From assembly GCA_012842395.1 (NCBI GenBank), contig DUSX01000017.1, forward strand, positions 62,001 through 126,000: 64,000 bases of DNA, given 5' to 3'. Below are positions 1-64,000 of the stretch, piece by piece. The position numbers and the translations under genes are program-made. Position 1 is the stretch's first letter, and each line of letters opens with the position of its first letter. Origin of the DNA: Bacillota bacterium. Its GTDB lineage: Bacteria > Bacillota > SHA-98 > UBA4971. The notes under the pieces were generated by a model. The model made no database searches, was not told the origin of the DNA, and saw only the letters and a program-made list of their open reading frames with translations.

Positions 1-625
1 TGTCCGCCCTCACCGTGCCGCCCTCTAGCGATGCCACGAGCGCCGCGACATCGTGAAGGTCATCGTCAGAGTCGTTAATGGCAGGTATGAGAACGTACCT
101 CACCACGATCTCCATCCCGCGCTTGGCAGCAAGCCGCAGGTTCGCGAGGATCACGTGGTTCGTCACACCTGTAAGCCTCACGTGTTTCTCCTCGTCCACG
201 ACCTTGATGGAGAAGAGGAGCAGGTCGGTGCAACCGAGAACGGATTCGAAGTCCCCGTGTTTGCAGTACCCCGCGGTGTCCAGCGCTCGGTGGAGACCAT
301 GCCGACCGCACGCTTCGAAAAGGGCCCTCACGAACCTGTGCTGCAGGAGCGGCTCTCCTCCGGAGACGGTCACGCCTCCGCCCGACGCCTCGAAGAAGGG
401 CTTGTAATCGAGGATCTCTTTCATGACCTCATCCACGCTCACCTCCCGACCCAAGCGCAGCCAAGTGTCTGGGTTGTGGCAGAACACGCACCTCATGGCG
501 CACCCTTGCATGAAGAGCACGAACCTTATCCCGCCGTCGTCCACGGTGCCCATGGTCTCGATCGAGTGGATGTACCCCTTGACTGCACTCGTGTCGTCGC
601 GTGTCTGCCTAGGGTGGTCGGTCAT
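1..625 (-). CDS. pflA: Pyruvate formate-lyase activating enzyme (partial, C-terminus off the left edge)
   Basis: Radical-SAM enzyme that abstracts a hydrogen from the glycine of pyruvate formate-lyase to activate it; cytosolic. Reading the minus strand from the ATG at 625 gives an open frame of 208 codons to the window edge. It carries the radical-SAM triad as CX3CX2C (Cys42, Cys46, Cys49, context GCAMRCVFC), a GGEP-type SAM motif (VSGGEPLL) and the N-terminal GYIHSIETMG typical of PflA. The family is usually near 245 residues, so some 35 residues are missing. The start lies 7 nt downstream of the pflB stop, so the two are co-transcribed as in most bacteria. Confidence 0.93.
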   Translation of the reverse strand, partial: MTDHPRQTRDDTSAVKGYIHSIETMGTVDDGGIRFVLFMQGCAMRCVFCHNPDTWLRLGREVSVDEVMKEILDYKPFFEASGGGVTVSGGEPLLQHRFVRALFEACGRHGLHRALDTAGYCKHGDFESVLGCTDLLLFSIKVVDEEKHVRLTGVTNHVILANLRLAAKRGMEIVVRYVLIPAINDSDDDLHDVAALVASLEGGTVRAD

Positions 626-632
626 TTCTCGG

Positions 633-2897
633 TCATCTCTCGAAGATCGTCCTCGCCAGGACCTCCTCCTGCTGTTCACGCGTGAGCCTCACGAAGTTCA
701 CAGCGTACCCGGACACCCTGATGGTCAGCTGCGGATACTTCTCCGGATGCTCCATGGCATCGAGCAGGGTCTCGCGCCGGAATACGTTCACGTTCATGTG
801 ATGCCCGCCCTTGGCGAAGTACCCGTCTATGAGGCCGGCAAGGTTCGATACAGCCTCCCCCGGAGTCTTTCCGAGGGCCTTCGGTGTGATCGAGAACGTG
901 TACGAGATGCCGTCCATAGCGTGCTCGTAAGGGATCTTGGCCACGGACGCGAGCGACGCGACCGCACCGTGGGTGTCGCGGCCGTGCATGGGGTTTGCGC
1001 CCGGCGCGAAGGGCTCTCCCCGCTTCCTTCCGTCCGGCGTGGACCCGGTCATCTTTCCGTACACCACATTGCTCGTGATCGTGAGGATCGAAAGAGTGTG
1101 CCTCGCGTCTCTGTACGCGGGGTGCTCCTTGAGCTTCTCATGGAACAGCACCACGGAGTCGCGGGCGAGAGAATCCACCCTGTCGTCGTTGTTGCCGAAT
1201 TTTGGGAAGTCACCCTCCACATCGAACTCCGTGGCTATGCCCCGCGAGTCGAACCGTGGGGTGACCTTCGCGTACTTGATCGCCGAAAGCGAGTCCGCGA
1301 GCACGGAGAGGCCCGCTATTCCGAAAGCCATGAACCTCCCCACGTGCGTGTCATGGAGGGCCATCTCAAGGCTCTCGTAGGCGTACTTGTCGTGCATGTA
1401 ATGGATGACGTTCATCGTGTCCACGTACTTGCCGGCGAGCCACCCCAGCATCCTCGTGAACGCGTCCCACACAGGCTCGAATTCCAGAGGTCCCTCCCCT
1501 GCCCGGTAGAACTCAGGCGCCACCTTGGCTCCGGAGATCTCGTCCAAGCCTCCGTTCAACGTGAGGAGGAGCGCTTTCGGCAGGTTGGACCTGGCCCCAA
1601 AGAACTGCATCTCTTTTCCAACCCTCATCGCCGAGACACAGCAGGCGATGGCGTAGTCATCTCCGAAAATCGGTCGCATGATATCGTCGTTCTCGTACTG
1701 GATGGAGCTCGTGTCGCAAGATACCCTGCACGCGAATTCCCTAAAAGGCCTGGGGAGGTCCCTCGACCACAGGACCGTGAGGTTGGGCTCGGGCGCAGGG
1801 CCGAGGTTGTAGAGGGTTTGCAGCACCCGGAAGCTCGTCTTCGTAACGAGCGGCCGGCCGTCCAGGGCCATCCCGCCGATGGATTCCGTGACCCACAGAG
1901 GGTCGCCGGCGAAGAGCTCGTCGTAAGCTCGCGTGCGAAGCTGCCTCGCCATACGCAGCTTGATCACGAAGTCGTCCACGAGCTCCTGGGCCTCTTCTTC
2001 CGTGATGGCCCCCCGGCGCAAGTCACGCTCCAGGTAGATGTCCAGGAACGTGCTGGTCCTCCCGAGAGACATCGCGGCGCCATTCTGCTGCTTTATAGCG
2101 CCGAGGTAACCGAAGTAGAGCCATTGGAACGCTTCTCGGGCGGAACGCGCGGGCCGTGAGATGTCATAGCCGTATGAACGGGCCATCTCCTTCAGTTCTT
2201 CAAGGGCAAGGATCTGGTCGTGAACCTCCTCGCGCAGCCTGATGGTGTCCACGGTGATCGTGGTGAGCTCCGGACTGGAAAGGTCGCTTCGCTTCTCCTG
2301 GATCAGGCGATCCACGCCGTAGAGAGGGATCCTTCGGTAGTCGCCGATGATTCGCCCGCGTCCATACGCGTCGGGCAGGCCCGTGATGACGCCGCACCGC
2401 CTGAGAGCGCGCATCTCGTCGGTGTACACGGCGAAGACCCCCTCGTTGTGGGTCCTCCGGTACTTGTGGAACGTCTCACACACCCTGGGCTCCAGGTCTA
2501 CGCCGTATTCCCTGCACGCCATCTCAACCATGCGGATGCCGCCCCAGGGATTTATCGCCCTCTTTAGAGGCTCGTCTGTTTGGAGACCAACGATGATCTC
2601 GAGGTCGCGGTCGATGTAGCCCGGCGGGTGGCTCGTTATCCCCGCGACGGTCTTGGCGTTGATCGCGTACACCCCGCCGCGCCTCCTCTCCTCAGCGAGA
2701 AGGGCGAGGCATTTCTCCCAAAGCGCCTTGGTCCGGCGCGTCGGGCCCACGAGGAATGAGCCATCACCCTCGTAGGGGCGATAGTTGCTCAGAATGAAAT
2801 CCCGCACGTCAATGCGGTCACGCCAGACCGTGCCCTTGAAGTCCCAGTAATAATCAGAGAAAGAGTCGACCACTTTCGCACGCTCCCGGCGCGGCAT
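633..2897 (-). CDS. pflB: Formate C-acetyltransferase (pyruvate formate-lyase)
   Basis: Glycyl-radical enzyme converting pyruvate and CoA to acetyl-CoA and formate in anaerobic fermentation. The 754-residue length matches the family. The adjacent catalytic cysteines are Cys419-Cys420 (context [16 protein letters not shown]), and the radical glycine is Gly730 in the C-terminal RVSGYAVNF. The ATG at 2897 lacks a clear ribosome site; an in-frame GTG 27 nt downstream ([10 protein letters not shown]) has GGGAG at suitable distance and could be the real start. It lies downstream of glgA and immediately upstream of pflA. The radical makes the enzyme oxygen-sensitive, which points to an anaerobic host. 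Confidence 0.96.
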
Positions 2898-2978
2898 CCC
2901 GTTTCACGGCGGGCATCAGAGGGACCGCGCCGACTCCCTCGTCGTCGGACACCAAGGCGCCTTTCCGCCCCGGGGCGC

Positions 2979-4466
2979 TCACGCGGGCACAGGGACCTCT
3001 TCCAGCTTGTTCCTGGCTATCCCGTAAAGCCCCATGTACTCGGCAGCTGACTTGTTCCAGGAAAAGTCGTGGCGCATGACGTTTTCAACTAACGCGCTCC
3101 ACCTGCGCTTGTCCTTGTACACGTCCATCGCCCGCCTGATCGCATCGATGAGAGCCTCCGGCGAGTACTCGGCGAACGTAAACCCGTTGCCTACCTGAAG
3201 CTCAGGTTCGTAGTTCGTAACCGTGTCGGCAAGCCCGCCCGTGCTGCGGACTATCGGAACCGTGCCGTAGCGCATGGCGATGAGCTGGCCGAGCCCACCG
3301 GGCTCGAACCTGGACGGCATGAGGAACATGTCGCATCCGGCGTAGATGCGTTGCGCGAGGACCACGTTGAAGCCGATCTCCACGGCCACCCTGTCGGGAT
3401 ATCTCTTTCTGAGCGAGCGAAAGAGATTCTCGTAGTACGGATCCCCCGTGCCAAGCAGAACGAATTGGAGGTCCATCGCCATCATTTCATCCATGGCGTC
3501 CGCGATGAGGTCGAGCCCTTTCTGATCCACGAGGCGAGAGACTACCCCGAGCAACGGTGCGCCGGAGGAGGCCAGGTTCATGTCGCGCTGGAGCGCGAAC
3601 TTGTTTTCCTTTTTGTCCTCGATGTTCCCCAGGCCGTAGTTCCTGTAAATGCGGGCATCCGTCTCAGGGTTGAACTCGTGGTAATTGAGCCCGTTCATGA
3701 TGCCGTGCAGATCCTTAGAACGCGTGCGCAGGACACCGTCCATGCGCTCCCCGTACTCCGGCGTCTGGATCTCCTTGGCATAGGTCTTGCTCACAGTGTT
3801 GACCACGTCCGCGTATAGGATGCCTGCCTTCATGAAGCTCACGTCGCCGTAGAATTCGATGCGATCGGGCGTGAAATACTCCTCGCCGAGGCCCAGGAGG
3901 TGGAGTGTCTCCCGAGGGTAGTTCCCCTGGTACTGAAGGTTGTGGATCGTGAACACAGTCGCTATTCCCTGGTAGAGCGGGTCGCGGGAGTACTGCTCAC
4001 GAAGGAGGAGCGGCACTGGCCCTGTCTGCCAGTCGTTGCAGTGAATGATGTGAGGAGCCCATCCGAGGTACCGGATCATCTCGAGGATCGCCCTTGAGAA
4101 GAACGCGAACCTCTCCGCCTCGTCGAAGTACATGTACATGTTATCTCTGTCGAAGTAGTGATAGTTGTCGACGAAGTACACCGGAACCAGCTTCTCAGCG
4201 CCGTTGAGACGAGCTTTTATCACCCCCTGGCGCAGGATGGCCGTGACCTTACGCCACCCTACCCAGACCGGGAAGTCGCCTATCGTTCTGACGTCTGTGA
4301 TCCCTCTGTACCTGGGCATCACCACGCGCACGTCGTTGCCCATCGCGGCGAGAGCCTTCGGGAGCGAGCCCGCGACGTCTGCGAGCCCTCCCGTCTTGGC
4401 GAACGGCGCAACCTCAGGTGAGGCCACGAGAATCCTGTAGGTTTCGTCAAGCTCTTGTACCGTCAC
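2979..4466 (-). CDS. glgA: Glycogen synthase (ADP-glucose type, GT5)
   Basis: Elongates alpha-1,4-glucan from ADP-glucose. The 495 residues show the N-terminal EVAPFAKTGGLADV donor-binding loop (about residues 18-31), the central GVVSRLVDQKGLD segment and the C-terminal FEPGGLGQLIAMRYG and RSTGGLADTV motifs of family GT5. The start is GTG at 4466, inside the overlapping GTGA shared with the galT stop, so translation is coupled to galT. It has no branching enzyme or glgC neighbour here; the phosphorylase glgP lies about 8 kb away on the other strand. Confidence 0.95.
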   Translation of the reverse strand: MTVQELDETYRILVASPEVAPFAKTGGLADVAGSLPKALAAMGNDVRVVMPRYRGITDVRTIGDFPVWVGWRKVTAILRQGVIKARLNGAEKLVPVYFVDNYHYFDRDNMYMYFDEAERFAFFSRAILEMIRYLGWAPHIIHCNDWQTGPVPLLLREQYSRDPLYQGIATVFTIHNLQYQGNYPRETLHLLGLGEEYFTPDRIEFYGDVSFMKAGILYADVVNTVSKTYAKEIQTPEYGERMDGVLRTRSKDLHGIMNGLNYHEFNPETDARIYRNYGLGNIEDKKENKFALQRDMNLASSGAPLLGVVSRLVDQKGLDLIADAMDEMMAMDLQFVLLGTGDPYYENLFRSLRKRYPDRVAVEIGFNVVLAQRIYAGCDMFLMPSRFEPGGLGQLIAMRYGTVPIVRSTGGLADTVTNYEPELQVGNGFTFAEYSPEALIDAIRRAMDVYKDKRRWSALVENVMRHDFSWNKSAAEYMGLYGIARNKLEEVPVPA

Positions 4467-5611
4467 TTCTCCAGTGCCCCTTCCTCCACGCCCCGCAAAG
4501 CCGTTCCCCGGGTCTCATCCTCAGGGCGCGCAGCCGTAGTCTCCGTCGCGCGCGCACCCGCGCCCGCGTTTTCAAGGTCGCATTCCCGAAGCGACATGGC
4601 GGCATCCTCGGGGGCCGTGGGATTTATGTAGTATCCCGTGCCGAGCTCGAAGCCCGCCAGGGTCGCCAGGCGCGGAACGAGCTCAAGGTGCCAGTGATAG
4701 TATGCTCCGAAATCACCCGTCCATGGGCTGGTGTGCCATATGAGATTGTAAGGAAAGGTCTCGAATCCAAGCTCGAACCTTCTTATGGTGCAGCGCAACG
4801 TCCTCGCCAGGTCCGCGAGCTCCGCCACCTCGATGTCCTCGAACCTAGCGCTGTGCGCTAGGGGCACGATCCACGTTTCAAATGGGAACCTCGCAGCATA
4901 AGGGCAAAAGACCAGGAATCGGTCGGATCGCTCCACCACCCGGACGCCCTCCGCCGCCTCGGCTTTGACAATGGCGCAGTACAGGCACTCCCCGGTTCTA
5001 TCGTAGTGCTCCCGAGCAGTGGCGAGTTCTTCCTCGATAACCGCTGGAACAATGGGCGTGGCGATGAGCTGACAGTGAGTGTGCTCAAGGGATGCACCAG
5101 CAACCCTTCCCCAGTTCTTGAAGATCTGGAGGTAGCTCAGTCTACGGTCACGCGAAAGGGCCCTGGCCCTCGCGACCAAGGCCTCGAGGATGTCTTCCAT
5201 CTGGCTTTGGGAATGCGTGCCGAAGGTTGAGTCGTGGTTCGGCGATTCGATGAGGACCTCGTGAACCCCGATCGCTGGCAAGCGCTGAAACAGCTCGCCG
5301 GGATCGTGCGGCCCGTCACCGCTTCCTCGCTCGGAAGCGGCTCGGCCTCCGGCATCCGGGGAATCGAGGGTAAGCGCGGGGAACTTGTTGGGAACCACCC
5401 GCACCGACCACCCCTTGTCGTTCGGGCAGTCGGCATCTCTCCCGAGCGCCAGGACTTCCGGGGGAGTCATGTGTTCGTTGCCATAACAAAAGGGGCATAC
5501 CCCGCTCTTTCGCTCGTCTCGAGGAACCCGGAAATCCGAAGGACGCCGGCTCCGCTCGGTAGCAATGATCACCCACGAGCGGGAAGCGGGATCCCGTCTC
5601 AGCTCTGGCAT
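4463..5611 (-). CDS. galT: Galactose-1-phosphate uridylyltransferase family protein
   Basis: HIT-superfamily transferase exchanging UMP between UDP-glucose and galactose-1-phosphate (Leloir pathway). With the ATG at 5611, preceded by AGGAGG at about 9 nt, the protein has 382 residues. It shows a zinc-type CPFC (residues 39-42), the active-site EHTHCQ (His177 and His179, the second being the likely nucleophile) and a C-terminal HLELVPR segment. A longer frame to 5761 exists but its N-terminus is basic low-complexity and unlike the family. The stop overlaps the glgA start by 4 nt. The divergent bacterial/archaeal subgroup may also use other hexose-1-phosphates. Confidence 0.88.
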   Translation of the reverse strand: MPELRRDPASRSWVIIATERSRRPSDFRVPRDERKSGVCPFCYGNEHMTPPEVLALGRDADCPNDKGWSVRVVPNKFPALTLDSPDAGGRAASERGSGDGPHDPGELFQRLPAIGVHEVLIESPNHDSTFGTHSQSQMEDILEALVARARALSRDRRLSYLQIFKNWGRVAGASLEHTHCQLIATPIVPAVIEEELATAREHYDRTGECLYCAIVKAEAAEGVRVVERSDRFLVFCPYAARFPFETWIVPLAHSARFEDIEVAELADLARTLRCTIRRFELGFETFPYNLIWHTSPWTGDFGAYYHWHLELVPRLATLAGFELGTGYYINPTAPEDAAMSLRECDLENAGAGARATETTAARPEDETRGTALRGVEEGALEK

Positions 5612-5827
5612 CGTACGCCTCCTCCTGTGCAGGGAACGTGCGCCACGCCTGGACCTGCCGCTCACCTGCGTGACAGCACGCGCCGCGGGCGCGGCCGCCA
5701 GCCACCATATCCGCACAGGCTCCGCGACGCGTGCAGACATCCGGCGCGGCCGAATGGTCACGTTTTAGCGTTCCTTGCTCCAACGGGGATGATGCATGGA
5801 TGCCAGGGGTTTTCACACTGCGACCTT

Positions 5828-6349
5828 TCAGCCGCGATCGAAGTAGATGCTCTTTCCTGTGGCGGATAGCGGTATGCCCACGGCCACGTCCGCGTCGATG
5901 AGGCCCATCCGCTTCGCCGCGACTCCCACCCGGTACATTATTCTATTGTCCACGTTATGAATGGACGCCGTCTTGACCGCCGAACCCATGGCGATACCGA
6001 GGTCCATCAGCCTCCATGCGCAGAACGGGCCGGCAAACTCGGGCCCTTCGTGAGGCCGCGCGAGCCCTGCGCACGTCGCATTTCCGCACGCCCCACAGTT
6101 CAGCCCGGCGGTCTGCGCACCCTTCAGGCCGATGAGCACGCACGCGTCGCTCGCCGCCACGTTGGCGCCGTCGCGGTCGAAGTTCTTCTTGCCCGACTCC
6201 CTGCCGTAATCAACCATCGCCTGTGCGAGACGACTGAGTGCATCCCCCTCCACTACCGCAGTGACGATGAAATCCTTGCCCGCGGCCTTCGGCGCGGTCC
6301 TAGCAGCGAGACACATGAGATCGGCAACCATCCTCACAGCATCTTTCAC
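5828..6349 (-). CDS. DUF2148 Fe-S (ferredoxin-like) domain protein
   Basis: Family of unknown function common in anaerobes. The GTG at 6349 follows GGAGG by 8 nt and gives 173 residues beginning where family members usually begin (VADLMCLAARTAPKAAG). A cysteine cluster LNCGACGNATCAG plus PFCAWR, around residues 104-130, looks like a 4Fe-4S ligand set. The C-terminal half ends in AVGIPLSATGKSIYFDRG, also typical. The longer frame to 6454 is not supported. It sits 216 nt upstream of galT on the same strand. No reaction can be assigned. Confidence 0.8.
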   Translation of the reverse strand: MKDAVRMVADLMCLAARTAPKAAGKDFIVTAVVEGDALSRLAQAMVDYGRESGKKNFDRDGANVAASDACVLIGLKGAQTAGLNCGACGNATCAGLARPHEGPEFAGPFCAWRLMDLGIAMGSAVKTASIHNVDNRIMYRVGVAAKRMGLIDADVAVGIPLSATGKSIYFDRG

Positions 6350-6589
6350 TCTGCCCACCTCCGGCGGAAGTATTCCACGTTTGTCGGCAAATCCCTTGCA
6401 ATGACGCACGCATTTCGGGCGCGGGCCTGAATCGCCCTTTGCGTAAACAGCCATGCTATGTCATGATGGCATGGACGGCTCACCCGAGGGCCGCGCGAAA
6501 CCCAACCGGCGCGGCCGGCTCGAGGCACGCTGGCGGAAGCCCTTGCCGGGCAATCGAGCCGCCCGCATATCAGTGTAGAGGTGATAGCG

Positions 6590-6856
6590 GTGACCGTAGG
6601 TCAGAAGGTTCATCAATGTCTTGCCCAGCTGGAAAGCGTAGCCGCGGACTTTCGAAGCTTTGCCCTGGATACGCAGGACCAAAACGCGCAGAAGCTGTAT
6701 GCGCAGCTCTCCGAAACCCTGCAGAATCAGGTGATAAACCCCCTGAAGTCCCGCGTCAACTACATCGAGGCTCAGGAGCCTCAGTACAAAGTGTACCAGC
6801 AGGCGATGCAGCAGGGTCAACAGCCCCAGCCGAAACAGCCGGAGCAACAGCACTGA
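6590..6856 (+). CDS. DUF1657 family protein
   Basis: Small family found mostly in spore-forming Firmicutes, often near spoVA genes; function unknown. The GTG at 6590 has GAGG 8 nt upstream and gives 88 residues starting with TVGQKVHQCLAQLESV, matching the family N-terminus better than the frame start at 6581. The body is helical and ends in EPQYKVYQQAMQQGQQ followed by a Gln/Pro-rich tail, which is unusual. It is divergently placed to the DUF2148 gene. A role in spores is an inference from family distribution only. Confidence 0.8.
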   Translation: MTVGQKVHQCLAQLESVAADFRSFALDTQDQNAQKLYAQLSETLQNQVINPLKSRVNYIEAQEPQYKVYQQAMQQGQQPQPKQPEQQH

Positions 6857-6872
6857 GCGGGGGCACCACGTG

Positions 6873-6890
6873 GGGGCACGGAAATGCCCC
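6873..6890 (+). terminator. GC-rich hairpin after DUF1657 gene
   Basis: GGGGCA pairs with TGCCCC around a 6-nt loop, 17 nt after the stop. The following U-tract is weak (TTCGG), so termination is only possible. Confidence 0.35.
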
Positions 6891-7029
6891 TTCGGTGGCC
6901 TAATGCTTTGACCCGCCGACGCTCCGGCGCTTCCGCCCATACGGCGCACCCGAGGAGCATAGTTATATTCTTGGCACGCGTTGAGTATCCAGCCCTCGAT
7001 GGACTGTAGCTGACGAGAGGAACGGGCGG

Positions 7030-7548
7030 ATGGCCCTTCGGGCGCGATCGCCGCGAACGTTCACGTGCGGCCTCCTGGTCGTGGTCGCGGGCTGCATTGT
7101 GGTTTGTCTCAGCCTGGCGGCGCTCATCGCCATGCGGCACCACGACCGCTTCCTCCCCAACCAGGCGTTCGGGGAGGCTTGGGGCGAAGTCCCGCCCCGC
7201 ATCGCCTGCGGGTCGGTGACAATAACCGCGCCGTCGCGCGAGACCGTTCAGACGACAGTGAACCACGGCCTCGGGAACGTCCCGGTGGCCGTGGTTCTAG
7301 GCCTCGATCTCCGCGGGTTCGACTACTACGAGTCAATCGACAGCCGCCCCGAATCAGGCGGCGGTCTTCCCGCCGAGGCGCCCGCACATCTCTCGGCGAT
7401 GGTCCGCAAGCCGTACAACGGCACGTTCACAATTCGGCTCAAGCACTTCCTCGGAAGCCAACGCACGTTTACCGTGGTCTGGTTGGCCATCTCATTGGAA
7501 GGCCCGGCACGCGCACAGGTTCCGGCGGATAACGCCTCCCGTCCGTAA
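7030..7548 (+). CDS. Membrane-anchored protein of unknown function
   Basis: 172 residues with an N-terminal membrane segment (about residues 12-35, GLLVVVAGCIVVCLSLAALI) after a basic start, so the rest is probably extracytoplasmic. The exported part has a pattern TVNHGLGNVPVAVVLGL followed by a C-terminal GTFTIRLKH...FTVVWLAI. That layout resembles small beta-sandwich domains found in phage-tail and lectin-like proteins (inference from pattern only). The ATG at 7030 has an AGAGGA site 9 nt upstream. There is no operon partner on this strand, and the gene is convergent with the GH4 gene. I do not recognise the family. Confidence 0.6.
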   Translation: MALRARSPRTFTCGLLVVVAGCIVVCLSLAALIAMRHHDRFLPNQAFGEAWGEVPPRIACGSVTITAPSRETVQTTVNHGLGNVPVAVVLGLDLRGFDYYESIDSRPESGGGLPAEAPAHLSAMVRKPYNGTFTIRLKHFLGSQRTFTVVWLAISLEGPARAQVPADNASRP

Positions 7549-7616
7549 CGGACCCAGGCTCTCCTGCCGTCCGACGGCTGCCTTGCCACGGCCTTCGTTC
7601 CTGCGTTTCACGCGGT

Positions 7617-9098
7617 TCACGTGCTTCGTGGGCTTACGGCAAAGCCCGGCAGGTACTCGGCGTTAGCCCTCAGAATGTCCTCAAGGAGGGCCCGCGCCGT
7701 GTCTGCCCCAGGCACAAGCGGGTGCGAGAGGAGCGCGAGGTACGCGATGTCGCGGTCGGCCTTTACTGCTGCCTCCACGGTCAGCCGCTCGTATGCCTTC
7801 ACGTGCTGAACGAGCCCGCGGATGGACTCAGGCAGCGGCCCCTGGGCCACTGGATGCGCGCCCGACGCGTTGACCACGCAGTTCATCTCGACCACAGCGT
7901 CGGCCGGAAGATCGGGCACCGCGCCCTTTGCCGGAACGTTCAACACGTGAACCTCGTCCTTGTCATTGAAAATGGCGGAGATGCACGCGAGGGCAGCCTC
8001 GGAATACCACGCTCCTCCTCTTTCGGAAAGCTCAACGGGCTTCTCAGAGAGGCTTGGGTCAGCGTAGCGTTTGAAGAGCCTTTCCTCGATGGCCATGACC
8101 TCATCCGCACGGGTGCCGCGCCCTTCCTCGACTCGCCTCGTCTCCTCCTCCACGAGCGCCCGGTGAAAATAGTAGTACCTAAGATAGTACGAGGGAATCA
8201 TGCCAAGCGCGCGGAGAAGGCCCAGACCGCTTGCGACCGAGCCGTCGCCCTCTTCCTCGGCTTTGTCGGAGCGAAGAAGCCCGCCGTCGCGGCTGACGCC
8301 CCCGGCTTCCGCTTCGTTCGTGGCGTGCGCTGCGTCCGCGGCATCCGCAGCGCCCGTGGCGCCCACAGCGCTCGGTAGATCGAACTCGCGCCTCACGAGT
8401 TCATGGGAAAGAAGATCACGCGTGACGTCTACCCCGTCTACAGTTACCTTGCGCGCCCAGCTCAAGTGGTTGAGGCCCACGAACTCCACCTTTACGCGGA
8501 GAGGGTCCGCACCCAGCGCTGCCGCGATCATCCTTTGCATACTGATGGGGACGTTACACAGCCCGATGCACCGCACGCCCGAGTACCGGGTCAGGGCCTC
8601 CGTGACGATGCCGGAGGGGTTCGTGAAATTGATGAGGTACGCGCCCGGCGCAACGCGCTCCACATCCCGGGCGATGTCGAGAGCGACTGGGATCGTTCGA
8701 AGCGCGCTCGCGAACCCGCCTGGCCCGGTTGTCTCCTGCCCGATGATGCCGTATTTGAGCGGGATCCGCTCGTCCTGGGCGCGGGCGGCAAGCCCGCCCA
8801 CGCGGAACTGCGTTATCACGAAGTCGGCGCCCGAGAGCGCGGCCGTCCTATCAAAACCCGCACTCACCTCAATGTCGAGGCCAGCCCGCCCGATCATGCG
8901 CCTGGCGAGGCTGGCGATGACTTGCAGTTTGCTGGCGCCTTCAGCGATGTCCACCAGGGCGATATGCCTCACCGGGAGCTCATTCGCCCTTCGAATGATT
9001 CCGTCTATGAGTTCGGGCGTGTAGCTCGAGCCCCCGCCGATGATCGCCAGCTTAAGACCGTCCGAACTCCGCCTCGACGCGCCCTGTGCCGGTGCCAT
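7617..9098 (-). CDS. GH4 family glycosidase (6-phospho-beta-glucosidase type)
   Basis: NAD- and metal-dependent hydrolase of the GH4 family, probably acting on phosphorylated beta-glucosides. The 493 residues show the NAD loop AIIGGGSSYTPEL, NFTNPSG, the metal-binding LCNVP cysteine and the GLNHLSW histidine region in family order. An insertion of roughly 45 residues, rich in Ala, Gly, Glu and Asp (SAVGATGAADAADAAHATNE onward, about residues 245-290), interrupts the middle and is absent from typical ~440-residue members. The ATG at 9098 shares its A with the upstream stop (TGATG) and has GGAGGGG 6 nt before it, so it is translationally coupled to the PIG-L gene. Confidence 0.88.
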   Translation of the reverse strand: MAPAQGASRRSSDGLKLAIIGGGSSYTPELIDGIIRRANELPVRHIALVDIAEGASKLQVIASLARRMIGRAGLDIEVSAGFDRTAALSGADFVITQFRVGGLAARAQDERIPLKYGIIGQETTGPGGFASALRTIPVALDIARDVERVAPGAYLINFTNPSGIVTEALTRYSGVRCIGLCNVPISMQRMIAAALGADPLRVKVEFVGLNHLSWARKVTVDGVDVTRDLLSHELVRREFDLPSAVGATGAADAADAAHATNEAEAGGVSRDGGLLRSDKAEEEGDGSVASGLGLLRALGMIPSYYLRYYYFHRALVEEETRRVEEGRGTRADEVMAIEERLFKRYADPSLSEKPVELSERGGAWYSEAALACISAIFNDKDEVHVLNVPAKGAVPDLPADAVVEMNCVVNASGAHPVAQGPLPESIRGLVQHVKAYERLTVEAAVKADRDIAYLALLSHPLVPGADTARALLEDILRANAEYLPGFAVSPRST

Positions 9099-9841
9099 CA
9101 GTACCCCTCCGTGTCCACGTTGAAGTGCAAGAGGATGGTGGGAATCACTTTGAAGGCCTCGGCCCTCGCGCACCCACGCCCTTTTGCGACCTCTCGTGCC
9201 TTCATGTCCACGTACATGAAGAGCGTGGTCCAGCTTTGAGAGACTTGGCTGGCATGCATCTTTATGGCCTCAATCTTCCTGTGCCACGTCTTGTCCACAT
9301 TGATCCAGGTGTTTGCCCTCGTTGTGCAGTAGAAAGCGACTGCCGAGACACCGTGGGGCGGCGCGTGCGGTTCCGATCTCGCGTGGGGAAAGCCCGAGAG
9401 TATGCAGGCGCCTGCCACCGCGAGCCCCGTGAGACGGTGGTCCCTATGGCCCTCATAGGGAAGCCAGGGGTCGGGCGCCAGCACGATATCGGGCTTCACC
9501 GTCCGCACCACGCCCATGATGGCCGCGGTAAGCTCGCGCTCTTCCGGGACGTCGCCGTCGTGGTACCCGAGCCATAGAAGGTCCGACACTCCCAGGTGCC
9601 GGGCGGATCGCTCGGCCTCGGCCCTGCGGGTCGCCGCAAGCTCCTCCGGCGTTATGCTTGCGTCCTGCGTGCCCACGCACCCGTCCGTGACCGTGAGGTA
9701 TACGACGTCGACGCCGAGGTCGGCGAGCCAGGCGATAGTGCCACCCGCCGCGATCTCATTGTCGTCCGGGTGCGGCTGGACGCACAGCACGCGCCTCGCC
9801 GTCTCGAGCCTCGGAACGCTGAGGAAATCTTTGAGATCCAT
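9098..9841 (-). CDS. PIG-L family (LmbE-like) N-deacetylase
   Basis: Zinc-dependent deacetylase of the LmbE/PIG-L family, whose members remove acetyl groups from N-acetylglucosamine-type substrates. 247 residues with the defining PHPDDNE motif (residues 23-29) and the second metal-site histidines around YEGHRDHRL. No signal peptide, so cytosolic. It sits between the SxxK hydrolase gene (24 nt upstream) and the GH4 glycosidase gene (1-nt stop/start overlap). That context suggests an amino-sugar or chitobiose-like substrate; the actual substrate cannot be read from the sequence. Confidence 0.88.
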   Translation of the reverse strand: MDLKDFLSVPRLETARRVLCVQPHPDDNEIAAGGTIAWLADLGVDVVYLTVTDGCVGTQDASITPEELAATRRAEAERSARHLGVSDLLWLGYHDGDVPEERELTAAIMGVVRTVKPDIVLAPDPWLPYEGHRDHRLTGLAVAGACILSGFPHARSEPHAPPHGVSAVAFYCTTRANTWINVDKTWHRKIEAIKMHASQVSQSWTTLFMYVDMKAREVAKGRGCARAEAFKVIPTILLHFNVDTEGY

Positions 9842-9864
9842 GGGATCGCCTCCGTTCGATCAGC

Positions 9865-10710
9865 TCAAACGCCAGCGAAATACCTGTACAGCTCCAGGGA
9901 TATCCTCCGGATGGCCTCTTCACCGTCTCGCGGGCTGGAAAGGTCCTTGCTCAGGATTGTGAGCACGTAGTCGCGCCCCGGGACATAGACTATCCCCGCG
10001 TCGTGCCGCACCCCAGACACCGACCCGGTCTTGTGGGCAATCTCGACGCGCGGCATCTCCCCCGCGAGCAGCTGATCCTCGTCCCTGGGCACGGGCAGCA
10101 GCGCGGGAATGAGGTCGTTGTGCTGCTGCTCCTTCATGATGCGGACCATCTCTCCGCACGCCCAGGCTGAAACCACCTGGCAGCGAGCGATCTTCTCCAA
10201 AAGACCCGTCATGTCCCTCGGGGTTATGGTGTTGGGGATGGGCCTCGCGACCGGCACCATCATGAACTTGCGCCGAAGGACGATCTCGGTGAACCCTAGG
10301 GAGCGCATGGTCTCGTTCACGCGCTCCATCCCAACGATATCTAGGAGAATGTTCGAGGCCGTGTTGTCGCTCACCACGATCATGAGGCGCACCAGGTCTA
10401 TGATAGGAAGCTCCACGCCGGGCGAAAGCACCCGGAGGATGCCCGACCCGCCGACCTTGTCGGTGTCTCGGAGCCTGACGCGGGTCTCGAGATCGAGAAG
10501 CCCTTCCTCGGCCTGCCTGAAGACCTCCACCATGATCGCGATCTTGATGACGCTCGCGGCGTTGAAGGGTTCGTCCGGATTCAGGAGCACTTCCTGAGGG
10601 CCGTGCAGGCTTCTCGCCGCTACGCCGAAGACACCGCCGCCCGCCGTTGCTGCAATAGCAGCGAGCCTCGCCTCGACCTCCGCAGCGTCCACCGCGCCTC
10701 GCCACCTCAC
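9865..10710 (-). CDS. Class A beta-lactamase-like serine hydrolase, cytosolic
   Basis: 281-residue penicillin-recognising-fold protein with all three catalytic signatures: SVIK (Ser53, Lys56), SDN (114-116) and HKTGS (Lys227). It lacks a signal peptide. The stretch where true class A beta-lactamases carry the omega-loop ExxLN instead reads ARPIPNTITPRDM, so deacylation by the usual glutamate is unlikely. It is therefore better read as a cytosolic peptidase or esterase than as a resistance enzyme. The GTG start at 10710 lies in a 4-nt GTGA overlap with the GTPase gene. Confidence 0.82.
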   Translation of the reverse strand: MRWRGAVDAAEVEARLAAIAATAGGGVFGVAARSLHGPQEVLLNPDEPFNAASVIKIAIMVEVFRQAEEGLLDLETRVRLRDTDKVGGSGILRVLSPGVELPIIDLVRLMIVVSDNTASNILLDIVGMERVNETMRSLGFTEIVLRRKFMMVPVARPIPNTITPRDMTGLLEKIARCQVVSAWACGEMVRIMKEQQHNDLIPALLPVPRDEDQLLAGEMPRVEIAHKTGSVSGVRHDAGIVYVPGRDYVLTILSKDLSSPRDGEEAIRRISLELYRYFAGV

Positions 10711-11690
10711 ACGTGCAATTCAACTACATCCCGGTCGTGAAGAACGTAGTCCCGCGGGACGGACTGCCCATCGAACCTCGCTGAACCCCATATCCTCGCG
10801 CTCTTCAGCCTGGACGGAAAGTCACGGTGAACCGCCGCGGCCATGTCCAACACGGTGCTCCCCTTTTTCAAGACGAAGGGCTGGCCCATGTCCGGCGGCT
10901 GGCCCGGCACCTTCGTGTAGATCCTGATGATCCCCAGTAGCTCGAATACCCTGCGTCGGAGGCCTTCGAGGCTCTCCGCGGACCTGACCGACGCCGGCAC
11001 CATCTCCAGGCCCGGCGGCAGGTACTCCCTGATGATCGCCAAGTTATCCTGCGCGCGGGGCAAGTCCGTCTTGGTGGCCACTACCATGCAGTCCTCCAGG
11101 GTGTGTCCTCTCGCGCCTGCCTCAAGCTCCGTCGCATCGCGCAGGATCCTCTTTTCGCCAAGCAGGCTCAATACGTCTTCAAGCTGGTCGAGGCAGTCAT
11201 CTGATGAAGCGTCCGCCACTATGAGCAGTGCATCAGCGTTGCGAAGGGCGCCCGCCATCCCCGGCGGCATCTCTCCGGAGGTTACTGGCGGCATGTCCAC
11301 GAGCTGTATCCAGATGTCTTCGAATTCCATCATGCCTGCCACGGGAAGAACGGTGGAGAACGGATAATCGGCCACCGTCACCTTCGCCCTCGTCAGGGCA
11401 CCCACCAGGGCCGACTTGCCTGAGTTGGGGAAACCGACGAGGGCGACCTGGCCCGCGCCATGCCTCTCTACAAGGAACGGATCCTGGCGGCCGGTCTTCG
11501 CCTTTCTCTCGCTTTCATCCCGCAGCTTTGCCAGGCGCCGCTTGATGTCGGCCTGCAGTTTCTCGGTGCCTTTGTGCTTCGGGATGACGGCGAGCATCTC
11601 CTCGAGCGCGGCGATCTTCTCGGGGATGGTCTTCGCTTCCTTGAAAGCCTGCTCGGCCTCGAGATACTGCGGTGTGAGGTTTGCGGGCAT
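10707..11690 (-). CDS. OBG/DRG-type GTPase with TGS domain
   Basis: 327 residues: an N-terminal helical region, a G domain with G1 GFPNSGKS (about residues 85-92), a degenerate G3 (DMPP instead of DxPG) and G4 TKTD, then a C-terminal TGS domain (KKGSTVLDMAAAVHRDF). Proteins of this type bind ribosomes or RNA in other organisms; the exact role of this branch is not established. It is first in a four-gene operon with cell-wall or sugar-type hydrolases, an odd partnership. ATG at 11690; the ribosome site is weak. Confidence 0.85.
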   Translation of the reverse strand: MPANLTPQYLEAEQAFKEAKTIPEKIAALEEMLAVIPKHKGTEKLQADIKRRLAKLRDESERKAKTGRQDPFLVERHGAGQVALVGFPNSGKSALVGALTRAKVTVADYPFSTVLPVAGMMEFEDIWIQLVDMPPVTSGEMPPGMAGALRNADALLIVADASSDDCLDQLEDVLSLLGEKRILRDATELEAGARGHTLEDCMVVATKTDLPRAQDNLAIIREYLPPGLEMVPASVRSAESLEGLRRRVFELLGIIRIYTKVPGQPPDMGQPFVLKKGSTVLDMAAAVHRDFPSRLKSARIWGSARFDGQSVPRDYVLHDRDVVELHV

Positions 11691-12152
11691 CAGCTCTCAC
11701 TCGTCCTCATAGTGATACACCGGGATGTCATCGGCAGCTCACAGAGCCGCCATGTGGGCGAGCCCGAGTAACACCGTAACACCGGGCTGTCTCGCACTTA
11801 TCATTTTATCATGCACGCACCGTCCCTGCTACCGTTTTCGGCCCGGCGGCTTGGGGGCCCGGCGGCTCGGCCGGGTGGCATCATGGGCGGCGTGACCTGC
11901 GTGTGCCCAGGACTTGGTTGAATCGCTGGTCCATGCGGCTCAGTTGCCCTGGCTGGGTTCTTGAGTTATAATCGGGCACGTGGGAGGAAGGGGCGGCGTG
12001 TTGCCGCGCTCTTCGGAGGCTTCACTAATAACGCGCAGGGCACCGGAGCTGCGGCGCCCCGTCACGTGGAGCTGCGCGGCGCAGCGCGCGGGGCTCGGAC
12101 GTGGACGGCGCAACTCGGAGGCAATGGCGCTGGCTGCGCTAGGGGGAGAGGT
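11691..12152. other. Divergent intergenic region, GTPase operon / glgP
   Basis: 462 nt without a gene. The left part holds a hairpin, AGCCCG paired with CGGGCT (11761-11788), whose loop contains the direct repeat GTAACACC twice; it would lie in the leader of the GTPase operon. The right part holds the glgP promoter and a leader of about 170 nt with no recognised riboswitch. Confidence 0.6.
11944..11972 (+). promoter_or_regulatory. Sigma-A-type promoter of glgP
   Basis: TTGCCC at 11944-11949, a 17-nt spacer and a perfect TATAAT at 11967-11972. Transcription would start near 11979, leaving a GC-rich leader of about 170 nt before the glgP ATG. Confidence 0.75.
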
Positions 12153-13808
12153 ATGTACAGAGATAGCGCCACGCAGCCACCGAGGGTGGCGTACTTCTGC
12201 ATGGAATTCGGCCTCCACGAGGAGCTCAGGATCTATGCTGGAGGGCTCGGGATACTCGCGGGCGACTACCTGAAGTCAGCGTGCGATCTCAGCCTTCCGG
12301 TAGTGGGGGTCGGAATACTCTGGCGGCAAGGGTACACAAAGCAAATGATAGGCGAGGACGGGAGGCCGTTTGACGCGTATCCCTGCTATTCCTACGAGTT
12401 CCTCAAGGACACGCGCAAGCGCGTGACGGTCAAGATACGCGGCCGTGACGTTGTCTGCAAGATCTGGCTCGTGGACAGGTACGGGAACGCGCCGCTGTAC
12501 CTCCTCGACACGAACGTCCCCGAGAACGAGGACAGATGGATAACAGGCCAGCTCTACGGCTGGTTCGGCGAGGAGCGCGTCGCTCAAGAGATGGTCCTTG
12601 GAATAGGCGGGGTTAGGGCCCTCCGGGCTCTTGGCATAGACGTGGACGTGTACCACTTCAACGACGGACACCCCGTCTTCGCAGGTATCGAGCTCATCCG
12701 TGAGAAGATGTCCCGCGGGATGAGCTTCGACCAGGCGCTCGCCGCGACGCGGCGGGAGGTGGTCTTCACGACTCACACGCCCGTGAGGGAGGGCAACGAA
12801 TCCCACGGGCACGAGCTCCTGCGCTACATGGGGGCTTACAACGGGCTATCAAAAGAGCAGATGGCGAGGATCGGGGGGGACCCCTTCAACATGACCGTGG
12901 CGGGGTTGCGGCTCTCGCGCATCTCAAACGCTGTAGCCGAGCTGCACTGCGAGACCGCTAACAGGATGTGGCAGGACGTCGCGGAGAGATCGCCCATCGT
13001 GGCTGTGACAAACGGGGTCCATCCCGGCACGTGGCAGGATGAGGCGGTCCGCGAGGCGTTCGAATCGGGCGGAGACCTGTGGGCGGTTCACCAACGCGCG
13101 AAGGCCGCGTTGCTGGAGGAGATCAAGGCGAGATCCGGCGTCTCCTTGAAGCAGGAGAACATCCTAGTGGGATTTGCGAGGCGTGCGGCGCCGTATAAGC
13201 GCAGCGACCTCATATTCCGGCGGCCGGAGGTGATCGACCCCTACCTCAGGAGCGGCAGGCTACAGCTTGTGTTCTCCGGTAAAGGTCACCCCCTTGATGA
13301 CGTGGGCAAGGATATCGTCGCGAACCTCGTGCGCATGGCGAAGCGATACCCGGAGAGCGTGGTGTTCGTGCCGGACTACGACATGAAGGTGGGGCGCCTC
13401 CTCACCCGCGGGTGCGACGTGTGGCTCAACAACCCCGCGAGGCCGCTCGAGGCGAGCGGCACCTCCGGGATGAAGGCCGCCATGAACGGCGTCCTCAACC
13501 TGAGCGTCCTGGACGGGTGGTGGCCGGAGGCGTGCGACCACGGGCGCAACGGCTGGCAGTTCGGCGATGGATACGAAGGTCCTGGGCAGGATGACCATGA
13601 CCTCGATGCCCTCTACAGGGTGCTGCTCGGGGAGGTCCTGCCGACGTACTATGAGAATCGGGCGAAGTGGGTTGAGATGATGAAGGCAAGCATAGCCTCT
13701 ACAACCGAGAGGTTCTCCTCCCACCGAATGCTCGAGGAGTATTACGCACGACTCTACGTTCCGGTCGCCGCGTCGAAGCAGGTAGCGGCCTCTTCCGAGG
13801 GGCGGTGA
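12153..13808 (+). CDS. glgP: Alpha-glucan (glycogen) phosphorylase, short form (GT35)
   Basis: Releases glucose-1-phosphate from glycogen or maltodextrin using pyridoxal phosphate. The ATG at 12153 has a GGGGGAG site and gives 551 residues starting RDSATQPPRVAYFCMEFGLHEELRIYAGG, as in the bacterial TIGR02094-like group. The PLP lysine lies in EASGTSGMKAAMNG, followed by NLSVLDGWW. At 551 residues it is at the short end for this group. The frame extends upstream to 11961, but that part overlaps the promoter and is not coding. It pairs functionally with glgA. Confidence 0.92.
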   Translation: MYRDSATQPPRVAYFCMEFGLHEELRIYAGGLGILAGDYLKSACDLSLPVVGVGILWRQGYTKQMIGEDGRPFDAYPCYSYEFLKDTRKRVTVKIRGRDVVCKIWLVDRYGNAPLYLLDTNVPENEDRWITGQLYGWFGEERVAQEMVLGIGGVRALRALGIDVDVYHFNDGHPVFAGIELIREKMSRGMSFDQALAATRREVVFTTHTPVREGNESHGHELLRYMGAYNGLSKEQMARIGGDPFNMTVAGLRLSRISNAVAELHCETANRMWQDVAERSPIVAVTNGVHPGTWQDEAVREAFESGGDLWAVHQRAKAALLEEIKARSGVSLKQENILVGFARRAAPYKRSDLIFRRPEVIDPYLRSGRLQLVFSGKGHPLDDVGKDIVANLVRMAKRYPESVVFVPDYDMKVGRLLTRGCDVWLNNPARPLEASGTSGMKAAMNGVLNLSVLDGWWPEACDHGRNGWQFGDGYEGPGQDDHDLDALYRVLLGEVLPTYYENRAKWVEMMKASIASTTERFSSHRMLEEYYARLYVPVAASKQVAASSEGR

Positions 13809-13858
13809 CCCCGCACACCGCCGGGCGTCCCGGGGATCTTTGGGATAAAACTCGAACG

Positions 13859-13886
13859 AACGGGCCCGCGCGCACGCGGGCCCGTT
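13859..13886. terminator. Bidirectional terminator between glgP and the P-type ATPase gene
   Basis: Perfect 12-bp stem AACGGGCCCGCG / CGCGGGCCCGTT with a CGCA loop, placed between two convergent stops (13808 and 13924). It ends in TTTC on the plus strand. Confidence 0.8.
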
Positions 13887-13923
13887 TCACACCACGGCGC
13901 GGCGTCTCCGCGTGCGTCCATGC

Positions 13924-16437
13924 TTAGTCGCCGCGCTCGGCCGCGGGCGTTGCGCTCCCGGACGCGAGCGCGATGAACTTCCCTATTTCCACGATGACGA
14001 GCAGCGCTATAGCCAGGCCGAACACCATGAGCCATTCCCCCGCTGAAAGCGGCACGACCCCAAGAACCCTGCGCACCGCCGGCACGGCCACCGCGCCGAT
14101 GGCCAACGCAAAGCCGCCGGCCACCGAGACGAGAAGCGGCCTGTTTGCGAGAAGGTGACCTGTGTGGAAGATGCTCCTCCGCATGCTCCGGTACGCGAAT
14201 ACGTACACGAGCGATATGATCGCGAGCGTCGCAAAGGACAGGGTGCGCGCGAGCGTGAGGTCGTGATGGACCAGCCAGTAGTGACCGAACATGGCGAGAC
14301 ACCCCACCGCGGCTGTTATGCTTATGGCGGCTATGAGACCGATGCCGAGCCTGCCGAGGATCGGCTCGGAAAGCGGCTTGGGCTTCTCGCGCATGATGCC
14401 CTTCTCCGCGGGCTCGAACCCGAGCACTATATCCACGGGGCCGTCACAGATCAGGTGTATCCAGAGGATCTGAGCAACCACGAGAGGCGCAGCCCATCGC
14501 ATGATCATCGCGCCGAAGATGAGCAGTATCTCCGCAAACGAGTTGGATAGCGTATACGACACGACCTTCTTGATGTTGTCGAACACCACGCGACCCTCTT
14601 CGACCGCGGCCACGATGGTCTTGAAGTTGCTGTCAAGCAGGACCAGGTCGGCCGTCTCTTTCGCCACGTCGGTCGCCCCGCCTACGACTACTCCGATGTC
14701 GGACTTCTTCAACGCCGGGGCATCGTTCACGCCGTCACCCACCATGGCGACGACCTCGCCAGCGTCCTGCAGAGCCGACACTATCCTGAGCTTTTGGTGC
14801 GGCGATATGCGCGCGAAGACCACGATGTCCCGCACGCGCGAGGCGAGGTCGCTCGCGCTCATGGCGTCGAGGGCTTTCCCGTCCACGACCCCGCCGGGAG
14901 GGACGTCCAGGCCCAGCCGCCTCGCGACGTGGAGGGCCGTGCGCTCGTAGTCGCCGGTAACGATCTTGACCTTGATGCCGGCATCGCGGCAAGTCTTGAC
15001 GGCCTCCACCACCTCATCCCGGATCGGGTCCTCGATACCCACGAGCCCGGCCCAGGCGTATCCCCTGCATCCCGCGTCCGCGGTCTCCCGAGCCTCGTCT
15101 TCCTCGTCGTCCTCCTTGACGGCGATGCCGAGCACCTTGAGACCTTGGTCGGCCCATGACTCCACCACCCGGGCGATCTCCTCCTTGCGCGCGTCCGAAA
15201 GGTCGCACATAGCCGCCACGACCTCTGGCGCCCCCTTCACGAAGACCACGCGCTTCCCTTCGACCAGGCTCACCACACGCATGTACTTGGTCTCGCTCGA
15301 GAAGGGCTCCTCGTCGACGCGCTCCGCCTGCCTTGCGAAGGCTTCCGGATCTTTGATGCCGTTCTCGCGCGCGAACTCCCACAGAGCAACCTCGAGCGAA
15401 TCCTCTAGGTTGTTGCACAATACCAGGGCCTGCACGGCACGCTCAGGCATGTCGAACTCCGTGCGAGTAACCGACATCACGCCCTTGGTGAGTGTTCCCG
15501 TCTTGTCAGTGCATATCGTCGTGACCGAACCGAGAGTCTCAACGGCAAGAAGCTTTTTCACAAGGCCGTTGCGCTTCAGAATCCGGCGCATGCCGATGAC
15601 GAGGATGACCGTCACGGCGATGAGAAGCCCTTCGGGAATGGCTGCGATGGCCAGGATGATGGCCACGCGCACCATTTCCAAGACAGGTTTGCCCGTGGCA
15701 ACGCCGATGAGGAAGAGCGCCACGGTGACGCCGATGACGAGCCGCGTGAGCGTGCGGCTGAATGCAGCCAGCCTGACCTGCAGCGGAGTCTCGCGTTCCT
15801 CGCTCTCGGAAAGGCTCGTGGCGATCCTACCCAGTTCTGTGTCCTTGCCCGTGCGGGTGACCTCCATGATGCCCCGGCCCGAGAGCACCGTAGTGCCCAT
15901 GTACACCTGGTTTCGGCCCGGCTCCTCCGCCTTGAAGACGGGCTCGCTTTCGCCGGTCAGGATGGCCTCGTTCACAGACATCTTCACGCTCTCGAGCACG
16001 GCGCCGTCTGCAGGCACCCTGTCACCCGCAGTGAGGATGACTATGTCCCCTGGGACGATCTCGCGGACCTCCACCTCTCGGCGCTCTCCCGCCCTCACCA
16101 CGGTTGCAGTGGGTTTTACGAGCTTGCGGAGGCTTTCATACGTTTGCCTGGCCTGGTATTCCTGAACGAACCCAAGCACGGCATCAAAGATCACCACTGC
16201 CATGATGATCAGAAAGTCGTTGTATTCCTTCAACAGCAAGGACACGAGCCCAGCTCCAAGGATCACGTATACGAGTGGGCTCGTGAACTGCGACAGAAAG
16301 ATGGCGAGCCGCGACGGGCCCTTACGCGATGGCAAGGCATTCGGCCCGTACTTGCGAAGCCGCTCCTCCACCTCGCCATCGGAAAGCCCCTGAAACGGGC
16401 CGAAGTAAGCCTCAAGAGTCTGCGTCGCCATGGTCAT
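13924..16437 (-). CDS. P2-type cation-transporting ATPase (Ca2+-ATPase-like)
   Basis: 837-residue ion pump of the inner membrane. Visible: the cytosolic N-terminal cation-ATPase domain (LSDGEVEERLRKYGPN), TGES (161-164), PEGL in M4 (268-271), the phosphorylated Asp311 in DKTGTLT, KGAPE, and GDGVNDAP. M5 keeps SNSFAE, but M6 reads HLICDGPVDIVLGFEP instead of the usual NLVTDGLPA, so ion selectivity is uncertain. The ATG at 16437 follows GGGAGG by about 4 nt (a second ATG is at 16431). A GTG at 16467 overlapping the trmB-like stop is an alternative. Co-transcribed with the regulator upstream. Confidence 0.9.
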   Translation of the reverse strand: MTMATQTLEAYFGPFQGLSDGEVEERLRKYGPNALPSRKGPSRLAIFLSQFTSPLVYVILGAGLVSLLLKEYNDFLIIMAVVIFDAVLGFVQEYQARQTYESLRKLVKPTATVVRAGERREVEVREIVPGDIVILTAGDRVPADGAVLESVKMSVNEAILTGESEPVFKAEEPGRNQVYMGTTVLSGRGIMEVTRTGKDTELGRIATSLSESEERETPLQVRLAAFSRTLTRLVIGVTVALFLIGVATGKPVLEMVRVAIILAIAAIPEGLLIAVTVILVIGMRRILKRNGLVKKLLAVETLGSVTTICTDKTGTLTKGVMSVTRTEFDMPERAVQALVLCNNLEDSLEVALWEFARENGIKDPEAFARQAERVDEEPFSSETKYMRVVSLVEGKRVVFVKGAPEVVAAMCDLSDARKEEIARVVESWADQGLKVLGIAVKEDDEEDEARETADAGCRGYAWAGLVGIEDPIRDEVVEAVKTCRDAGIKVKIVTGDYERTALHVARRLGLDVPPGGVVDGKALDAMSASDLASRVRDIVVFARISPHQKLRIVSALQDAGEVVAMVGDGVNDAPALKKSDIGVVVGGATDVAKETADLVLLDSNFKTIVAAVEEGRVVFDNIKKVVSYTLSNSFAEILLIFGAMIMRWAAPLVVAQILWIHLICDGPVDIVLGFEPAEKGIMREKPKPLSEPILGRLGIGLIAAISITAAVGCLAMFGHYWLVHHDLTLARTLSFATLAIISLVYVFAYRSMRRSIFHTGHLLANRPLLVSVAGGFALAIGAVAVPAVRRVLGVVPLSAGEWLMVFGLAIALLVIVEIGKFIALASGSATPAAERGD

Positions 16438-16463
16438 CGCTCCTCCCAAGATAGTCGGGCGCG

Positions 16464-17240
16464 TCACTCACCGAAGATCGCCTTGCGCTCCTCTGGGGTC
16501 AACACAGCCCAAAGGTCCCTGCCGAGCCTCTCTGATGCACGCTGCGTGAACATCTCCTGCCAGATGTACTGCCTCGCGATGAACACCAGGTGCCTATTGC
16601 CTGTCCAGACCGCCGTATCCTCCGCACCCGTGCCGCCGACCAGGGCCTGGGCGCCATCGGCCACAACCACTATGCTCTGGCCTAGTTGCTGGAAAACGCT
16701 CTCCGCCTGTGGGTGCCTGACGACCTGTCCGAACCCGAGCTCGGCATCGCCCGAAACGAGCACGCGGACGCGCACACCCCTCTCGTGCGCCTCCTGGAGC
16801 TGCGGCATCACATCCACGAGCGTCCGGTCGCTCGCTGCGAGCAGGAGCTCTTCCCTCGCACCACCTATCATGTCCCTCGCCTTGCTCAGGATTGCGTCTC
16901 GCCCCTCGATGTTCCATGCCTGGTCGAGTGGGACCAGCGTCTCGTAGTGGGCGAGGGTCTCGTGCGCGACGTCGATGGCGTCCTCGTACTTGTGGCGCAT
17001 GTTGTCCAGAAGGGCGTTCACGGGAACGGGTGCATACCGTGTGGTGTCGCCCTGCTGCAGCGTGAGCACCGCGCCTCTGTTGACGAGCCTGCCCAGCGCC
17101 TCGTACACCATCGACCGCGGGATGCCTGCTTCTTTGCTGATCTGGTACCCGGTCGCTGGGTTCGACCGCAGGAGGGCGAGGTAGGTTTTGGCCTCGTATT
17201 CAGTAAACCCAAGGGATGTTAGAGCCGTGAGGGGGTCCAC
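16464..17240 (-). CDS. TrmB-family transcriptional regulator
   Basis: 258 residues: an N-terminal winged helix (LGFTEYEAKTYLALLRSNPATGYQISKEAGIPRS region, residues about 10-60), a linker helix, and a C-terminal TrmB/PLD-like effector domain (AREELLLAASDR...RGVRVRVLVSG). Family members are usually sugar- or metabolite-responsive regulators. The start is GTG at 17240, with GGAGG upstream. It directly precedes the P-type ATPase gene, probably regulating it and itself through the palindrome at 17301-17312. Confidence 0.85.
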   Translation of the reverse strand: MDPLTALTSLGFTEYEAKTYLALLRSNPATGYQISKEAGIPRSMVYEALGRLVNRGAVLTLQQGDTTRYAPVPVNALLDNMRHKYEDAIDVAHETLAHYETLVPLDQAWNIEGRDAILSKARDMIGGAREELLLAASDRTLVDVMPQLQEAHERGVRVRVLVSGDAELGFGQVVRHPQAESVFQQLGQSIVVVADGAQALVGGTGAEDTAVWTGNRHLVFIARQYIWQEMFTQRASERLGRDLWAVLTPEERKAIFGE

Positions 17241-17300
17241 CGCGTTCCATACCTCCGGCGATTCTGCAGTTCTCTAGTATTCCTGATTGAGATTACGTGG

Positions 17301-17312
17301 TTCGTTTACGAA
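17301..17312. promoter_or_regulatory. Palindromic operator in front of the TrmB gene
   Basis: TTCGTTTACGAA: 5-bp arms TTCGT / ACGAA around TT, lying about +5 to +16 from the predicted transcription start. A roadblock-type site for autoregulation is inferred. Confidence 0.5.
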
Positions 17313-17323
17313 ACACTACTCTC

Positions 17324-17352
17324 AGTGTATATGACGGTCGCCGCGCTGTCAA
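17324..17352 (-). promoter_or_regulatory. Sigma-A-type promoter of the TrmB / P-type ATPase operon
   Basis: On the minus strand, a perfect TTGACA (17352-17347), 17-nt spacer, and TACACT (17329-17324). Confidence 0.7.
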
Positions 17353-17430
17353 GGGCGAAGAAGAGACAGAGAAAAAAGGGGACGGCGCGCTCGCGGTCAA
17401 GAGACGAGGTGAAAACCCATGACGCCGCAC

Positions 17431-18672
17431 CTAGACGACAACCCAGATGCCGACGGCAGCGAGCAGGCCCATCATGCCACCGAAGAGGAACGTCGCTTGA
17501 GGGCCGAAGAGGTTCCAGAGGAATCCTGCGAGGAGCGAGGCCGGGAGGAGGCCCACCCCGACCAAGGTCGCGTGAAGGCCGATGGTGGTGGCCCTCAGCT
17601 GCACCGGAGCGATGTCCGCCACAAGCGCCTTCTCAATCCCTTCAGTAAGCGCGATGTACGCGCCGTAAACGGAGAAGAGCGCCCACACGTGCCACGGCGC
17701 CCTCGCAAACGCGAAGCCCAGATACACGAGGCCGTACATGGCGTAGCCCGCGACAAGAAGCGTCTTCCGGCCCACTCTGTCCGAAAGGTGCCCGGCCGGG
17801 TAGGACAACACCGAATAGACCACATTGTAGAGGAAATACACGAGGAGCACCTTCTCGGGACCAAAGCCGAGGTCGCCCGCACGAAGGATGAGGAATTGGT
17901 TGGATGAGTTGCCGAGGGCAAAGAGGAACACCACGATGAGGAATCCGCGCAGGCGGCGATCCAGCTTCGACCACTGGAAAGGCAGCGACTTCCGTCGCCT
18001 GGCCGCGGGGACCGGGCGACATTCGGTCCCGCCTTCGCCTCTCGTGCGACCGTCGGCTCTGGCTGCGCTGCTACCGGTGCAGGAGTCCTCGGCGGACGCT
18101 GCCGTCTCATCCGCGTCCACTCTGGTCTCACGCGCGAGGAAGAGGACCGCCACCCCCATGAAGGCAGGCACCATGGCCCACAGGAATACGCGAGCGTAAT
18201 CCCCCTTGTACGCCACAACGAAATAGTACGCAAGCAGCACCCCTGCCGCCGCCCCCAGGGTGTCCAGGGCCCTGTGCAATCCGTATGCCCGTCCCCGCGT
18301 CTCGGGAGTAGACGAGTCAGCGATCAGGGCATCGCGCGGCGCTGTGCGAATGCCCTTGCCGAGCCTGTCAATGACCCTGGCAACCAGCACCGCTGGCCAC
18401 GAACGCGCGACATACAGGACGACCTTCCCCGCGGTGGACGAGCCGTATCCCAAGATCGCGAGGGGCTTCTTCCGCCCGAAAAGGTCGGCGAGATATCCCG
18501 AGAAGACCTTCAACAAGCTCGCCAAGCTTTCCGCTATGCCCTCGATGAGCCCGACCACGGCAGGCGTCGCGCCCAGCCGTGTTGTAAGGAAAAGGGGCAG
18601 GAGAGGGTAGACCATTTCAGTGCTGATGTCCGTGAGCAGACTCACCAAGCCAAGGATGATCACATTGAACAC
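17431..18672 (-). CDS. MFS transporter (drug/metabolite efflux type)
   Basis: 413 residues, about 12 membrane segments. The N-terminus FGLVSLLTDISTEMVYPLLPLF-like pattern and the LADLFGRKKP loop between TM2 and TM3 fit the major facilitator superfamily. A long charged cytoplasmic loop (about residues 200-250) separates the two halves. The GTG at 18672 has GGGGAG 9 nt upstream and is preferred to the ATG at 18681, which abuts that site. It lies 22 nt after the ChrB-like gene, so the substrate is probably the compound or anion sensed there; chromate is possible but unproven. Confidence 0.85.
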   Translation of the reverse strand: MFNVIILGLVSLLTDISTEMVYPLLPLFLTTRLGATPAVVGLIEGIAESLASLLKVFSGYLADLFGRKKPLAILGYGSSTAGKVVLYVARSWPAVLVARVIDRLGKGIRTAPRDALIADSSTPETRGRAYGLHRALDTLGAAAGVLLAYYFVVAYKGDYARVFLWAMVPAFMGVAVLFLARETRVDADETAASAEDSCTGSSAARADGRTRGEGGTECRPVPAARRRKSLPFQWSKLDRRLRGFLIVVFLFALGNSSNQFLILRAGDLGFGPEKVLLVYFLYNVVYSVLSYPAGHLSDRVGRKTLLVAGYAMYGLVYLGFAFARAPWHVWALFSVYGAYIALTEGIEKALVADIAPVQLRATTIGLHATLVGVGLLPASLLAGFLWNLFGPQATFLFGGMMGLLAAVGIWVVV

Positions 18673-18694
18673 GCCACACATCTCCCCTGAAGGC

Positions 18695-19435
18695 TCACTG
18701 CTCGCCGGTATGGCGGCGGAAGACCTCTTGCTCGAACTCCTCCATGCGGGCCCTGCACTCGGCGATTTTCCGAAGCACCTCGTCTTGGAGCGTGCCCCCG
18801 AAGAAGTCGCGGCCCAGGGCCCTCTCCACCCATCGTTCTATATAGGCCAGATCGCCCTCGTTCTCCTCGATCTCGGCAAATGTGAACTTTCCTTTCCTGG
18901 TTTCCGTGTCAAGCTCGCCCAAAAGGCCCGTACACTGCTCGAGGATCTCGCGGTATTCCTGGTCGCTCTGGGCGCGGAACCTCGCGACGAGCTCGGCCTC
19001 CTCGTAGGACCCTGTCTCCGCGCGGAACACGAATGACTCGACGCCCGTCTCCCTCATCTCTCTCGACAGGCGCAGCACCGCGCGCTCAGTCTCGGACCTC
19101 GCCGGGAAGACGGCCACCGCCTGTTGAATGTATAGGCCGCCCAGCTCGCGAACCCGGCGCCACGCCCTGACCCTCGCAGTGGAAGGCTCCACCGGCGGGC
19201 GGTACACCAGGACAAGCCACCCCGTCCTCCCCGCCCTCGCCTCGGCCCGGTCTTCCTCAGCCCCGGCGGCCTCGGCACCATGGGCGGATGCAGCTCCTTG
19301 GGAGGCCGCAAGCCCGGGTTGCGCACCAATCTCGCACCCGAGGTCCCGCGGCTCTCTAGACACTTCTCCGGGTTCGGGACCGACCTCCGGCAGCCGCCCC
19401 CACCGGGCCCGTGCATCAAAGCCCGTCTGCGACAC
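18695..19435 (-). CDS. ChrB N-terminal-like protein
   Basis: 246 residues. The core from about residue 78 (WLVLVYRPPVEPSTARVRAWRRVRELGGLY...) matches the N-terminal domain of ChrB, a protein linked with chromate resistance and regulation. The C-terminal half (AETGSYEEAELVARFRAQS...) is helical and charged. The first ~75 residues are low-complexity Ala/Glu/Gly and unlike the family, so the real start may be further in. The annotated start is GTG at 19435, with only a weak AGGTGG site. It is co-transcribed with the MFS gene; the promoter contains a 13-bp inverted repeat. Confidence 0.75.
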   Translation of the reverse strand: MSQTGFDARARWGRLPEVGPEPGEVSREPRDLGCEIGAQPGLAASQGAASAHGAEAAGAEEDRAEARAGRTGWLVLVYRPPVEPSTARVRAWRRVRELGGLYIQQAVAVFPARSETERAVLRLSREMRETGVESFVFRAETGSYEEAELVARFRAQSDQEYREILEQCTGLLGELDTETRKGKFTFAEIEENEGDLAYIERWVERALGRDFFGGTLQDEVLRKIAECRARMEEFEQEVFRRHTGEQ

Positions 19436-19534
19436 AGCGCGACCACCTACCAGCTCGTGGCGTGCCTCATCAACCTCTTAGTGCCTCTCGAGGTATCAAT
19501 GTACTTGCGTCCCAGCATCGAACGCTTCAACGGT

Positions 19535-19563
19535 ATTGTAACACCTGTTGCAGCCTGACGCAA
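19535..19563 (-). promoter_or_regulatory. Promoter of the ChrB-like/MFS operon
   Basis: On the minus strand, TTGCGT (19563-19558), 17-nt spacer, TACAAT (19540-19535). It is almost completely covered by the inverted repeat at 19539-19572. Confidence 0.72.
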
Positions 19564-19572
19564 CAGATGTTA
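19539..19572. promoter_or_regulatory. Operator-like inverted repeat over the ChrB/MFS promoter
   Basis: TAACACCTGTTGC and GCAACAGATGTTA form 13-bp arms with one mismatch around an 8-nt spacer. The position, from the -35 into the -10, suits a repressor binding as a dimer. Confidence 0.65.
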
Positions 19573-19704
19573 GCCACCAAGTCGGCGGGCGCCCGCGCCC
19601 CAAGCGTGCTCGTTTCCGCCTATCATCATTCTACTTCCCGCGGGTGAGACTATATAGGAGCCAAGACAGGAGCCAAGCGGCATGCGAGAGGACGGAGATA
19701 GAAA

Positions 19705-20973
19705 GTGAAAGCCACCCCAGACAGACGTGACCCGAAAAAGCCCAGGGGCGCAAGAACACGGGCCTTCATTGCAGCATTGCTCGTCGTGGCCGCCGTGGCT
19801 GGCGCCGGGCTCGCTCGGCTCGGCTCCGGCGCATGGCCCGGCCAGGCCGTCCCGCCTCGAACCCCCGCAGCAAGAGCCGTCGTATCAGCGCTCGAGGATA
19901 TCTTCGATGCACGCGCGGCGGCCCTTGTCCGGGGAGACCTCTCGCTCATCGAGCGATACTACGAAACCGGCGGCGCCGCGAGCGCCCGCAAGGCCCTTCA
20001 GCACGAAGCTCGGAAGCTCCGGTATGTTCAGGCGTGGGCGTCGAAGCGCGGCGTCGCGATCACAGCGGCTGATGCCCATCTCCAGGTCAAATCAGTAGCG
20101 CTCGGTCGCGACACAGCGAACGCCGTGGTGTGGCAGAGCCTCAACGTCCGCTACAGGCCGTCTTCCCGTCCGGCAGTGGCCGACAACGTATTCGGGATCA
20201 GGACGCGCCACAATGTCACGCTCGTCCGCAAGGCGGGCGCTTGGCTCGTGCGCTCCGACGAGTACACTGACCCTCTCGGCGAGGATACCCTCGTCCCGGA
20301 AGTCGCCCCCGCGGCCTCGCTCGAACCGGCAGACTCCGTGGAATTCGTGTATCCGCCCCAGGGCGCCCTGGAAAGCCAGGGGTACGAGGCAGCTGCAGCC
20401 GCGCCGTCGCAGCGCCGGGTCTCGGGGACAGGGGCGTACAACCGTAAGCGAGCCGTTGCGTACGCGGACAGGTACTGCGGGGTAAAGGTCTCGCCGGGCG
20501 CTGAGTCCGGGTACAATCCTCTGTACCTCGATTACACCGACATGGGCGGAGACTGCACAAACTTCGTGTCACAGGTGCTCGGCGACAGCAAGGCTGGCGG
20601 GATCCCACACGACTCGGTGTGGTACTATGACTACGCGTCCTCAAGAGGCGGCAGCAAGGCCTGGGTGGAGACCGATGCTCTCGCCGCCCACCTCACCGAA
20701 AGCGGCATGGCGCGCCTCCTTGCCCGAGGCTCGTTCCGCGAGGTCCAGGCCCCCACCGCGCGCTTCCCGAGGGGGGCACTGGCCTTGCTCGAGCCTGGCG
20801 ACATCATCGCCTACGAAGAGAAAGGCGAGATCCAGCACTTCGCCGTCATCACGGCCAGAGATCCTTCGGGATATCCCCTTGTCAACACGCATACCGCGGA
20901 CCGCTACCACGTCCCGTGGGACCTCGGATGGGACAAGAACACCGTCTTCTGGCTCTTCAAGATAGTGAGGTGA
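19705..20973 (+). CDS. Exported protein with C-terminal amidase (Amidase_6-like) domain
   Basis: 422 residues. A basic start and one hydrophobic segment (about residues 20-40) mark it as exported or anchored. The middle (residues 55-170) looks like a small alpha/beta domain common in such proteins. The C-terminal ~170 residues, from YNRKRAVAYADRYC, contain GGDCTNFVSQVL with the presumed catalytic Cys and a later QHFAVITA histidine, as in the putative amidase domain family of Firmicutes. A cell-wall or spore-coat role is an inference. GTG at 19705 follows GGAG by 7 nt. The 3' end overlaps the phosphomannomutase gene by 17 nt, convergently. Confidence 0.82.
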   Translation: MKATPDRRDPKKPRGARTRAFIAALLVVAAVAGAGLARLGSGAWPGQAVPPRTPAARAVVSALEDIFDARAAALVRGDLSLIERYYETGGAASARKALQHEARKLRYVQAWASKRGVAITAADAHLQVKSVALGRDTANAVVWQSLNVRYRPSSRPAVADNVFGIRTRHNVTLVRKAGAWLVRSDEYTDPLGEDTLVPEVAPAASLEPADSVEFVYPPQGALESQGYEAAAAAPSQRRVSGTGAYNRKRAVAYADRYCGVKVSPGAESGYNPLYLDYTDMGGDCTNFVSQVLGDSKAGGIPHDSVWYYDYASSRGGSKAWVETDALAAHLTESGMARLLARGSFREVQAPTARFPRGALALLEPGDIIAYEEKGEIQHFAVITARDPSGYPLVNTHTADRYHVPWDLGWDKNTVFWLFKIVR

Positions 20974-22390
20974 CGCACCCGCGCATGGCGGCCCGCACCT
21001 CGCGAAGCACGGCCTCCTTCATGCCTTCCAGCTCCTCGGGACTCGTCGCCTCGAACCTTAGGACGATGACGGGCTGGGTGTTGGACGCCCTCACAAGTGC
21101 CCACCCGTGCGCAAACCGGATTCGCGCCCCATCGACTCGGTTTACCTCGCAAGTGCGGCTGAACTCGGTCGCCACATGCTCGACAACAGCACGCTTACAC
21201 CCTTCGGGGCAGTCCACGCGGATCTCGGGCGTGTTATACATCCTTGGCAAGGTCCTGACCAGCTCGTCGAGACCGCCGCGCGACCGCGACAAGAGGTCGA
21301 GGAGCCGTGCCCCGGCGTACACCGCGTCGTCGAACCCGTAGTACTTGTCAGCGAAGAAGAGATGTCCGCTCATCTCGCCCGCCAGAAGCGCCCCGTCCTC
21401 CTTGAGCTTCGCCTTTATGAGCGAGTGACCGACCTTCCACATGATCGGGACGCCCCCCGCCTTCCTAATCTCCTCGAAAAGCGCCTCCGAGCACTTCACC
21501 TCACCTATGATCTTCGCCCCGGGATGCCTCGCGAGGATGTCTCTGGCGAACAGGATGAGGAGCTGATCGCCCCACAGGATGGTGCCGTCTGAAGCGACCA
21601 CGCCGATTCTGTCGGCGTCGCCGTCGAAGGCGATGCCCACCTCGGACCCGCTCCTTTTCACCTCGCTTGCAAGCGCCTCGAGGTTCGCAGGGATCGTAGG
21701 ATCGGGATGATGGTTGGGAAACCTGCCATCAGGCTCCGAGTAAAGCCCGACCACCTCGTGGCCGAGGGATCTGTAGACGTCAAGCGCCACGGTGTTCCCC
21801 GTCCCGTTTCCAGCGTCGACCACGGCCTTTACACTGCGCCTCGCGCCGCCCTCGCGCACGATCCCTCCGGAGACGGCCCGGACGTATGCCTCGTTGACCG
21901 ACACGAACCGGCAGGTTCCGTTGCCTATCGCAAAGTCGCGGGCGACCATGATTCTCCTCACGTCCTGGATGGCCTCGCCGTATATGGTCGTCTTGCCCAG
22001 GCAAACCTTGAACCCGTTCTCGTCAGGCGGATTGTGGCTCCCCGTTATCATGACGCCCCCGCCCACATCGAGGTTGAAAAGGGAGAAGTACAGGACGGGC
22101 GTCGGCACAAGGCCGATGTCTATCACATCCATGCCGCTCTCCATCAGGCCGGCCGACATCTCGTCCCTGAAAGCGGGCGAACTCAACCGGGCGTCACGGC
22201 CAAGCGAGACCGACCTGACCCCGTGGCGCCGGTAGAACGTTCCTAGCGCGCGTCCCAGCCAATATACGAATGCGCTCGAGAGGTCGCGTCCCACGACGCC
22301 ACGGATATCGTACTCTCGAAACACGTGGTCGGGTACTTCTACTTCCGTGACGGGCCTCGAGCCGTCCCCCTCGCGCTCTATTCCTGCCAT
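20957..22390 (-). CDS. Phosphomannomutase / phosphoglucomutase
   Basis: Interconverts hexose-1- and hexose-6-phosphates for glycogen and cell-wall sugar synthesis. 477 residues with the phosphoserine loop GVMITGSHNPPDENG (Ser118), the metal loop FDGDADRIG, GEMSGHLFF and a C-terminal VRASNTQPVIVLRFEA phosphate-binding segment. N-terminal VFREYDIRG is typical. The ATG at 22390 is followed quickly by the conserved region; its ribosome site (AAGGA) is rather distant. The frame to 22510 is not used because it overlaps the divergent promoter region. Mannose versus glucose preference cannot be told from sequence alone. Confidence 0.9.
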   Translation of the reverse strand: MAGIEREGDGSRPVTEVEVPDHVFREYDIRGVVGRDLSSAFVYWLGRALGTFYRRHGVRSVSLGRDARLSSPAFRDEMSAGLMESGMDVIDIGLVPTPVLYFSLFNLDVGGGVMITGSHNPPDENGFKVCLGKTTIYGEAIQDVRRIMVARDFAIGNGTCRFVSVNEAYVRAVSGGIVREGGARRSVKAVVDAGNGTGNTVALDVYRSLGHEVVGLYSEPDGRFPNHHPDPTIPANLEALASEVKRSGSEVGIAFDGDADRIGVVASDGTILWGDQLLILFARDILARHPGAKIIGEVKCSEALFEEIRKAGGVPIMWKVGHSLIKAKLKEDGALLAGEMSGHLFFADKYYGFDDAVYAGARLLDLLSRSRGGLDELVRTLPRMYNTPEIRVDCPEGCKRAVVEHVATEFSRTCEVNRVDGARIRFAHGWALVRASNTQPVIVLRFEATSPEELEGMKEAVLREVRAAMRGCVTSLS

Positions 22391-22483
22391 CGCAGACTCA
22401 CACGTCCTTTCCCGTCCGGCCTCGGCTCTATTGTATTTGACGCGTCCCCCGATTGTCCTGCAGGCCCGATTCTTAAGAGAATC

Positions 22484-22526
22484 TTGACAGATGGTTGGCA
22501 GGTTCTTCAAACGAACAAGCTACAAT
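22484..22526 (+). promoter_or_regulatory. Heptad direct repeats and -10 upstream of the secreted DUF2680-like gene
   Basis: TTGACAG (22484), TTGGCAG (22495) and TTCAAAC (22506) recur every 11 nt, ahead of TACAAT at 22521-22526, with no good -35 at the proper distance. Direct repeats at 11-nt spacing are the known site type of OmpR/PhoB regulators, and such a regulator is encoded just downstream. Confidence 0.5.
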
Positions 22527-22550
22527 GGACTTGAAAGGAGGTGCCGGATA

Positions 22551-23273
22551 ATGCTCAGATCAAGAATACACAACGCGGTCATTGCAGGCGCGCTCGCCAT
22601 CGCGATGGCGTTGACCGGGGTCGCAGGCGCGGCCTTTGCACAGGAGGCCGCGACATCCACAGAGCAGCCGGCGGTGAACGGCATAGCGCCGTCCACACCA
22701 GTGAACCCGCAATTTGGAGGCCGTCAGAGAATGGGGTGGTCCGGCCCCCTCGTGACGAGGGTCGCAAATATCCTGAAGATGAGCGTCGAAGACGTCATCG
22801 CACAGCGACAGGCAGGCAAGTCCTTCGCCGAGATCGCGCAGGAGAAGGGCACGAGTGAAGCCGATCTTCTAGCAGCCCTCGTGGCCGAGGTCAAGTCGTC
22901 CGTTGAGAGCCTCGTGGCTAGCGGCAATATGACTCAAGCCCAGGCTGACAGGGTCCTCGCGAACGTGGAAGCCAACCACAAAGCCGCGATAACCCGGACA
23001 GCGGTCGGCCCCCAGGGAGACGGCATCCGCGCAGGCCGCGGTCCTGCAGCGGGCACGGCAGGGCCGCACGGGCGGCAGCAGTCCGCAGGTGCGCGTGCCG
23101 GGGCGCGCGTCGGCCGCCATCAGGGCGCGATGCAGGGAACAACGCAGGGAACTAGGTCATCCGGCCTCGGGATGGGCTTCGGCCTCGGCCGCGGACGGTC
23201 GGGTTGTCCGGTCTGGCAGCAAAAGCAGAACCAGGATGGGACCCAGGCTGGCAGTCAGAACACCGGAGCCTGA
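22551..23273 (+). CDS. Secreted DUF2680-like protein
   Basis: 240 residues. Excellent ribosome site (AAAGGAGGTG, ATG at 22551) and a classical signal peptide cut near AFA-QEA (about residue 30). Residues about 70-145 (ILKMSVEDVIAQRQAGKSFAEIAQEKG...LVASGNMTQAQADRVL) match the pattern of DUF2680-type secreted proteins. The C-terminus is Gly/Arg/Gln-rich low complexity. It stands directly upstream of a response regulator/kinase pair and may be its target or signal partner. Function unknown. Confidence 0.75.
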   Translation: MLRSRIHNAVIAGALAIAMALTGVAGAAFAQEAATSTEQPAVNGIAPSTPVNPQFGGRQRMGWSGPLVTRVANILKMSVEDVIAQRQAGKSFAEIAQEKGTSEADLLAALVAEVKSSVESLVASGNMTQAQADRVLANVEANHKAAITRTAVGPQGDGIRAGRGPAAGTAGPHGRQQSAGARAGARVGRHQGAMQGTTQGTRSSGLGMGFGLGRGRSGCPVWQQKQNQDGTQAGSQNTGA

Positions 23274-23316
23274 GACCGCAAGCACGCGGCATGATCTCCT
23301 AAGGGCTCACCTCATC

Positions 23317-23346
23317 GCAAGGGAAGGCCATCTGGCCTTCCCTTGC
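23317..23346 (+). terminator. Terminator after the DUF2680-like gene
   Basis: Perfect 13-bp stem GCAAGGGAAGGCC / GGCCTTCCCTTGC with an ATCT loop, 43 nt after the stop. The T-run is short (AACTTT). Confidence 0.7.
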
Positions 23347-23383
23347 AACTTTCACCGCGATCGGGCACAATTAGTTTGGTCCA

Positions 23384-23450
23384 GGTATGGCGCCATGCCA
23401 TATAGGCAGGGTCCCGCGCCGCAAAGCAGCGCGAACTCCTGGCGATAACG
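23384..23450 (+). repeat. Repeat family copy 6 (internal deletion form, termini only)
   Basis: Left end GTATGGCGCCAT and right end GCAGCGCGAACTCCTGGCG correspond to the two outer ends of the 207-bp dispersed repeat, here only 67 bp apart. It accounts for part of the 315-nt gap between the terminator and the response-regulator gene. Confidence 0.5.
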
Positions 23451-23588
23451 GAGACAGCTTCGCCCCGGAGGCGGCGCCCTGTCCCGTGAGTGGCCGGCCC
23501 CGGCATGGGCCGGCCGTCCCGGCGATGCCGCGAGTGGGCGCGGCCGGCGCGCGGATGGCGCGTCAAGACCCAGCGTCGCGGAGGTGGA

Positions 23589-24305
23589 ATGGCTTTGGAT
23601 AAGCCACGGATCCTTGTGATAGACGACGAAGCCGCCATAGGCAATATGGTCAAGGACTACCTGGAGGCGCAGGGATACCGGGTCGACTGGGCGGCCGATG
23701 GACTGGCGGGCCTCGACGTTTTTCGCAGAACCCGTCCCGACCTCATTGTCCTCGACCTCATGCTTCCCGGAAAAAGCGGGCTCGACGTCTGCCGCGAAAT
23801 CAGGTCCGAGAGCGACGTGCCAATCATCATGCTCACGGCGAAATCAGAGGAAGTCGACCGTGTCGTGGGGCTCGAGCTCGGAGCGGACGACTACGTCACA
23901 AAGCCGTTCAGCCTGCGGGAGCTTGCCGCGAGAGTGCGGGCGGTCCTCAGAAGGGCCGGCAAGGACGCCGAAGACGAGGGAAGCCCTGTTCTTGAAGTAG
24001 GCGACATAATCGTGGACACTGATCGCCACGAGGTCTCCGTTGCAGGGCGTGCAGTGACCCTTACGCCGACGGAGTTCGCGATCCTGAGCTTCCTAGCGGA
24101 GCGACCGGGCAAGGTCGCAAGCCGCCTTCAGCTCGTGAACGCCGCCCTCGGGGAAGCCTATGCCGGGTACGAACGGTCAATCGACACGCACGTGAGCAAC
24201 CTGCGCAAGAAGATCGAAGAGGACCCATCGAATCCCAAACGGCTTGTAACAGTGTACGGCCTTGGCTATAAGCTCGCCGATTCCAGGGACCAGTCCCGAC
24301 CTTGA
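23589..24305 (+). CDS. OmpR/PhoB-family response regulator
   Basis: 238 residues: receiver domain (residues 6-120; acidic pocket IDDE, phospho-acceptor Asp56 in LIVLDLMLPG, conserved Lys in YVTKPFS) and a C-terminal winged-helix DNA-binding domain (LTPTEFAILSFLAERPGKV...RSIDTHVSNLRKKIE). The ATG at 23589 has GGAGG 4 nt before it; a TTG 6 nt further on would have ideal spacing. Followed by its kinase. It probably binds the 11-nt-spaced heptads at 22484-22512. Confidence 0.93.
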   Translation: MALDKPRILVIDDEAAIGNMVKDYLEAQGYRVDWAADGLAGLDVFRRTRPDLIVLDLMLPGKSGLDVCREIRSESDVPIIMLTAKSEEVDRVVGLELGADDYVTKPFSLRELAARVRAVLRRAGKDAEDEGSPVLEVGDIIVDTDRHEVSVAGRAVTLTPTEFAILSFLAERPGKVASRLQLVNAALGEAYAGYERSIDTHVSNLRKKIEEDPSNPKRLVTVYGLGYKLADSRDQSRP

Positions 24306-24428
24306 GCCCCGAAAGCCGCGAGCCGCTGCGCCTGGTCAGGCCCGAGTGCACATGGCCCATCACACAGGTTGTGAGCCATTGGAGGGCGCAGAGGAGAGAA
24401 TGTGGCCGGGAAAAGAGGATAACGGTCG

Positions 24429-25832
24429 ATGACCATCGGGCGAAAGATCTCCATAGCGTTCGCGATAGTGGCAGTGTGTGGAGCGCTTCTCACGGCGGTC
24501 GTGGCCAACACTGCAACGCGCTCCGTGTTCGATTGGTACGTGCGTGGTGCCACGGAAGCCCGCGCAGAACAATGGCGCGACCTTTTCGCCGCATATTACG
24601 CCCAGCAGGGTTCTTGGTCGGGCGTGGGCGTCTTGGTGCCCCCGGCGGCGACGGCACCGCCCGGCCAAGCACGCGGCAGGGGACTGGGCAGGCCGTGGGC
24701 CAACATCCTCCCGGCTGGGGCCAGAGGCGAACGGGTGATCCTTGCCGACGAAACCGGCAGGGTCGTAGCTGACTCAGAGGGAACGGCAGTCGGCACGTTC
24801 CTCGAGGAAAGCTCCGCCAGATTCTCGCTTCCCGTGGTCGTAGACGGCGAGCAGGTAGGCATTGTGGCGCTCGAGACGCCCTTCCAGAAGGGGCTCGTGA
24901 CGCTGGAGGCGGAATTCCTGCGTCGTGTGACGGTCTCCACCATGCTCGGAGCTGTGCTCGCGGCGCTCCTCGGCGCTGCCCTCGCGTCGACATTCTCGCG
25001 GCAGATATCCGCACCCCTCGTCGAGCTTGGACGCGCCGCGCGCCGCATTGCCCGCCGCGATTTCAGCATGAAGGTCGAGCCTGAGTCCGACGGCGAGATC
25101 GGGGACGTGGCCCGCGCGTTCAATCTTATGCAAGAGAGCCTGATGGAAAGCGAAGACGCCCGCCAGAAGCTCATGGCGGACATAGCTCACGAGCTCCGTA
25201 CCCCGCTTGCGGTCCTGCGAGGGAATCTTGAGTCCCTGCAAGACGGCATAGCCCAGCCGACCCACGAGATGCTCGTGTCCCTCCACGATGAGGTGATCCG
25301 GCTCTCCCGCATCGTGGAGGACCTCCTTAACCTGGGACGCATGCAGTCGGGAGGCTTCCCACTCCATCTCGTGCCCACGCGGATCGGCGAAGTTGCCTCG
25401 CGAGTGACGGCCGTCTTCGGCCCGGAAGCCGAGTCGCGCCACATCCGGCTGCAGACAACCGTCGAGCCCGACACTCCGCCAGTTCAAGCTGACCCCGACC
25501 GGATAGCCCAGGTGCTCGTGAACCTGCTTGCCAACGCCATGCGCCACACGCCAGACGGAGGCCTTGTGGCGGTCTCGGTCCGTCGGCACGACGACGGCGG
25601 CGTTGCCGTGTCCGTTCGCGACACCGGCGCGGGGATAGCGGAGAAGGACATCCCCCACGTGTTCGACAGGTTCTACCGGACAGACGAGGCTCGGGACCGC
25701 TCGACCGGCGGCTCAGGCTTGGGGCTTGCCATAGCCAAGGGAATTGTAGAGGCCCACGGCGGCCGCATATGGGTTGACAGCGAACCAGGCCGCGGCGCTG
25801 CGTTCACGTTCACCATCCCCGGGGTGCACTGA
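24429..25832 (+). CDS. Membrane sensor histidine kinase
   Basis: 467 residues: TM1 (about 7-27), an extracytoplasmic sensor segment of ~135 residues with a Pro/Gly-rich stretch, TM2 (about 168-190), a HAMP domain (LVELGRAARRIARRDFS), the HisKA box with His254 (DIAHELRTPLAVLRG), and an ATPase domain with N (NLLANAMRHTP), G1 (DTGAGI) and G2 (GSGLGLAI). Complete and probably active. It is separated by 123 nt from the response-regulator gene upstream. The stimulus is unknown; the neighbouring secreted DUF2680-like protein is a candidate partner. Confidence 0.93.
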   Translation: MTIGRKISIAFAIVAVCGALLTAVVANTATRSVFDWYVRGATEARAEQWRDLFAAYYAQQGSWSGVGVLVPPAATAPPGQARGRGLGRPWANILPAGARGERVILADETGRVVADSEGTAVGTFLEESSARFSLPVVVDGEQVGIVALETPFQKGLVTLEAEFLRRVTVSTMLGAVLAALLGAALASTFSRQISAPLVELGRAARRIARRDFSMKVEPESDGEIGDVARAFNLMQESLMESEDARQKLMADIAHELRTPLAVLRGNLESLQDGIAQPTHEMLVSLHDEVIRLSRIVEDLLNLGRMQSGGFPLHLVPTRIGEVASRVTAVFGPEAESRHIRLQTTVEPDTPPVQADPDRIAQVLVNLLANAMRHTPDGGLVAVSVRRHDDGGVAVSVRDTGAGIAEKDIPHVFDRFYRTDEARDRSTGGSGLGLAIAKGIVEAHGGRIWVDSEPGRGAAFTFTIPGVH

Positions 25833-25879
25833 GGCTGAGCCCGCGCCCGCCCCTCCAGTTTCGGGCCCCGTTCGCCCGC

Positions 25880-27055
25880 CTATCCCTCTTGCCGCGGGTC
25901 TACTGGCCCAGCGCCTGCCGCCGGCGGCGCGGGCTCCTCCGCAGTCCGCGTACCCGGCTCCGTGTCATCGTGCGGCTGAGGCAGGGGATGGACAGCCGGC
26001 TCTGGCTGTGGCTCCGGCCCTGGTTGCGGCCCCGGCCCTGGTTGCGGTTGAGGTTGAGGCTGCGGTTGGGGCTGCCGCGGTGGGAGCCACGGCCTGTTGG
26101 TCCCGAACCTAGTGTCCAGGACTGCGCCGACTCCGATGATAGCCACAGCCAGGCCCACGATCACCCCAAGCACTGGGATAAGCCCCAGTGCTCCCAGGAC
26201 AAGCGCTCCGACAAGGACCTTGACTAGGATCGACATGCGCGCGTTCGCGAGACGCCCGACCTTGTCACCCACAACGACCGAGATAGCCGCATGTCCGAAG
26301 ATTCCACTGACGACGTAAAACAGGATCCACACCGGCACCAAAGGTATGCCTATGAGCGTGACCGCCAGGAGTATCATGCCTGGCACGAACAACAGCCACG
26401 CCACCAGACCCACGAGCGCCACCCGCCCGAGCCTCGTTTCGATGGCCGCCCCAACCGCAGCCGAATGATTGGGCCACAACGCCACCACCACGAGGGCGAG
26501 CACGAGGGCGCCCACGAGCCGCGCGAACCACATCAGGCCGAAGTACGCGCGAGGCATATACCACCAGCCCCATGCCCTCGGCCGAGGCACGCCACGGAAA
26601 TCGAAGCGGAAAGGCCTTCCCCGCTCGTTGATGGTCCCACCCACCACGGCGCCGGGACACCTCTCAACCGACCCACCTATGCTCGTAACATTCCTGCCGA
26701 CCCGGGCGCCGCCGCCGAGGAAAACCGTGGATCCCACGGACACCACATCGCCCTCGACCTCCCCGTTCACCTCGACGGTGGACCCTACGGACACGGCGTC
26801 TCCGGTCACTCGCCCGTCAACGGTAATGCTGTTCCCCAGAGAAACCACATCACCCTCAACAACCTCGTCCGGCCGCACGTGGATGGGGCCACCGAACACA
26901 ACGATGCTGCCCGTGCGCTTCTCTTCGGCAAACACAAGGCCTGCGAAGCCCGCGAAAGCCATGACCGCCGTCACGACCAGCACGACCGCGACTGCAAGAG
27001 AGTTTCTCGCCATACGCCGCGGCTTTGACCCCTCCGATCTAGACTCCATAGCCAT
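25880..27055 (-). CDS. Membrane bactofilin-like polymer-forming protein
   Basis: 391 residues in four parts: a signal-anchor (about 20-42, ending VFAEEK); a right-handed beta-helix of repeats such as GSIVVFGG, GDVVSLGNSITVDG and GDAVSVGSTVEVNG (about 45-130); four hydrophobic segments (about 165-310); and a Pro/Gln-rich tail. The beta-helix is bactofilin-like but faces outside if the N-terminus is a signal. The ATG at 27055 is preceded by AGAGGTG. It is convergent with the kinase gene. Likely role: envelope stress or surface structure, inferred from fold only. Confidence 0.75.
   Translation of the reverse strand: MAMESRSEGSKPRRMARNSLAVAVVLVVTAVMAFAGFAGLVFAEEKRTGSIVVFGGPIHVRPDEVVEGDVVSLGNSITVDGRVTGDAVSVGSTVEVNGEVEGDVVSVGSTVFLGGGARVGRNVTSIGGSVERCPGAVVGGTINERGRPFRFDFRGVPRPRAWGWWYMPRAYFGLMWFARLVGALVLALVVVALWPNHSAAVGAAIETRLGRVALVGLVAWLLFVPGMILLAVTLIGIPLVPVWILFYVVSGIFGHAAISVVVGDKVGRLANARMSILVKVLVGALVLGALGLIPVLGVIVGLAVAIIGVGAVLDTRFGTNRPWLPPRQPQPQPQPQPQPGPGPQPGPEPQPEPAVHPLPQPHDDTEPGTRTAEEPAPPAAGAGPVDPRQEG
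25998..26075. repeat. Short tandem repeat encoding the Pro-Gln tail
   Basis: Repeated 6-nt units (minus strand CCNCAR-like) encode alternating PQ and PG dipeptides in the C-terminus of the bactofilin-like protein. Such tracts can change length by slippage. Confidence 0.7.
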
Positions 27056-27092
27056 CCTCTGCACCTCTCTTCCGGCCTCTGACTAGATAAGT

Positions 27093-27101
27093 ATATTACC
27101 A
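27093..27101 (-). promoter_or_regulatory. Possible extended -10 promoter of the bactofilin-like gene
   Basis: On the minus strand TGG followed by TAATAT, an extended -10 arrangement, 38-46 nt before the ATG at 27055. No good -35 is visible. Confidence 0.4.
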
Positions 27102-27136
27102 GAAGTCCGCGTAGTTTCCCGGCGTGGGAGTCCCGC

Positions 27137-28120
27137 CTAGGGCTCGGGGTCTTGCGGCGGCTCCTCTGCGCCTTGCTCTCGCCTCGGCCGCCTCCGCGGA
27201 AATCCCACTTCGGAGGCAAGCATGCCCGCGAGGATGAGTGCAGCGCCTGCTTGTTGGGCTACTGTCAGACGCTCCCCGAGGATGAGCCATCCAAAGATCC
27301 CAGCGAACACTGGCTCCGTAGCGAACACGATGGCCACATGGGTGGGACTGGTGAAGCGCTGGGCGACGTTCTGGACAAAGAAAGCCATCGCGGTCCCGAA
27401 GACTGCCAGAAACGCGACCCCGCCGAGGTCTTGAATGGAGACGGGCATCGCGACGTGCTGCCCTAACCAAAGCGTCCGGACCGCCACGACCGCGAAGGCG
27501 GCGGCCGCCACGGTGGCGAGCTGCGTCGTCACAAGCAAGGGCACGTCGAAGAGCGGGGCGAACTTGCCCACCGCGACGATGTGAAGCCCGAACGCCACGG
27601 CCCCGACCAAGACCAGGAGATCGCCGACCTCGAAAAGGGGGCCACCTCCGAGGTCGAGGGTGAGCAGCCCGAGGCCGACGACGGCGCACCCGACCCCTGC
27701 GATTGCGGCGGGCTCAGGCGGCTTCTTAAGGATCAACGTGGACAGGATAGGGACGAGCACGACCGAAAGACCGGTTATGAACCCCGCCTTCGACGCGCTG
27801 GTGTACTCCAGGCCCAGGGTTTGGAAGGCATACCCGACGAACAATGCTAGGCCTACCAATACCCCCGCGCCCGCGAGCCTCAGCGTCATGCGCCTGAACC
27901 GGGGAGCGACTGCCACACCGATGATGACAGCAGCCATGAGAAAGCGCACAGCCACGAGGGCTATCGCGTCGACCCTGGCGACCATGTCCTTGACCACGAC
28001 GAATGTGGCGCCCCAAACGAGCGTCGTCAGAACGAGCGATCCATCGGCAACCAATTGCCGATGGACCGGGCTCGCCCAGAATCCCTTGAAACGGAAACCG
28101 TCTTGTGATCCTTCGCGCAC
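27137..28120 (-). CDS. EamA/DMT-family transporter
   Basis: 327 residues with ten hydrophobic segments in two EamA repeats (first half LVWGATFVVVKDMVARVDAIALVAVRF; second half GTAMAFFVQNVAQRFTSPTHVAIVFATEPVFAG with the conserved EPVFA). A drug/metabolite exporter of unknown substrate. GTG at 28120 has AGGAGG 7 nt upstream. The C-terminal tail is charged and Glu/Pro-rich. It lies downstream of gatB on the same strand, 86 nt away, probably not functionally linked. Confidence 0.88.
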   Translation of the reverse strand: MREGSQDGFRFKGFWASPVHRQLVADGSLVLTTLVWGATFVVVKDMVARVDAIALVAVRFLMAAVIIGVAVAPRFRRMTLRLAGAGVLVGLALFVGYAFQTLGLEYTSASKAGFITGLSVVLVPILSTLILKKPPEPAAIAGVGCAVVGLGLLTLDLGGGPLFEVGDLLVLVGAVAFGLHIVAVGKFAPLFDVPLLVTTQLATVAAAAFAVVAVRTLWLGQHVAMPVSIQDLGGVAFLAVFGTAMAFFVQNVAQRFTSPTHVAIVFATEPVFAGIFGWLILGERLTVAQQAGAALILAGMLASEVGFPRRRPRREQGAEEPPQDPEP

Positions 28121-28206
28121 TTTGCGTCCTCCTGCTTCTGTCCTCCTGCGTCATCATGCATCGTCCGGCGTTTCCGCTGCATCTACCTTCTCACATGCTC
28201 CGCCTG

Positions 28207-29709
28207 TTATCCCGGCTCCCCGGGCGCGAGCCGCTCCCGGAGCAGCTTGTTCACAGCCTGTGGGTTCGCGCGGCCGCGTGTCTTCTTCATCACCTGGCCG
28301 ACGAGAAAGCCGAGGGCCCTGTCCTTACCCGCGCGTATCTCGCTGGCAACATCGGAATTCTCCGCTATGACATCATCAACGATCCCGGCAAGCTCCCCCT
28401 CGTCAGCTATCTGCACCAGGCCCTTTTCCTCCACGACCTGACGGGGCCCCTTCCCCGTGGCGAACATCTCCTCGAAGATCGTTTTCGCTATCTTCCCGCT
28501 GATTATCCCGTCGTCTATCATTTTCAACATCGCTGCGAGCGAGTCGGGACTCACCTTCACCTGCCGTATGTCGGTGCCGGTCGCGTTCATGAGCCTCGCA
28601 AGCTCGCCCATGATCCAGTTGCTGACGACCTTCGGGTCAGCGCCGTATGCCGCAGCCGCCGCCTCGAAGTAGCCGGCGAGGTCTCTCGATTCGGTCAGGA
28701 TCGCGGCATCGTAGGCCGGGAGCCCGTATTGCCGCGTGAACCTATCGAAACGCGCCCCCGGAAGCTCGGGGAGAGTGCCTCTCAGCTCCTCCACCCACGC
28801 CTCGTCTATCTCGAGCGGAACGAGGTCCGGATCCGGGAAGTACCTGTAGTCGTCCGCCTCCTCCTTGTGCCTCATGGCGACGGTGATTTGGCGGGATTCA
28901 TCCCAGTGCCTCGTCTCGCGCGCGATACGCTCGCCGCGGGCGAGCGCCTCAGCCTGCCGTGCACACTCGTACGCGAGGGCTTTCTCCACCGCCCTGAAGG
29001 AGTTCAGGTTCTTGAGCTCGATGGGCGTGCCGAGGGCCGGCGACCCCTTGGGCTTCACCGAGATGTTCGCATCGCATCGAAGCGAGCCCTCCTCCATTTT
29101 GCAGTCGGACACATCCAAGTAGCGAAGGATGCTCTTCAACATCGAAAGATACGCGTACGCCTCCTCAGGCGATCTGATGTCCGGCTCGCTCACGATCTCG
29201 AGAAGCGGCACCCCCGTGCGGTTATAGTCCTCCAGCGAGAAACTCGACCCAGTGATCGTGCCACTCTCGTGGACTGACTTGCCGGCGTCCTCCTCAAGGT
29301 GAACCCGCCTTATCCTCACGCGGCGGGCGACTCCGCCCACGGCGATGTCCACGTACCCCCGGCTGGCCAGAGGGAGGTCGTACTGAGATATCTGGTAATT
29401 CTTTGGTAGGTCAGGATAAAAATAGTTCTTGCGGTCGAACTTGGAGAAACTTGCCACCTCGCAGTTCAGAGCGAGGGCGGTCTTTATCGCCAGCTCCACT
29501 GCCTTGCGGTTGATCACCGGCAGCACCCCGGGAAGGCCCAGGCACACCGGACATGTGTGGGCGTTCGGGGGAGCATTGAAAGCAGTGGAGCACCCGCAGA
29601 ACAACTTGGAATCCGTCAGGAGCTCCACGTGGACCTCGAGGCCGATCACAGGCTCGAAGTCCGACACATCCGCGACGGGTCTCGTGCCAGCCTCTGTCTC
29701 CCTAGACAT
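28207..29709 (-). CDS. gatB: Aspartyl/glutamyl-tRNA amidotransferase subunit B
   Basis: Transamidates Glu-tRNA(Gln) and/or Asp-tRNA(Asn) with GatA and GatC. 500 residues with the GatB core ([58 protein letters not shown]) and the C-terminal YqeY-like tail domain. The zinc cysteines (FCGC...CPVC) are intact. ATG at 29709 overlaps the gatA stop by 8 nt. The frame to 29991 lies inside gatA and is not used. Confidence 0.96.
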
Positions 29710-31327
29710 CCCCCACACCCCCGGTCGTCCTGGAAATGAGCCGTCCCCGGACGTCCCCCGAGCCAGCGCCCCTCGCGATGCCGCCGCTCGAGCATGCGCC
29801 GCTCGAAGATGCGCCGCGCGCCCCGACGTCAGTCGCGCGCGCCGCGGCCCCGCCGCTCCCCCGATCATGGAGGGACGGCTTCGACTTGTGGAACCAAGTG
29901 GCCTGCTCGAAGGCGTACGCCACGCGCAGCACGGTCGCCTCGTCATAGTGTTTGCCGAGAATCTGAAGGCCCACCGGCATTCCGTCTTCACCGAATCCGC
30001 ACGGGACCGACACCGCTGGTATGCCGGCGAGGTTCGCGGTTACAGTGTAGACGTCTGATAGGTACATGGCGAGAGGGTCACTGGTCCTCTCCCCGAACCT
30101 GAACGCCACTGTGGGCGAAGTCGGCGAGACCAGGCAGTCGCACTTCTCGAACGCGCGGTCGAAGTCGCGGGTGATGAGAGTACGCACCTTGAGCGCCTTG
30201 AGATAGTATGCCTCGTAGTACCCGGCGCTCAGAGTGTATGTGCCCAGCATGATCCTGCGCTTCACCTCGGCTCCGAACCCCTCGCTCCTGGTCCGCGTCA
30301 TCATGGACACGCAGTCAGGGCACCCTTCGGCTCGGTAGCCGTACCGGACCCCGTCGTAACGCGCCAGGTTCGAGCTGGCCTCAGCAGGCGCGACTATGTA
30401 GTATGTCGCGAGCGCGTACTCGGAATGAGGAAGCGACACGTCCGCCAGGATCGCCCCCATCTCTTGCAGCGTCTTGAGAGCCTGGCCCACGGCAGCCTTC
30501 ACCCCCGGGGCCATGCCGTCACCGAAGTATTCTCTCGGAACGCCTATCTTTATCCCGCGCACGTCCGGGACCAGGCTTCCCAGGTAGTCGCCCGACGTTC
30601 CCGGCACGGACGTGGAGTCGCGCGGGTCATGGCCCGCTATGACACCGAGCACCAAGGCACAGTCGCGCACATCCTTCGTGATGGGCCCGATCTGGTCGAG
30701 CGACGAGGCGAACGCGATGAGCCCATACCTTGATACCAGCCCGTACGTGGGCTTCAGGCCCACCACTCCGCAGAGCGCACTCGGTTGCCGGACAGAGCCG
30801 CCTGTGTCCGAGCCCAGGGCCACGATGGCCTCGTCTGCGGCGACCGCCGCCGCGCTTCCGCCGCTTGAGCCGCCAGGGACCCTTTCAAGGGCCCACGGGT
30901 TGTGGGTCGCGAAGAAGCCCGAGTTCTCGGTGGAGGATCCCATGGCGAACTCGTCCATGTTGGTCTTACCAATGATTATCGCGCCCGCGCCTTCCAGGAG
31001 CTCCACCACGGTAGCGTCGTAGGGCGGCACGAATCCCTTGAGGATCCTCGAGGCGCACGTTGTCTCGATCCCGCGCGTGCACATGTTGTCCTTGAGGGCT
31101 ACGGGAATCCCCTCCAGAGGCCTTGCGGGCTCCCCGCGTGCAAGCCTCTCGTCCGCTGCTCGCGCCCTCTCAAGCGCGCGTTCCCGTGCCACAGTCAGGT
31201 ACGCGCGGACGGCGGTGTCCACCCGGTCTATCCTATCGAGCAGGGAGCGGACCAGCTCCTCCACGCCGATCTCGCGTCGCTCGATCTTCTCCCTAAGTTC
31301 ATGTGCTGTAAGCTCGTAGACTTCCAA
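29702..31327 (-). CDS. gatA: Aspartyl/glutamyl-tRNA amidotransferase subunit A
   Basis: Glutaminase/amidase subunit of the GatCAB complex. The amidase-signature core is intact: the lysine of VALKDN, the [13 protein letters not shown] loop and the nucleophile segment [12 protein letters not shown]. The start is taken as TTG at 31327 ([13 protein letters not shown]), which fits the family; the TTG at 31393 falls at the edge of a repeat element. About 55 low-complexity residues ([18 protein letters not shown]...) follow the usual C-terminus and are unusual. With this start, 541 residues. A repeat copy separates it from gatC. Confidence 0.93.
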
Positions 31328-31391
31328 CCCGAACCATCCGCCCTTCTCACGCGCCGGACCCAGGGTCGTGTCCGCGCGTCTATTCGGATCC

Positions 31392-31598
31392 AAGTATGGC
31401 GCCGTAAGTTTTCGTCTCCCTTTTTGACGGTGCTAGGGTTGCCGGGGCTTGCACGACGGGGCGTGGAGAATTCGGCTGTCTTAAGCGCCGAATTCGAACG
31501 AGGCGCGCTGCGAGCGCGCCGTCCCCGGAGGGCAAGACCGGTAACCCTGGGCAAGACCCCTCCGCCGAAAAGTGGCCGGGACTCTCGGCGGCATACTC
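31392..31598 (+). repeat. Dispersed palindromic repeat, copy 1 (inside the gatCAB operon)
   Basis: 207 bp with the same left (AAGTATGGCGCCGTAAGTT) and right (CGGCGGCATACTC) ends as copy 2. Internal stems: AGGGTTGCCGG / CCGGTAACCCT, GAATTCGGC / GCCGAATTC and GGCGCGC / GCGCGCC. It begins 4 nt after the gatC stop and ends about 65 nt before the gatA start. Confidence 0.85.
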
Positions 31599-31602
31599 AC
31601 AG

Positions 31603-31896
31603 CTATTCAGACTCGAGGATCCTCGGCACTTTGAAGTAGCCGCCTTCCCGGTCCGGCGCGTTCGCGAGCGCATCGGCGATGTCAAGAGACGGGCGAACCC
31701 GGTCGTCCCGCAGCACGTTCCGAAGAGGCACAGCATGGGCCGTCGGGCTTACGTCCTCGGTGTCAAGCTCGTTCAGCTTTTCTATGTACCCGACGATTCT
31801 CGAGAGCTGCTCGGCCATTTCGGCCTTCTCCTCTGCCGAGAAGGCGAGACGCGCGAGCATGGCTACGTGGTCCACATCGGCGATCGTGATCCTCAA
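31603..31896 (-). CDS. gatC: Aspartyl/glutamyl-tRNA amidotransferase subunit C
   Basis: Small 97-residue subunit that clamps GatA and GatB. Typical sequence: VDHVAMLARLAFSAEEKAEMAEQLSRIVGYIEKLNELDTEDV and a C-terminal REGGYFKVPRILE. The start is TTG at 31896 with GGGGGAG 7 nt upstream; the nearer ATG is out of frame. It sits 78 nt after ligA in the classical pcrA-ligA-gatCAB order. Confidence 0.93.
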   Translation of the reverse strand: MRITIADVDHVAMLARLAFSAEEKAEMAEQLSRIVGYIEKLNELDTEDVSPTAHAVPLRNVLRDDRVRPSLDIADALANAPDREGGYFKVPRILESE

Positions 31897-31974
31897 TCGA
31901 CATCTCCCCCGAAAACCCCGCCTGGGCGAGGCGTTTCCAACCGTAAGTCTGCCCTGCGAAGCCCAAGCTGGTGG

Positions 31975-34071
<2,097 letters not shown>

Positions 34072-34130
34072 TCACCCAGGGCAGGGCCCACTCGCCACCG
34101 GGGCGGTATCGCGTCCGCCAGTCCGTCACC

Positions 34131-36431
34131 CTAAGGGGCAGGCTCGAGGGGCGCGTACGCGACCGCCAGCCTCTTCACGCCCACGCCTGGGAACGCCACA
34201 GTCACTATGGCGTTCCTGCCCTCGCCCTCCGCGTTCACCACGGTGCCAAGCCCCCACTCGCCGTGCTTCACCTTGTCCCCCGGATGATAAGAAAGAACGG
34301 CCCGTGAGCCGTCGACGCGGGCGGCCCGCCTCACGTCGCTCGGCGGCGACCCGGTTGACCCGGGATGACGAGGCGTCGAGCCCGAAAGGCGTACGCCTGC
34401 GTTTCCGCCCAGGCCCGCCTCTGTCTCTAGGTCCGGCCCTGGCCGGGAAACCGCCCTTCTCGCGAGCCCCCAGGCTGAGCCCGGCCTCCTCGTCACGTTG
34501 CGACACAGGTCTTCCGGGACGTCAGCGAGAAAACGGGAGGGCTCGTTTATCACGATCTCGCCGTACAGAAGGCGCTCCCTCGCGCGCGTGAAATACAGGG
34601 CCTCCTTGGCCCGCGTTATCCCAACGTAACAGAGCCGCCGCTCCTCCTCAAGCTCCTCTTCGCTCTCAAGAGTCCGCGCGTGGGGGAAGAGGCCCTCTTC
34701 CATGCCCACGAGGAAGACCACCGGGAATTCCAGGCCCTTCGCGGCGTGGAGGGTCATGAGGGTGACCCCTTCCTCTTCCTCGTCGAGAAGGTCAACGTCG
34801 GTCGCGAGGGTGACTTCCTCCAGGAACCCAGCGAGTCCTCTCGATTCGCTGTCCCTCGCGTCAAACTCGCGTGTGACGGACAGGAGTTCCTTGACGTTCT
34901 CGGCCCTCGTATCGGCCTCGACCGTGCGTTCCTCCTTCAACGCCTCTAGGTACCCCGAGCCGTCTATGACTCTCTTCGTGATCTCGTAAACAGGTAACCT
35001 CGCCGCGACATCAGCGAGGTCGCGGATGAGGGATGCGAACTCGGAGAGAGCGGCCTTTGCCTTCGAAGCGACACCGGGCACCTCCGCCGCAGGGTCGCCC
35101 ATCGCGAAGGCGAGCGGCATCCCGGCCTTCTTGGCGTAGGCCACGTATTTCTCCAAGGTAGCCTGGCCGACCCCGCGCTTCGGGACGTTCACCACCCTTG
35201 AGAGGCTCAGAAGGTCGTCGGGATTCAGGACAAGCTTCAAGTAAGCAAGGATGTCCTTGATCTCCTTCCTCTCGTAGAACTTCAACCCGCCCACGACCTT
35301 GTAAGGGAGGCCCATCCCCAAGAACGTGTCCTCAAACACCCTGGACTGGGCGTTCGTGCGATAGAGAACCACGAAATCTCCCGGACGCCGGCCTTTGCGC
35401 ACAGCCTGTCCTATCTCGGACGCAACAAACGAGGCCTCGTCCCGCTCGTCCCATGCCTCATAGTAGATAGCCTCGCGCCCCCGCCCGTTGGTGGTCCAGA
35501 GGTTTTTCTCTTTGCGCGCCTTGTTCTTCGCGATCACGTGGTTCGCTATATCCAGGATCACCTGGGTGGACCTGTAATTCTGCTCGAGCTTTATCACCGT
35601 GGCATCGGGGTAATCCCGTTCGAACTCAAGGATGTTCCTGATGTCCGCCCCGCGCCAGCGATAGATGGACTGGTCGGGATCGCCGCAAACGCAGATGTTG
35701 CGGTGCTGTGCGGCAAGCATGTTCACCAGCTCGTACTGGGCATGGTTCGTGTCCTGGTACTCATCGACCAAGATGTACCTGAGTTGTTGCTGATATCGTT
35801 CGAGAACCGCCGGATGTTCCTTGAAGAGCCTCACCGTTTCGACGAGCAGGTCGTCGAAGTCCAAGCCTGAGCTCTCACGCAGGATCCGCTGGTACACGGG
35901 GTACACACGGGCCACCGTCTCCTCCCAGAACCCACGCGCCCGTTTCCTGTACTCATCCGGGCCCACGAGCTCGTTCTTGGCCGTGCTCACCGCGGCGAGC
36001 ACCCCTTCGGGCTGGAACCTCGTCTCGTCTATGCCGAGCTCGCGGAGCGCGCGCTTCATGGCCGACTTCTGGTCCGCTTCATCGAAAATGGTGAAGCTCC
36101 TAGGGATGCCCAGCTTGTCGATATCGCGCCTTAGCACCTTTGCGCAGAATGCATGGAAGGTGCTCACCCAGATGCTGCGGCTCCACGGCCCCACGAGCCG
36201 GGACACACGTTCGCGCATCTCGTTCGCGGCTTTATTGGTGAAGGTCACCGCAAGAATGCTGTCAGGGAATACGCCTTGTTCGCCTATGAGGTAGGCGATG
36301 CGATGGGTGAGCACACGGGTCTTGCCCGACCCGGCGCCCGCTAATATGAGCAGCGGCCCCTCGATGTGGCAGGCCGCCTGTCGCTGGGCTGGGTTGAGGT
36401 CCTCCAGAATGCCCCCGGTTGCCGCTCCCAT
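34131..36431 (-). CDS. pcrA: ATP-dependent 3'-5' DNA helicase PcrA/UvrD
   Basis: SF1A helicase of repair and plasmid/replication-conflict processing. 766 residues: Walker A AGAGSGKT (31-38), motif II VDEYQDTN, GDPDQSIYRWRGA (motif III), QNYRS (IV), LMTLHAAKGLEFPVVFLVG (V), YVGITRAKEAL (VI), and a C-terminal Tudor-like domain (PGDKVKHGEWGLGTVV). The ATG at 36431 has AGGAGG 7 nt upstream; the frame to 36857 carries a basic non-conserved N-terminus and is not used. The linker before the Tudor domain is Gly/Arg/Pro-rich. Confidence 0.96.
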   Translation of the reverse strand: MGAATGGILEDLNPAQRQAACHIEGPLLILAGAGSGKTRVLTHRIAYLIGEQGVFPDSILAVTFTNKAANEMRERVSRLVGPWSRSIWVSTFHAFCAKVLRRDIDKLGIPRSFTIFDEADQKSAMKRALRELGIDETRFQPEGVLAAVSTAKNELVGPDEYRKRARGFWEETVARVYPVYQRILRESSGLDFDDLLVETVRLFKEHPAVLERYQQQLRYILVDEYQDTNHAQYELVNMLAAQHRNICVCGDPDQSIYRWRGADIRNILEFERDYPDATVIKLEQNYRSTQVILDIANHVIAKNKARKEKNLWTTNGRGREAIYYEAWDERDEASFVASEIGQAVRKGRRPGDFVVLYRTNAQSRVFEDTFLGMGLPYKVVGGLKFYERKEIKDILAYLKLVLNPDDLLSLSRVVNVPKRGVGQATLEKYVAYAKKAGMPLAFAMGDPAAEVPGVASKAKAALSEFASLIRDLADVAARLPVYEITKRVIDGSGYLEALKEERTVEADTRAENVKELLSVTREFDARDSESRGLAGFLEEVTLATDVDLLDEEEEGVTLMTLHAAKGLEFPVVFLVGMEEGLFPHARTLESEEELEEERRLCYVGITRAKEALYFTRARERLLYGEIVINEPSRFLADVPEDLCRNVTRRPGSAWGLARRAVSRPGPDLETEAGLGGNAGVRLSGSTPRHPGSTGSPPSDVRRAARVDGSRAVLSYHPGDKVKHGEWGLGTVVNAEGEGRNAIVTVAFPGVGVKRLAVAYAPLEPAP

Positions 36432-36524
36432 TGACCATCCTCCTGGAAGCATTGTAGCGCAACTGGGCGCACTAGACAACCGTTCAACCGGGGAGGGCTC
36501 GACTTTGCGGCGGCGGCGCGGCCC

Positions 36525-36545
36525 GCGCCTGGCCCGGCCAGGCGC
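36525..36545. terminator. Strong hairpin between the sugar permease gene and pcrA
   Basis: GCGCCTGGCC and GGCCAGGCGC form a 10-bp stem with a minimal loop just past the permease stop. There is no T-run, so termination is uncertain. Confidence 0.4.
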
Positions 36546-36553
36546 CCATCGCC

Positions 36554-37459
36554 TCATCCCTTGGACGCGCCGGCCGTGAGCCCTTCCACGAGCCACCTCT
36601 GCACGAACGCGAACAACACTATGGTCGGAAGTATCGTCAGGGTAGTCGCGGCCGCGACCTGGCCCCATTTGATTATCAACGACACTGATATGCGCCAGAG
36701 AGTGAAAGGTATCGTTGCCGTTGCGTTGCTCTGCGTGAGCACAGACACGACGAGGAAGTCTCCCCACGAGACGATGAATGCGTAGAACGCGACCACAAGT
36801 ATGCCTGGCAGGGCGGTAGGAACTATGATCTGAGCAAGCGTTCTCAGTGTCCCGCACCCATCTATGACCGCAGCCTCATCGATTTCCTTCGGGATTCCGT
36901 CAAGATATCCCTTGGCCATCCATACGCCGAAAGGCAAGGTGAGCGTGAGCTGGGCGAGGATGATGCCTGGGTACGTATCCACCATGGCGAGTTTCAGCAT
37001 CCACGCGTACAGAGGTATGAGTATGAGCACAGGCGGGAACATCTGCGACGCGAAGATCCCAGCAATGATGTAGTTTTGTGCCTTCAACCGGTACCGGCTC
37101 AGGCCATAGCCTCCGAGCGTCGCCAGAACCAGCGTTATCGCTGTCACACCCGTGGCGATCTTGACTGAGTTCCACAAGTTGGTAGGGAAATCCGTCACCG
37201 AGAGGATGTTCACGTAGTTGGACAGGGTGAGGTCTTTGATACCACAAACGAGGGAATCACGCAGGATTGCGTCAGGCTTCTTGAATGAGGTCAGTATGAT
37301 CCAGCCGATAGGAACCAGGAAAAAGGAATAAAACGCCACGAGTACTGCGTAAGTGAGGACGACCTGCCTGAGCCTGTTTCTCGTCTTCGTACGCGAGTGC
37401 CTGTTGGGGAGCACCTGCATCCCCTTGCTAGACGGACCGCTGTTCTCAATCGCGTTCAT
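36554..37459 (-). CDS. Sugar ABC transporter permease (MalG type)
   Basis: 301 residues, six membrane segments, with the cytoplasmic EAA loop EIDEAAVIDGCGTLRTLAQIIVPTALPG that docks to the ATPase. ATG at 37459 has GGGAGG 7 nt upstream. Partner of the MalF-type permease and the binding protein upstream. No ATPase gene is in the window, so it probably uses a shared MsiK/UgpC-type ATPase encoded elsewhere (known for CUT1 importers). A degenerate repeat copy lies between the two permease genes. Confidence 0.92.
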   Translation of the reverse strand: MNAIENSGPSSKGMQVLPNRHSRTKTRNRLRQVVLTYAVLVAFYSFFLVPIGWIILTSFKKPDAILRDSLVCGIKDLTLSNYVNILSVTDFPTNLWNSVKIATGVTAITLVLATLGGYGLSRYRLKAQNYIIAGIFASQMFPPVLILIPLYAWMLKLAMVDTYPGIILAQLTLTLPFGVWMAKGYLDGIPKEIDEAAVIDGCGTLRTLAQIIVPTALPGILVVAFYAFIVSWGDFLVVSVLTQSNATATIPFTLWRISVSLIIKWGQVAAATTLTILPTIVLFAFVQRWLVEGLTAGASKG

Positions 37460-37599
37460 CCGTGCCCCTCCCCTCACCGTCCGGTGGTCAACGCGTCGAC
37501 AGGCGACTTGCTGCGCAGCTGCCTAGGAGGGCCACAGCTCCGGGTCTTTGTAGCGCTCGGCGGCGGCATCTGCAACGCGAGACAAATGGTTTCAAGCCA

Positions 37600-37705
37600 A
37601 GGCCTCGGCGTTCGAACGAGGCACGCCGCAAGCGCGCCGTCCCTGGAGGGAAAGGCCGGCAGCCCTGAACAGGGCCTGCACGCTCAAAACCGGCGCGGAG
37701 TCGTG
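37600..37705 (+). repeat. Dispersed palindromic repeat, copy 4 (degenerate right half)
   Basis: The stretch TTCGAACGAGGCACGCCGC and the following AGCGCGCCGTCCCTGGAGGG match the right half of the 207-bp element; the left half is not recognisable. It is situated between the two permease genes of the sugar ABC operon, in a 255-nt gap without a gene. Confidence 0.6.
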
Positions 37706-37714
37706 GCCAGCTCG

Positions 37715-38593
37715 CTAGATCTCCCTCTCCCCAGTCACCTTGGTATAAAGCAAGAAAAACGTAGCTAGAAGGACCAGCATCGCGACCCCGAGCGCGGCAC
37801 CGTACCCCATGGAAAAGTTGTGCCAACATTGCTTGTAAAGGTATACGGGCAGCACCTCAGTCACATCGACCGGGCCTCCGCCGGTCGCAAGGTAAACGAG
37901 ATCGAAGTTGTTGAACGTCCAGATCACATGTATGGTGACCATCACCATGGCCGTGTACTTGATCCCCGGCACGGTGATGTGCCAGAACTGCTGCCAAGCA
38001 TCGGCCCCATCTATCTGCGCTGCTTCATAGAGATCCTTTGGGATCGACTGCATCGCAGCAAGCAGCGCGACACCGTAGAATGGGACGTTCCTCCACAGGT
38101 GGAGGAACACCACGAGCGGGAACGCCCAGCGAATGTCCCCGAACCAGTACGTCGCGTACCTACCCAACCCAATTCTCTCTAGAACCATGTTGAAGAATCC
38201 GTAACCCGTCTGGGTCATGAACTTGAACATGACCACCGTGGCGACTACAGGGATCACCCAGGTTGTCATGGCCAGGCTTCTGAAGACACCTACGCCCGGC
38301 ACGTTCTGTTTTAGAGCCAAGGCTAAAATGGTGCCGAGGGCGAGCTGGAGGATCACCGCTACGGCAGTGAGCGCAAGAGAGTGTCGTAGCGCGACCCAAA
38401 ACACGGGGTCGAGCACCATCTTGGCAAAATTCGCGAGGCCGACCGTGCGGACGGTCGGCCTCAATAGGTTGGCGTCGGTGAAAGCCTGCCACACGCCGCT
38501 TACGAGCGGGAGCGCCACAAGCACGCCGAGCACGGCGACAGCGGGCGCACATAGAATGTAGCCGGTCTTGCCTCTCAAACGTCCCTCTACCAT
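37715..38593 (-). CDS. Sugar ABC transporter permease (MalF type)
   Basis: 292 residues, six membrane segments, EAA loop DLYEAAQIDGADAWQQFWHITVPGIK. First permease of a CUT1 carbohydrate importer. ATG at 38593; the ribosome site is poor. Downstream of the binding-protein gene by 123 nt. Substrate class is inferred from the binding protein and from the nearby ROK regulator and GH4 glycosidase: an oligosaccharide or glycoside. Confidence 0.92.
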   Translation of the reverse strand: MVEGRLRGKTGYILCAPAVAVLGVLVALPLVSGVWQAFTDANLLRPTVRTVGLANFAKMVLDPVFWVALRHSLALTAVAVILQLALGTILALALKQNVPGVGVFRSLAMTTWVIPVVATVVMFKFMTQTGYGFFNMVLERIGLGRYATYWFGDIRWAFPLVVFLHLWRNVPFYGVALLAAMQSIPKDLYEAAQIDGADAWQQFWHITVPGIKYTAMVMVTIHVIWTFNNFDLVYLATGGGPVDVTEVLPVYLYKQCWHNFSMGYGAALGVAMLVLLATFFLLYTKVTGEREI

Positions 38594-38716
38594 GTGCCTG
38601 TGTCACACCCCGCCTTCCCTTCCTGGTCCCTTCTCCGACGTCACAAACCCCGAGTCTCGTCGCACGCCTGCGACAAGAGAATCGTTCGTCCACGCGCTTG
38701 ACGTCCGGTGGACGGG

Positions 38717-40033
38717 CTACAGCAGGCCCTCACTGGCCACTTTCGCAAGATCGTCGCACAGGCGCTTGGCAGCTTCCTTGGGCGACATGGTCTTGTAGAT
38801 GACTGCATTGATGGCTTTGAATATGGCGTCTTTCGCAGGCGCCCAGTTCAGCGGAGAGGGGCAGATGCCGGTGGGCAGCTGCGCGCTGAAGCCTTGTTGC
38901 CACCAGTTGCTCTTGAATTCCTCCAAAGCGGACACGTCCTTGCGGGCGGGAATGAACCCGGAGCTGGCCGCCCAACCGGCCATGGCGTCCCTCGACGTGA
39001 TGAACTTGACAAGCTCCCACGCCTTCGACTGATCCTTTGAATGTGCGTTGACCATGATAGGTTTGACTTCCATGTAGGTTGCCTGAATGCCTCCAGGGGG
39101 GATCGGCAGCGGTGCTATGCCGGTCTTCTCCTCTAGGATCGCGCGCGCGGTCTCGTTATCAGCACGGTGCCCCCAGATCCACGGCCCCATCGGGACCATC
39201 GCCCACTTTCCAGCGACGTACCCGTTGTCCTCAGGCATCCACCCAGCACCCCTCTGCGCGGGATCCATCGCCGGGAACTCCGGGTCGCAGAACAGAAGAT
39301 CATAGTAAAGCTGCAACACCCTCTCGAACTGCTCAGGCGTAGCCACGCAAACCCACTTACCGCCGACCTTCTCGAAGATCTGTCGGCCTTTGCTCACCTG
39401 GAAATACCATGAGATGAACTCCTGGAATCCTCGCGATTCGCCAACCTCAGTGACGCAGGTGAACCCGTACACCTTCTTGTTGGATTTCCTCGTAATGGCG
39501 GAAGCTGTCTTCACTAGGTCGTCCCAAGTCTTCGGGACCTCGAGACCATATTCTTTGAAGAGGTCTTTTCTGTAGAGTAGGACGCGGGCGTTAGTGTTGT
39601 AAGGAATCCCGTAAATGGCTCCATCTACTGTCAAGGCGTCCACGGCACCCTTGACGAAGTTGGCCTTTTCGTTCCAAGCGTTGAACTCATCAGTAAGATC
39701 GGCTATAAGCCCCATGCTCAGATAAATGGGCATGTCTTCGACGAGTCCCTCGATCACGTCCGGCTTGCCCGTCTTTGCCTGGATCACGTATTTCTTTTGC
39801 ATTTCGGGATATGAGCCGGGTCCGTAGAACTTGTCGACGACCACATCCGGGAGGGCCTTCTCCACCGCGCTCTCCCACCATGCGACGTAGTCGGGAGAGA
39901 CCTCCTGGGTCACGAACGGCATGTTCCAAAACGTCAACTGGACCTTGGCAGCGGCGTTCGCCACGCAACAAGTCGTCGTGCACACCAAAGCAAACAAAGC
40001 GACGCACACAGCCATACGCACCGCTTTCCTCAT
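38717..40033 (-). CDS. Sugar ABC transporter substrate-binding protein
   Basis: 438 residues, family SBP_bac_1/MalE-like. N-terminal signal peptide (KAVRMAVCVALFALVCTTTCCVANA, cut near residue 28); a lipobox is not clear. The mature protein has typical elements (LTFWNMPF, ADLTDEFNAW, GIPYNTNARVLLYRKDLFKEYG, KWAMVPMGPWIWG). ATG at 40033 with AAGGAG about 12 nt upstream. First gene of the ABC operon; the preceding 352-nt gap probably holds its promoter. Confidence 0.92.
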   Translation of the reverse strand: MRKAVRMAVCVALFALVCTTTCCVANAAAKVQLTFWNMPFVTQEVSPDYVAWWESAVEKALPDVVVDKFYGPGSYPEMQKKYVIQAKTGKPDVIEGLVEDMPIYLSMGLIADLTDEFNAWNEKANFVKGAVDALTVDGAIYGIPYNTNARVLLYRKDLFKEYGLEVPKTWDDLVKTASAITRKSNKKVYGFTCVTEVGESRGFQEFISWYFQVSKGRQIFEKVGGKWVCVATPEQFERVLQLYYDLLFCDPEFPAMDPAQRGAGWMPEDNGYVAGKWAMVPMGPWIWGHRADNETARAILEEKTGIAPLPIPPGGIQATYMEVKPIMVNAHSKDQSKAWELVKFITSRDAMAGWAASSGFIPARKDVSALEEFKSNWWQQGFSAQLPTGICPSPLNWAPAKDAIFKAINAVIYKTMSPKEAAKRLCDDLAKVASEGLL

Positions 40034-40385
40034 AGTGGCCTGACTCTCCTTTCAGAATCGGGTTGGTTGCCTGTCAGCCGACCTCGATGCCGTTCCCCGA
40101 GCCAGAACAATGCGTGTGCAACGCGAGGCCTTCTTCTTCTCGCCGGTGCCAAGGCCGTCGGCGTTCCCAGGTAGGCAGTGAAGTGTGGGCAGCGAAGCAG
40201 CACAAGAAGACATGAAGCCTTGATCGGAGGAAGGAGTTGAGCAACGTTGAACAACATGGACGGTAATGGGCTGTTGTCGCTAGTTGAAGTTGGATTCACA
40301 GCTGCGCACCGGGCAGTCTCCGCGCATCCCCCCTTTCTTCAGCACATCCCACACCGGGCCGTCAGAACACGGGACTTACCCGCGG
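40034..40385. other. Control region of the sugar ABC operon
   Basis: 352 nt without a gene. I see no convincing -35/-10 pair. The palindromic cluster GTTGAGCAACGTTGAACAAC at 40236-40255 (two GTTG-n-CAAC units around AACGTT) is a candidate operator for the adjacent ROK regulator. Confidence 0.45.
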
Positions 40386-41621
40386 TCACTCAGAAGTCTT
40401 TGTACAGTCCACGAATTCGCCGGTCTCAAGCATATTCTCGAGCACCAGTGCGGCTGCACCGATGCTGCTCGCGTCCTCGCCCAAGGAGGACGGCACGATC
40501 TCCGGAAGGTTCACCATGGTCGTGAAGGCCCGCTTCCTCACAACGCACTTTATCTCGTTGAAGAGGAGGTCTCCTGCGCGCGAGACGCCGCCGCCGATGA
40601 CCACCATCTCGGGGCTGAAGAGGTTCACGGCGTTCGCTATGCCGATGCCGAGGTATCTGCCGGCCTCGCAGATCAACCTGCGCGCCAGGAGGTCGCCCTC
40701 GTTGGCGGCTTCGGAGACCACCTCCGCCGTGATGTTCTCGATCCTGCCGCCAACCATATCCCTTATCGTCGTGCGAGCCCCGGCGGAGACCGCCCTTATG
40801 GCCGCCGCCGCAATGCTGGGCCCGGAAGCCACCACCTCCAGGCACCCATTGTTGCCGCACGGACACACAGGCCCGTTGGGATCAACCGTGGTGTGGCCAA
40901 TTTCGCCCGCGCCCCCGCGCTCCCCCCGGTACAGCTCACCGTTGAGGATGAGCCCGGCACCGATGCCGCGGCCCACGTTCACGCAGATGAGGTTCCTGCG
41001 GCCCCGACCCACTCCGAACCTTGCCTCACCCAAGGCCATCGCCCGCGCATCGTTCTCAATCCAGCACGGCAGGCTGAACTCCCCGCGGAAGATGTCTGCG
41101 ACGGGAACGTTGCTCCAACCCGGTATGTTAGGTGCGAACACCGAGACCCCGTTCACCACGTCGGTCAGGCCCGGAACACTCACCCCTATTCCCGCGACCT
41201 TGTCCCGAGCGGAGCCGGCCTGTGACTGGGCTTCGCGCGCCGCCTCCAGCATGCGGGAGAGTATGCCCTCTTTGCCGACGCCCACGTCGAGGTCCATTTT
41301 CGCGCGAGAAACCGTGCTTCCCTGAAGGTCCGTCACGACCGCGATGACCTTGCTTACCCCGAGATCCACCCCAGCAAGGTAAAAAGCTTTCGGGTCGAAC
41401 TCAAGGAGAACGGGAGGCCGTCCGCCGCTTGATTCTCCAAAACCTATCTCTCGCACAATCCTGCATTTTATGAGCGTCGACACAACGTTGGAGATCGTGG
41501 CGGGAGTCAAGCCAGTGACCCCGGCAAGCTCAGCGCGGGACATGGGGCCCTTCTCTCTAAGGACCTGGAATACTCTAAGAGTGTTAATCCTGCGTAGAAG
41601 CCTGGTGTCATCCGCTTTCAT
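40386..41621 (-). CDS. ROK-family transcriptional regulator
   Basis: 411 residues: N-terminal helix-turn-helix (LLRRINTLRVFQVLREKGPMSRAELAGVTGLTPATISN) followed by a ROK sugar-kinase-like domain with the phosphate loop (AGVDLGVSKVIAVVTDLQG), the catalytic-type NDARAMALGE and the zinc motif CPCGNNGCLE. These resemble XylR/NagC-type repressors that respond to sugars. The start is taken at ATG 41621, just before the conserved N-terminus. Immediately upstream of the ABC operon and presumably its regulator. Confidence 0.88.
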   Translation of the reverse strand: MKADDTRLLRRINTLRVFQVLREKGPMSRAELAGVTGLTPATISNVVSTLIKCRIVREIGFGESSGGRPPVLLEFDPKAFYLAGVDLGVSKVIAVVTDLQGSTVSRAKMDLDVGVGKEGILSRMLEAAREAQSQAGSARDKVAGIGVSVPGLTDVVNGVSVFAPNIPGWSNVPVADIFRGEFSLPCWIENDARAMALGEARFGVGRGRRNLICVNVGRGIGAGLILNGELYRGERGGAGEIGHTTVDPNGPVCPCGNNGCLEVVASGPSIAAAAIRAVSAGARTTIRDMVGGRIENITAEVVSEAANEGDLLARRLICEAGRYLGIGIANAVNLFSPEMVVIGGGVSRAGDLLFNEIKCVVRKRAFTTMVNLPEIVPSSLGEDASSIGAAALVLENMLETGEFVDCTKTSE

Positions 41622-41779
41622 GGGCAGCGACCCCGTTCGCCACTCGAGCGCGCTCATCTCGAACACCGCCAACTATCCTCGTTCCGCAACAAGCAGCAGA
41701 GCGTTTCTCAAGAGCCTAAATTAAGCGCCTGCGCCAGCCCGGGTGTAGCTCCCCGCTCGCCCGGCTGACGAACCTCACG

Positions 41780-41797
41780 ACACCACTTCTGTGGTGT
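41780..41797. promoter_or_regulatory. Inverted repeat upstream of the ROK regulator gene
   Basis: ACACCAC and GTGGTGT, 7-bp perfect arms around TTCT, about 160 nt before the ROK start. Operator or leader hairpin; no direct support for either. Confidence 0.4.
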
Positions 41798-42056
41798 ACT
41801 GCCGAGCAAATCGTCGCCACAACTCTGCGCTACCTTACGCGCCCCTGACGTCTCGCCTAACGCTATCGGGCCTGGCCCAAGGTTATCGAACATGCCCTCC
41901 CTCCTCGGCGAGCCTCGGGCGCACGTCATTCGGCTTTCGCACGCGAGCTCGAGCTGGTCGAATCTCTATGCCCCTGGCACAAGCGCCGGTGCCGCGATCT
42001 CGTGCATAACTATTCGCTGAGCCTCCTATGAATCCTGCCATCTTTCATAAAGTTCT

Positions 42057-42087
42057 AAACAAAAACCGGGCGCTCCAAGTAGCCCGG
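42057..42087 (-). terminator. Rho-independent terminator of the tldD-pmbA-GH4 operon
   Basis: On the minus strand CCGGGC pairs with GCCCGG (42087-42066), followed by TTTTTGTTT. It lies 14 nt past the GH4 stop. Confidence 0.85.
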
Positions 42088-42100
42088 AAAACGCACACCA

Positions 42101-43411
42101 CTAGAAGGGAAGAAAACCTGCCTCGGCCGCGAACAGCTCCTCAGCCATGGCTCTGAGCTCCGCAGGAGAGCATACCGCCGCGCTCAGCGGGTCGAGCATC
42201 ATAGCATGGATCGCCGCCTCCCGGTCGCCCTCGAGGGCTGCCTTGACCCCGAGCTCGTAAACGGCCATGTTAGATTGACACAGCGCTGCCAGTTGCGATG
42301 GAAGTCGGCCGAAACGGCAAGGATGGTAGCCAGCGCCATCAACCAGCACAGGCACCTCCACGACCCCGTCGAAGGGAAGGTTTTCGATGAGCCCCCCGTT
42401 CAGGACGGTCGCGTGAATCACGGTCGGCCGATCGAATAAATGGGCCTCGATGATGGCCGAGGCATACTCATGGCTTCTTGTGAGCTCGTAGTGCTCTTCG
42501 CCGGACACAAGGCGCATGGCCCGCGCGTCGTTGTCCTTGCGCCATTGCGGCCAGTTCTTGGCATAAAACCCCGATCCACCGAGATACCCTTCGCGGCAGT
42601 ACTTCTGTATGAGATCGGGGCGCTTGCGGAAGTACGGCACGTATTCGGAGAAATGCCCGCTCGACTCGGTGACGAACGCGCCGAAGTGCAGCATGACCTC
42701 GAAACGCACGGGGTCCCGCTCGTATATCGCCGGATCCTTTGCTTTCTCCCGAAGCACCGGGTACATGTCCCGACCGCCGTGTTCGAGCCTGGTAAACCAA
42801 GCCATGTGATTGATCCCGGCGCATTCCCAAACGAGTTCCTCATACGGCACACCCAAGTACGTGGCGAGCTGCTTGGACGTGTTCTGGACCGAATGGCAAA
42901 GCCCCACGACCCTTAGCTTACTCGTTCGCACCGCCGCCAGCATCATCATGGACATGGGGTTCGTGTAGTTCATGACGAGGGCGCGAGGGCAAAGCTCCTC
43001 CGCGTCACGCAGGATCTCTACCCACGCCGGGATCGTCCGCAACGCCTTCATGACGCCGCCGGGCCCAATGGTATCCCCGATGCACTGATCGATCCCGTAC
43101 TTCTTGGGTATCTCGTAGTCGAAACCCACCGTGGACACGCCGGAGACTTCGATGGTGTTGATCACGTAATCAGCATCGCCCATAACCTCACGGCGCTCGA
43201 CTGACGAGATCACGTCCCAATGCCTGCCAGCGAGCGAGACGAGCTTCTCCACCAGTCTCCGGGCGATGCCCAACCTCTCCGCGTCGATGTCCACCAGTGC
43301 GAAGGTCCCACACCCGATCCCCGGGATGAGGAGAATGTCCTTCGCCAGCTGGAATGTGAAAGAGCTGCCCGCCCCGAAGATGACCACCTTGGGCTTCGAC
43401 GCACCGCGCAT
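42101..43411 (-). CDS. GH4 family glycosidase (alpha-glucosidase/alpha-galactosidase type)
   Basis: 436 residues, NAD- and Mn-dependent. NAD loop IFGAGSSFTFQLAKD, NYTNPMSM, LCHSVQ (metal-ligand Cys) and CAGINHMAWF (His) in the order seen in the AglA/MelA side of GH4, distinct from the 6-phospho-beta-glucosidase at 7617-9098. Last gene of an operon with tldD and pmbA (20 nt after pmbA) and closed by its own terminator. Substrate not deducible, but the ROK-ABC sugar system next door makes an imported alpha-glycoside plausible. ATG 43411; AGGAGG is rather far (13 nt). Confidence 0.87.
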   Translation of the reverse strand: MRGASKPKVVIFGAGSSFTFQLAKDILLIPGIGCGTFALVDIDAERLGIARRLVEKLVSLAGRHWDVISSVERREVMGDADYVINTIEVSGVSTVGFDYEIPKKYGIDQCIGDTIGPGGVMKALRTIPAWVEILRDAEELCPRALVMNYTNPMSMMMLAAVRTSKLRVVGLCHSVQNTSKQLATYLGVPYEELVWECAGINHMAWFTRLEHGGRDMYPVLREKAKDPAIYERDPVRFEVMLHFGAFVTESSGHFSEYVPYFRKRPDLIQKYCREGYLGGSGFYAKNWPQWRKDNDARAMRLVSGEEHYELTRSHEYASAIIEAHLFDRPTVIHATVLNGGLIENLPFDGVVEVPVLVDGAGYHPCRFGRLPSQLAALCQSNMAVYELGVKAALEGDREAAIHAMMLDPLSAAVCSPAELRAMAEELFAAEAGFLPF

Positions 43412-43431
43412 GCGACCCGTGCCACCTCCTG

Positions 43432-44793
43432 TCAGTATTGCGTGACTCCCGTAAACGTGAAGCTCCTCACCTTTACCGCCGGCGCTACGATTCCACCCAG
43501 CGAGTACAAGGGAAGAAGCCTCGTCTCCTTTGAGATCAGTTCCACGCCGGAGAACGCGCCAAGTATGCTCTCGGTGAACCGGAGGTTCTTCACCGGCCGC
43601 ACGATCCTGCCGCTTTCCACGAGGAAGGTGCCATCCCTCGTCATGCCCGTCAGTATCGACTTTGCGGGATGGACGGGGTTCGTATAGTGAAGGCGCTTCA
43701 CGTAAATGCCGCGCCTCGTGGCCGCGATCATCTCGTCCAGAGAGGAATCACCCCCAGCCATGAAGAGATTGACGGCGAAGGGCTCCGCGGACGGCAAGGG
43801 CGATATCGCATGGCCCGTGGAGCGCTTTCCCTCGCGCGCGGCCGTGAACGAATCGTACACAACGCCGCGTGCGACGCCCTCCTCGATGAGCATGACCCTC
43901 TGCTTGGGCACCCCCTCGGCGTCGAAGGGCAGCGGCACCCCGCGCGGGTCAAGGCCGTCATCCCAGATGGTGATGTTCGGCCCGGTTATCCTGCGCCCGA
44001 TATTCCCTGACATGAAGCTACGACCCTCTTGGAACGAGAGCGCACCGAACCCCATGTAGGAGAGCATTTGAACCATGTCGGCCACCGCGTACGCCTCGAA
44101 GATGGCTTCGTATTCTCCGGGCTCGATGTCTACGGGGTCGGCATCCGCCAGACATCCCCTCACCGCCTCTTCAGCGACTTCATGCGGGTCTATGGCTCCG
44201 ACGTTCACAGAAAAGCGCTCCGCGTAACCCGAGCCGGTAGCGGACATAACGACCGTGAGAAGGTTCGCGCGGGTGAACCGTGTCTCTGCAAGAAGCCCGC
44301 GTGAGTTCACGACCATCATCTCGTGCGCCGCCGTGGAAAACGAGCCTGACGCAACGAGCCCTTCTTTGGCCGCGAGCCTGCAGATCTCCCCCACGCCCGA
44401 AGCCCGCCGCTCTGGCGGGCACGACGCGGTCTCTTCGGAATATGCGTTGACCTGCGCACACTCGGCCGGGCCGGGGAGCCCTGGGAACTCTGGGTTCTCA
44501 GGCTGCGCCTTCGCGACGCGCCCCGCCCGCCGCACCGTGGCCTCGACCGATTCGCGATCCAGCCTCGTGGTGGACGCAACCCCGACCTTCTGACCGAATA
44601 CCGACCTCACCACCACGCTTGTGGTGCGTTCCCCGGTGTTCTGGTGGATCTCGCAGTTGGCGAAACGCGTGAGGTATGCCTCGGACGTCTCGACGGCCAC
44701 CTCGACCTCGTCAGCTTCGGACGTATTCAGGACGATATCGGCCACGCACGCATGGTCTCTGCTACGGAAAACGGTATCTTTCGCCCCTACCAT
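43432..44793 (-). CDS. pmbA: TldE/PmbA-family metalloprotease subunit
   Basis: 453-residue partner of TldD. TldD/TldE heterodimers degrade or process peptides (microcin B17 maturation and CcdA turnover in E. coli). It lacks the HExxxH motif, as the PmbA subunit does, and shows the conserved GRRITGPNITIWDDG and C-terminal VRSFTFTGVT. ATG at 44793 overlaps the tldD stop by 7 nt. No peptide precursor gene is visible nearby. Confidence 0.9.
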   Translation of the reverse strand: MVGAKDTVFRSRDHACVADIVLNTSEADEVEVAVETSEAYLTRFANCEIHQNTGERTTSVVVRSVFGQKVGVASTTRLDRESVEATVRRAGRVAKAQPENPEFPGLPGPAECAQVNAYSEETASCPPERRASGVGEICRLAAKEGLVASGSFSTAAHEMMVVNSRGLLAETRFTRANLLTVVMSATGSGYAERFSVNVGAIDPHEVAEEAVRGCLADADPVDIEPGEYEAIFEAYAVADMVQMLSYMGFGALSFQEGRSFMSGNIGRRITGPNITIWDDGLDPRGVPLPFDAEGVPKQRVMLIEEGVARGVVYDSFTAAREGKRSTGHAISPLPSAEPFAVNLFMAGGDSSLDEMIAATRRGIYVKRLHYTNPVHPAKSILTGMTRDGTFLVESGRIVRPVKNLRFTESILGAFSGVELISKETRLLPLYSLGGIVAPAVKVRSFTFTGVTQY

Positions 44794-46238
44794 CTCCCAA
44801 CACCCACCCTCACGTTACGGAATCTCGCGGGAGCAGACCCGTGACCGACGTGCGCGAGCTGAGGCGGCTCGCCTTTGCCGCAATTCGGAACACCCCAAAG
44901 GTGCCACTCTCCTCTGGTCCCAACCGCGTCGCAACTCCCCCAGAACTCAGGCGTTATCCCCGTATAAGTGGGATTCTTCACCATCTGGCCGATGGCGCCG
45001 TCCCTAATGAGGTAACCAACCTCTGTGCCAAACTGAAAGTTCAATCGCCTGTCGTCTATACTCCAGCTCTTGTTCGTATCGAGGAGAATGCCCTCCTTCG
45101 TATCGCGGATCATCTCGTCGAGCGTCCAATCGCCCGGCTCGAGGTTGATGTTAGTCATCCTGATTATCGGCATCCTGTGGGGACCGTCCGCGCGCATCGC
45201 ACCATTGCTTCTTTCACCCAACCTGGCCGCGGTTTCCCTGGACGTAAGATAGTTCACGAATATCCCGCCGTCCACAAGTGGCGTTCTCTGCGCGGGAACG
45301 CCTTCGTCGTCGTACCCGAAGCTCCCGAGGCCTCCGGGGATCGTTGCATCGGCGGTTATGTTCACGAGCTCCGATCCGTACCTGAAGCTGCCTTTCTTGT
45401 CCGGCGTCAGGAAGCTCGTCCCCGCGTAACTCGCCTCGGTGCCGAAGACCCTGTCCAGCTCCGACGGGTGCCCGCAGGACTCGTGAATCTGCAGGGCCAT
45501 CTGGTTGGTTCCGAGGATCACCGTGGTGGTCATCGAGGGGCACTGCGGCGCGTCCAAGAGATCCCCCGCCTCCCGTCCCACCTTCTCTGCATGGCCGGGA
45601 AGGTCGAGAGCCTCCACGAACTCGTATCCCGCACACGCGAAATCCCCGCCGAACGCGGCCGGATATGATCGCCTCTGTACATCGTTTGGGCCCGCGGCGA
45701 ACGCGGAGAGCCCGGCGCCGCTTTCCACCCTTTTCTGGCTGATCACCGCGCCTTCGGATGACACGAAGGTCTTCTCTTCCTCAAAAAAGCTCATCGAAGC
45801 GGTGGACACCCTGACCCTCTTATCTTCCCTGGCCAGCCTATCAGCGTCAAGGAGCAGTTGGATCTTCTCGTCGATCGGCACCTCGAACGGGTCCGTGTTG
45901 CACGGGGTGACGTGCGAGCCAGTGACCGGCTTGGTGGGGGCCAGCGCAACATCGCGCCGTTTCACCGTCGCGCTCGCCCGCGCGATTCTTACAGCCTCGT
46001 CCGCAACCCGCAAGGCTTCGTCAAGGTCCAGCCTGGAGCTAGACGCGAAACCCCAGGCCCCGTCCACGAGCACCCTTACACCGAAGCCCTCATCCTCGCC
46101 CATGGATACGCCACTCACCGCTCCGTTTTTCACGGAGATAGATTCCTGCCGCCTACGCACTACTCTCACGTCGGCATAGCTTGCCCCCCTCGACACAGCG
46201 AGGTCAAGGGCGTCTTTCAGTTCCGGCACATCCAGCAA
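44787..46238 (-). CDS. tldD: TldD-family metalloprotease
   Basis: 483-residue zinc peptidase; catalytic HESCGH (HExxxH, residues 252-257) and the late GVPNCGKG cysteine. Works as heterodimer with PmbA. The start is TTG at 46238, 7-8 nt after AGGAGGG, beginning LDVPELKDALDLA; the frame to 46298 starts in unconserved sequence. First gene of a three-gene operon with pmbA and a GH4 enzyme. Confidence 0.91.
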   Translation of the reverse strand: MLDVPELKDALDLAVSRGASYADVRVVRRRQESISVKNGAVSGVSMGEDEGFGVRVLVDGAWGFASSSRLDLDEALRVADEAVRIARASATVKRRDVALAPTKPVTGSHVTPCNTDPFEVPIDEKIQLLLDADRLAREDKRVRVSTASMSFFEEEKTFVSSEGAVISQKRVESGAGLSAFAAGPNDVQRRSYPAAFGGDFACAGYEFVEALDLPGHAEKVGREAGDLLDAPQCPSMTTTVILGTNQMALQIHESCGHPSELDRVFGTEASYAGTSFLTPDKKGSFRYGSELVNITADATIPGGLGSFGYDDEGVPAQRTPLVDGGIFVNYLTSRETAARLGERSNGAMRADGPHRMPIIRMTNINLEPGDWTLDEMIRDTKEGILLDTNKSWSIDDRRLNFQFGTEVGYLIRDGAIGQMVKNPTYTGITPEFWGSCDAVGTRGEWHLWGVPNCGKGEPPQLAHVGHGSAPARFRNVRVGVGRW

Positions 46239-46769
46239 GATCGCTCCCTCCTCAGACGGCCAAGCTCCACGTCTCTCGTCGCGGCCCCACAGGCCCACTA
46301 CAGGCCCACTCGAGGATGGCCCGCGACCCGTGCCGCGGCATCCGCATGCCGGCTCCGCCTACGGGCTGGGTATTCTACACGACGCTGCCCCATCCCTTCA
46401 CACCGAAGTCGGATTTCAGAGGCTGCCAAGGTCGTCACAAGCCCGCGCTCCTTTTCAGCGCACAAGTCCTGCCCCGGGCTGCCGGCGTTCGTCCTGAGGA
46501 GACGGCGCCGCGCTTGCGGCGCGCCTCGTTCGAGTTCGCCGCCCGGGCTGGCCGAATTCCGAGCGCCCCGTCGTGCAAGCACCGGCAACCCCAGCGCCCT
46601 CGCCCTCGAGAGAAAGGGCAGAAACTTGCCGCGCCATACTTACGTAAGCGCGTGCACGCGTTCAAGGAAGGAAATCGGCGGATCGCGCAGAATACGGTGT
46701 GGCGAACTGCAGCAGCCTAGCATATCAGCACGGTATCGGGGCGAAGGCCGTCAACTGAGGGGGGATACG
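46239..46769. other. Divergent gap between tldD and the aminotransferase gene
   Basis: 531 nt, mostly filled by repeat copy 3 (46428-46641). Outside it I see no gene and no confident promoter. Confidence 0.5.
46428..46641 (-). repeat. Dispersed palindromic repeat, copy 3
   Basis: About 214 bp in minus orientation. Left end AAGTATGGCGCGGC, then GGGGTTGCCGGTGCTTGCAC, the GAATTCGGC arm, CTCGAACGAGGCGCGCCGC, and a decayed right end. It occupies the divergent gap between tldD and the aminotransferase gene. Confidence 0.8.
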
Positions 46770-47924
46770 ATGGAATCAGAATCGCGCACTTCAACGGGGC
46801 TCGAGTTCCGAAAGGTCTCAATGGCAAAACCCTATCACGGTCCCGAGATAGAAGAGGCCGTCCTCCAAGTGCTCAGATCGGGGATGCTCATTCAGGGGCG
46901 GATGGTCGAGGAGTTCGAGACGGGCCTAGCGAATTACCTAGGCGCCACGCACGTCGTGGCTGTGGGAAGCGGCACTGCTGCCCTTCACCTCGCCTTCCTC
47001 GCGCTCGGGGTCGGCCCCGGAGACGAGGTCATCACCACGCCGTTCAGCTTCGCGTCGTCCGCCTATGCCATCATGTATTGCGGCGCGACGCCTGTGTTCG
47101 CCGATATCGATCCAAGGACCTTCAACATAGACCCAGCGTCGATCGAGGAGAGAATAACCCCTCGCACAGTCGGTATCGAGCCCGTGCACCTCTACGGGCA
47201 ACCGGCGGAGATGGATGCCATACGCGACATAGCCGCGCGTCACGGCCTCTTCATCGTGGAAGACGCTGCCCAGGCCATCGGGGCGGAATACCGTGGTAGG
47301 AAAATCGGAACCATCGGTGACGTGACGTGTTTCAGCACTTACGCCACGAAGAACCTCCATACCATGGAAGGCGGGTTCATCGCGACAGAAGACCGCGATC
47401 TCGCAACGAAAATCAGGCGCCTGCGCAACATCGGCCAGGAGAGCAAATACCGTCACACGCTGGTCGGATTCAATTACCGCATGACAGAAGTCGCGGCAGC
47501 CGTCGGGCGGGCGCAACTCGGCCTCATAGACGAGTTTTCGAGGATCCGGCGGCAAAACGCGGCCTACCTCACCGGCGCGATCTCGTCGCTCCCGGGGGTC
47601 ACGCCGCCTTACGTGCCGCCCCATGTATCATCCGTCTTCCACCAGTACACGGTGAGCATCGATGAGAGCACTCTAGGCCGCTCGCGCGATGAGATAGCTG
47701 CCTTAATGAAGGCAGCCGGCGTCGAAACGGGCATCCACTACCCGGAACCAATCTATTCCCAGCCAGCGCTTCGAGAGCGGTTCGGAGCACAGGCCGCACT
47801 CTGTCCAGCAACGGAACGGGCCTATCGGCAGGTTCTGTCGCTCCCCGTTCATCCCGGGCTGACAAAAGATGATCTAGACCATGTGGTGCGGGCGCTAGCG
47901 AGCGCGGTGGGCGTCGCCCTGTAA
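46770..47924 (+). CDS. DegT/DnrJ/EryC1-family aminotransferase
   Basis: 384-residue PLP-dependent sugar aminotransferase, fold type I. The Schiff-base Lys194 lies in FSTYATKNLHTMEGG; AVGSGTAALHLA and VEDAAQAIGAEYRG are typical cofactor-binding segments. These enzymes make amino sugars for surface glycans or antibiotics. ATG at 46770 has GGGGGG 5-6 nt upstream. It is isolated here: no nucleotide-sugar partner genes adjoin it, so the substrate is unknown. The long upstream frame (to 45858) is antisense to tldD and rejected. Confidence 0.9.
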   Translation: MESESRTSTGLEFRKVSMAKPYHGPEIEEAVLQVLRSGMLIQGRMVEEFETGLANYLGATHVVAVGSGTAALHLAFLALGVGPGDEVITTPFSFASSAYAIMYCGATPVFADIDPRTFNIDPASIEERITPRTVGIEPVHLYGQPAEMDAIRDIAARHGLFIVEDAAQAIGAEYRGRKIGTIGDVTCFSTYATKNLHTMEGGFIATEDRDLATKIRRLRNIGQESKYRHTLVGFNYRMTEVAAAVGRAQLGLIDEFSRIRRQNAAYLTGAISSLPGVTPPYVPPHVSSVFHQYTVSIDESTLGRSRDEIAALMKAAGVETGIHYPEPIYSQPALRERFGAQAALCPATERAYRQVLSLPVHPGLTKDDLDHVVRALASAVGVAL

Positions 47925-48377
47925 AGTCGCTGTGGCAGCCATGCCCTGCAGAGGAGGAGATAACCAACCCTGAGAAGGTCTTTCAAGCGAAACGTCGAAG
48001 CAGTAAAGTGCGCCGGCGAAGGCCCCTTGCGCGCTCGCGGGGTTCCACCGCCAGACGGCGGCGACCGCCGCCCCGGGTTGAGCTCCAACGCTCGGAAGCA
48101 ATTGTAGGGCCATTAGGACTCTTCTCGGAATCGCACCTCAGCGCACGCATCGCGCAGTGCCTACAAGGCCTTGCCACCCCACCCAGGGTCGGGGAAAGGT
48201 TCGAGCCCGGGCGGTCCGCCTCCGGGGCCCCGGAAAAGGTTTCGCTGCGGAGAGGAGGGGATGCACGGAAGCACGTGAGCGAGCAGCTACCCGCGCAGCA
48301 CAAAGCGGGCTGGGGTCCGTTACAGGGCGCATTTACTCGTGCTGGCCACACGCTATGTATCTTAAGGAGGTTCGGGT
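47925..48377 (+). other. Long leader region of the purine permease
   Basis: 453 nt without a gene. Several hairpins are possible (GGCGGC-GACC-GCCGCC near 48056; the palindrome TCCGGGGCCCCGGA at 48221-48234; CCCGC/GCGGG near 48295). I do not find the TCTACC...GACTA core of a purine riboswitch. A good ribosome site AAGGAGG precedes the ATG. Confidence 0.5.
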
Positions 48378-49724
48378 ATGGCACAAGCGAAGGTGAACAA
48401 CGCAGATGCCGGGTTTCTGGATAGCGTGTTTCACTTGAGAGAGAACCACACCAACATAAGGACAGAGATCGTGGCGGGCATCACGACTTTCATGACGATG
48501 GCTTACATCATCATCGTCAATCCATCCATTCTCGGGAACACCGGCATGGACGTCGGAGCTGTGATGGTCGCGACCATCCTCGGCACGGCCCTGGGAACGC
48601 TGGTTATGGCGCTCTATGCGAATTACCCGTTCGCCATGGCGCCCGGGATGGGTTTGAACGCCTTCTTCGCATTTACAGTGGTCCTCGGAATGGGCATAAG
48701 TTGGCAAACGGCCCTCGCCGCCGTGTTCGTTGACGGCGTGATCTTCTTGATACTGACCCTTCTCCCGGTGCGAAAGGCTATCATCAACGGCGTCCCGATG
48801 ACCCTGAAGCTCGCGGTGAGCGTGGGCATCGGTCTTTTCATCGCCTTCATAGGGATGCAAGAAGCCGGGATAATCGTGAGAAATGAGGCCACGCTCGTGG
48901 GGCTAGGCAACATAACGTCCCCGACGGTTCTGCTGTCCCTGTTCGGCCTGGCCGTTATGGGGCTCCTCGTTTCGCGGCGCGTCAAAGGCTCGCTCCTGCT
49001 TGGCATCCTTATCACAACGATCGTGGGAATGATATTCAAGCTGAACCCCGCACCGAGAGGGATCGCCGACATCATCGGCGCTCCGCCAAGCCTCGCCCCA
49101 ACATTTCTGAAGATGGACTTCAGCGGGCTCCTGGACGTCGGACTGATAACAGTGATCTTCACATTCACATTTGTAGACATGTTCGATACGGCCGGTACAC
49201 TCATTGGTGTTTCAACAAAAGCCGGGTTCCTGAACGAAAAGGGCGAATTGCCCAGAGCTGACCAGGCGCTCCTCGCCGACGCGGTCGGCACCATCGCCGG
49301 AGCGATTTTCGGAACCAGCACCGTCACCACGTACGTGGAAAGCGCGTCGGGCGTCGCTGAGGGCGGGCGAACCGGCCTCACGGCCGTCACAGTCGCAGTG
49401 CTGTTCCTGCTCTCGCTCTTCTTCGCGCCGCTTGTGAAGCTGATCCCCGCTGCCGCAACCGCTCCCGCCCTCATCATCGTGGGCATTTTCATGATGGAGC
49501 CAGTTATGAAGATCGACTTCACCGACTTCACCGAGGCGATCCCGGCGTTCCTTGCCATCGCGATGATGCCGTTCGCGTACAGCATAGCCGAGGGCCTGGT
49601 GTTCGGGGTTCTCGGATACGTCATCATCAAGCTGCTGGTAGGCAGGGCGAAAGAGATCAGCGCCACAATGTGGGTGCTCGCAGCGCTCTTTGTCCTCAGG
49701 TTCATCCTGCCGCTCATAACCTGA
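48378..49724 (+). CDS. NCS2/AzgA-type purine permease
   Basis: 448-residue membrane protein, about 13 hydrophobic segments, with the AzgA-like hallmark TEIVAGITTFMTMAYIIIVNPSIL near the N-terminus and FVDMFDTAGTLIGVSTKAG. Such permeases import hypoxanthine, guanine or adenine by proton symport. ATG at 48378, AAGGAGG 8 nt upstream. It is convergent with guaA and so forms a purine-salvage neighbourhood with hpt and guaA. Which base it takes is not decidable here. Confidence 0.9.
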   Translation: MAQAKVNNADAGFLDSVFHLRENHTNIRTEIVAGITTFMTMAYIIIVNPSILGNTGMDVGAVMVATILGTALGTLVMALYANYPFAMAPGMGLNAFFAFTVVLGMGISWQTALAAVFVDGVIFLILTLLPVRKAIINGVPMTLKLAVSVGIGLFIAFIGMQEAGIIVRNEATLVGLGNITSPTVLLSLFGLAVMGLLVSRRVKGSLLLGILITTIVGMIFKLNPAPRGIADIIGAPPSLAPTFLKMDFSGLLDVGLITVIFTFTFVDMFDTAGTLIGVSTKAGFLNEKGELPRADQALLADAVGTIAGAIFGTSTVTTYVESASGVAEGGRTGLTAVTVAVLFLLSLFFAPLVKLIPAAATAPALIIVGIFMMEPVMKIDFTDFTEAIPAFLAIAMMPFAYSIAEGLVFGVLGYVIIKLLVGRAKEISATMWVLAALFVLRFILPLIT

Positions 49725-49726
49725 CC

Positions 49727-49933
49727 AAGTACGACGCCATAAGTTCTCGTCTCCTTTCTTGACGGCGCTGGGGTTGCCGGTGCTTGCACGACGGGGCGTG
49801 GAGAATTCGGCAGGCTTGCGCGCCGAATTCGAACGAGGCGCGCCGCAAGCGCGCCGTCCCCGGAGGGCAACACCGGCAACCCTGGGCAGGAGCCCTCCGC
49901 CGAAAAGTGGCGCGAACTTTTGGCGACATACTC
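49727..49933 (+). repeat. Dispersed palindromic repeat, copy 2 (reference copy)
   Basis: 207 bp. Outer imperfect inverted ends AAGTACGACGCCATAAGTT and AACTTTTGGCGACATACTC pair at about 15 of 19 positions. Inner stems are GGGTTGCCGGT (49771) with ACCGGCAACCC (49872), GAATTCGGC (49803) with GCCGAATTC (49822), and GGCGCGC (49837) with GCGCGCC (49849). It starts 2 nt after the permease stop. Confidence 0.88.
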
Positions 49934-50066
49934 AGAAGGCTCATCCAGCCCCCAAAAGCTCGACGGAGCACTTGGCTTGCCAGCGGCGCCGGGGAATTGG
50001 AACGCCCATCATCCCAGTCGGACTTGGTGCTGAGATGAGACAAGGATCGGCGTTGTACGTGGCAAA

Positions 50067-50112
50067 GCCCCTGCGGTGCCTACCGAGAGGTACATCGAGG
50101 CATCGCAGGGGC
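50067..50112. terminator. Bidirectional terminator between the purine permease and guaA
   Basis: GCCCCTGCGGTGCCT and AGGCATCGCAGGGGC form a 15-bp stem with one G-U pair and a 16-nt loop, between convergent genes. Minus-strand TTTGCC follows. Confidence 0.7.
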
Positions 50113-50144
50113 CTTCACGGTGAACGCTACGCGCACGCGCATCG

Positions 50145-51670
50145 CTATTCCCATTCGATCGTCGCCGGTGGCTTCGTGCTTATGTCATACACGACGCGGT
50201 TCACGCCCTTGACCTCGTTGACGATGCGCGTGGAGATCCTCTCGAGCACTTCCGACGGGAGCCTCACCCAATCGCACGTCATCCCGTCTTCGCTCGTTAC
50301 CGCGCGGATCACGATGGGCCGCTCGTAGGTGCGCGCGTCTCCCATGACGCCCACGCTTCGCACGTCCAGGAGCACTGCAAAAGCCTGCCACACTTCGGTA
50401 TACAGCCCCGCAGCCCTCGTCTCCTCCTCAACGATCGCATCCGCCTCGCGCACTATCTCGAGGCTCTCCGGAGTGACCTCGCCCACCACCCGGACAGCGA
50501 GGCCGGGCCCAGGGAACGGGTGGCGCTCGATTATGGATGCCGGCAGACCGAGGTCCCGCCCGATGACCCGGACTTCATCCTTGAAGAGGTAGCGCAATGG
50601 CTCGATGAGCCGCAGCCGCATGGTCTCGGGAAGACCGCCCACGTTGTGGTGGGACTTGATCTTGGCCGCGGGCCCAAGACGGGAGCCCGCACTCTCAATG
50701 ACATCGGGATACAGCGTCCCCTGGACCAGGAAGTCGACTTCGCCACACTTCCGAGCCTCTTCCTCAAATACCCTGATGAACTCGCGACCGATCCTCCTGC
50801 GTTTCTCCTCCGGGTCCACCACCCCGCGCAGCGTGCTTATGAACCGCTCTCGCGCGTCCACGGTGCGGAGGTTCATGCTGAAGTGTTCCCCGAAAGTGGC
50901 CTTGACCTGCTCTGGCTCGCCCTTCCGAAGCAGGCCTGTGTCAACAAACACGCATGTAAGCCTGTCACCGATTGCGCGGTGAACGAGGAGCGCGGCCACG
51001 GAGGAATCGACACCGCCCGACAGCGCGGCGATCGCGCGCCCCTCTCCCACCTGCTCGCGGACGCGCTCTACCTGGTCCTGGATAAACCTGCCTCGAGTCC
51101 ACGACTTCTCACACCCGCATATCCTGAACAAAAAGTTCGCCAAGATCTCCCTGCCGTGTTCGGTGTGAACCACCTCAGGATGAAACTGGAGCCCGTAAAG
51201 CTTCCGGACGCGGTCGCGCATGGCTGCAACAGGGGTGTTCTCGGTGCGGGCGATGACATCGAACCCCGCAGGAGGCGCATTCACCTGGTCTTGATGGCTC
51301 ATCCACGACGTGAAGCTCGGACCCACGCCCGCGAAGAGATCGGACCAGTCATTCACGAAGACCGTGGTCTTGCCGTACTCCCGCAAGCCGAGATGAGCCA
51401 CCTCGCCCCCAAGGATCCGCGCCATGAGCTGCATGCCATAGCAGATCCCGAGCACGGGAACGCCCATATCTAGGATTCGCCGGTCGCAAGAAGGGGCGTT
51501 TTCCTCATACACGCTCGACGGCCCGCCTGAAAGAACGATCCCCTCAGGCTTGAGCCCAGCTATCCGCGTCGCGGACGCATCGTGGGGAAGGATCTCGCAG
51601 TATACCTCAAGCTCGCGGATCTTGCGAGCGATCAGCATGCTATATTGTGAGCCGAAGTCAAGGATTGCTA

Positions 51671-51674
<4 letters not shown>
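50145..51674 (-). CDS. guaA: GMP synthase (glutamine-hydrolysing)
   Basis: Converts XMP to GMP with glutamine and ATP. 509 residues: class I glutaminase with Cys78 (GICYGMQ), the [11 protein letters not shown] His-Glu pair, the ATP-pyrophosphatase loop LSGGVDSS and the C-terminal dimerisation domain ending KPPATIEWE. Start ATG at 51674 overlaps the hpt stop (ATGA), so it is coupled to hpt. Confidence 0.97.
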
Positions 51675-52210
<536 letters not shown>

Positions 52211-52238
52211 TTCGTCCGCCTCCCGCAATGTGCTCTCC

Positions 52239-52298
52239 CCAGCTCCGGCCAGGTGGGGGTCGGCTTTCCGTTCCCACCTTTCCCCGGTGCTCAGCTGG
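52239..52298 (-). ncRNA. Structured leader RNA of hpt-guaA (candidate regulatory element)
   Basis: In the hpt transcript a three-step nested stem is visible: CCAGCT with AGCTGG, CCGG with CCGG, and AGGTGGG with CCCACCT, capped by a 14-nt loop (60 nt in all). It ends about 29 nt before the GTG. It does not match the purine riboswitch consensus I know. Confidence 0.5.
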
Positions 52299-52310
52299 AA
52301 CAACGTGTAT

Positions 52311-52339
52311 ATTATACAATCTCCGTTCCTTGGGGACAA
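52311..52339 (-). promoter_or_regulatory. Sigma-A-type promoter of hpt-guaA
   Basis: On the minus strand TTGTCC (52339-52334), 17-nt spacer, perfect TATAAT (52316-52311). Confidence 0.8.
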
Positions 52340-52385
52340 GCACCGTCGTCACGCCGTCACGGGGGCGGTGCGATGCCGTGACCGC

Positions 52386-53303
52386 TCAATCGTTCTTGCT
52401 CCGTTCCCTCCCGCACTCTTCGGCGGTCCCTCTTAGGGTCTCCACCGCATGGGGGATGGCCGCGAGGAGCACTGCCAAGCTTTCCTCGACCCCCTTCGGG
52501 CTGCCGGGAAGGTTCACGATCAGGGTCTTCCTCCGGATGCCCGCGGCAGCCCGGCTCAACATGGCGTGAGGCGTCTTGGCGAGCCCGGCCGCGCGCATGG
52601 CCTCGGGAATCCCCGGAACGAGGCGGTCAATGACCGATCTCGTAGCCTCGGGTGTAACATCGCGCGGGCTGAATCCCGTGCCGCCCGTGGTCAGGACCAC
52701 GTCAACCCCGAGCTTATCGGCCATACGACGCAGTTCCTCAACGATCAGGTCGTACTCGTCGGGAACGATGCGCCTTTCCACCACCCTGCCGATGCTCGAG
52801 ACCATACGTTCGATGACATCGCCGCTCTCGTCGGGCCGCTCCCCTCGGCTTCCCTTGTCACTCACCGTCAAGACCGCGAACCGAACCGGCGTCTTCACGC
52901 GTATCTCATCTCCCCGCTCGATCTCTCCGCCCCGTACCACTCTCGCGAACACCCCCTCGCGCGGCATCACGCACTCGCCCACTTGCCGAAAGATGGCACA
53001 CCCTGCGTGACACTCCTTGCCTATCTGAGTGACCTCGAGCACCGCTTCGGGCCCTATCTCAAGCCGGGTGCCCACGGGCAAGTGGTGGAGGTCAATGCCG
53101 CGGGTGGTGATGTTCTCCGCGAATGCCCCCGGCCCAACCTCGATTCCCTTCGCGCGCATCTTGTCGATGCTTTCCTCCGCGAGCAGGCTCACTTGCCGGT
53201 GCCACGGACCAGCGTGGGCGTCCCCCTCTAAGCCGTGCCCCTCCACTAGCCTGCCCCGACACACGTCGCGCTTGCTCACGCCCTTGGTCTCGCTCACACA
53301 CAC
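52386..53303 (-). CDS. MOSC domain - MogA/MoaB fusion protein
   Basis: 305 residues. The N-terminal ~145 form a MOSC domain (GDAHAGPWHRQVSLL, cysteine-bearing GKECHAGCAIF, MPREGVFARV), which in MOCS-type enzymes handles sulphur or pterin cofactor. From about residue 150 follows a MogA/MoaB domain (FAVLTVSDKGSRGERPDESG, LTTGGTGFSPRDVTPEAT) that adenylylates molybdopterin. The start GTG 53303 lies 8 nt after the moaC stop; the frame to 53423 overlaps moaC. Last gene of the cofactor operon. Confidence 0.87.
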   Translation of the reverse strand: MCVSETKGVSKRDVCRGRLVEGHGLEGDAHAGPWHRQVSLLAEESIDKMRAKGIEVGPGAFAENITTRGIDLHHLPVGTRLEIGPEAVLEVTQIGKECHAGCAIFRQVGECVMPREGVFARVVRGGEIERGDEIRVKTPVRFAVLTVSDKGSRGERPDESGDVIERMVSSIGRVVERRIVPDEYDLIVEELRRMADKLGVDVVLTTGGTGFSPRDVTPEATRSVIDRLVPGIPEAMRAAGLAKTPHAMLSRAAAGIRRKTLIVNLPGSPKGVEESLAVLLAAIPHAVETLRGTAEECGRERSKND

Positions 53304-53311
53304 CGCGACGA

Positions 53312-53827
53312 CTACCCCTCCCAACTCGGCTCTCCCTCCCGTACGAAATCCCCGCTCTTGCCGCCGGACTTGCGCACGAGCCTCACATCGCCTATCACCA
53401 TGGACCGGTCCACTGCCTTGCACATGTCGTAAATGGTGAGCGCGGCCATGCAGGCCCCGGTGAGAGCCTCCATTTCAGCCCCCGTCTTTCCGAAAGTGCG
53501 CACCGTGACCTGGATGTCCACGACACCGCTGGCGAGATCGGTCCGAAAGTCCACGTCGATCCCGGTGATGGGAATAGGATGGCACATCGGGATGAGCGAG
53601 GACGTGCTCTTCGCGCCCATCACCGCAGCCACCCTCGCCACTCCGAAGACGTCGCCCTTCGGCCCCTCGCCCCTCTCAGCCAGTGCAAGGGTCGCGGGGG
53701 CCATCCGGACCCTGCATCGAGCCTGCGCCTCGCGGGCAGTGTCAGGCTTCGACGTCACGTCCACCATCCGCGCTTTGCCCGACCCGTCAAGATGGGTCAG
53801 CGTCCTCCCGGGCACTCCTTCCGTCAT
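53312..53827 (-). CDS. moaC: Cyclic pyranopterin monophosphate synthase
   Basis: With MoaA converts GTP to cyclic pyranopterin. 171 residues with MVDVTSKPDTAREAQA, PMCHPIPITG, and the catalytic TGAEMEALTGA/IYDMCKAVDR region with Lys. ATG at 53827. Followed by MOSC-MogA and preceded by moaA, 42 nt away. Confidence 0.95.
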   Translation of the reverse strand: MTEGVPGRTLTHLDGSGKARMVDVTSKPDTAREAQARCRVRMAPATLALAERGEGPKGDVFGVARVAAVMGAKSTSSLIPMCHPIPITGIDVDFRTDLASGVVDIQVTVRTFGKTGAEMEALTGACMAALTIYDMCKAVDRSMVIGDVRLVRKSGGKSGDFVREGEPSWEG

Positions 53828-53869
53828 CGGCCTATCCCCCCGAGCATTCCGCCTGCTTCCCCGTTTCGG

Positions 53870-54934
53870 TCAACCTCCGATCTCACACAGCGACGGCGAG
53901 GGCTGCAACACACCGTCGCCCGCCACGCCTCCGCACGCCGCGCCGCTCTCCGGCTTCATGCTCACAGCTTTCCGTATGAGCTCAGCAATGGCTGCGTCGT
54001 CGGCGCCGTCGCGAAGCGGCCCCCGCAAGTCGACCCCGGAGGTTGCGAGAAGGCACGGCAAGAGCTTGCCGTCGACCGTGAGACGCAGCCTGTTGCACCT
54101 CACGCAAAAACCGTCGCCCTCCCTTGATATGAAGCCGACTCGCCCGAGCGCTCCAGGCAGCCGTATGTAGCTCGCGGGGCCCGATTCGCCTGCTGCCTCC
54201 AGGCCTGGCCGCCCCGTGGGTGCGGCCGAGCCCAACGTCAGTGACGCGTGGCAAGGGACCAATGCCCCACCACGGGCGATGGCCTTCACTCTTCCCCTCA
54301 CCTCTTCAATGGGGACCACATCCGAAGGCCCGAGGCTCCCGCCATTGCCCCAAAACGGCATGAGCTCTATGAACCTCACGTCCCAGGCGTGTTCCAACGT
54401 GAGTCGAGCGAGATCCTCGATCTCGCCGTCATTTACGCCCCGGACCACCACAGCGTTTAACCTGATGGGCCGAAGGCCTGCCGCCTCCGCAGCGGCTATC
54501 CCGCGGAGCGCCGCCTGGAGATCGCCACGTCGCGTTATCCTCGAGTACACGTCCGGCCTCAGCGTGTCCAGGCTGATGTTGACTCGCTTGAGCCCTGCGG
54601 CCGCGAGCTCGGCAGCGCGGTCATCAAGAAGCGTGCCATTGGTGGTCATCGCGAAGTCGCGGAGGCCAGGAAGAGAGGCGATCATCTTCACGAGCTGCAC
54701 GAGGCCCTTGCGCACGAGGGGCTCGCCGCCGGTGATCCTCACCTTGGTGATCCCCAGGCCGGCTGCGACCCGGACCACGCGGGCGATTTCCTCGAGCCTG
54801 AGTATCTCGTGGTGCGACCTGGGCTTCACCCCGTGCTCTGGCATACAGTAAACGCACCGGAGGTTACACTTGTCCGTCACAGAGACGCGCAGATACGTGA
54901 TCCTCCGGCCAAAGGCATCAACGAGCGTTGTCAC
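53870..54934 (-). CDS. moaA: GTP 3',8-cyclase
   Basis: Radical-SAM enzyme for the first step of molybdenum/tungsten cofactor synthesis. 354 residues: N-terminal CX3CX2C (Cys23, 27, 30), GGEP (TGGEPLV), and the C-terminal second cluster CVRCNRLRLTVDGKLLPC. The usual C-terminal GG is present (CEIGG). GTG at 54934 overlaps the moeA-PBP stop (GTGA); a GTG at 54943 is an alternative. Confidence 0.95.
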   Translation of the reverse strand: MTTLVDAFGRRITYLRVSVTDKCNLRCVYCMPEHGVKPRSHHEILRLEEIARVVRVAAGLGITKVRITGGEPLVRKGLVQLVKMIASLPGLRDFAMTTNGTLLDDRAAELAAAGLKRVNISLDTLRPDVYSRITRRGDLQAALRGIAAAEAAGLRPIRLNAVVVRGVNDGEIEDLARLTLEHAWDVRFIELMPFWGNGGSLGPSDVVPIEEVRGRVKAIARGGALVPCHASLTLGSAAPTGRPGLEAAGESGPASYIRLPGALGRVGFISREGDGFCVRCNRLRLTVDGKLLPCLLATSGVDLRGPLRDGADDAAIAELIRKAVSMKPESGAACGGVAGDGVLQPSPSLCEIGG

Positions 54935-56859
54935 CCTTCCCACACGACCTTTCCGGTGTCCGACACGTCGTACCCGCCAAGACCGGCGACAGCCGCCTTG
55001 AACTCGTTCGACCTCATCACGGTCAGAAGTTTATCCATCATTGAAGAACCAAGGAAGGCCTTGGTCGTGAGAAGGTCGTATCGCTCCTTCGCGACCGGCA
55101 CGAAATCGAGGCCTAGCGCGGCTGCGGCGCTGCGTATCCCAAGACCGACGTCGGCAGCTCCACTCGCCACGCAAGAGGCGACGCCCATATGGGTATATTC
55201 TTCGCGCTCGTACCCGGCTATCCTTCCCGGATCCAAACCAAGTCTTGCGAGCTCGAGGTCAAGGAGCACCCTCGTTCCCGCGCCCTTCTGCCTGTTCACG
55301 AAGACGACGCCAGGCCTCGTAAGGTCGGCGAAACCTGCGATGCCTTTGGGATTCCCCTTGGCCACAATGAAGCCCTGCTCGCGATGGACGAGGTTCACGA
55401 GGGCAAAGCCTTCGGTCCCGAGGAATCGTTCGACGTACGGCACGTTGTACTCTCCGGTCTCTCCATCGATGAGGTGAACTCCCGCGAGGTGGGCCTCGCC
55501 CCTCTGGATCGCCATGAGCCCCCCCATGCTGCCCACGTGTGCCGAGGAAAGGCTCAGGCCGGGGTACCTGCACGCGAGATGGCTTGCGAGGAGGTCTAGG
55601 GTGAGATCGTGGCTGCCTATCACGACGATGGTATTTGATATGTCATCGGGCTCGCGCGATAGCTCCACCTCGACCGTGGACGACGCCTCCACGCCCTGGG
55701 CCGAGGGGGGTATGCGGATCAACCCGTCAGCCCTCACAAGGGACATCACTGCGGCCGCTCCGCGCGCAAGCGGCGTGACAACGCGCTTTCCGTTCACTTC
55801 CCCCACCTTGACCCTGACGAACTCATCCACGCCCGGCGTCGACACGATCCGCCGGGTTGCCACGGCGGGCATCTTCGGACGGCGCGGCGCTGGCCGCCCG
55901 AGCATCCTCGCCACGAGCGGCCTCAGGAAAAGCTCGCATGCGAGCGAGGCCGACACCGGGTAGCCGGGGATCCCTAAGAACGGCCGGCCGCAAACGATGC
56001 CTAAGATCGTGGGTTTCCCAGGCTTGATCGCGACCCCGTGGACGAGGAGCTCGCCTAGGGAGCTCACCACGCGACCGGTGTAATCCTCGCTGCCGGCTGA
56101 GGATCCCGCGTTGACCACGACGATGTCGGCCGCGTCGGCGGCCACGCGCACGGCATGCGCGATGGCTTCGTAGTCGTCCCTCACGATCTCGTGCAGGACC
56201 GGCTCGCCACCCCATTCGTGAACGAGTCCGCCCACGATCCTCGAGTTGAATTCGATGATTCTCCCGGGGGAGAGCGGCGTTCCTGGCGGCACGAGCTCGT
56301 CGCCGGTGGGAATCACAGCCACTCTTGGCTTCTTGCGGACGCTCACTTCGGTGACTCCCGCCGCGAGCATGGCTCCGAGGTCCGGGGGCCGAATGACGTG
56401 ATTCGCCGTCAGGACAAGCTCCGTGGCCACGATGTCCTCGCCTACCGAGCGCACATGCTGCCACGGCCTTGCCGGGGCGATGACCGTGACGCGGTCCTCG
56501 CGCACCTCAACGAGATCCTCGACCATGATGACGGCGTCGAACCCGGGCGGCAGCGGGTCTCCAGTGTCGACCCACCGTGCCTCCTCGCCGAGGCGCAGCG
56601 TTACCGGGTTTCTTTCGCTTGCCCCGAAGGTGGCTTCGGCCCGCGTGGCGATCCCGTCCATGGCGCAAGAATGGTAGTACGGCGACGACACGCGCGCCGC
56701 CACCGGCGAGGCGGTCACGCGCCCCAGGGCGGGGATATCCACCGGGATGGTCTCGCCCTCCAGCGGAGCCGTCATCCCCCTCGCCTCGAGAGTTGAAAAG
56801 AACCTTTGCAGCGCCTCGTCGAGAGGCGCCTCTGTGAGGTATACGTCGCGCTTCGTCAT
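54931..56859 (-). CDS. MoeA - periplasmic-binding-like (PBP) domain fusion
   Basis: 642 residues. Residues 1-~400 are MoeA (molybdopterin molybdotransferase): AALGRVTASPV-like start, SPYYHSCAMDGIA, PTGDELV, NAGSSAGSEDYT, GIPGYPVSASL. Residues ~410-642 form a PBP-like domain (VIGSHDLTLDLLASHLA, HVGSMGGLMAIQRGEAHLAG, NRQKGAGTRVLLD), probably ligand-sensing. ATG at 56859 has GGAGG 6 nt upstream. The frame to 57255 runs through repeat copy 5 and is not coding. Fused forms are known in anaerobes. Confidence 0.92.
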   Translation of the reverse strand: MTKRDVYLTEAPLDEALQRFFSTLEARGMTAPLEGETIPVDIPALGRVTASPVAARVSSPYYHSCAMDGIATRAEATFGASERNPVTLRLGEEARWVDTGDPLPPGFDAVIMVEDLVEVREDRVTVIAPARPWQHVRSVGEDIVATELVLTANHVIRPPDLGAMLAAGVTEVSVRKKPRVAVIPTGDELVPPGTPLSPGRIIEFNSRIVGGLVHEWGGEPVLHEIVRDDYEAIAHAVRVAADAADIVVVNAGSSAGSEDYTGRVVSSLGELLVHGVAIKPGKPTILGIVCGRPFLGIPGYPVSASLACELFLRPLVARMLGRPAPRRPKMPAVATRRIVSTPGVDEFVRVKVGEVNGKRVVTPLARGAAAVMSLVRADGLIRIPPSAQGVEASSTVEVELSREPDDISNTIVVIGSHDLTLDLLASHLACRYPGLSLSSAHVGSMGGLMAIQRGEAHLAGVHLIDGETGEYNVPYVERFLGTEGFALVNLVHREQGFIVAKGNPKGIAGFADLTRPGVVFVNRQKGAGTRVLLDLELARLGLDPGRIAGYEREEYTHMGVASCVASGAADVGLGIRSAAAALGLDFVPVAKERYDLLTTKAFLGSSMMDKLLTVMRSNEFKAAVAGLGGYDVSDTGKVVWEG

Positions 56860-56980
56860 CTTCACCCTCCAGTCCGCCCGTCGTCGGGCGCAACCCCCAT
56901 GACGGTCCCTAGGAAGGACGCCCGGCCCTGTTCCGGCACACACGCAACACAGCCCGCCGACCCCGCGAGCCCTCCGCGTC

Positions 56981-57215
56981 GAGACAGACCTCGAGAGGCT
57001 CGCGCCGCTTTCCAGCGCCGAAGTCTCGCCGCCCAAGGCTACCGGCATGCCCCCCGTACACGACGCGCCTGCGGCCTGCGCCGTGCCCCGTTCCCGTTCG
57101 GACCCCGCGTCCGAGATAGCCGAGGCCGACATGGCCGAGTTCCCCACGCCCCACCGTGCAAGCACGGGCAGCCGTCGCGCTCCGGAAAGGAGACGAGAGC
57201 CTGCGGCACCGTGCT
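56981..57215 (-). repeat. Dispersed palindromic repeat, copy 5 (expanded)
   Basis: About 235 bp in minus orientation. CTCTCGTCTCCTTTC, CCCGTGCTTGCACGGTGGGG, GAACTCGGC and the right-end CTGGAAAGCGGCGCGAGCC are recognisable; the middle is expanded by roughly 30 bp. It starts at the moeA stop codon and fills most of the 355-nt gap to moeA-PBP. Confidence 0.7.
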
Positions 57216-58453
57216 CAGAACAACAGCGAAACGGTGACACGAGCTCCTTTCTCAAGGCCCTCGGCGTCCGCGGGGATCCTGATGATCCCAGTGGACGCCA
57301 CTAGCCCTGATATCAGCGAGGATTTGGTGAAGACCGGGTCCGCCCACACTTCTCCGTCACGCGTCACCACGTGTACCCCGACGTAATCCTCCCGCCCGGC
57401 CGCGGACGGCACGTTTGCCCCAAGGCGGGCCACAAGCTCGCGCCTCTCTGGCACCGTGCCCATCCACCTCGCTATGGCAGGCTCCACGAAAAGCCTGAAG
57501 ACCGTCAGGCAGGACACAGGGTGGCCTGGCAGCCCGAACACGGGCTTCCCTCCAGCGACCGCGATGATGGTGGGCTTCCCCGGCTTCACGGCAACGCCAT
57601 GTACCAAGACCCCGGGAGGCCCAAGGGAGTCGATGGCGTCACGTGTGAAGTCCCGGGCGCCAATGGAGCTGCCGCCAGAAACGACGAGCATGTCTGCGCT
57701 GGCCAGGCGCTCTCGCATGGCCGCCGCAAGCTCCTGGTAGTCATCTCGGACGATCCCTGCCGCAAGAGGTCTCCCGCCCGCCGCGAGCACTGCAGCGCAT
57801 AAAGAATACAAGTTCGTGTCTCGGACCTTCCCTGGCGGAGGGGTGGCGGCAACCTCCACGAGCTCGTCTCCGGTGGACATTATCGCGACATTCGGCTTTG
57901 CTGCCACCTTCACCCTGGACACGCCGGCGGCAGCGAGAGCCCCGATGTCCTGCGGACGCAGTCTCGCACCCTTCTTCAGGAGCACGGCACCGCGGGCCAC
58001 GTCCTCCGCGGGACCGATCGCGTTCTCGCCAGGCGCCACGGCCTTGTCGACCGCCACGAGATTCCCGCCGGTCTCCATCGTGGCCTCGACCATGACGACG
58101 GCATCCGCGCCCTGCGGCAGCATTGCCCCGGTGGCAACCCTCGCGCACTCTCCCGGCCTCAACGCGAAGCACGGGGCGTCCCCGATTCGGACCTCGCCAG
58201 CGACGGCAAGGAGCGCCGGCATGGACTCGGTTGCCCCGAAGGTGTCCCGGGCGCGCACGGCAAAGCCGTCCACGGTCGACCTGGGAAAGCCTGGCAGATC
58301 CGCGGGACTAGTCACGTCCTCCGCAAGCACGCGCCCGTGGGCGTCGAGAAGGTCGACCATCTCGACACGACGTGGTCCGCACTCAAGGTGCTCCTCCAGC
58401 CTCCGCCACGCCTCACCGGGAGGAAGAAGCGACAGGAAGACCTGCAACTGCAT
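57215..58453 (-). CDS. moeA: Molybdopterin molybdotransferase (MoeA)
   Basis: Inserts molybdate or tungstate into adenylylated molybdopterin. 412 residues with GRVLAEDVTSPADLPGFPRSTVDGFAVRA, TGAMLPQGADAVVMVE, STGDELVEV, SGGSSIGARDFT and GLPGHPVSCL in order. It is distinct from the fused MoeA downstream; such pairs may split Mo and W. ATG at 58453 lies inside tupC, overlapping it by 41 nt; AGGA precedes by 5 nt. Confidence 0.92.
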   Translation of the reverse strand: MQLQVFLSLLPPGEAWRRLEEHLECGPRRVEMVDLLDAHGRVLAEDVTSPADLPGFPRSTVDGFAVRARDTFGATESMPALLAVAGEVRIGDAPCFALRPGECARVATGAMLPQGADAVVMVEATMETGGNLVAVDKAVAPGENAIGPAEDVARGAVLLKKGARLRPQDIGALAAAGVSRVKVAAKPNVAIMSTGDELVEVAATPPPGKVRDTNLYSLCAAVLAAGGRPLAAGIVRDDYQELAAAMRERLASADMLVVSGGSSIGARDFTRDAIDSLGPPGVLVHGVAVKPGKPTIIAVAGGKPVFGLPGHPVSCLTVFRLFVEPAIARWMGTVPERRELVARLGANVPSAAGREDYVGVHVVTRDGEVWADPVFTKSSLISGLVASTGIIRIPADAEGLEKGARVTVSLLF

Positions 58454-59207
58454 CACCGTCCTGAGACAAGATCCAGCGGGCGGAGCCGGCAAGAGCGGAG
58501 AGAGCCCGCCTCATGTCGTCGCTGAGCACGTCTCTCACCGGCCCGCAAGCCACGATCCGCCCGCCTGCCATGACCGCGGTCCTTTCTGCCAGGAACGGGA
58601 TCTCCATAACATCGTGGGTCACGAACACCGTGGTCACGCGCGTCTCGCGAACCACCTCGGCCAGCTCAGCGAGGAGCGCTATCCTTGTCGGGACGTCCAA
58701 CGAGCTCGTGGGCTCGTCCAAGAAGAGCACCTCAGGTTCCAGGACGATAGCCCTCGCGAGGCTAACCCTTTGGCTTTCGCCACCAGAGAGCGCCCGCGCG
58801 CGCCGCGCAGCGAGATGCTCGATGTTGAAAGCGGCAAGCGCCCGCTCAACCCTGGTTCGGATCTCTTCGCGCGGGACGCCGCGCATCCGGAGGCCCACTG
58901 CCACGTTGTCGAACACCGTGCCGTCCAGGAGGTACGGGCGCTGAAGCACCATGGCCATACGACGCCGGAGTCTCAGGAGATTCGTACGCCTTTCGACCTT
59001 CTCTCCGCATACGACGACCTCGCCTGCCCCGGGCCGGAGAAGGCACGCCATCACCTGAAGAAGGGTGCTTTTCCCAGCGCCATTAGGGCCCACCACCGCC
59101 AGGGCCTCGCCGCGCCGCACCACGAGGCGCGGGACATCCAGAACCATTCTCGTGCCACGAAACACCTTGACATCCTTGAGATCGACAACAGCCTCATCCA
59201 ACAGCAC
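58413..59207 (-). CDS. tupC: Tungstate/molybdate ABC transporter ATP-binding protein
   Basis: 264 residues: Walker A GPNGAGKST, signature LSGGESQRVSLARA, Walker B VLFLDEPTSSLD, His in VTHDVME. The DLKDVKVFRGTRMVLDVPRLVVRRGEALAV start is typical. GTG at 59207 (GAGGGG close by) is preferred to the frame start at 59279. ATPase of the TupAB system upstream. Confidence 0.9.
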   Translation of the reverse strand: MLLDEAVVDLKDVKVFRGTRMVLDVPRLVVRRGEALAVVGPNGAGKSTLLQVMACLLRPGAGEVVVCGEKVERRTNLLRLRRRMAMVLQRPYLLDGTVFDNVAVGLRMRGVPREEIRTRVERALAAFNIEHLAARRARALSGGESQRVSLARAIVLEPEVLFLDEPTSSLDVPTRIALLAELAEVVRETRVTTVFVTHDVMEIPFLAERTAVMAGGRIVACGPVRDVLSDDMRRALSALAGSARWILSQDGDAVAGLPVASSSR

Positions 59208-59265
59208 ATTCCCCTCTCGCGTACCGCGTACTGGACGCAGGCTTGCGCCGCGCTCGGTCCATGGC

Positions 59266-59964
59266 CTACGCGCGCCCACCCTTTTGCTGTAGGTGAGTCA
59301 AGCCATAAGTGACACCGTAGGTGAGCGCCAGGAGAATCACGCTGAGCGCTATCGCCATATCGAAATGCCCGCGCGATACCTCCATGGCCGTCGCAGTGGT
59401 GAGGATCCTCGTCTGGCCCATCACGTTTCCGCCGACCATCATGGACGCGCCGATCTCGGATACTACGCCCCCGAAGCCAGCTATCACGGCTGCCAATACC
59501 GAGAGCCTCGCCTCACCCAGGAGTATCCAGAGCAGCTGCCATCGTGATGCCCCGAGGGAAAGCATCTGCAGCCGCACTCCCTGGTCGAGCTGGCCTATGC
59601 CGGCCATCGTGAAGCCCGTAACTATGGGGAGCGCTATGACCGACTGAGCTATCACCATGGCGGCTGGGGTATACATGAGATGCAGGAAACCCAAGGGTCC
59701 GTATCGCCAGAGAAGGATGCTCACCCAAAGCCCCACGACTACGGGTGGCAGCCCCATGCCGGTGTTGATAAGGCTCGCAGCGACCTCTCGCCCGCGAAAG
59801 GTGGAGAGCGCGAGGACGGTTCCGAGGGGCACGCCCACCACCACGGCTATCAAGGTCGCGAGCCCCGACACTCGCAGGGTGAGCAGGGTGATCCGGATGA
59901 CCTCGCGATCCACCTTCACGAGAAGCCAGAATGCCTTCGCGATGCCTTCGACTACAAGGTCCAA
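59266..59964 (-). CDS. tupB: Tungstate ABC transporter permease
   Basis: 232 residues, about five or six membrane segments; the cytoplasmic loop LQMLSLGASRWQLLWILLGEARLSVLAAVIAGFGGVVSEIGASMMVGGN matches TupB permeases closely. The start is TTG at 59964, 8 nt after the tupA stop. Lies between tupA and tupC. Confidence 0.9.
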   Translation of the reverse strand: MDLVVEGIAKAFWLLVKVDREVIRITLLTLRVSGLATLIAVVVGVPLGTVLALSTFRGREVAASLINTGMGLPPVVVGLWVSILLWRYGPLGFLHLMYTPAAMVIAQSVIALPIVTGFTMAGIGQLDQGVRLQMLSLGASRWQLLWILLGEARLSVLAAVIAGFGGVVSEIGASMMVGGNVMGQTRILTTATAMEVSRGHFDMAIALSVILLALTYGVTYGLTHLQQKGGRA

Positions 59965-59971
59965 CCTGGCA

Positions 59972-60859
59972 TCACCGTCCGAGATCGTCTTCGTTCTTGC
60001 CAGCGTCCGCGAAGAAGAGTGGTTCGCCGTAGTCTCTGACTCCGAACGAGGCGATCACCTTCTGGGTCTCGGGAGCCACCATAAACTCTACAAATGCCTT
60101 GGCTCCCGGGCCGTTCACTTTGTCGAACTTCTCAGGGTTCACCTGCATCACGTGGTAGATGTTGAGGAGCATCGGGTCGCCCTGCACCAACACGTCAAGG
60201 CCAAGGCGCTTCTTGAGGGCGAGATAGGTGCCCCGGTCCGTCAGCGTATACCCTTCCTTCTCGGAAGCGATATTCAGGGTCTGCCCCATGCCCGAGCCAG
60301 CCTCCTGGTACCAACGCCCTCCAGGCTGTACCGAGGCCTTGGCCCAGATCTCCTTTTCTTTCTTGTGCGTGCCCGAGTCGTCGCCCCGTGACACGAAAAC
60401 CGCCTCGTGGGCCGCGATCTTCTTGAACGCTTCAGGCGCGGAAGTCAAGCCGCGTATACCCGCGGGGTCACTTGGCGGACCGACGATTATGAAGTCGTTG
60501 TGCATAACCAGCCTGCGGTTGGTTACAAGCCCGCTCGTCACGAGCTCCATCTCCGACGCAGGCGCATGACACAGGAGCACGTCGGCTTCGCCGCGGGCGC
60601 CGAGAGCGAGCGCCTGCCCTGTGCCCACGGCTATCGCTTTCACCATGTAGCCCGTCTCGCTCTCGAACATGGGAATGAGCACGTCGAGCAGGCCAGTGTC
60701 CTGAGTGCTGGTGGTGGTAGCCAGGATGACCTCACGCGCGGCGGGCGCTGCGGTTGCAGCGCTTCCGAAGGCAACAGCAAGGAAGATTACCACAACAAGC
60801 CCAAGCGGGAGGAAACGACTTTCCACACAACGGCACAGCAAACCTTTGGGCTTTGGCAT
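59972..60859 (-). CDS. tupA: Tungstate ABC transporter substrate-binding protein
   Basis: 295 residues, secreted: signal peptide (about 1-40, LPLGLVVVIFLAVAFGSAATAA). The mature start REVILATTTSTQDTGLLDVLIPMFE is the TupA signature, and GDDSGTHKKE with YTLTDRGTYLAL are oxyanion-pocket segments. TupA proteins favour tungstate over molybdate. ATG at 60859; GGAG lies 12 nt upstream within a possible sequestering hairpin. First gene of the cofactor operon. Confidence 0.92.
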   Translation of the reverse strand: MPKPKGLLCRCVESRFLPLGLVVVIFLAVAFGSAATAAPAAREVILATTTSTQDTGLLDVLIPMFESETGYMVKAIAVGTGQALALGARGEADVLLCHAPASEMELVTSGLVTNRRLVMHNDFIIVGPPSDPAGIRGLTSAPEAFKKIAAHEAVFVSRGDDSGTHKKEKEIWAKASVQPGGRWYQEAGSGMGQTLNIASEKEGYTLTDRGTYLALKKRLGLDVLVQGDPMLLNIYHVMQVNPEKFDKVNGPGAKAFVEFMVAPETQKVIASFGVRDYGEPLFFADAGKNEDDLGR

Positions 60860-60893
60860 GATCCTTAACATCTCCTTTCCAATAGTGGGAGGC

Positions 60894-60950
60894 TTGCCAG
60901 TTTCCCGGCAAACCCTCGAGCCGCAGAGACCTCGCTTCCGCGGCTGCCGG
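60894..60950 (-). promoter_or_regulatory. tupA leader with mutually exclusive hairpins
   Basis: In the tupA transcript CCGGCA (60950-60945) can pair with TGCCGG (60910-60905), while TTGCC (60911-60907) can pair with GGCAA (60898-60894); the two share 60905-60911. Further on, CTCC (60891-60888) can pair with the ribosome-site GGAG (60875-60872). This is a switch-like layout; a Moco-type riboswitch is possible but not recognised. Confidence 0.45.
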
Positions 60951-61060
60951 TCACCCGCCATCCATGAGAGGGCCAGGCGCAGTGACTCGGAGAATCAGGC
61001 TCGCAGTTCGACCCGATGTGGTTCAAGCAAAGCTCACCTCTTGCCGACCCAGTCCCAGGA

Positions 61061-61213
61061 TCACCTCCCTTCCCCGTTCATCCTCGGGCGTCTCGCGTTC
61101 TCTCTCATTCGCGGGCGCCTAGCGCCCTCCGAGCCGACGCAAACCACCGCCAGCAACGTGGCAACCACCGGCAATGCGACGAAAGCAGGCGCACCCCCAA
61201 ACGCCACCATCAT
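61061..61213 (-). CDS. Small membrane protein candidate (50 residues)
   Basis: Starts with ATGATG at 61213, overlapping the lipoprotein stop by 4 nt (ATGA), which implies coupled translation. One membrane helix (about residues 3-27: VAFGGAPAFVALPVVATLL...) is followed by a strongly basic tail (RRPRMRENARRPR). Too short for standard ORF cut-offs. No homologue recognised. The overlap and the helix-plus-basic-tail design support it, but it could still be chance in GC-rich DNA. Confidence 0.45.
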   Translation of the reverse strand: MMVAFGGAPAFVALPVVATLLAVVCVGSEGARRPRMRENARRPRMNGEGR

Positions 61214-62016
61214 GGGAGCTCTATACTAAGCGCCGATGTCGGTTCGATCGACTTCGTGCTTATGGTGTACTCGTAGACATCAGAGCCGGGCTCCTGGTAT
61301 ACCCACATGTCCTCTATTCTCGAGATGAGCGGTTCTCCCCTCAGCGTCACCCATGCCGTTATTTCGTATTTCACAGGTTTAGCGCCGACCCCCGCCTCAG
61401 CAAGGCTTGTTTCGAACCGTTTCAACCAAGCGGGACTCGCGAAACTCAGGACCGCGCATCTCGTTCGCTCGACTTCCTCCTCACCGGTCTTGATGACGTT
61501 TTCGGCGTCGTGCAGATCCCCGCCGAGAATGGTCTCAACCCCCGTAACCCCGGAGAGCCACTCGAGTTCTGAACGAATCGCCTCGTCGCTCACATCCGCC
61601 AAGCGTTCGACCCGGACCCACCCGCGGTCGGCGTCTCCGCCAAGGGGCCTCTCGGCGGGCGTTTCAAGGTCGAGCAGTCGGTAGGCAATGGACTGGCCTA
61701 CCCGGTACGCCTCTATGCCCCCATCCTCGGAAGACGATGTATAGTGGACACGGTCCGGAGCCACGTACTCCGTGACGCGGGTCCATACGCCCGTGCCGAG
61801 GCCCCTCACATCCCTGGCGGACAGGAGTTTGTCTGAGGAAGGAAACGCCGTTTCCTCGACCACTCGCACGCTCTTCAATGCGAGCGTATTCTCCACCGCG
61901 GTCCTCAGTAGACTTGCCGGGTCTTCACCTGACTCGCGCGTCTTCGGAAGACAGCCCGCGAGCGCGACCGCACATGAGAGAAACACAAAGGCGAGCTTGC
62001 ACGCTCCCATACGCAC
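61210..62016 (-). CDS. Lipoprotein of unknown function
   Basis: 268 residues. GTG at 62016 follows AAGGAGG; the signal sequence ends in the lipobox VALAGC (Cys about residue 19), so it is anchored outside the membrane. The mature part (LLRTAVENTLALKSVRVVEETAF...EYVAPDRVHYTSSSEDGG...) has the rhythm of LolA/LprG-like lipid-binding lipoproteins of Firmicutes and actinobacteria, an inference only. The frame to 62424 is antisense to the APC gene. Followed by a 4-nt-overlapping small ORF. Confidence 0.78.
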   Translation of the reverse strand: MRMGACKLAFVFLSCAVALAGCLPKTRESGEDPASLLRTAVENTLALKSVRVVEETAFPSSDKLLSARDVRGLGTGVWTRVTEYVAPDRVHYTSSSEDGGIEAYRVGQSIAYRLLDLETPAERPLGGDADRGWVRVERLADVSDEAIRSELEWLSGVTGVETILGGDLHDAENVIKTGEEEVERTRCAVLSFASPAWLKRFETSLAEAGVGAKPVKYEITAWVTLRGEPLISRIEDMWVYQEPGSDVYEYTISTKSIEPTSALSIELP

Positions 62017-62179
62017 AAGCGCCCACCTCCTTGAGGCCCCCGCAGGGTACCAGCCGCCGCGTGCCACGCCCTGGGGCCCGGCAACCCGACGCGCCGTGCT
62101 GTCCACAAAATCTCCACCGGCTGCGCGAAGTACCTCGTTCGAATATTCGACGCCCCGCCCGGAAATCCTAGCGTCCGGG

Positions 62180-63691
62180 GTGAATTCCTTGGCTTCTCCC
62201 GGCCGAAACACGCTCCGCCGCGGCCTTGCCTCTCGCCACCTTTCCATGATATCAATAGGCGGGGTCATCGGGGTGGGCATGTTCCTCGGAAGCGCAGCCA
62301 CGGTGAGGCTGGCTGGCCCCGCGGTGATCCTCTCCTTCGCGCTTGGCGGCGTCATCATGATGATGGTGATGCTCGCCCTCGCCGAGATGTCTGTGGCCGA
62401 GCCAGTGGAAGGCTCTTTCCGCACGTATGCAGCGGAATCACTCCACCCGTACGTAGGCTTCGTAGTTGGGTGGACCTATTGGATCGCCTGGGTGGTCATC
62501 ATGGCTGCCGAGATCGTCGCAGCCTCCACGTACATGCGCCTATGGGTCTCTCCTGAGCTCGCCCTCGCCTTCGGCCTGGTTTTCGCCGTAGCGATGACGC
62601 TCGTGAATCTGACGAGCGTCAGGTCGTTCGGCGAGTTCGAATTCTGGTTCGCCATGATAAAGGTCGTCGCCATAGTCGCCTTCATCCTCATAGGCGCAGC
62701 TGCAATACTCGGGCTCGGTCCCTTCAGCCCCATAGGCATCAGGAATTACGTGGGACACGGGGGTTTCGCTCCGAAGGGAATAGGCGGCGTGCTCCTGGCG
62801 ATGGTCATGGTGATGGTGGCATACGGCGGAACCGAGGTGATCGGGGTCGCCGCAGCGGAGACTCAGGACCCAGCGACCAGCGTTCCCCGGGCGGTGAACG
62901 GCGTCGCGTTGAGAACCCTCGTGCTGTACATCGGATCCATGACCGTCCTGGTGGGCACCATACCATGGTTCGAGGTAGGGCTCGGCGCGAGCCCGTTCGT
63001 TCGGGTATACCAGCTGCTAAAGATCCCGGCCGCCGCTGACATCATGAACTTCGTGGTCATCACGGCCGCGTTGTCTAGCATGAATTCGGGGCTGTACACG
63101 AGCTCGCGCATGCTATACTCGCTGGCTGAAGCCGGGGCAGCGCCGAGGTTTTTCACCAGGCTGGGCAAGAGATCACGCGTTCCCTATCTGGCGGTTATCG
63201 GGAGCACTTTCTTCCTGTACGTAGGCGTGATCCTGTACTACCTGGTGCCGAAAACTGCGTTCCTCTACATCACGGGAATAGGGGGCTTCGGATTCCTGTT
63301 TTCGTGGCTCGTCATAAGCCTGTCCCAGATATACATGCGCCGGCGTATCCTCGCGCAGAACCCCTCGGCGCTCAAGTTCAAAATGCCAGGCTATCCATAC
63401 ACCTCGTGGATGACGGTTGCTCTCATAGCCGGCGTGATCCTGACGCTGCCCTTCGTCCCCGGACAGCGCGTGGGCTTTATCTCGGGTCTCATTTGGCTCG
63501 CCGCGGTTTCCCTTTACTGGCTGGTCTCGTGTAAAAAGCGTTTCGCGCCGAGGCTAATCACGACCAAGGGGCTCACAAGGCTCGAGTTCGCCAGCATCAT
63601 CGGGTGGAGAGGTCTCGACCCGGACGTCGGCACCGGAGACGGCGGACCCCTCGGCGGATCCCGTGGGAACGGTGGGCGAAAGGACGGGTAA
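62180..63691 (+). CDS. APC-family amino acid permease
   Basis: 503 residues, about 12 membrane segments. The N-terminus [25 protein letters not shown] is the APC hallmark, with [23 protein letters not shown] after TM5. Amino acid or polyamine substrate unknown. The start is taken at GTG 62180, as family members begin 10-25 residues before the hallmark; no strong ribosome site is seen. The frame to 61772 is antisense to the lipoprotein gene. The 3' end overlaps the SpoIID-like gene by 138 nt, convergently. Confidence 0.88.
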
Positions 63692-64000
63692 ATTGTAGTT
63701 CGCAACCACCTCAGTGCCAGGATAGTAGTGTTTCAGGATGTCCACGTACGAGTACACGGGATTCCCGCGTTCGTCCCGCATCGACGCCATGCCCTGCGCT
63801 CCCCATTGGCTGAGGCCGACCCCGTGGCCATACCCCACGCCGTCGATGATGACGAGGGTTCCGGCCGACTCAAGCTCGCCTGCACATCCGGGCCCGACGG
63901 CCTTCCCTTGGACCACCACGTTCCTTCCGAGGCTCACGACGTAGCCTTTCGTGGAACCGTCTTCCCTCACCGCCACGCATCCGCTGACCGCTGGAAGCCC
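63554..64000 (-). CDS. SpoIID/LytB-domain protein (partial, N-terminus off the right edge)
   Basis: Peptidoglycan lytic transglycosylase family acting in spore engulfment or on the cell wall. 148 codons up to the edge. The motif [19 protein letters not shown] and [12 protein letters not shown] identify the C-terminal SpoIID domain. The last ~40 residues ([20 protein letters not shown]...) are low complexity. Whether it is spoIID itself or a vegetative paralogue cannot be seen. Confidence 0.85.

Follow-up and report, generated by a model that had tools for sequence, protein, structure and literature searches.

Does a palindromic repeat of about 207 bp, found several times in one bacterial window (the whole 64-kb stretch of DNA analysed), represent a mobile element, a REP-like palindrome, or a structured RNA? 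The original prediction proposed all three. We find that the repeat is, with high probability, a MITE, a non-autonomous DNA transposon that depends on a cut-and-paste transposase supplied in trans; this enzyme would target TA within CTAG and be of the IS630/Tc1-mariner type or an equivalent. The MITE option agrees with the terminal inverted repeats, a TA duplication visible against an empty site, the high copy number, the intergenic location, and the lack of a transposase in the element.

Sequence comparison and a search with a profile of 30 genomic copies recover all five copies named beforehand in the window. Those at 31392-31598 and 49727-49933, described as equal in length and nearly the same in sequence, are 88% identical without gaps; those at 46428-46641 and 56981-57215 are indeed diverged, both on the minus strand, and the copy near 37600-37705 retains only its right half. 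The same profile adds two degraded copies, both on the minus strand (E ~2e-5). The 207-bp coordinates contain the complete 205-bp element but wrongly include one base of each flanking dinucleotide. Once these bases are trimmed, the element reads AGTAYG...ATACT and spans 31393-31597 and 49728-49932, and its flanks are a 2-bp target duplication. Folding bears out the nested palindrome, in which an outer and an inner stem surround a pair of hairpins. The features in the window are as follows.

27087..27155, minus strand: degraded partial copy (profile E 2e-5)
31393..31597, plus strand: copy 1 (profile E 2e-67), core at 31436-31548
37611..37709, plus strand: copy 4, right half only (profile E 5e-16)
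41813..41989, minus strand: degraded partial copy (profile E 1.5e-5)
46431..46644, minus strand: copy 3, diverged (profile E 2e-37), core at 46475-46591
49726..49727, no strand: left target dinucleotide of copy 2, CA (consensus TA), with C before it
49728..49932, plus strand: copy 2, the best preserved in the window, 205 bp without the target duplication (full-length profile E 1e-73)
49771..49883, plus strand: conserved core of copy 2, long stem GGGTTGCCGGTG/CACCGGCAACCC around two hairpins (covariance model R1, 136 bits)
49805..49833, approximate, plus strand: inner hairpin 1 of copy 2, GAATTCGGC...GCCGAATTC, folds
49838..49856, approximate, plus strand: inner hairpin 2 of copy 2, GGCGCGC...GCGCGCC, folds
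49933..49934, no strand: right target dinucleotide of copy 2, CA (consensus TA), followed by G
56981..57220, minus strand: copy 5, diverged (profile E 1e-16)

Copies 1 and 2 have CA rather than TA on both sides (31391-31392/31598-31599 and 49726-49727/49933-49934), as if CA had been the target duplicated, and ISY100 occasionally uses targets other than TA (PMC2170065). A moeA-like gene at 57215-58492 takes its stop codon (TGA, derived from TA+A) from the end of copy 5; this copy separates it from an adjacent moeA-like gene (54931-56901), and a Moco (molybdenum/tungsten) riboswitch is found near the two genes (60854-61004, minus strand; 61.6 bits).

The ends CTAAGTATGGCGCCA are present in both orientations, forming terminal inverted repeats with the consensus C-TA-AGTRT...AYACT-TA-G, in one form C-TA-AGTATG...CATACT-TA-G; TA/TA is the commonest end pair in our tally. 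Full-length copies in the window's genome measure 206-237 bp including flanks, and no reading frame stays open across all copies. One locus preserves a clean empty site, GGGGCTAGGC, in G002, which is filled in the sister species G001 as GGGGC-TA-element-TA-GTC. Specifically, the G002 gene ends in ...AGG GGC TAG followed by GCTGGGCC, and the same gene in G001 ends in GGC TAA, followed by the element and then by TA-GTCTCGGCC; thus the TA inside CTAG was duplicated on insertion. A second empty site agrees on the right side only, leaving a single fully clean case, and copy 2 is missing from the orthologous intergenic region of five sister species, where the region is too diverged for an empty-site reading. 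ISY100 uses TA as its insertion target and duplicates it (PMC2170065), and IS630 is mentioned in that source as favouring TA within CTAG (PMC2170065, citing Tenzen and Ohtsubo 1991). Duplication of TA inside CTAG is the signature of IS630/Tc1-mariner transposition. A cut-and-paste transposase acting in trans, presumably IS630-like, would thus insert the element at TA inside CTAG and duplicate the TA; a TA-targeting IS5 relative could be a functional equivalent. The single fully clean empty site, the CA flanks of window copies 1 and 2, the conserved interior, the near-absence of arms without a core, and the lack of a transposase with matching ends among those examined in the class count against this reading.

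The repeat is far from confined to the window, and the refuting outcome named in the original prediction, an absence of further copies in the genome, did not arise. In the 3.14-Mb draft genome, 41 places match copy 2 at E<=1e-7, and the end motif occurs 138 times vs 7 for a reversed control, so the repeat is not a product of chance. The profile finds 82 matches in 862 kb of this genome (G000 contigs C34, C18, and C17), or ~1.6% of the sample, which extrapolates to roughly 300 copies genome-wide, and G001 carries 37 copies in 196 kb. With a covariance model of the core, 14 of the 17 class genomes prove to carry copies: 4 to at least 150 per genome in the window's genus, 25 and 100 in a genus belonging to a second family, and 0-12 in the sister genus g2; the same model finds no core copies in a third family. 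The 207-base DNA query has no match elsewhere in the phylum among the genomes sampled, nor does the element match plasmid, phage, or viral collections. An exact match in Corallococcus (L113) falls in coding sequence of 74% GC and is attributed to chance. Identity with an already named family, a possibility raised at the outset, is not borne out, as Rfam gives no match above the gathering score and the element's sequence strings are not found in papers.

Based on a simple hexamer gene caller, the strong copies are all intergenic (63/63) in genomes where 83-87% of the sequence is coding. Free CTAG sites number 788 in the 862 kb vs ~2908 expected from base composition, i.e. they are ~3.7-fold rarer, which restricts the number of available target sites; 60 of the 246 non-coding ones (24%) are stop codons. 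Among the 63 strong copies, ~15 (counted by eye) abut a gene end and bear the gene's stop codon, as TA+A or a decayed form. Because TA plus the element's first A spells TAA, insertion into a TAG stop leaves the protein intact, and the G001 insertion did turn a TAG stop into TAA with the position of the protein end unchanged. A small repeat supplying stop codons has a precedent in pneumococcal BOX (PMC3049150). The placement also bears on whether the host keeps the repeat for regulation, as a transcription terminator or a 3' end structure of mRNAs near stop codons. The hairpin is strong, and copies between genes on one strand lie at a median of 26 bp from the upstream stop codon, as such a role would have it; but copies run with the genes about as often as against them (25 same, 21 opposite), and the stop-codon share of the copies equals that of non-coding CTAG sites, so target preference alone explains the placement. 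We therefore regard a host-kept regulatory repeat as very improbable. Insertion by the transposase looks random over CTAG, with subsequent loss of insertions inside genes, and survival would be helped where a TAG stop was hit.

The original prediction suggested looking for a transposase that shares the outer inverted ends, and none emerged from the 17 class genomes, in which fetched loci were scanned for those ends. Searches for DDE_3, DDE_Tnp_1, and DDE_Tnp_1_2 in these genomes yield matches that, where examined, lack the element's ends; DDE_Tnp_1_2, the family in which a partner from the TA-targeting IS5 relatives (IS427 group) was sought, is absent except for two sub-threshold matches in G015. 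Long end pairs in the 862 kb are only chance pairs over ordinary genes, and no IS630-type autonomous element with shared ends is found in the class. Draft metagenome-assembled genomes often lose such elements. The missing partner weakens only the assignment to IS630, not the IS630-like way of working, and a predicted IS630-type partner would carry CTAAGTATG or CTAAGTGTA ends. An IS630 transposase remnant with a stop codon lies beside a second transposase in the window's genome (L162, G000:C51), and this remnant recurs in G004 with an equal score.

MITEs usually conserve their ends rather than their interior. In this family, a core of ~113 nt (element positions 44-160) is conserved across three genera, which belong to two families of the class, and the outer arms vary, with several arm types across genera; arms without a core almost never occur (10 degraded cases in the sequence compared). 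The core is built from a 12-bp outer stem, a stem of 4-6 bp, a G-rich stem, and two hairpins, and folding of the repeat's strand is far stronger than in shuffles (z = -6.1 as RNA, -7.0 as DNA). This structure was obtained by averaging pair probabilities and by building a covariance model, as unpaired cells made the RNAalifold consensus unusable. In g2, pairing holds in 94.8% of cells, and both sides have changed in 21 of 37 pairs; shuffles give 10.9 such pairs and slid controls no more than 9. The alignment used leans towards structure because it was fitted to the covariance model. A second core type has other hairpin sequences on a similar plan. At orthologous g2 sites, several species have the core, but in the opposite orientation or as the other type, and in G013 the core takes both orientations relative to the arms (14 and 7). 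The simplest reading is recombination between copies, which would flip the core within its arms and swap core types. The intergenic sites with an opposite or other-type core are L284/L291, L287/L324, L314/L290/L289, and L286/L326, one such core site lying between moaA and moaC. Mini-forms (L215 in G004; L222:10033) consist only of the outer stem GGGGTTGCCGGTG...CACCGGCAACCCC and a short loop, and one of them has no recognisable CTAAGT arms.

Given this conserved fold, we considered whether the core functions as a structured RNA that the mobile arms merely dispersed, with single copies kept for their RNA function. If so, G.U pairs should exceed A.C pairs on the functional strand. The double-sided changes in g2 agree with such a role, as does an excess of G.U on the modelled strand of this genus (48:13 by cells, p 8e-6; 25:11 by distinct events, p 0.03), which is also seen in sequence-only alignments (35:13 and 21:9). 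Strand-biased mutation could mimic this bias, and the covariance model was built for that strand, so we take the g2 excess as a weak hint of RNA-level constraint. Copies are also retained at orthologous intergenic sites, one pair being better conserved than its flanks. By contrast, G.U and A.C are balanced in copy-rich genera (G001 31:25, G013 14:11, and 52:58 in an overlapping set), and the 160:102 by cells in the window's genome shrinks to 35:34 by events, which probably means that the cell-level excess stems from fixed subfamily differences. The orientation of the core relative to genes flips between orthologous sites, the flanking genes have no common theme, and Rfam has no counterpart. 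A retained RNA as the main explanation is thus unlikely, and the structured-RNA proposal is reduced to a possible secondary role, with a modest wobble bias in one copy-poor genus and none in the copy-rich genera.

Another source of palindromes is the REP/BIME type, spread by a RAYT (HUH) transposase, which would likewise be palindromic, intergenic, and high in copy number. REP/BIME sequences are palindromes of 20-40 nt without target duplication, and the ~207-bp length, terminal inverted repeats, and 2-bp target duplication speak against the REP-like option; we hold it to be extremely improbable. For the preferred MITE, the core may be a cis-acting folded feature of the spreading copies, acting either as DNA, in hairpin or cruciform form, or once transcribed. 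A bolder version, in which the branched core is an old, class-wide RNA or folded-DNA module needed by the transposition machinery, conserved as the recognition feature instead of the ends and retained as a structured RNA in low-copy lineages, is speculative and rather doubtful.

Compared by description, the element groups with RUP, ERIC, and Correia, bacterial MITEs that duplicate TA, and works in the same way as they do. Like RUP of Streptococcus pneumoniae (107 bp, ~100 copies, IS630-type mobilisation proposed; PMC2229807, PMC3049150), it is short and intergenic, with terminal inverted repeats and a TA target; RUP shares its ends with IS630-Spn1 of its own genome, whereas a partner for the present element was not found, and the latter is longer, has a conserved branched core, and comes from another class of Bacillota. 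ERIC/IRU (127 bp) is also intergenic and MITE-like, with TA at both ends and a long stem-loop (PMC2229807), but it differs in length and is described from enterobacteria. Correia/NEMIS of Neisseria (~107 and 155 bp) shares the TA ends, target duplication, folding transcripts, and size variants that differ in their interior (PMC2229807); its terminal repeats are 24 bp, whereas the present element is best conserved across genera in its interior. BOX of S. pneumoniae is likewise modular and structured and provides stop codons for 36 annotated genes (PMC3049150), but is made of boxA-B-C modules. On these descriptions, the element is a new family, set apart from RUP, ERIC, and Correia by an interior that is longer, branched, and the best-conserved part.

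For a major repeat that makes up ~1.6% of the sampled genome in an uncultured Bacillota group, the analysis supplies a mechanism, insertion at the TA of CTAG, and a history that spans the class. This explains assembly breaks and gene-end oddities in these genomes, and raises the question of why different families keep the branched interior when the ends are free to change. Separately, G001 carries a ~160-bp segment (L220:8081-8249) within a repetitive coding stretch of Pro/Ala type that is absent in G002.
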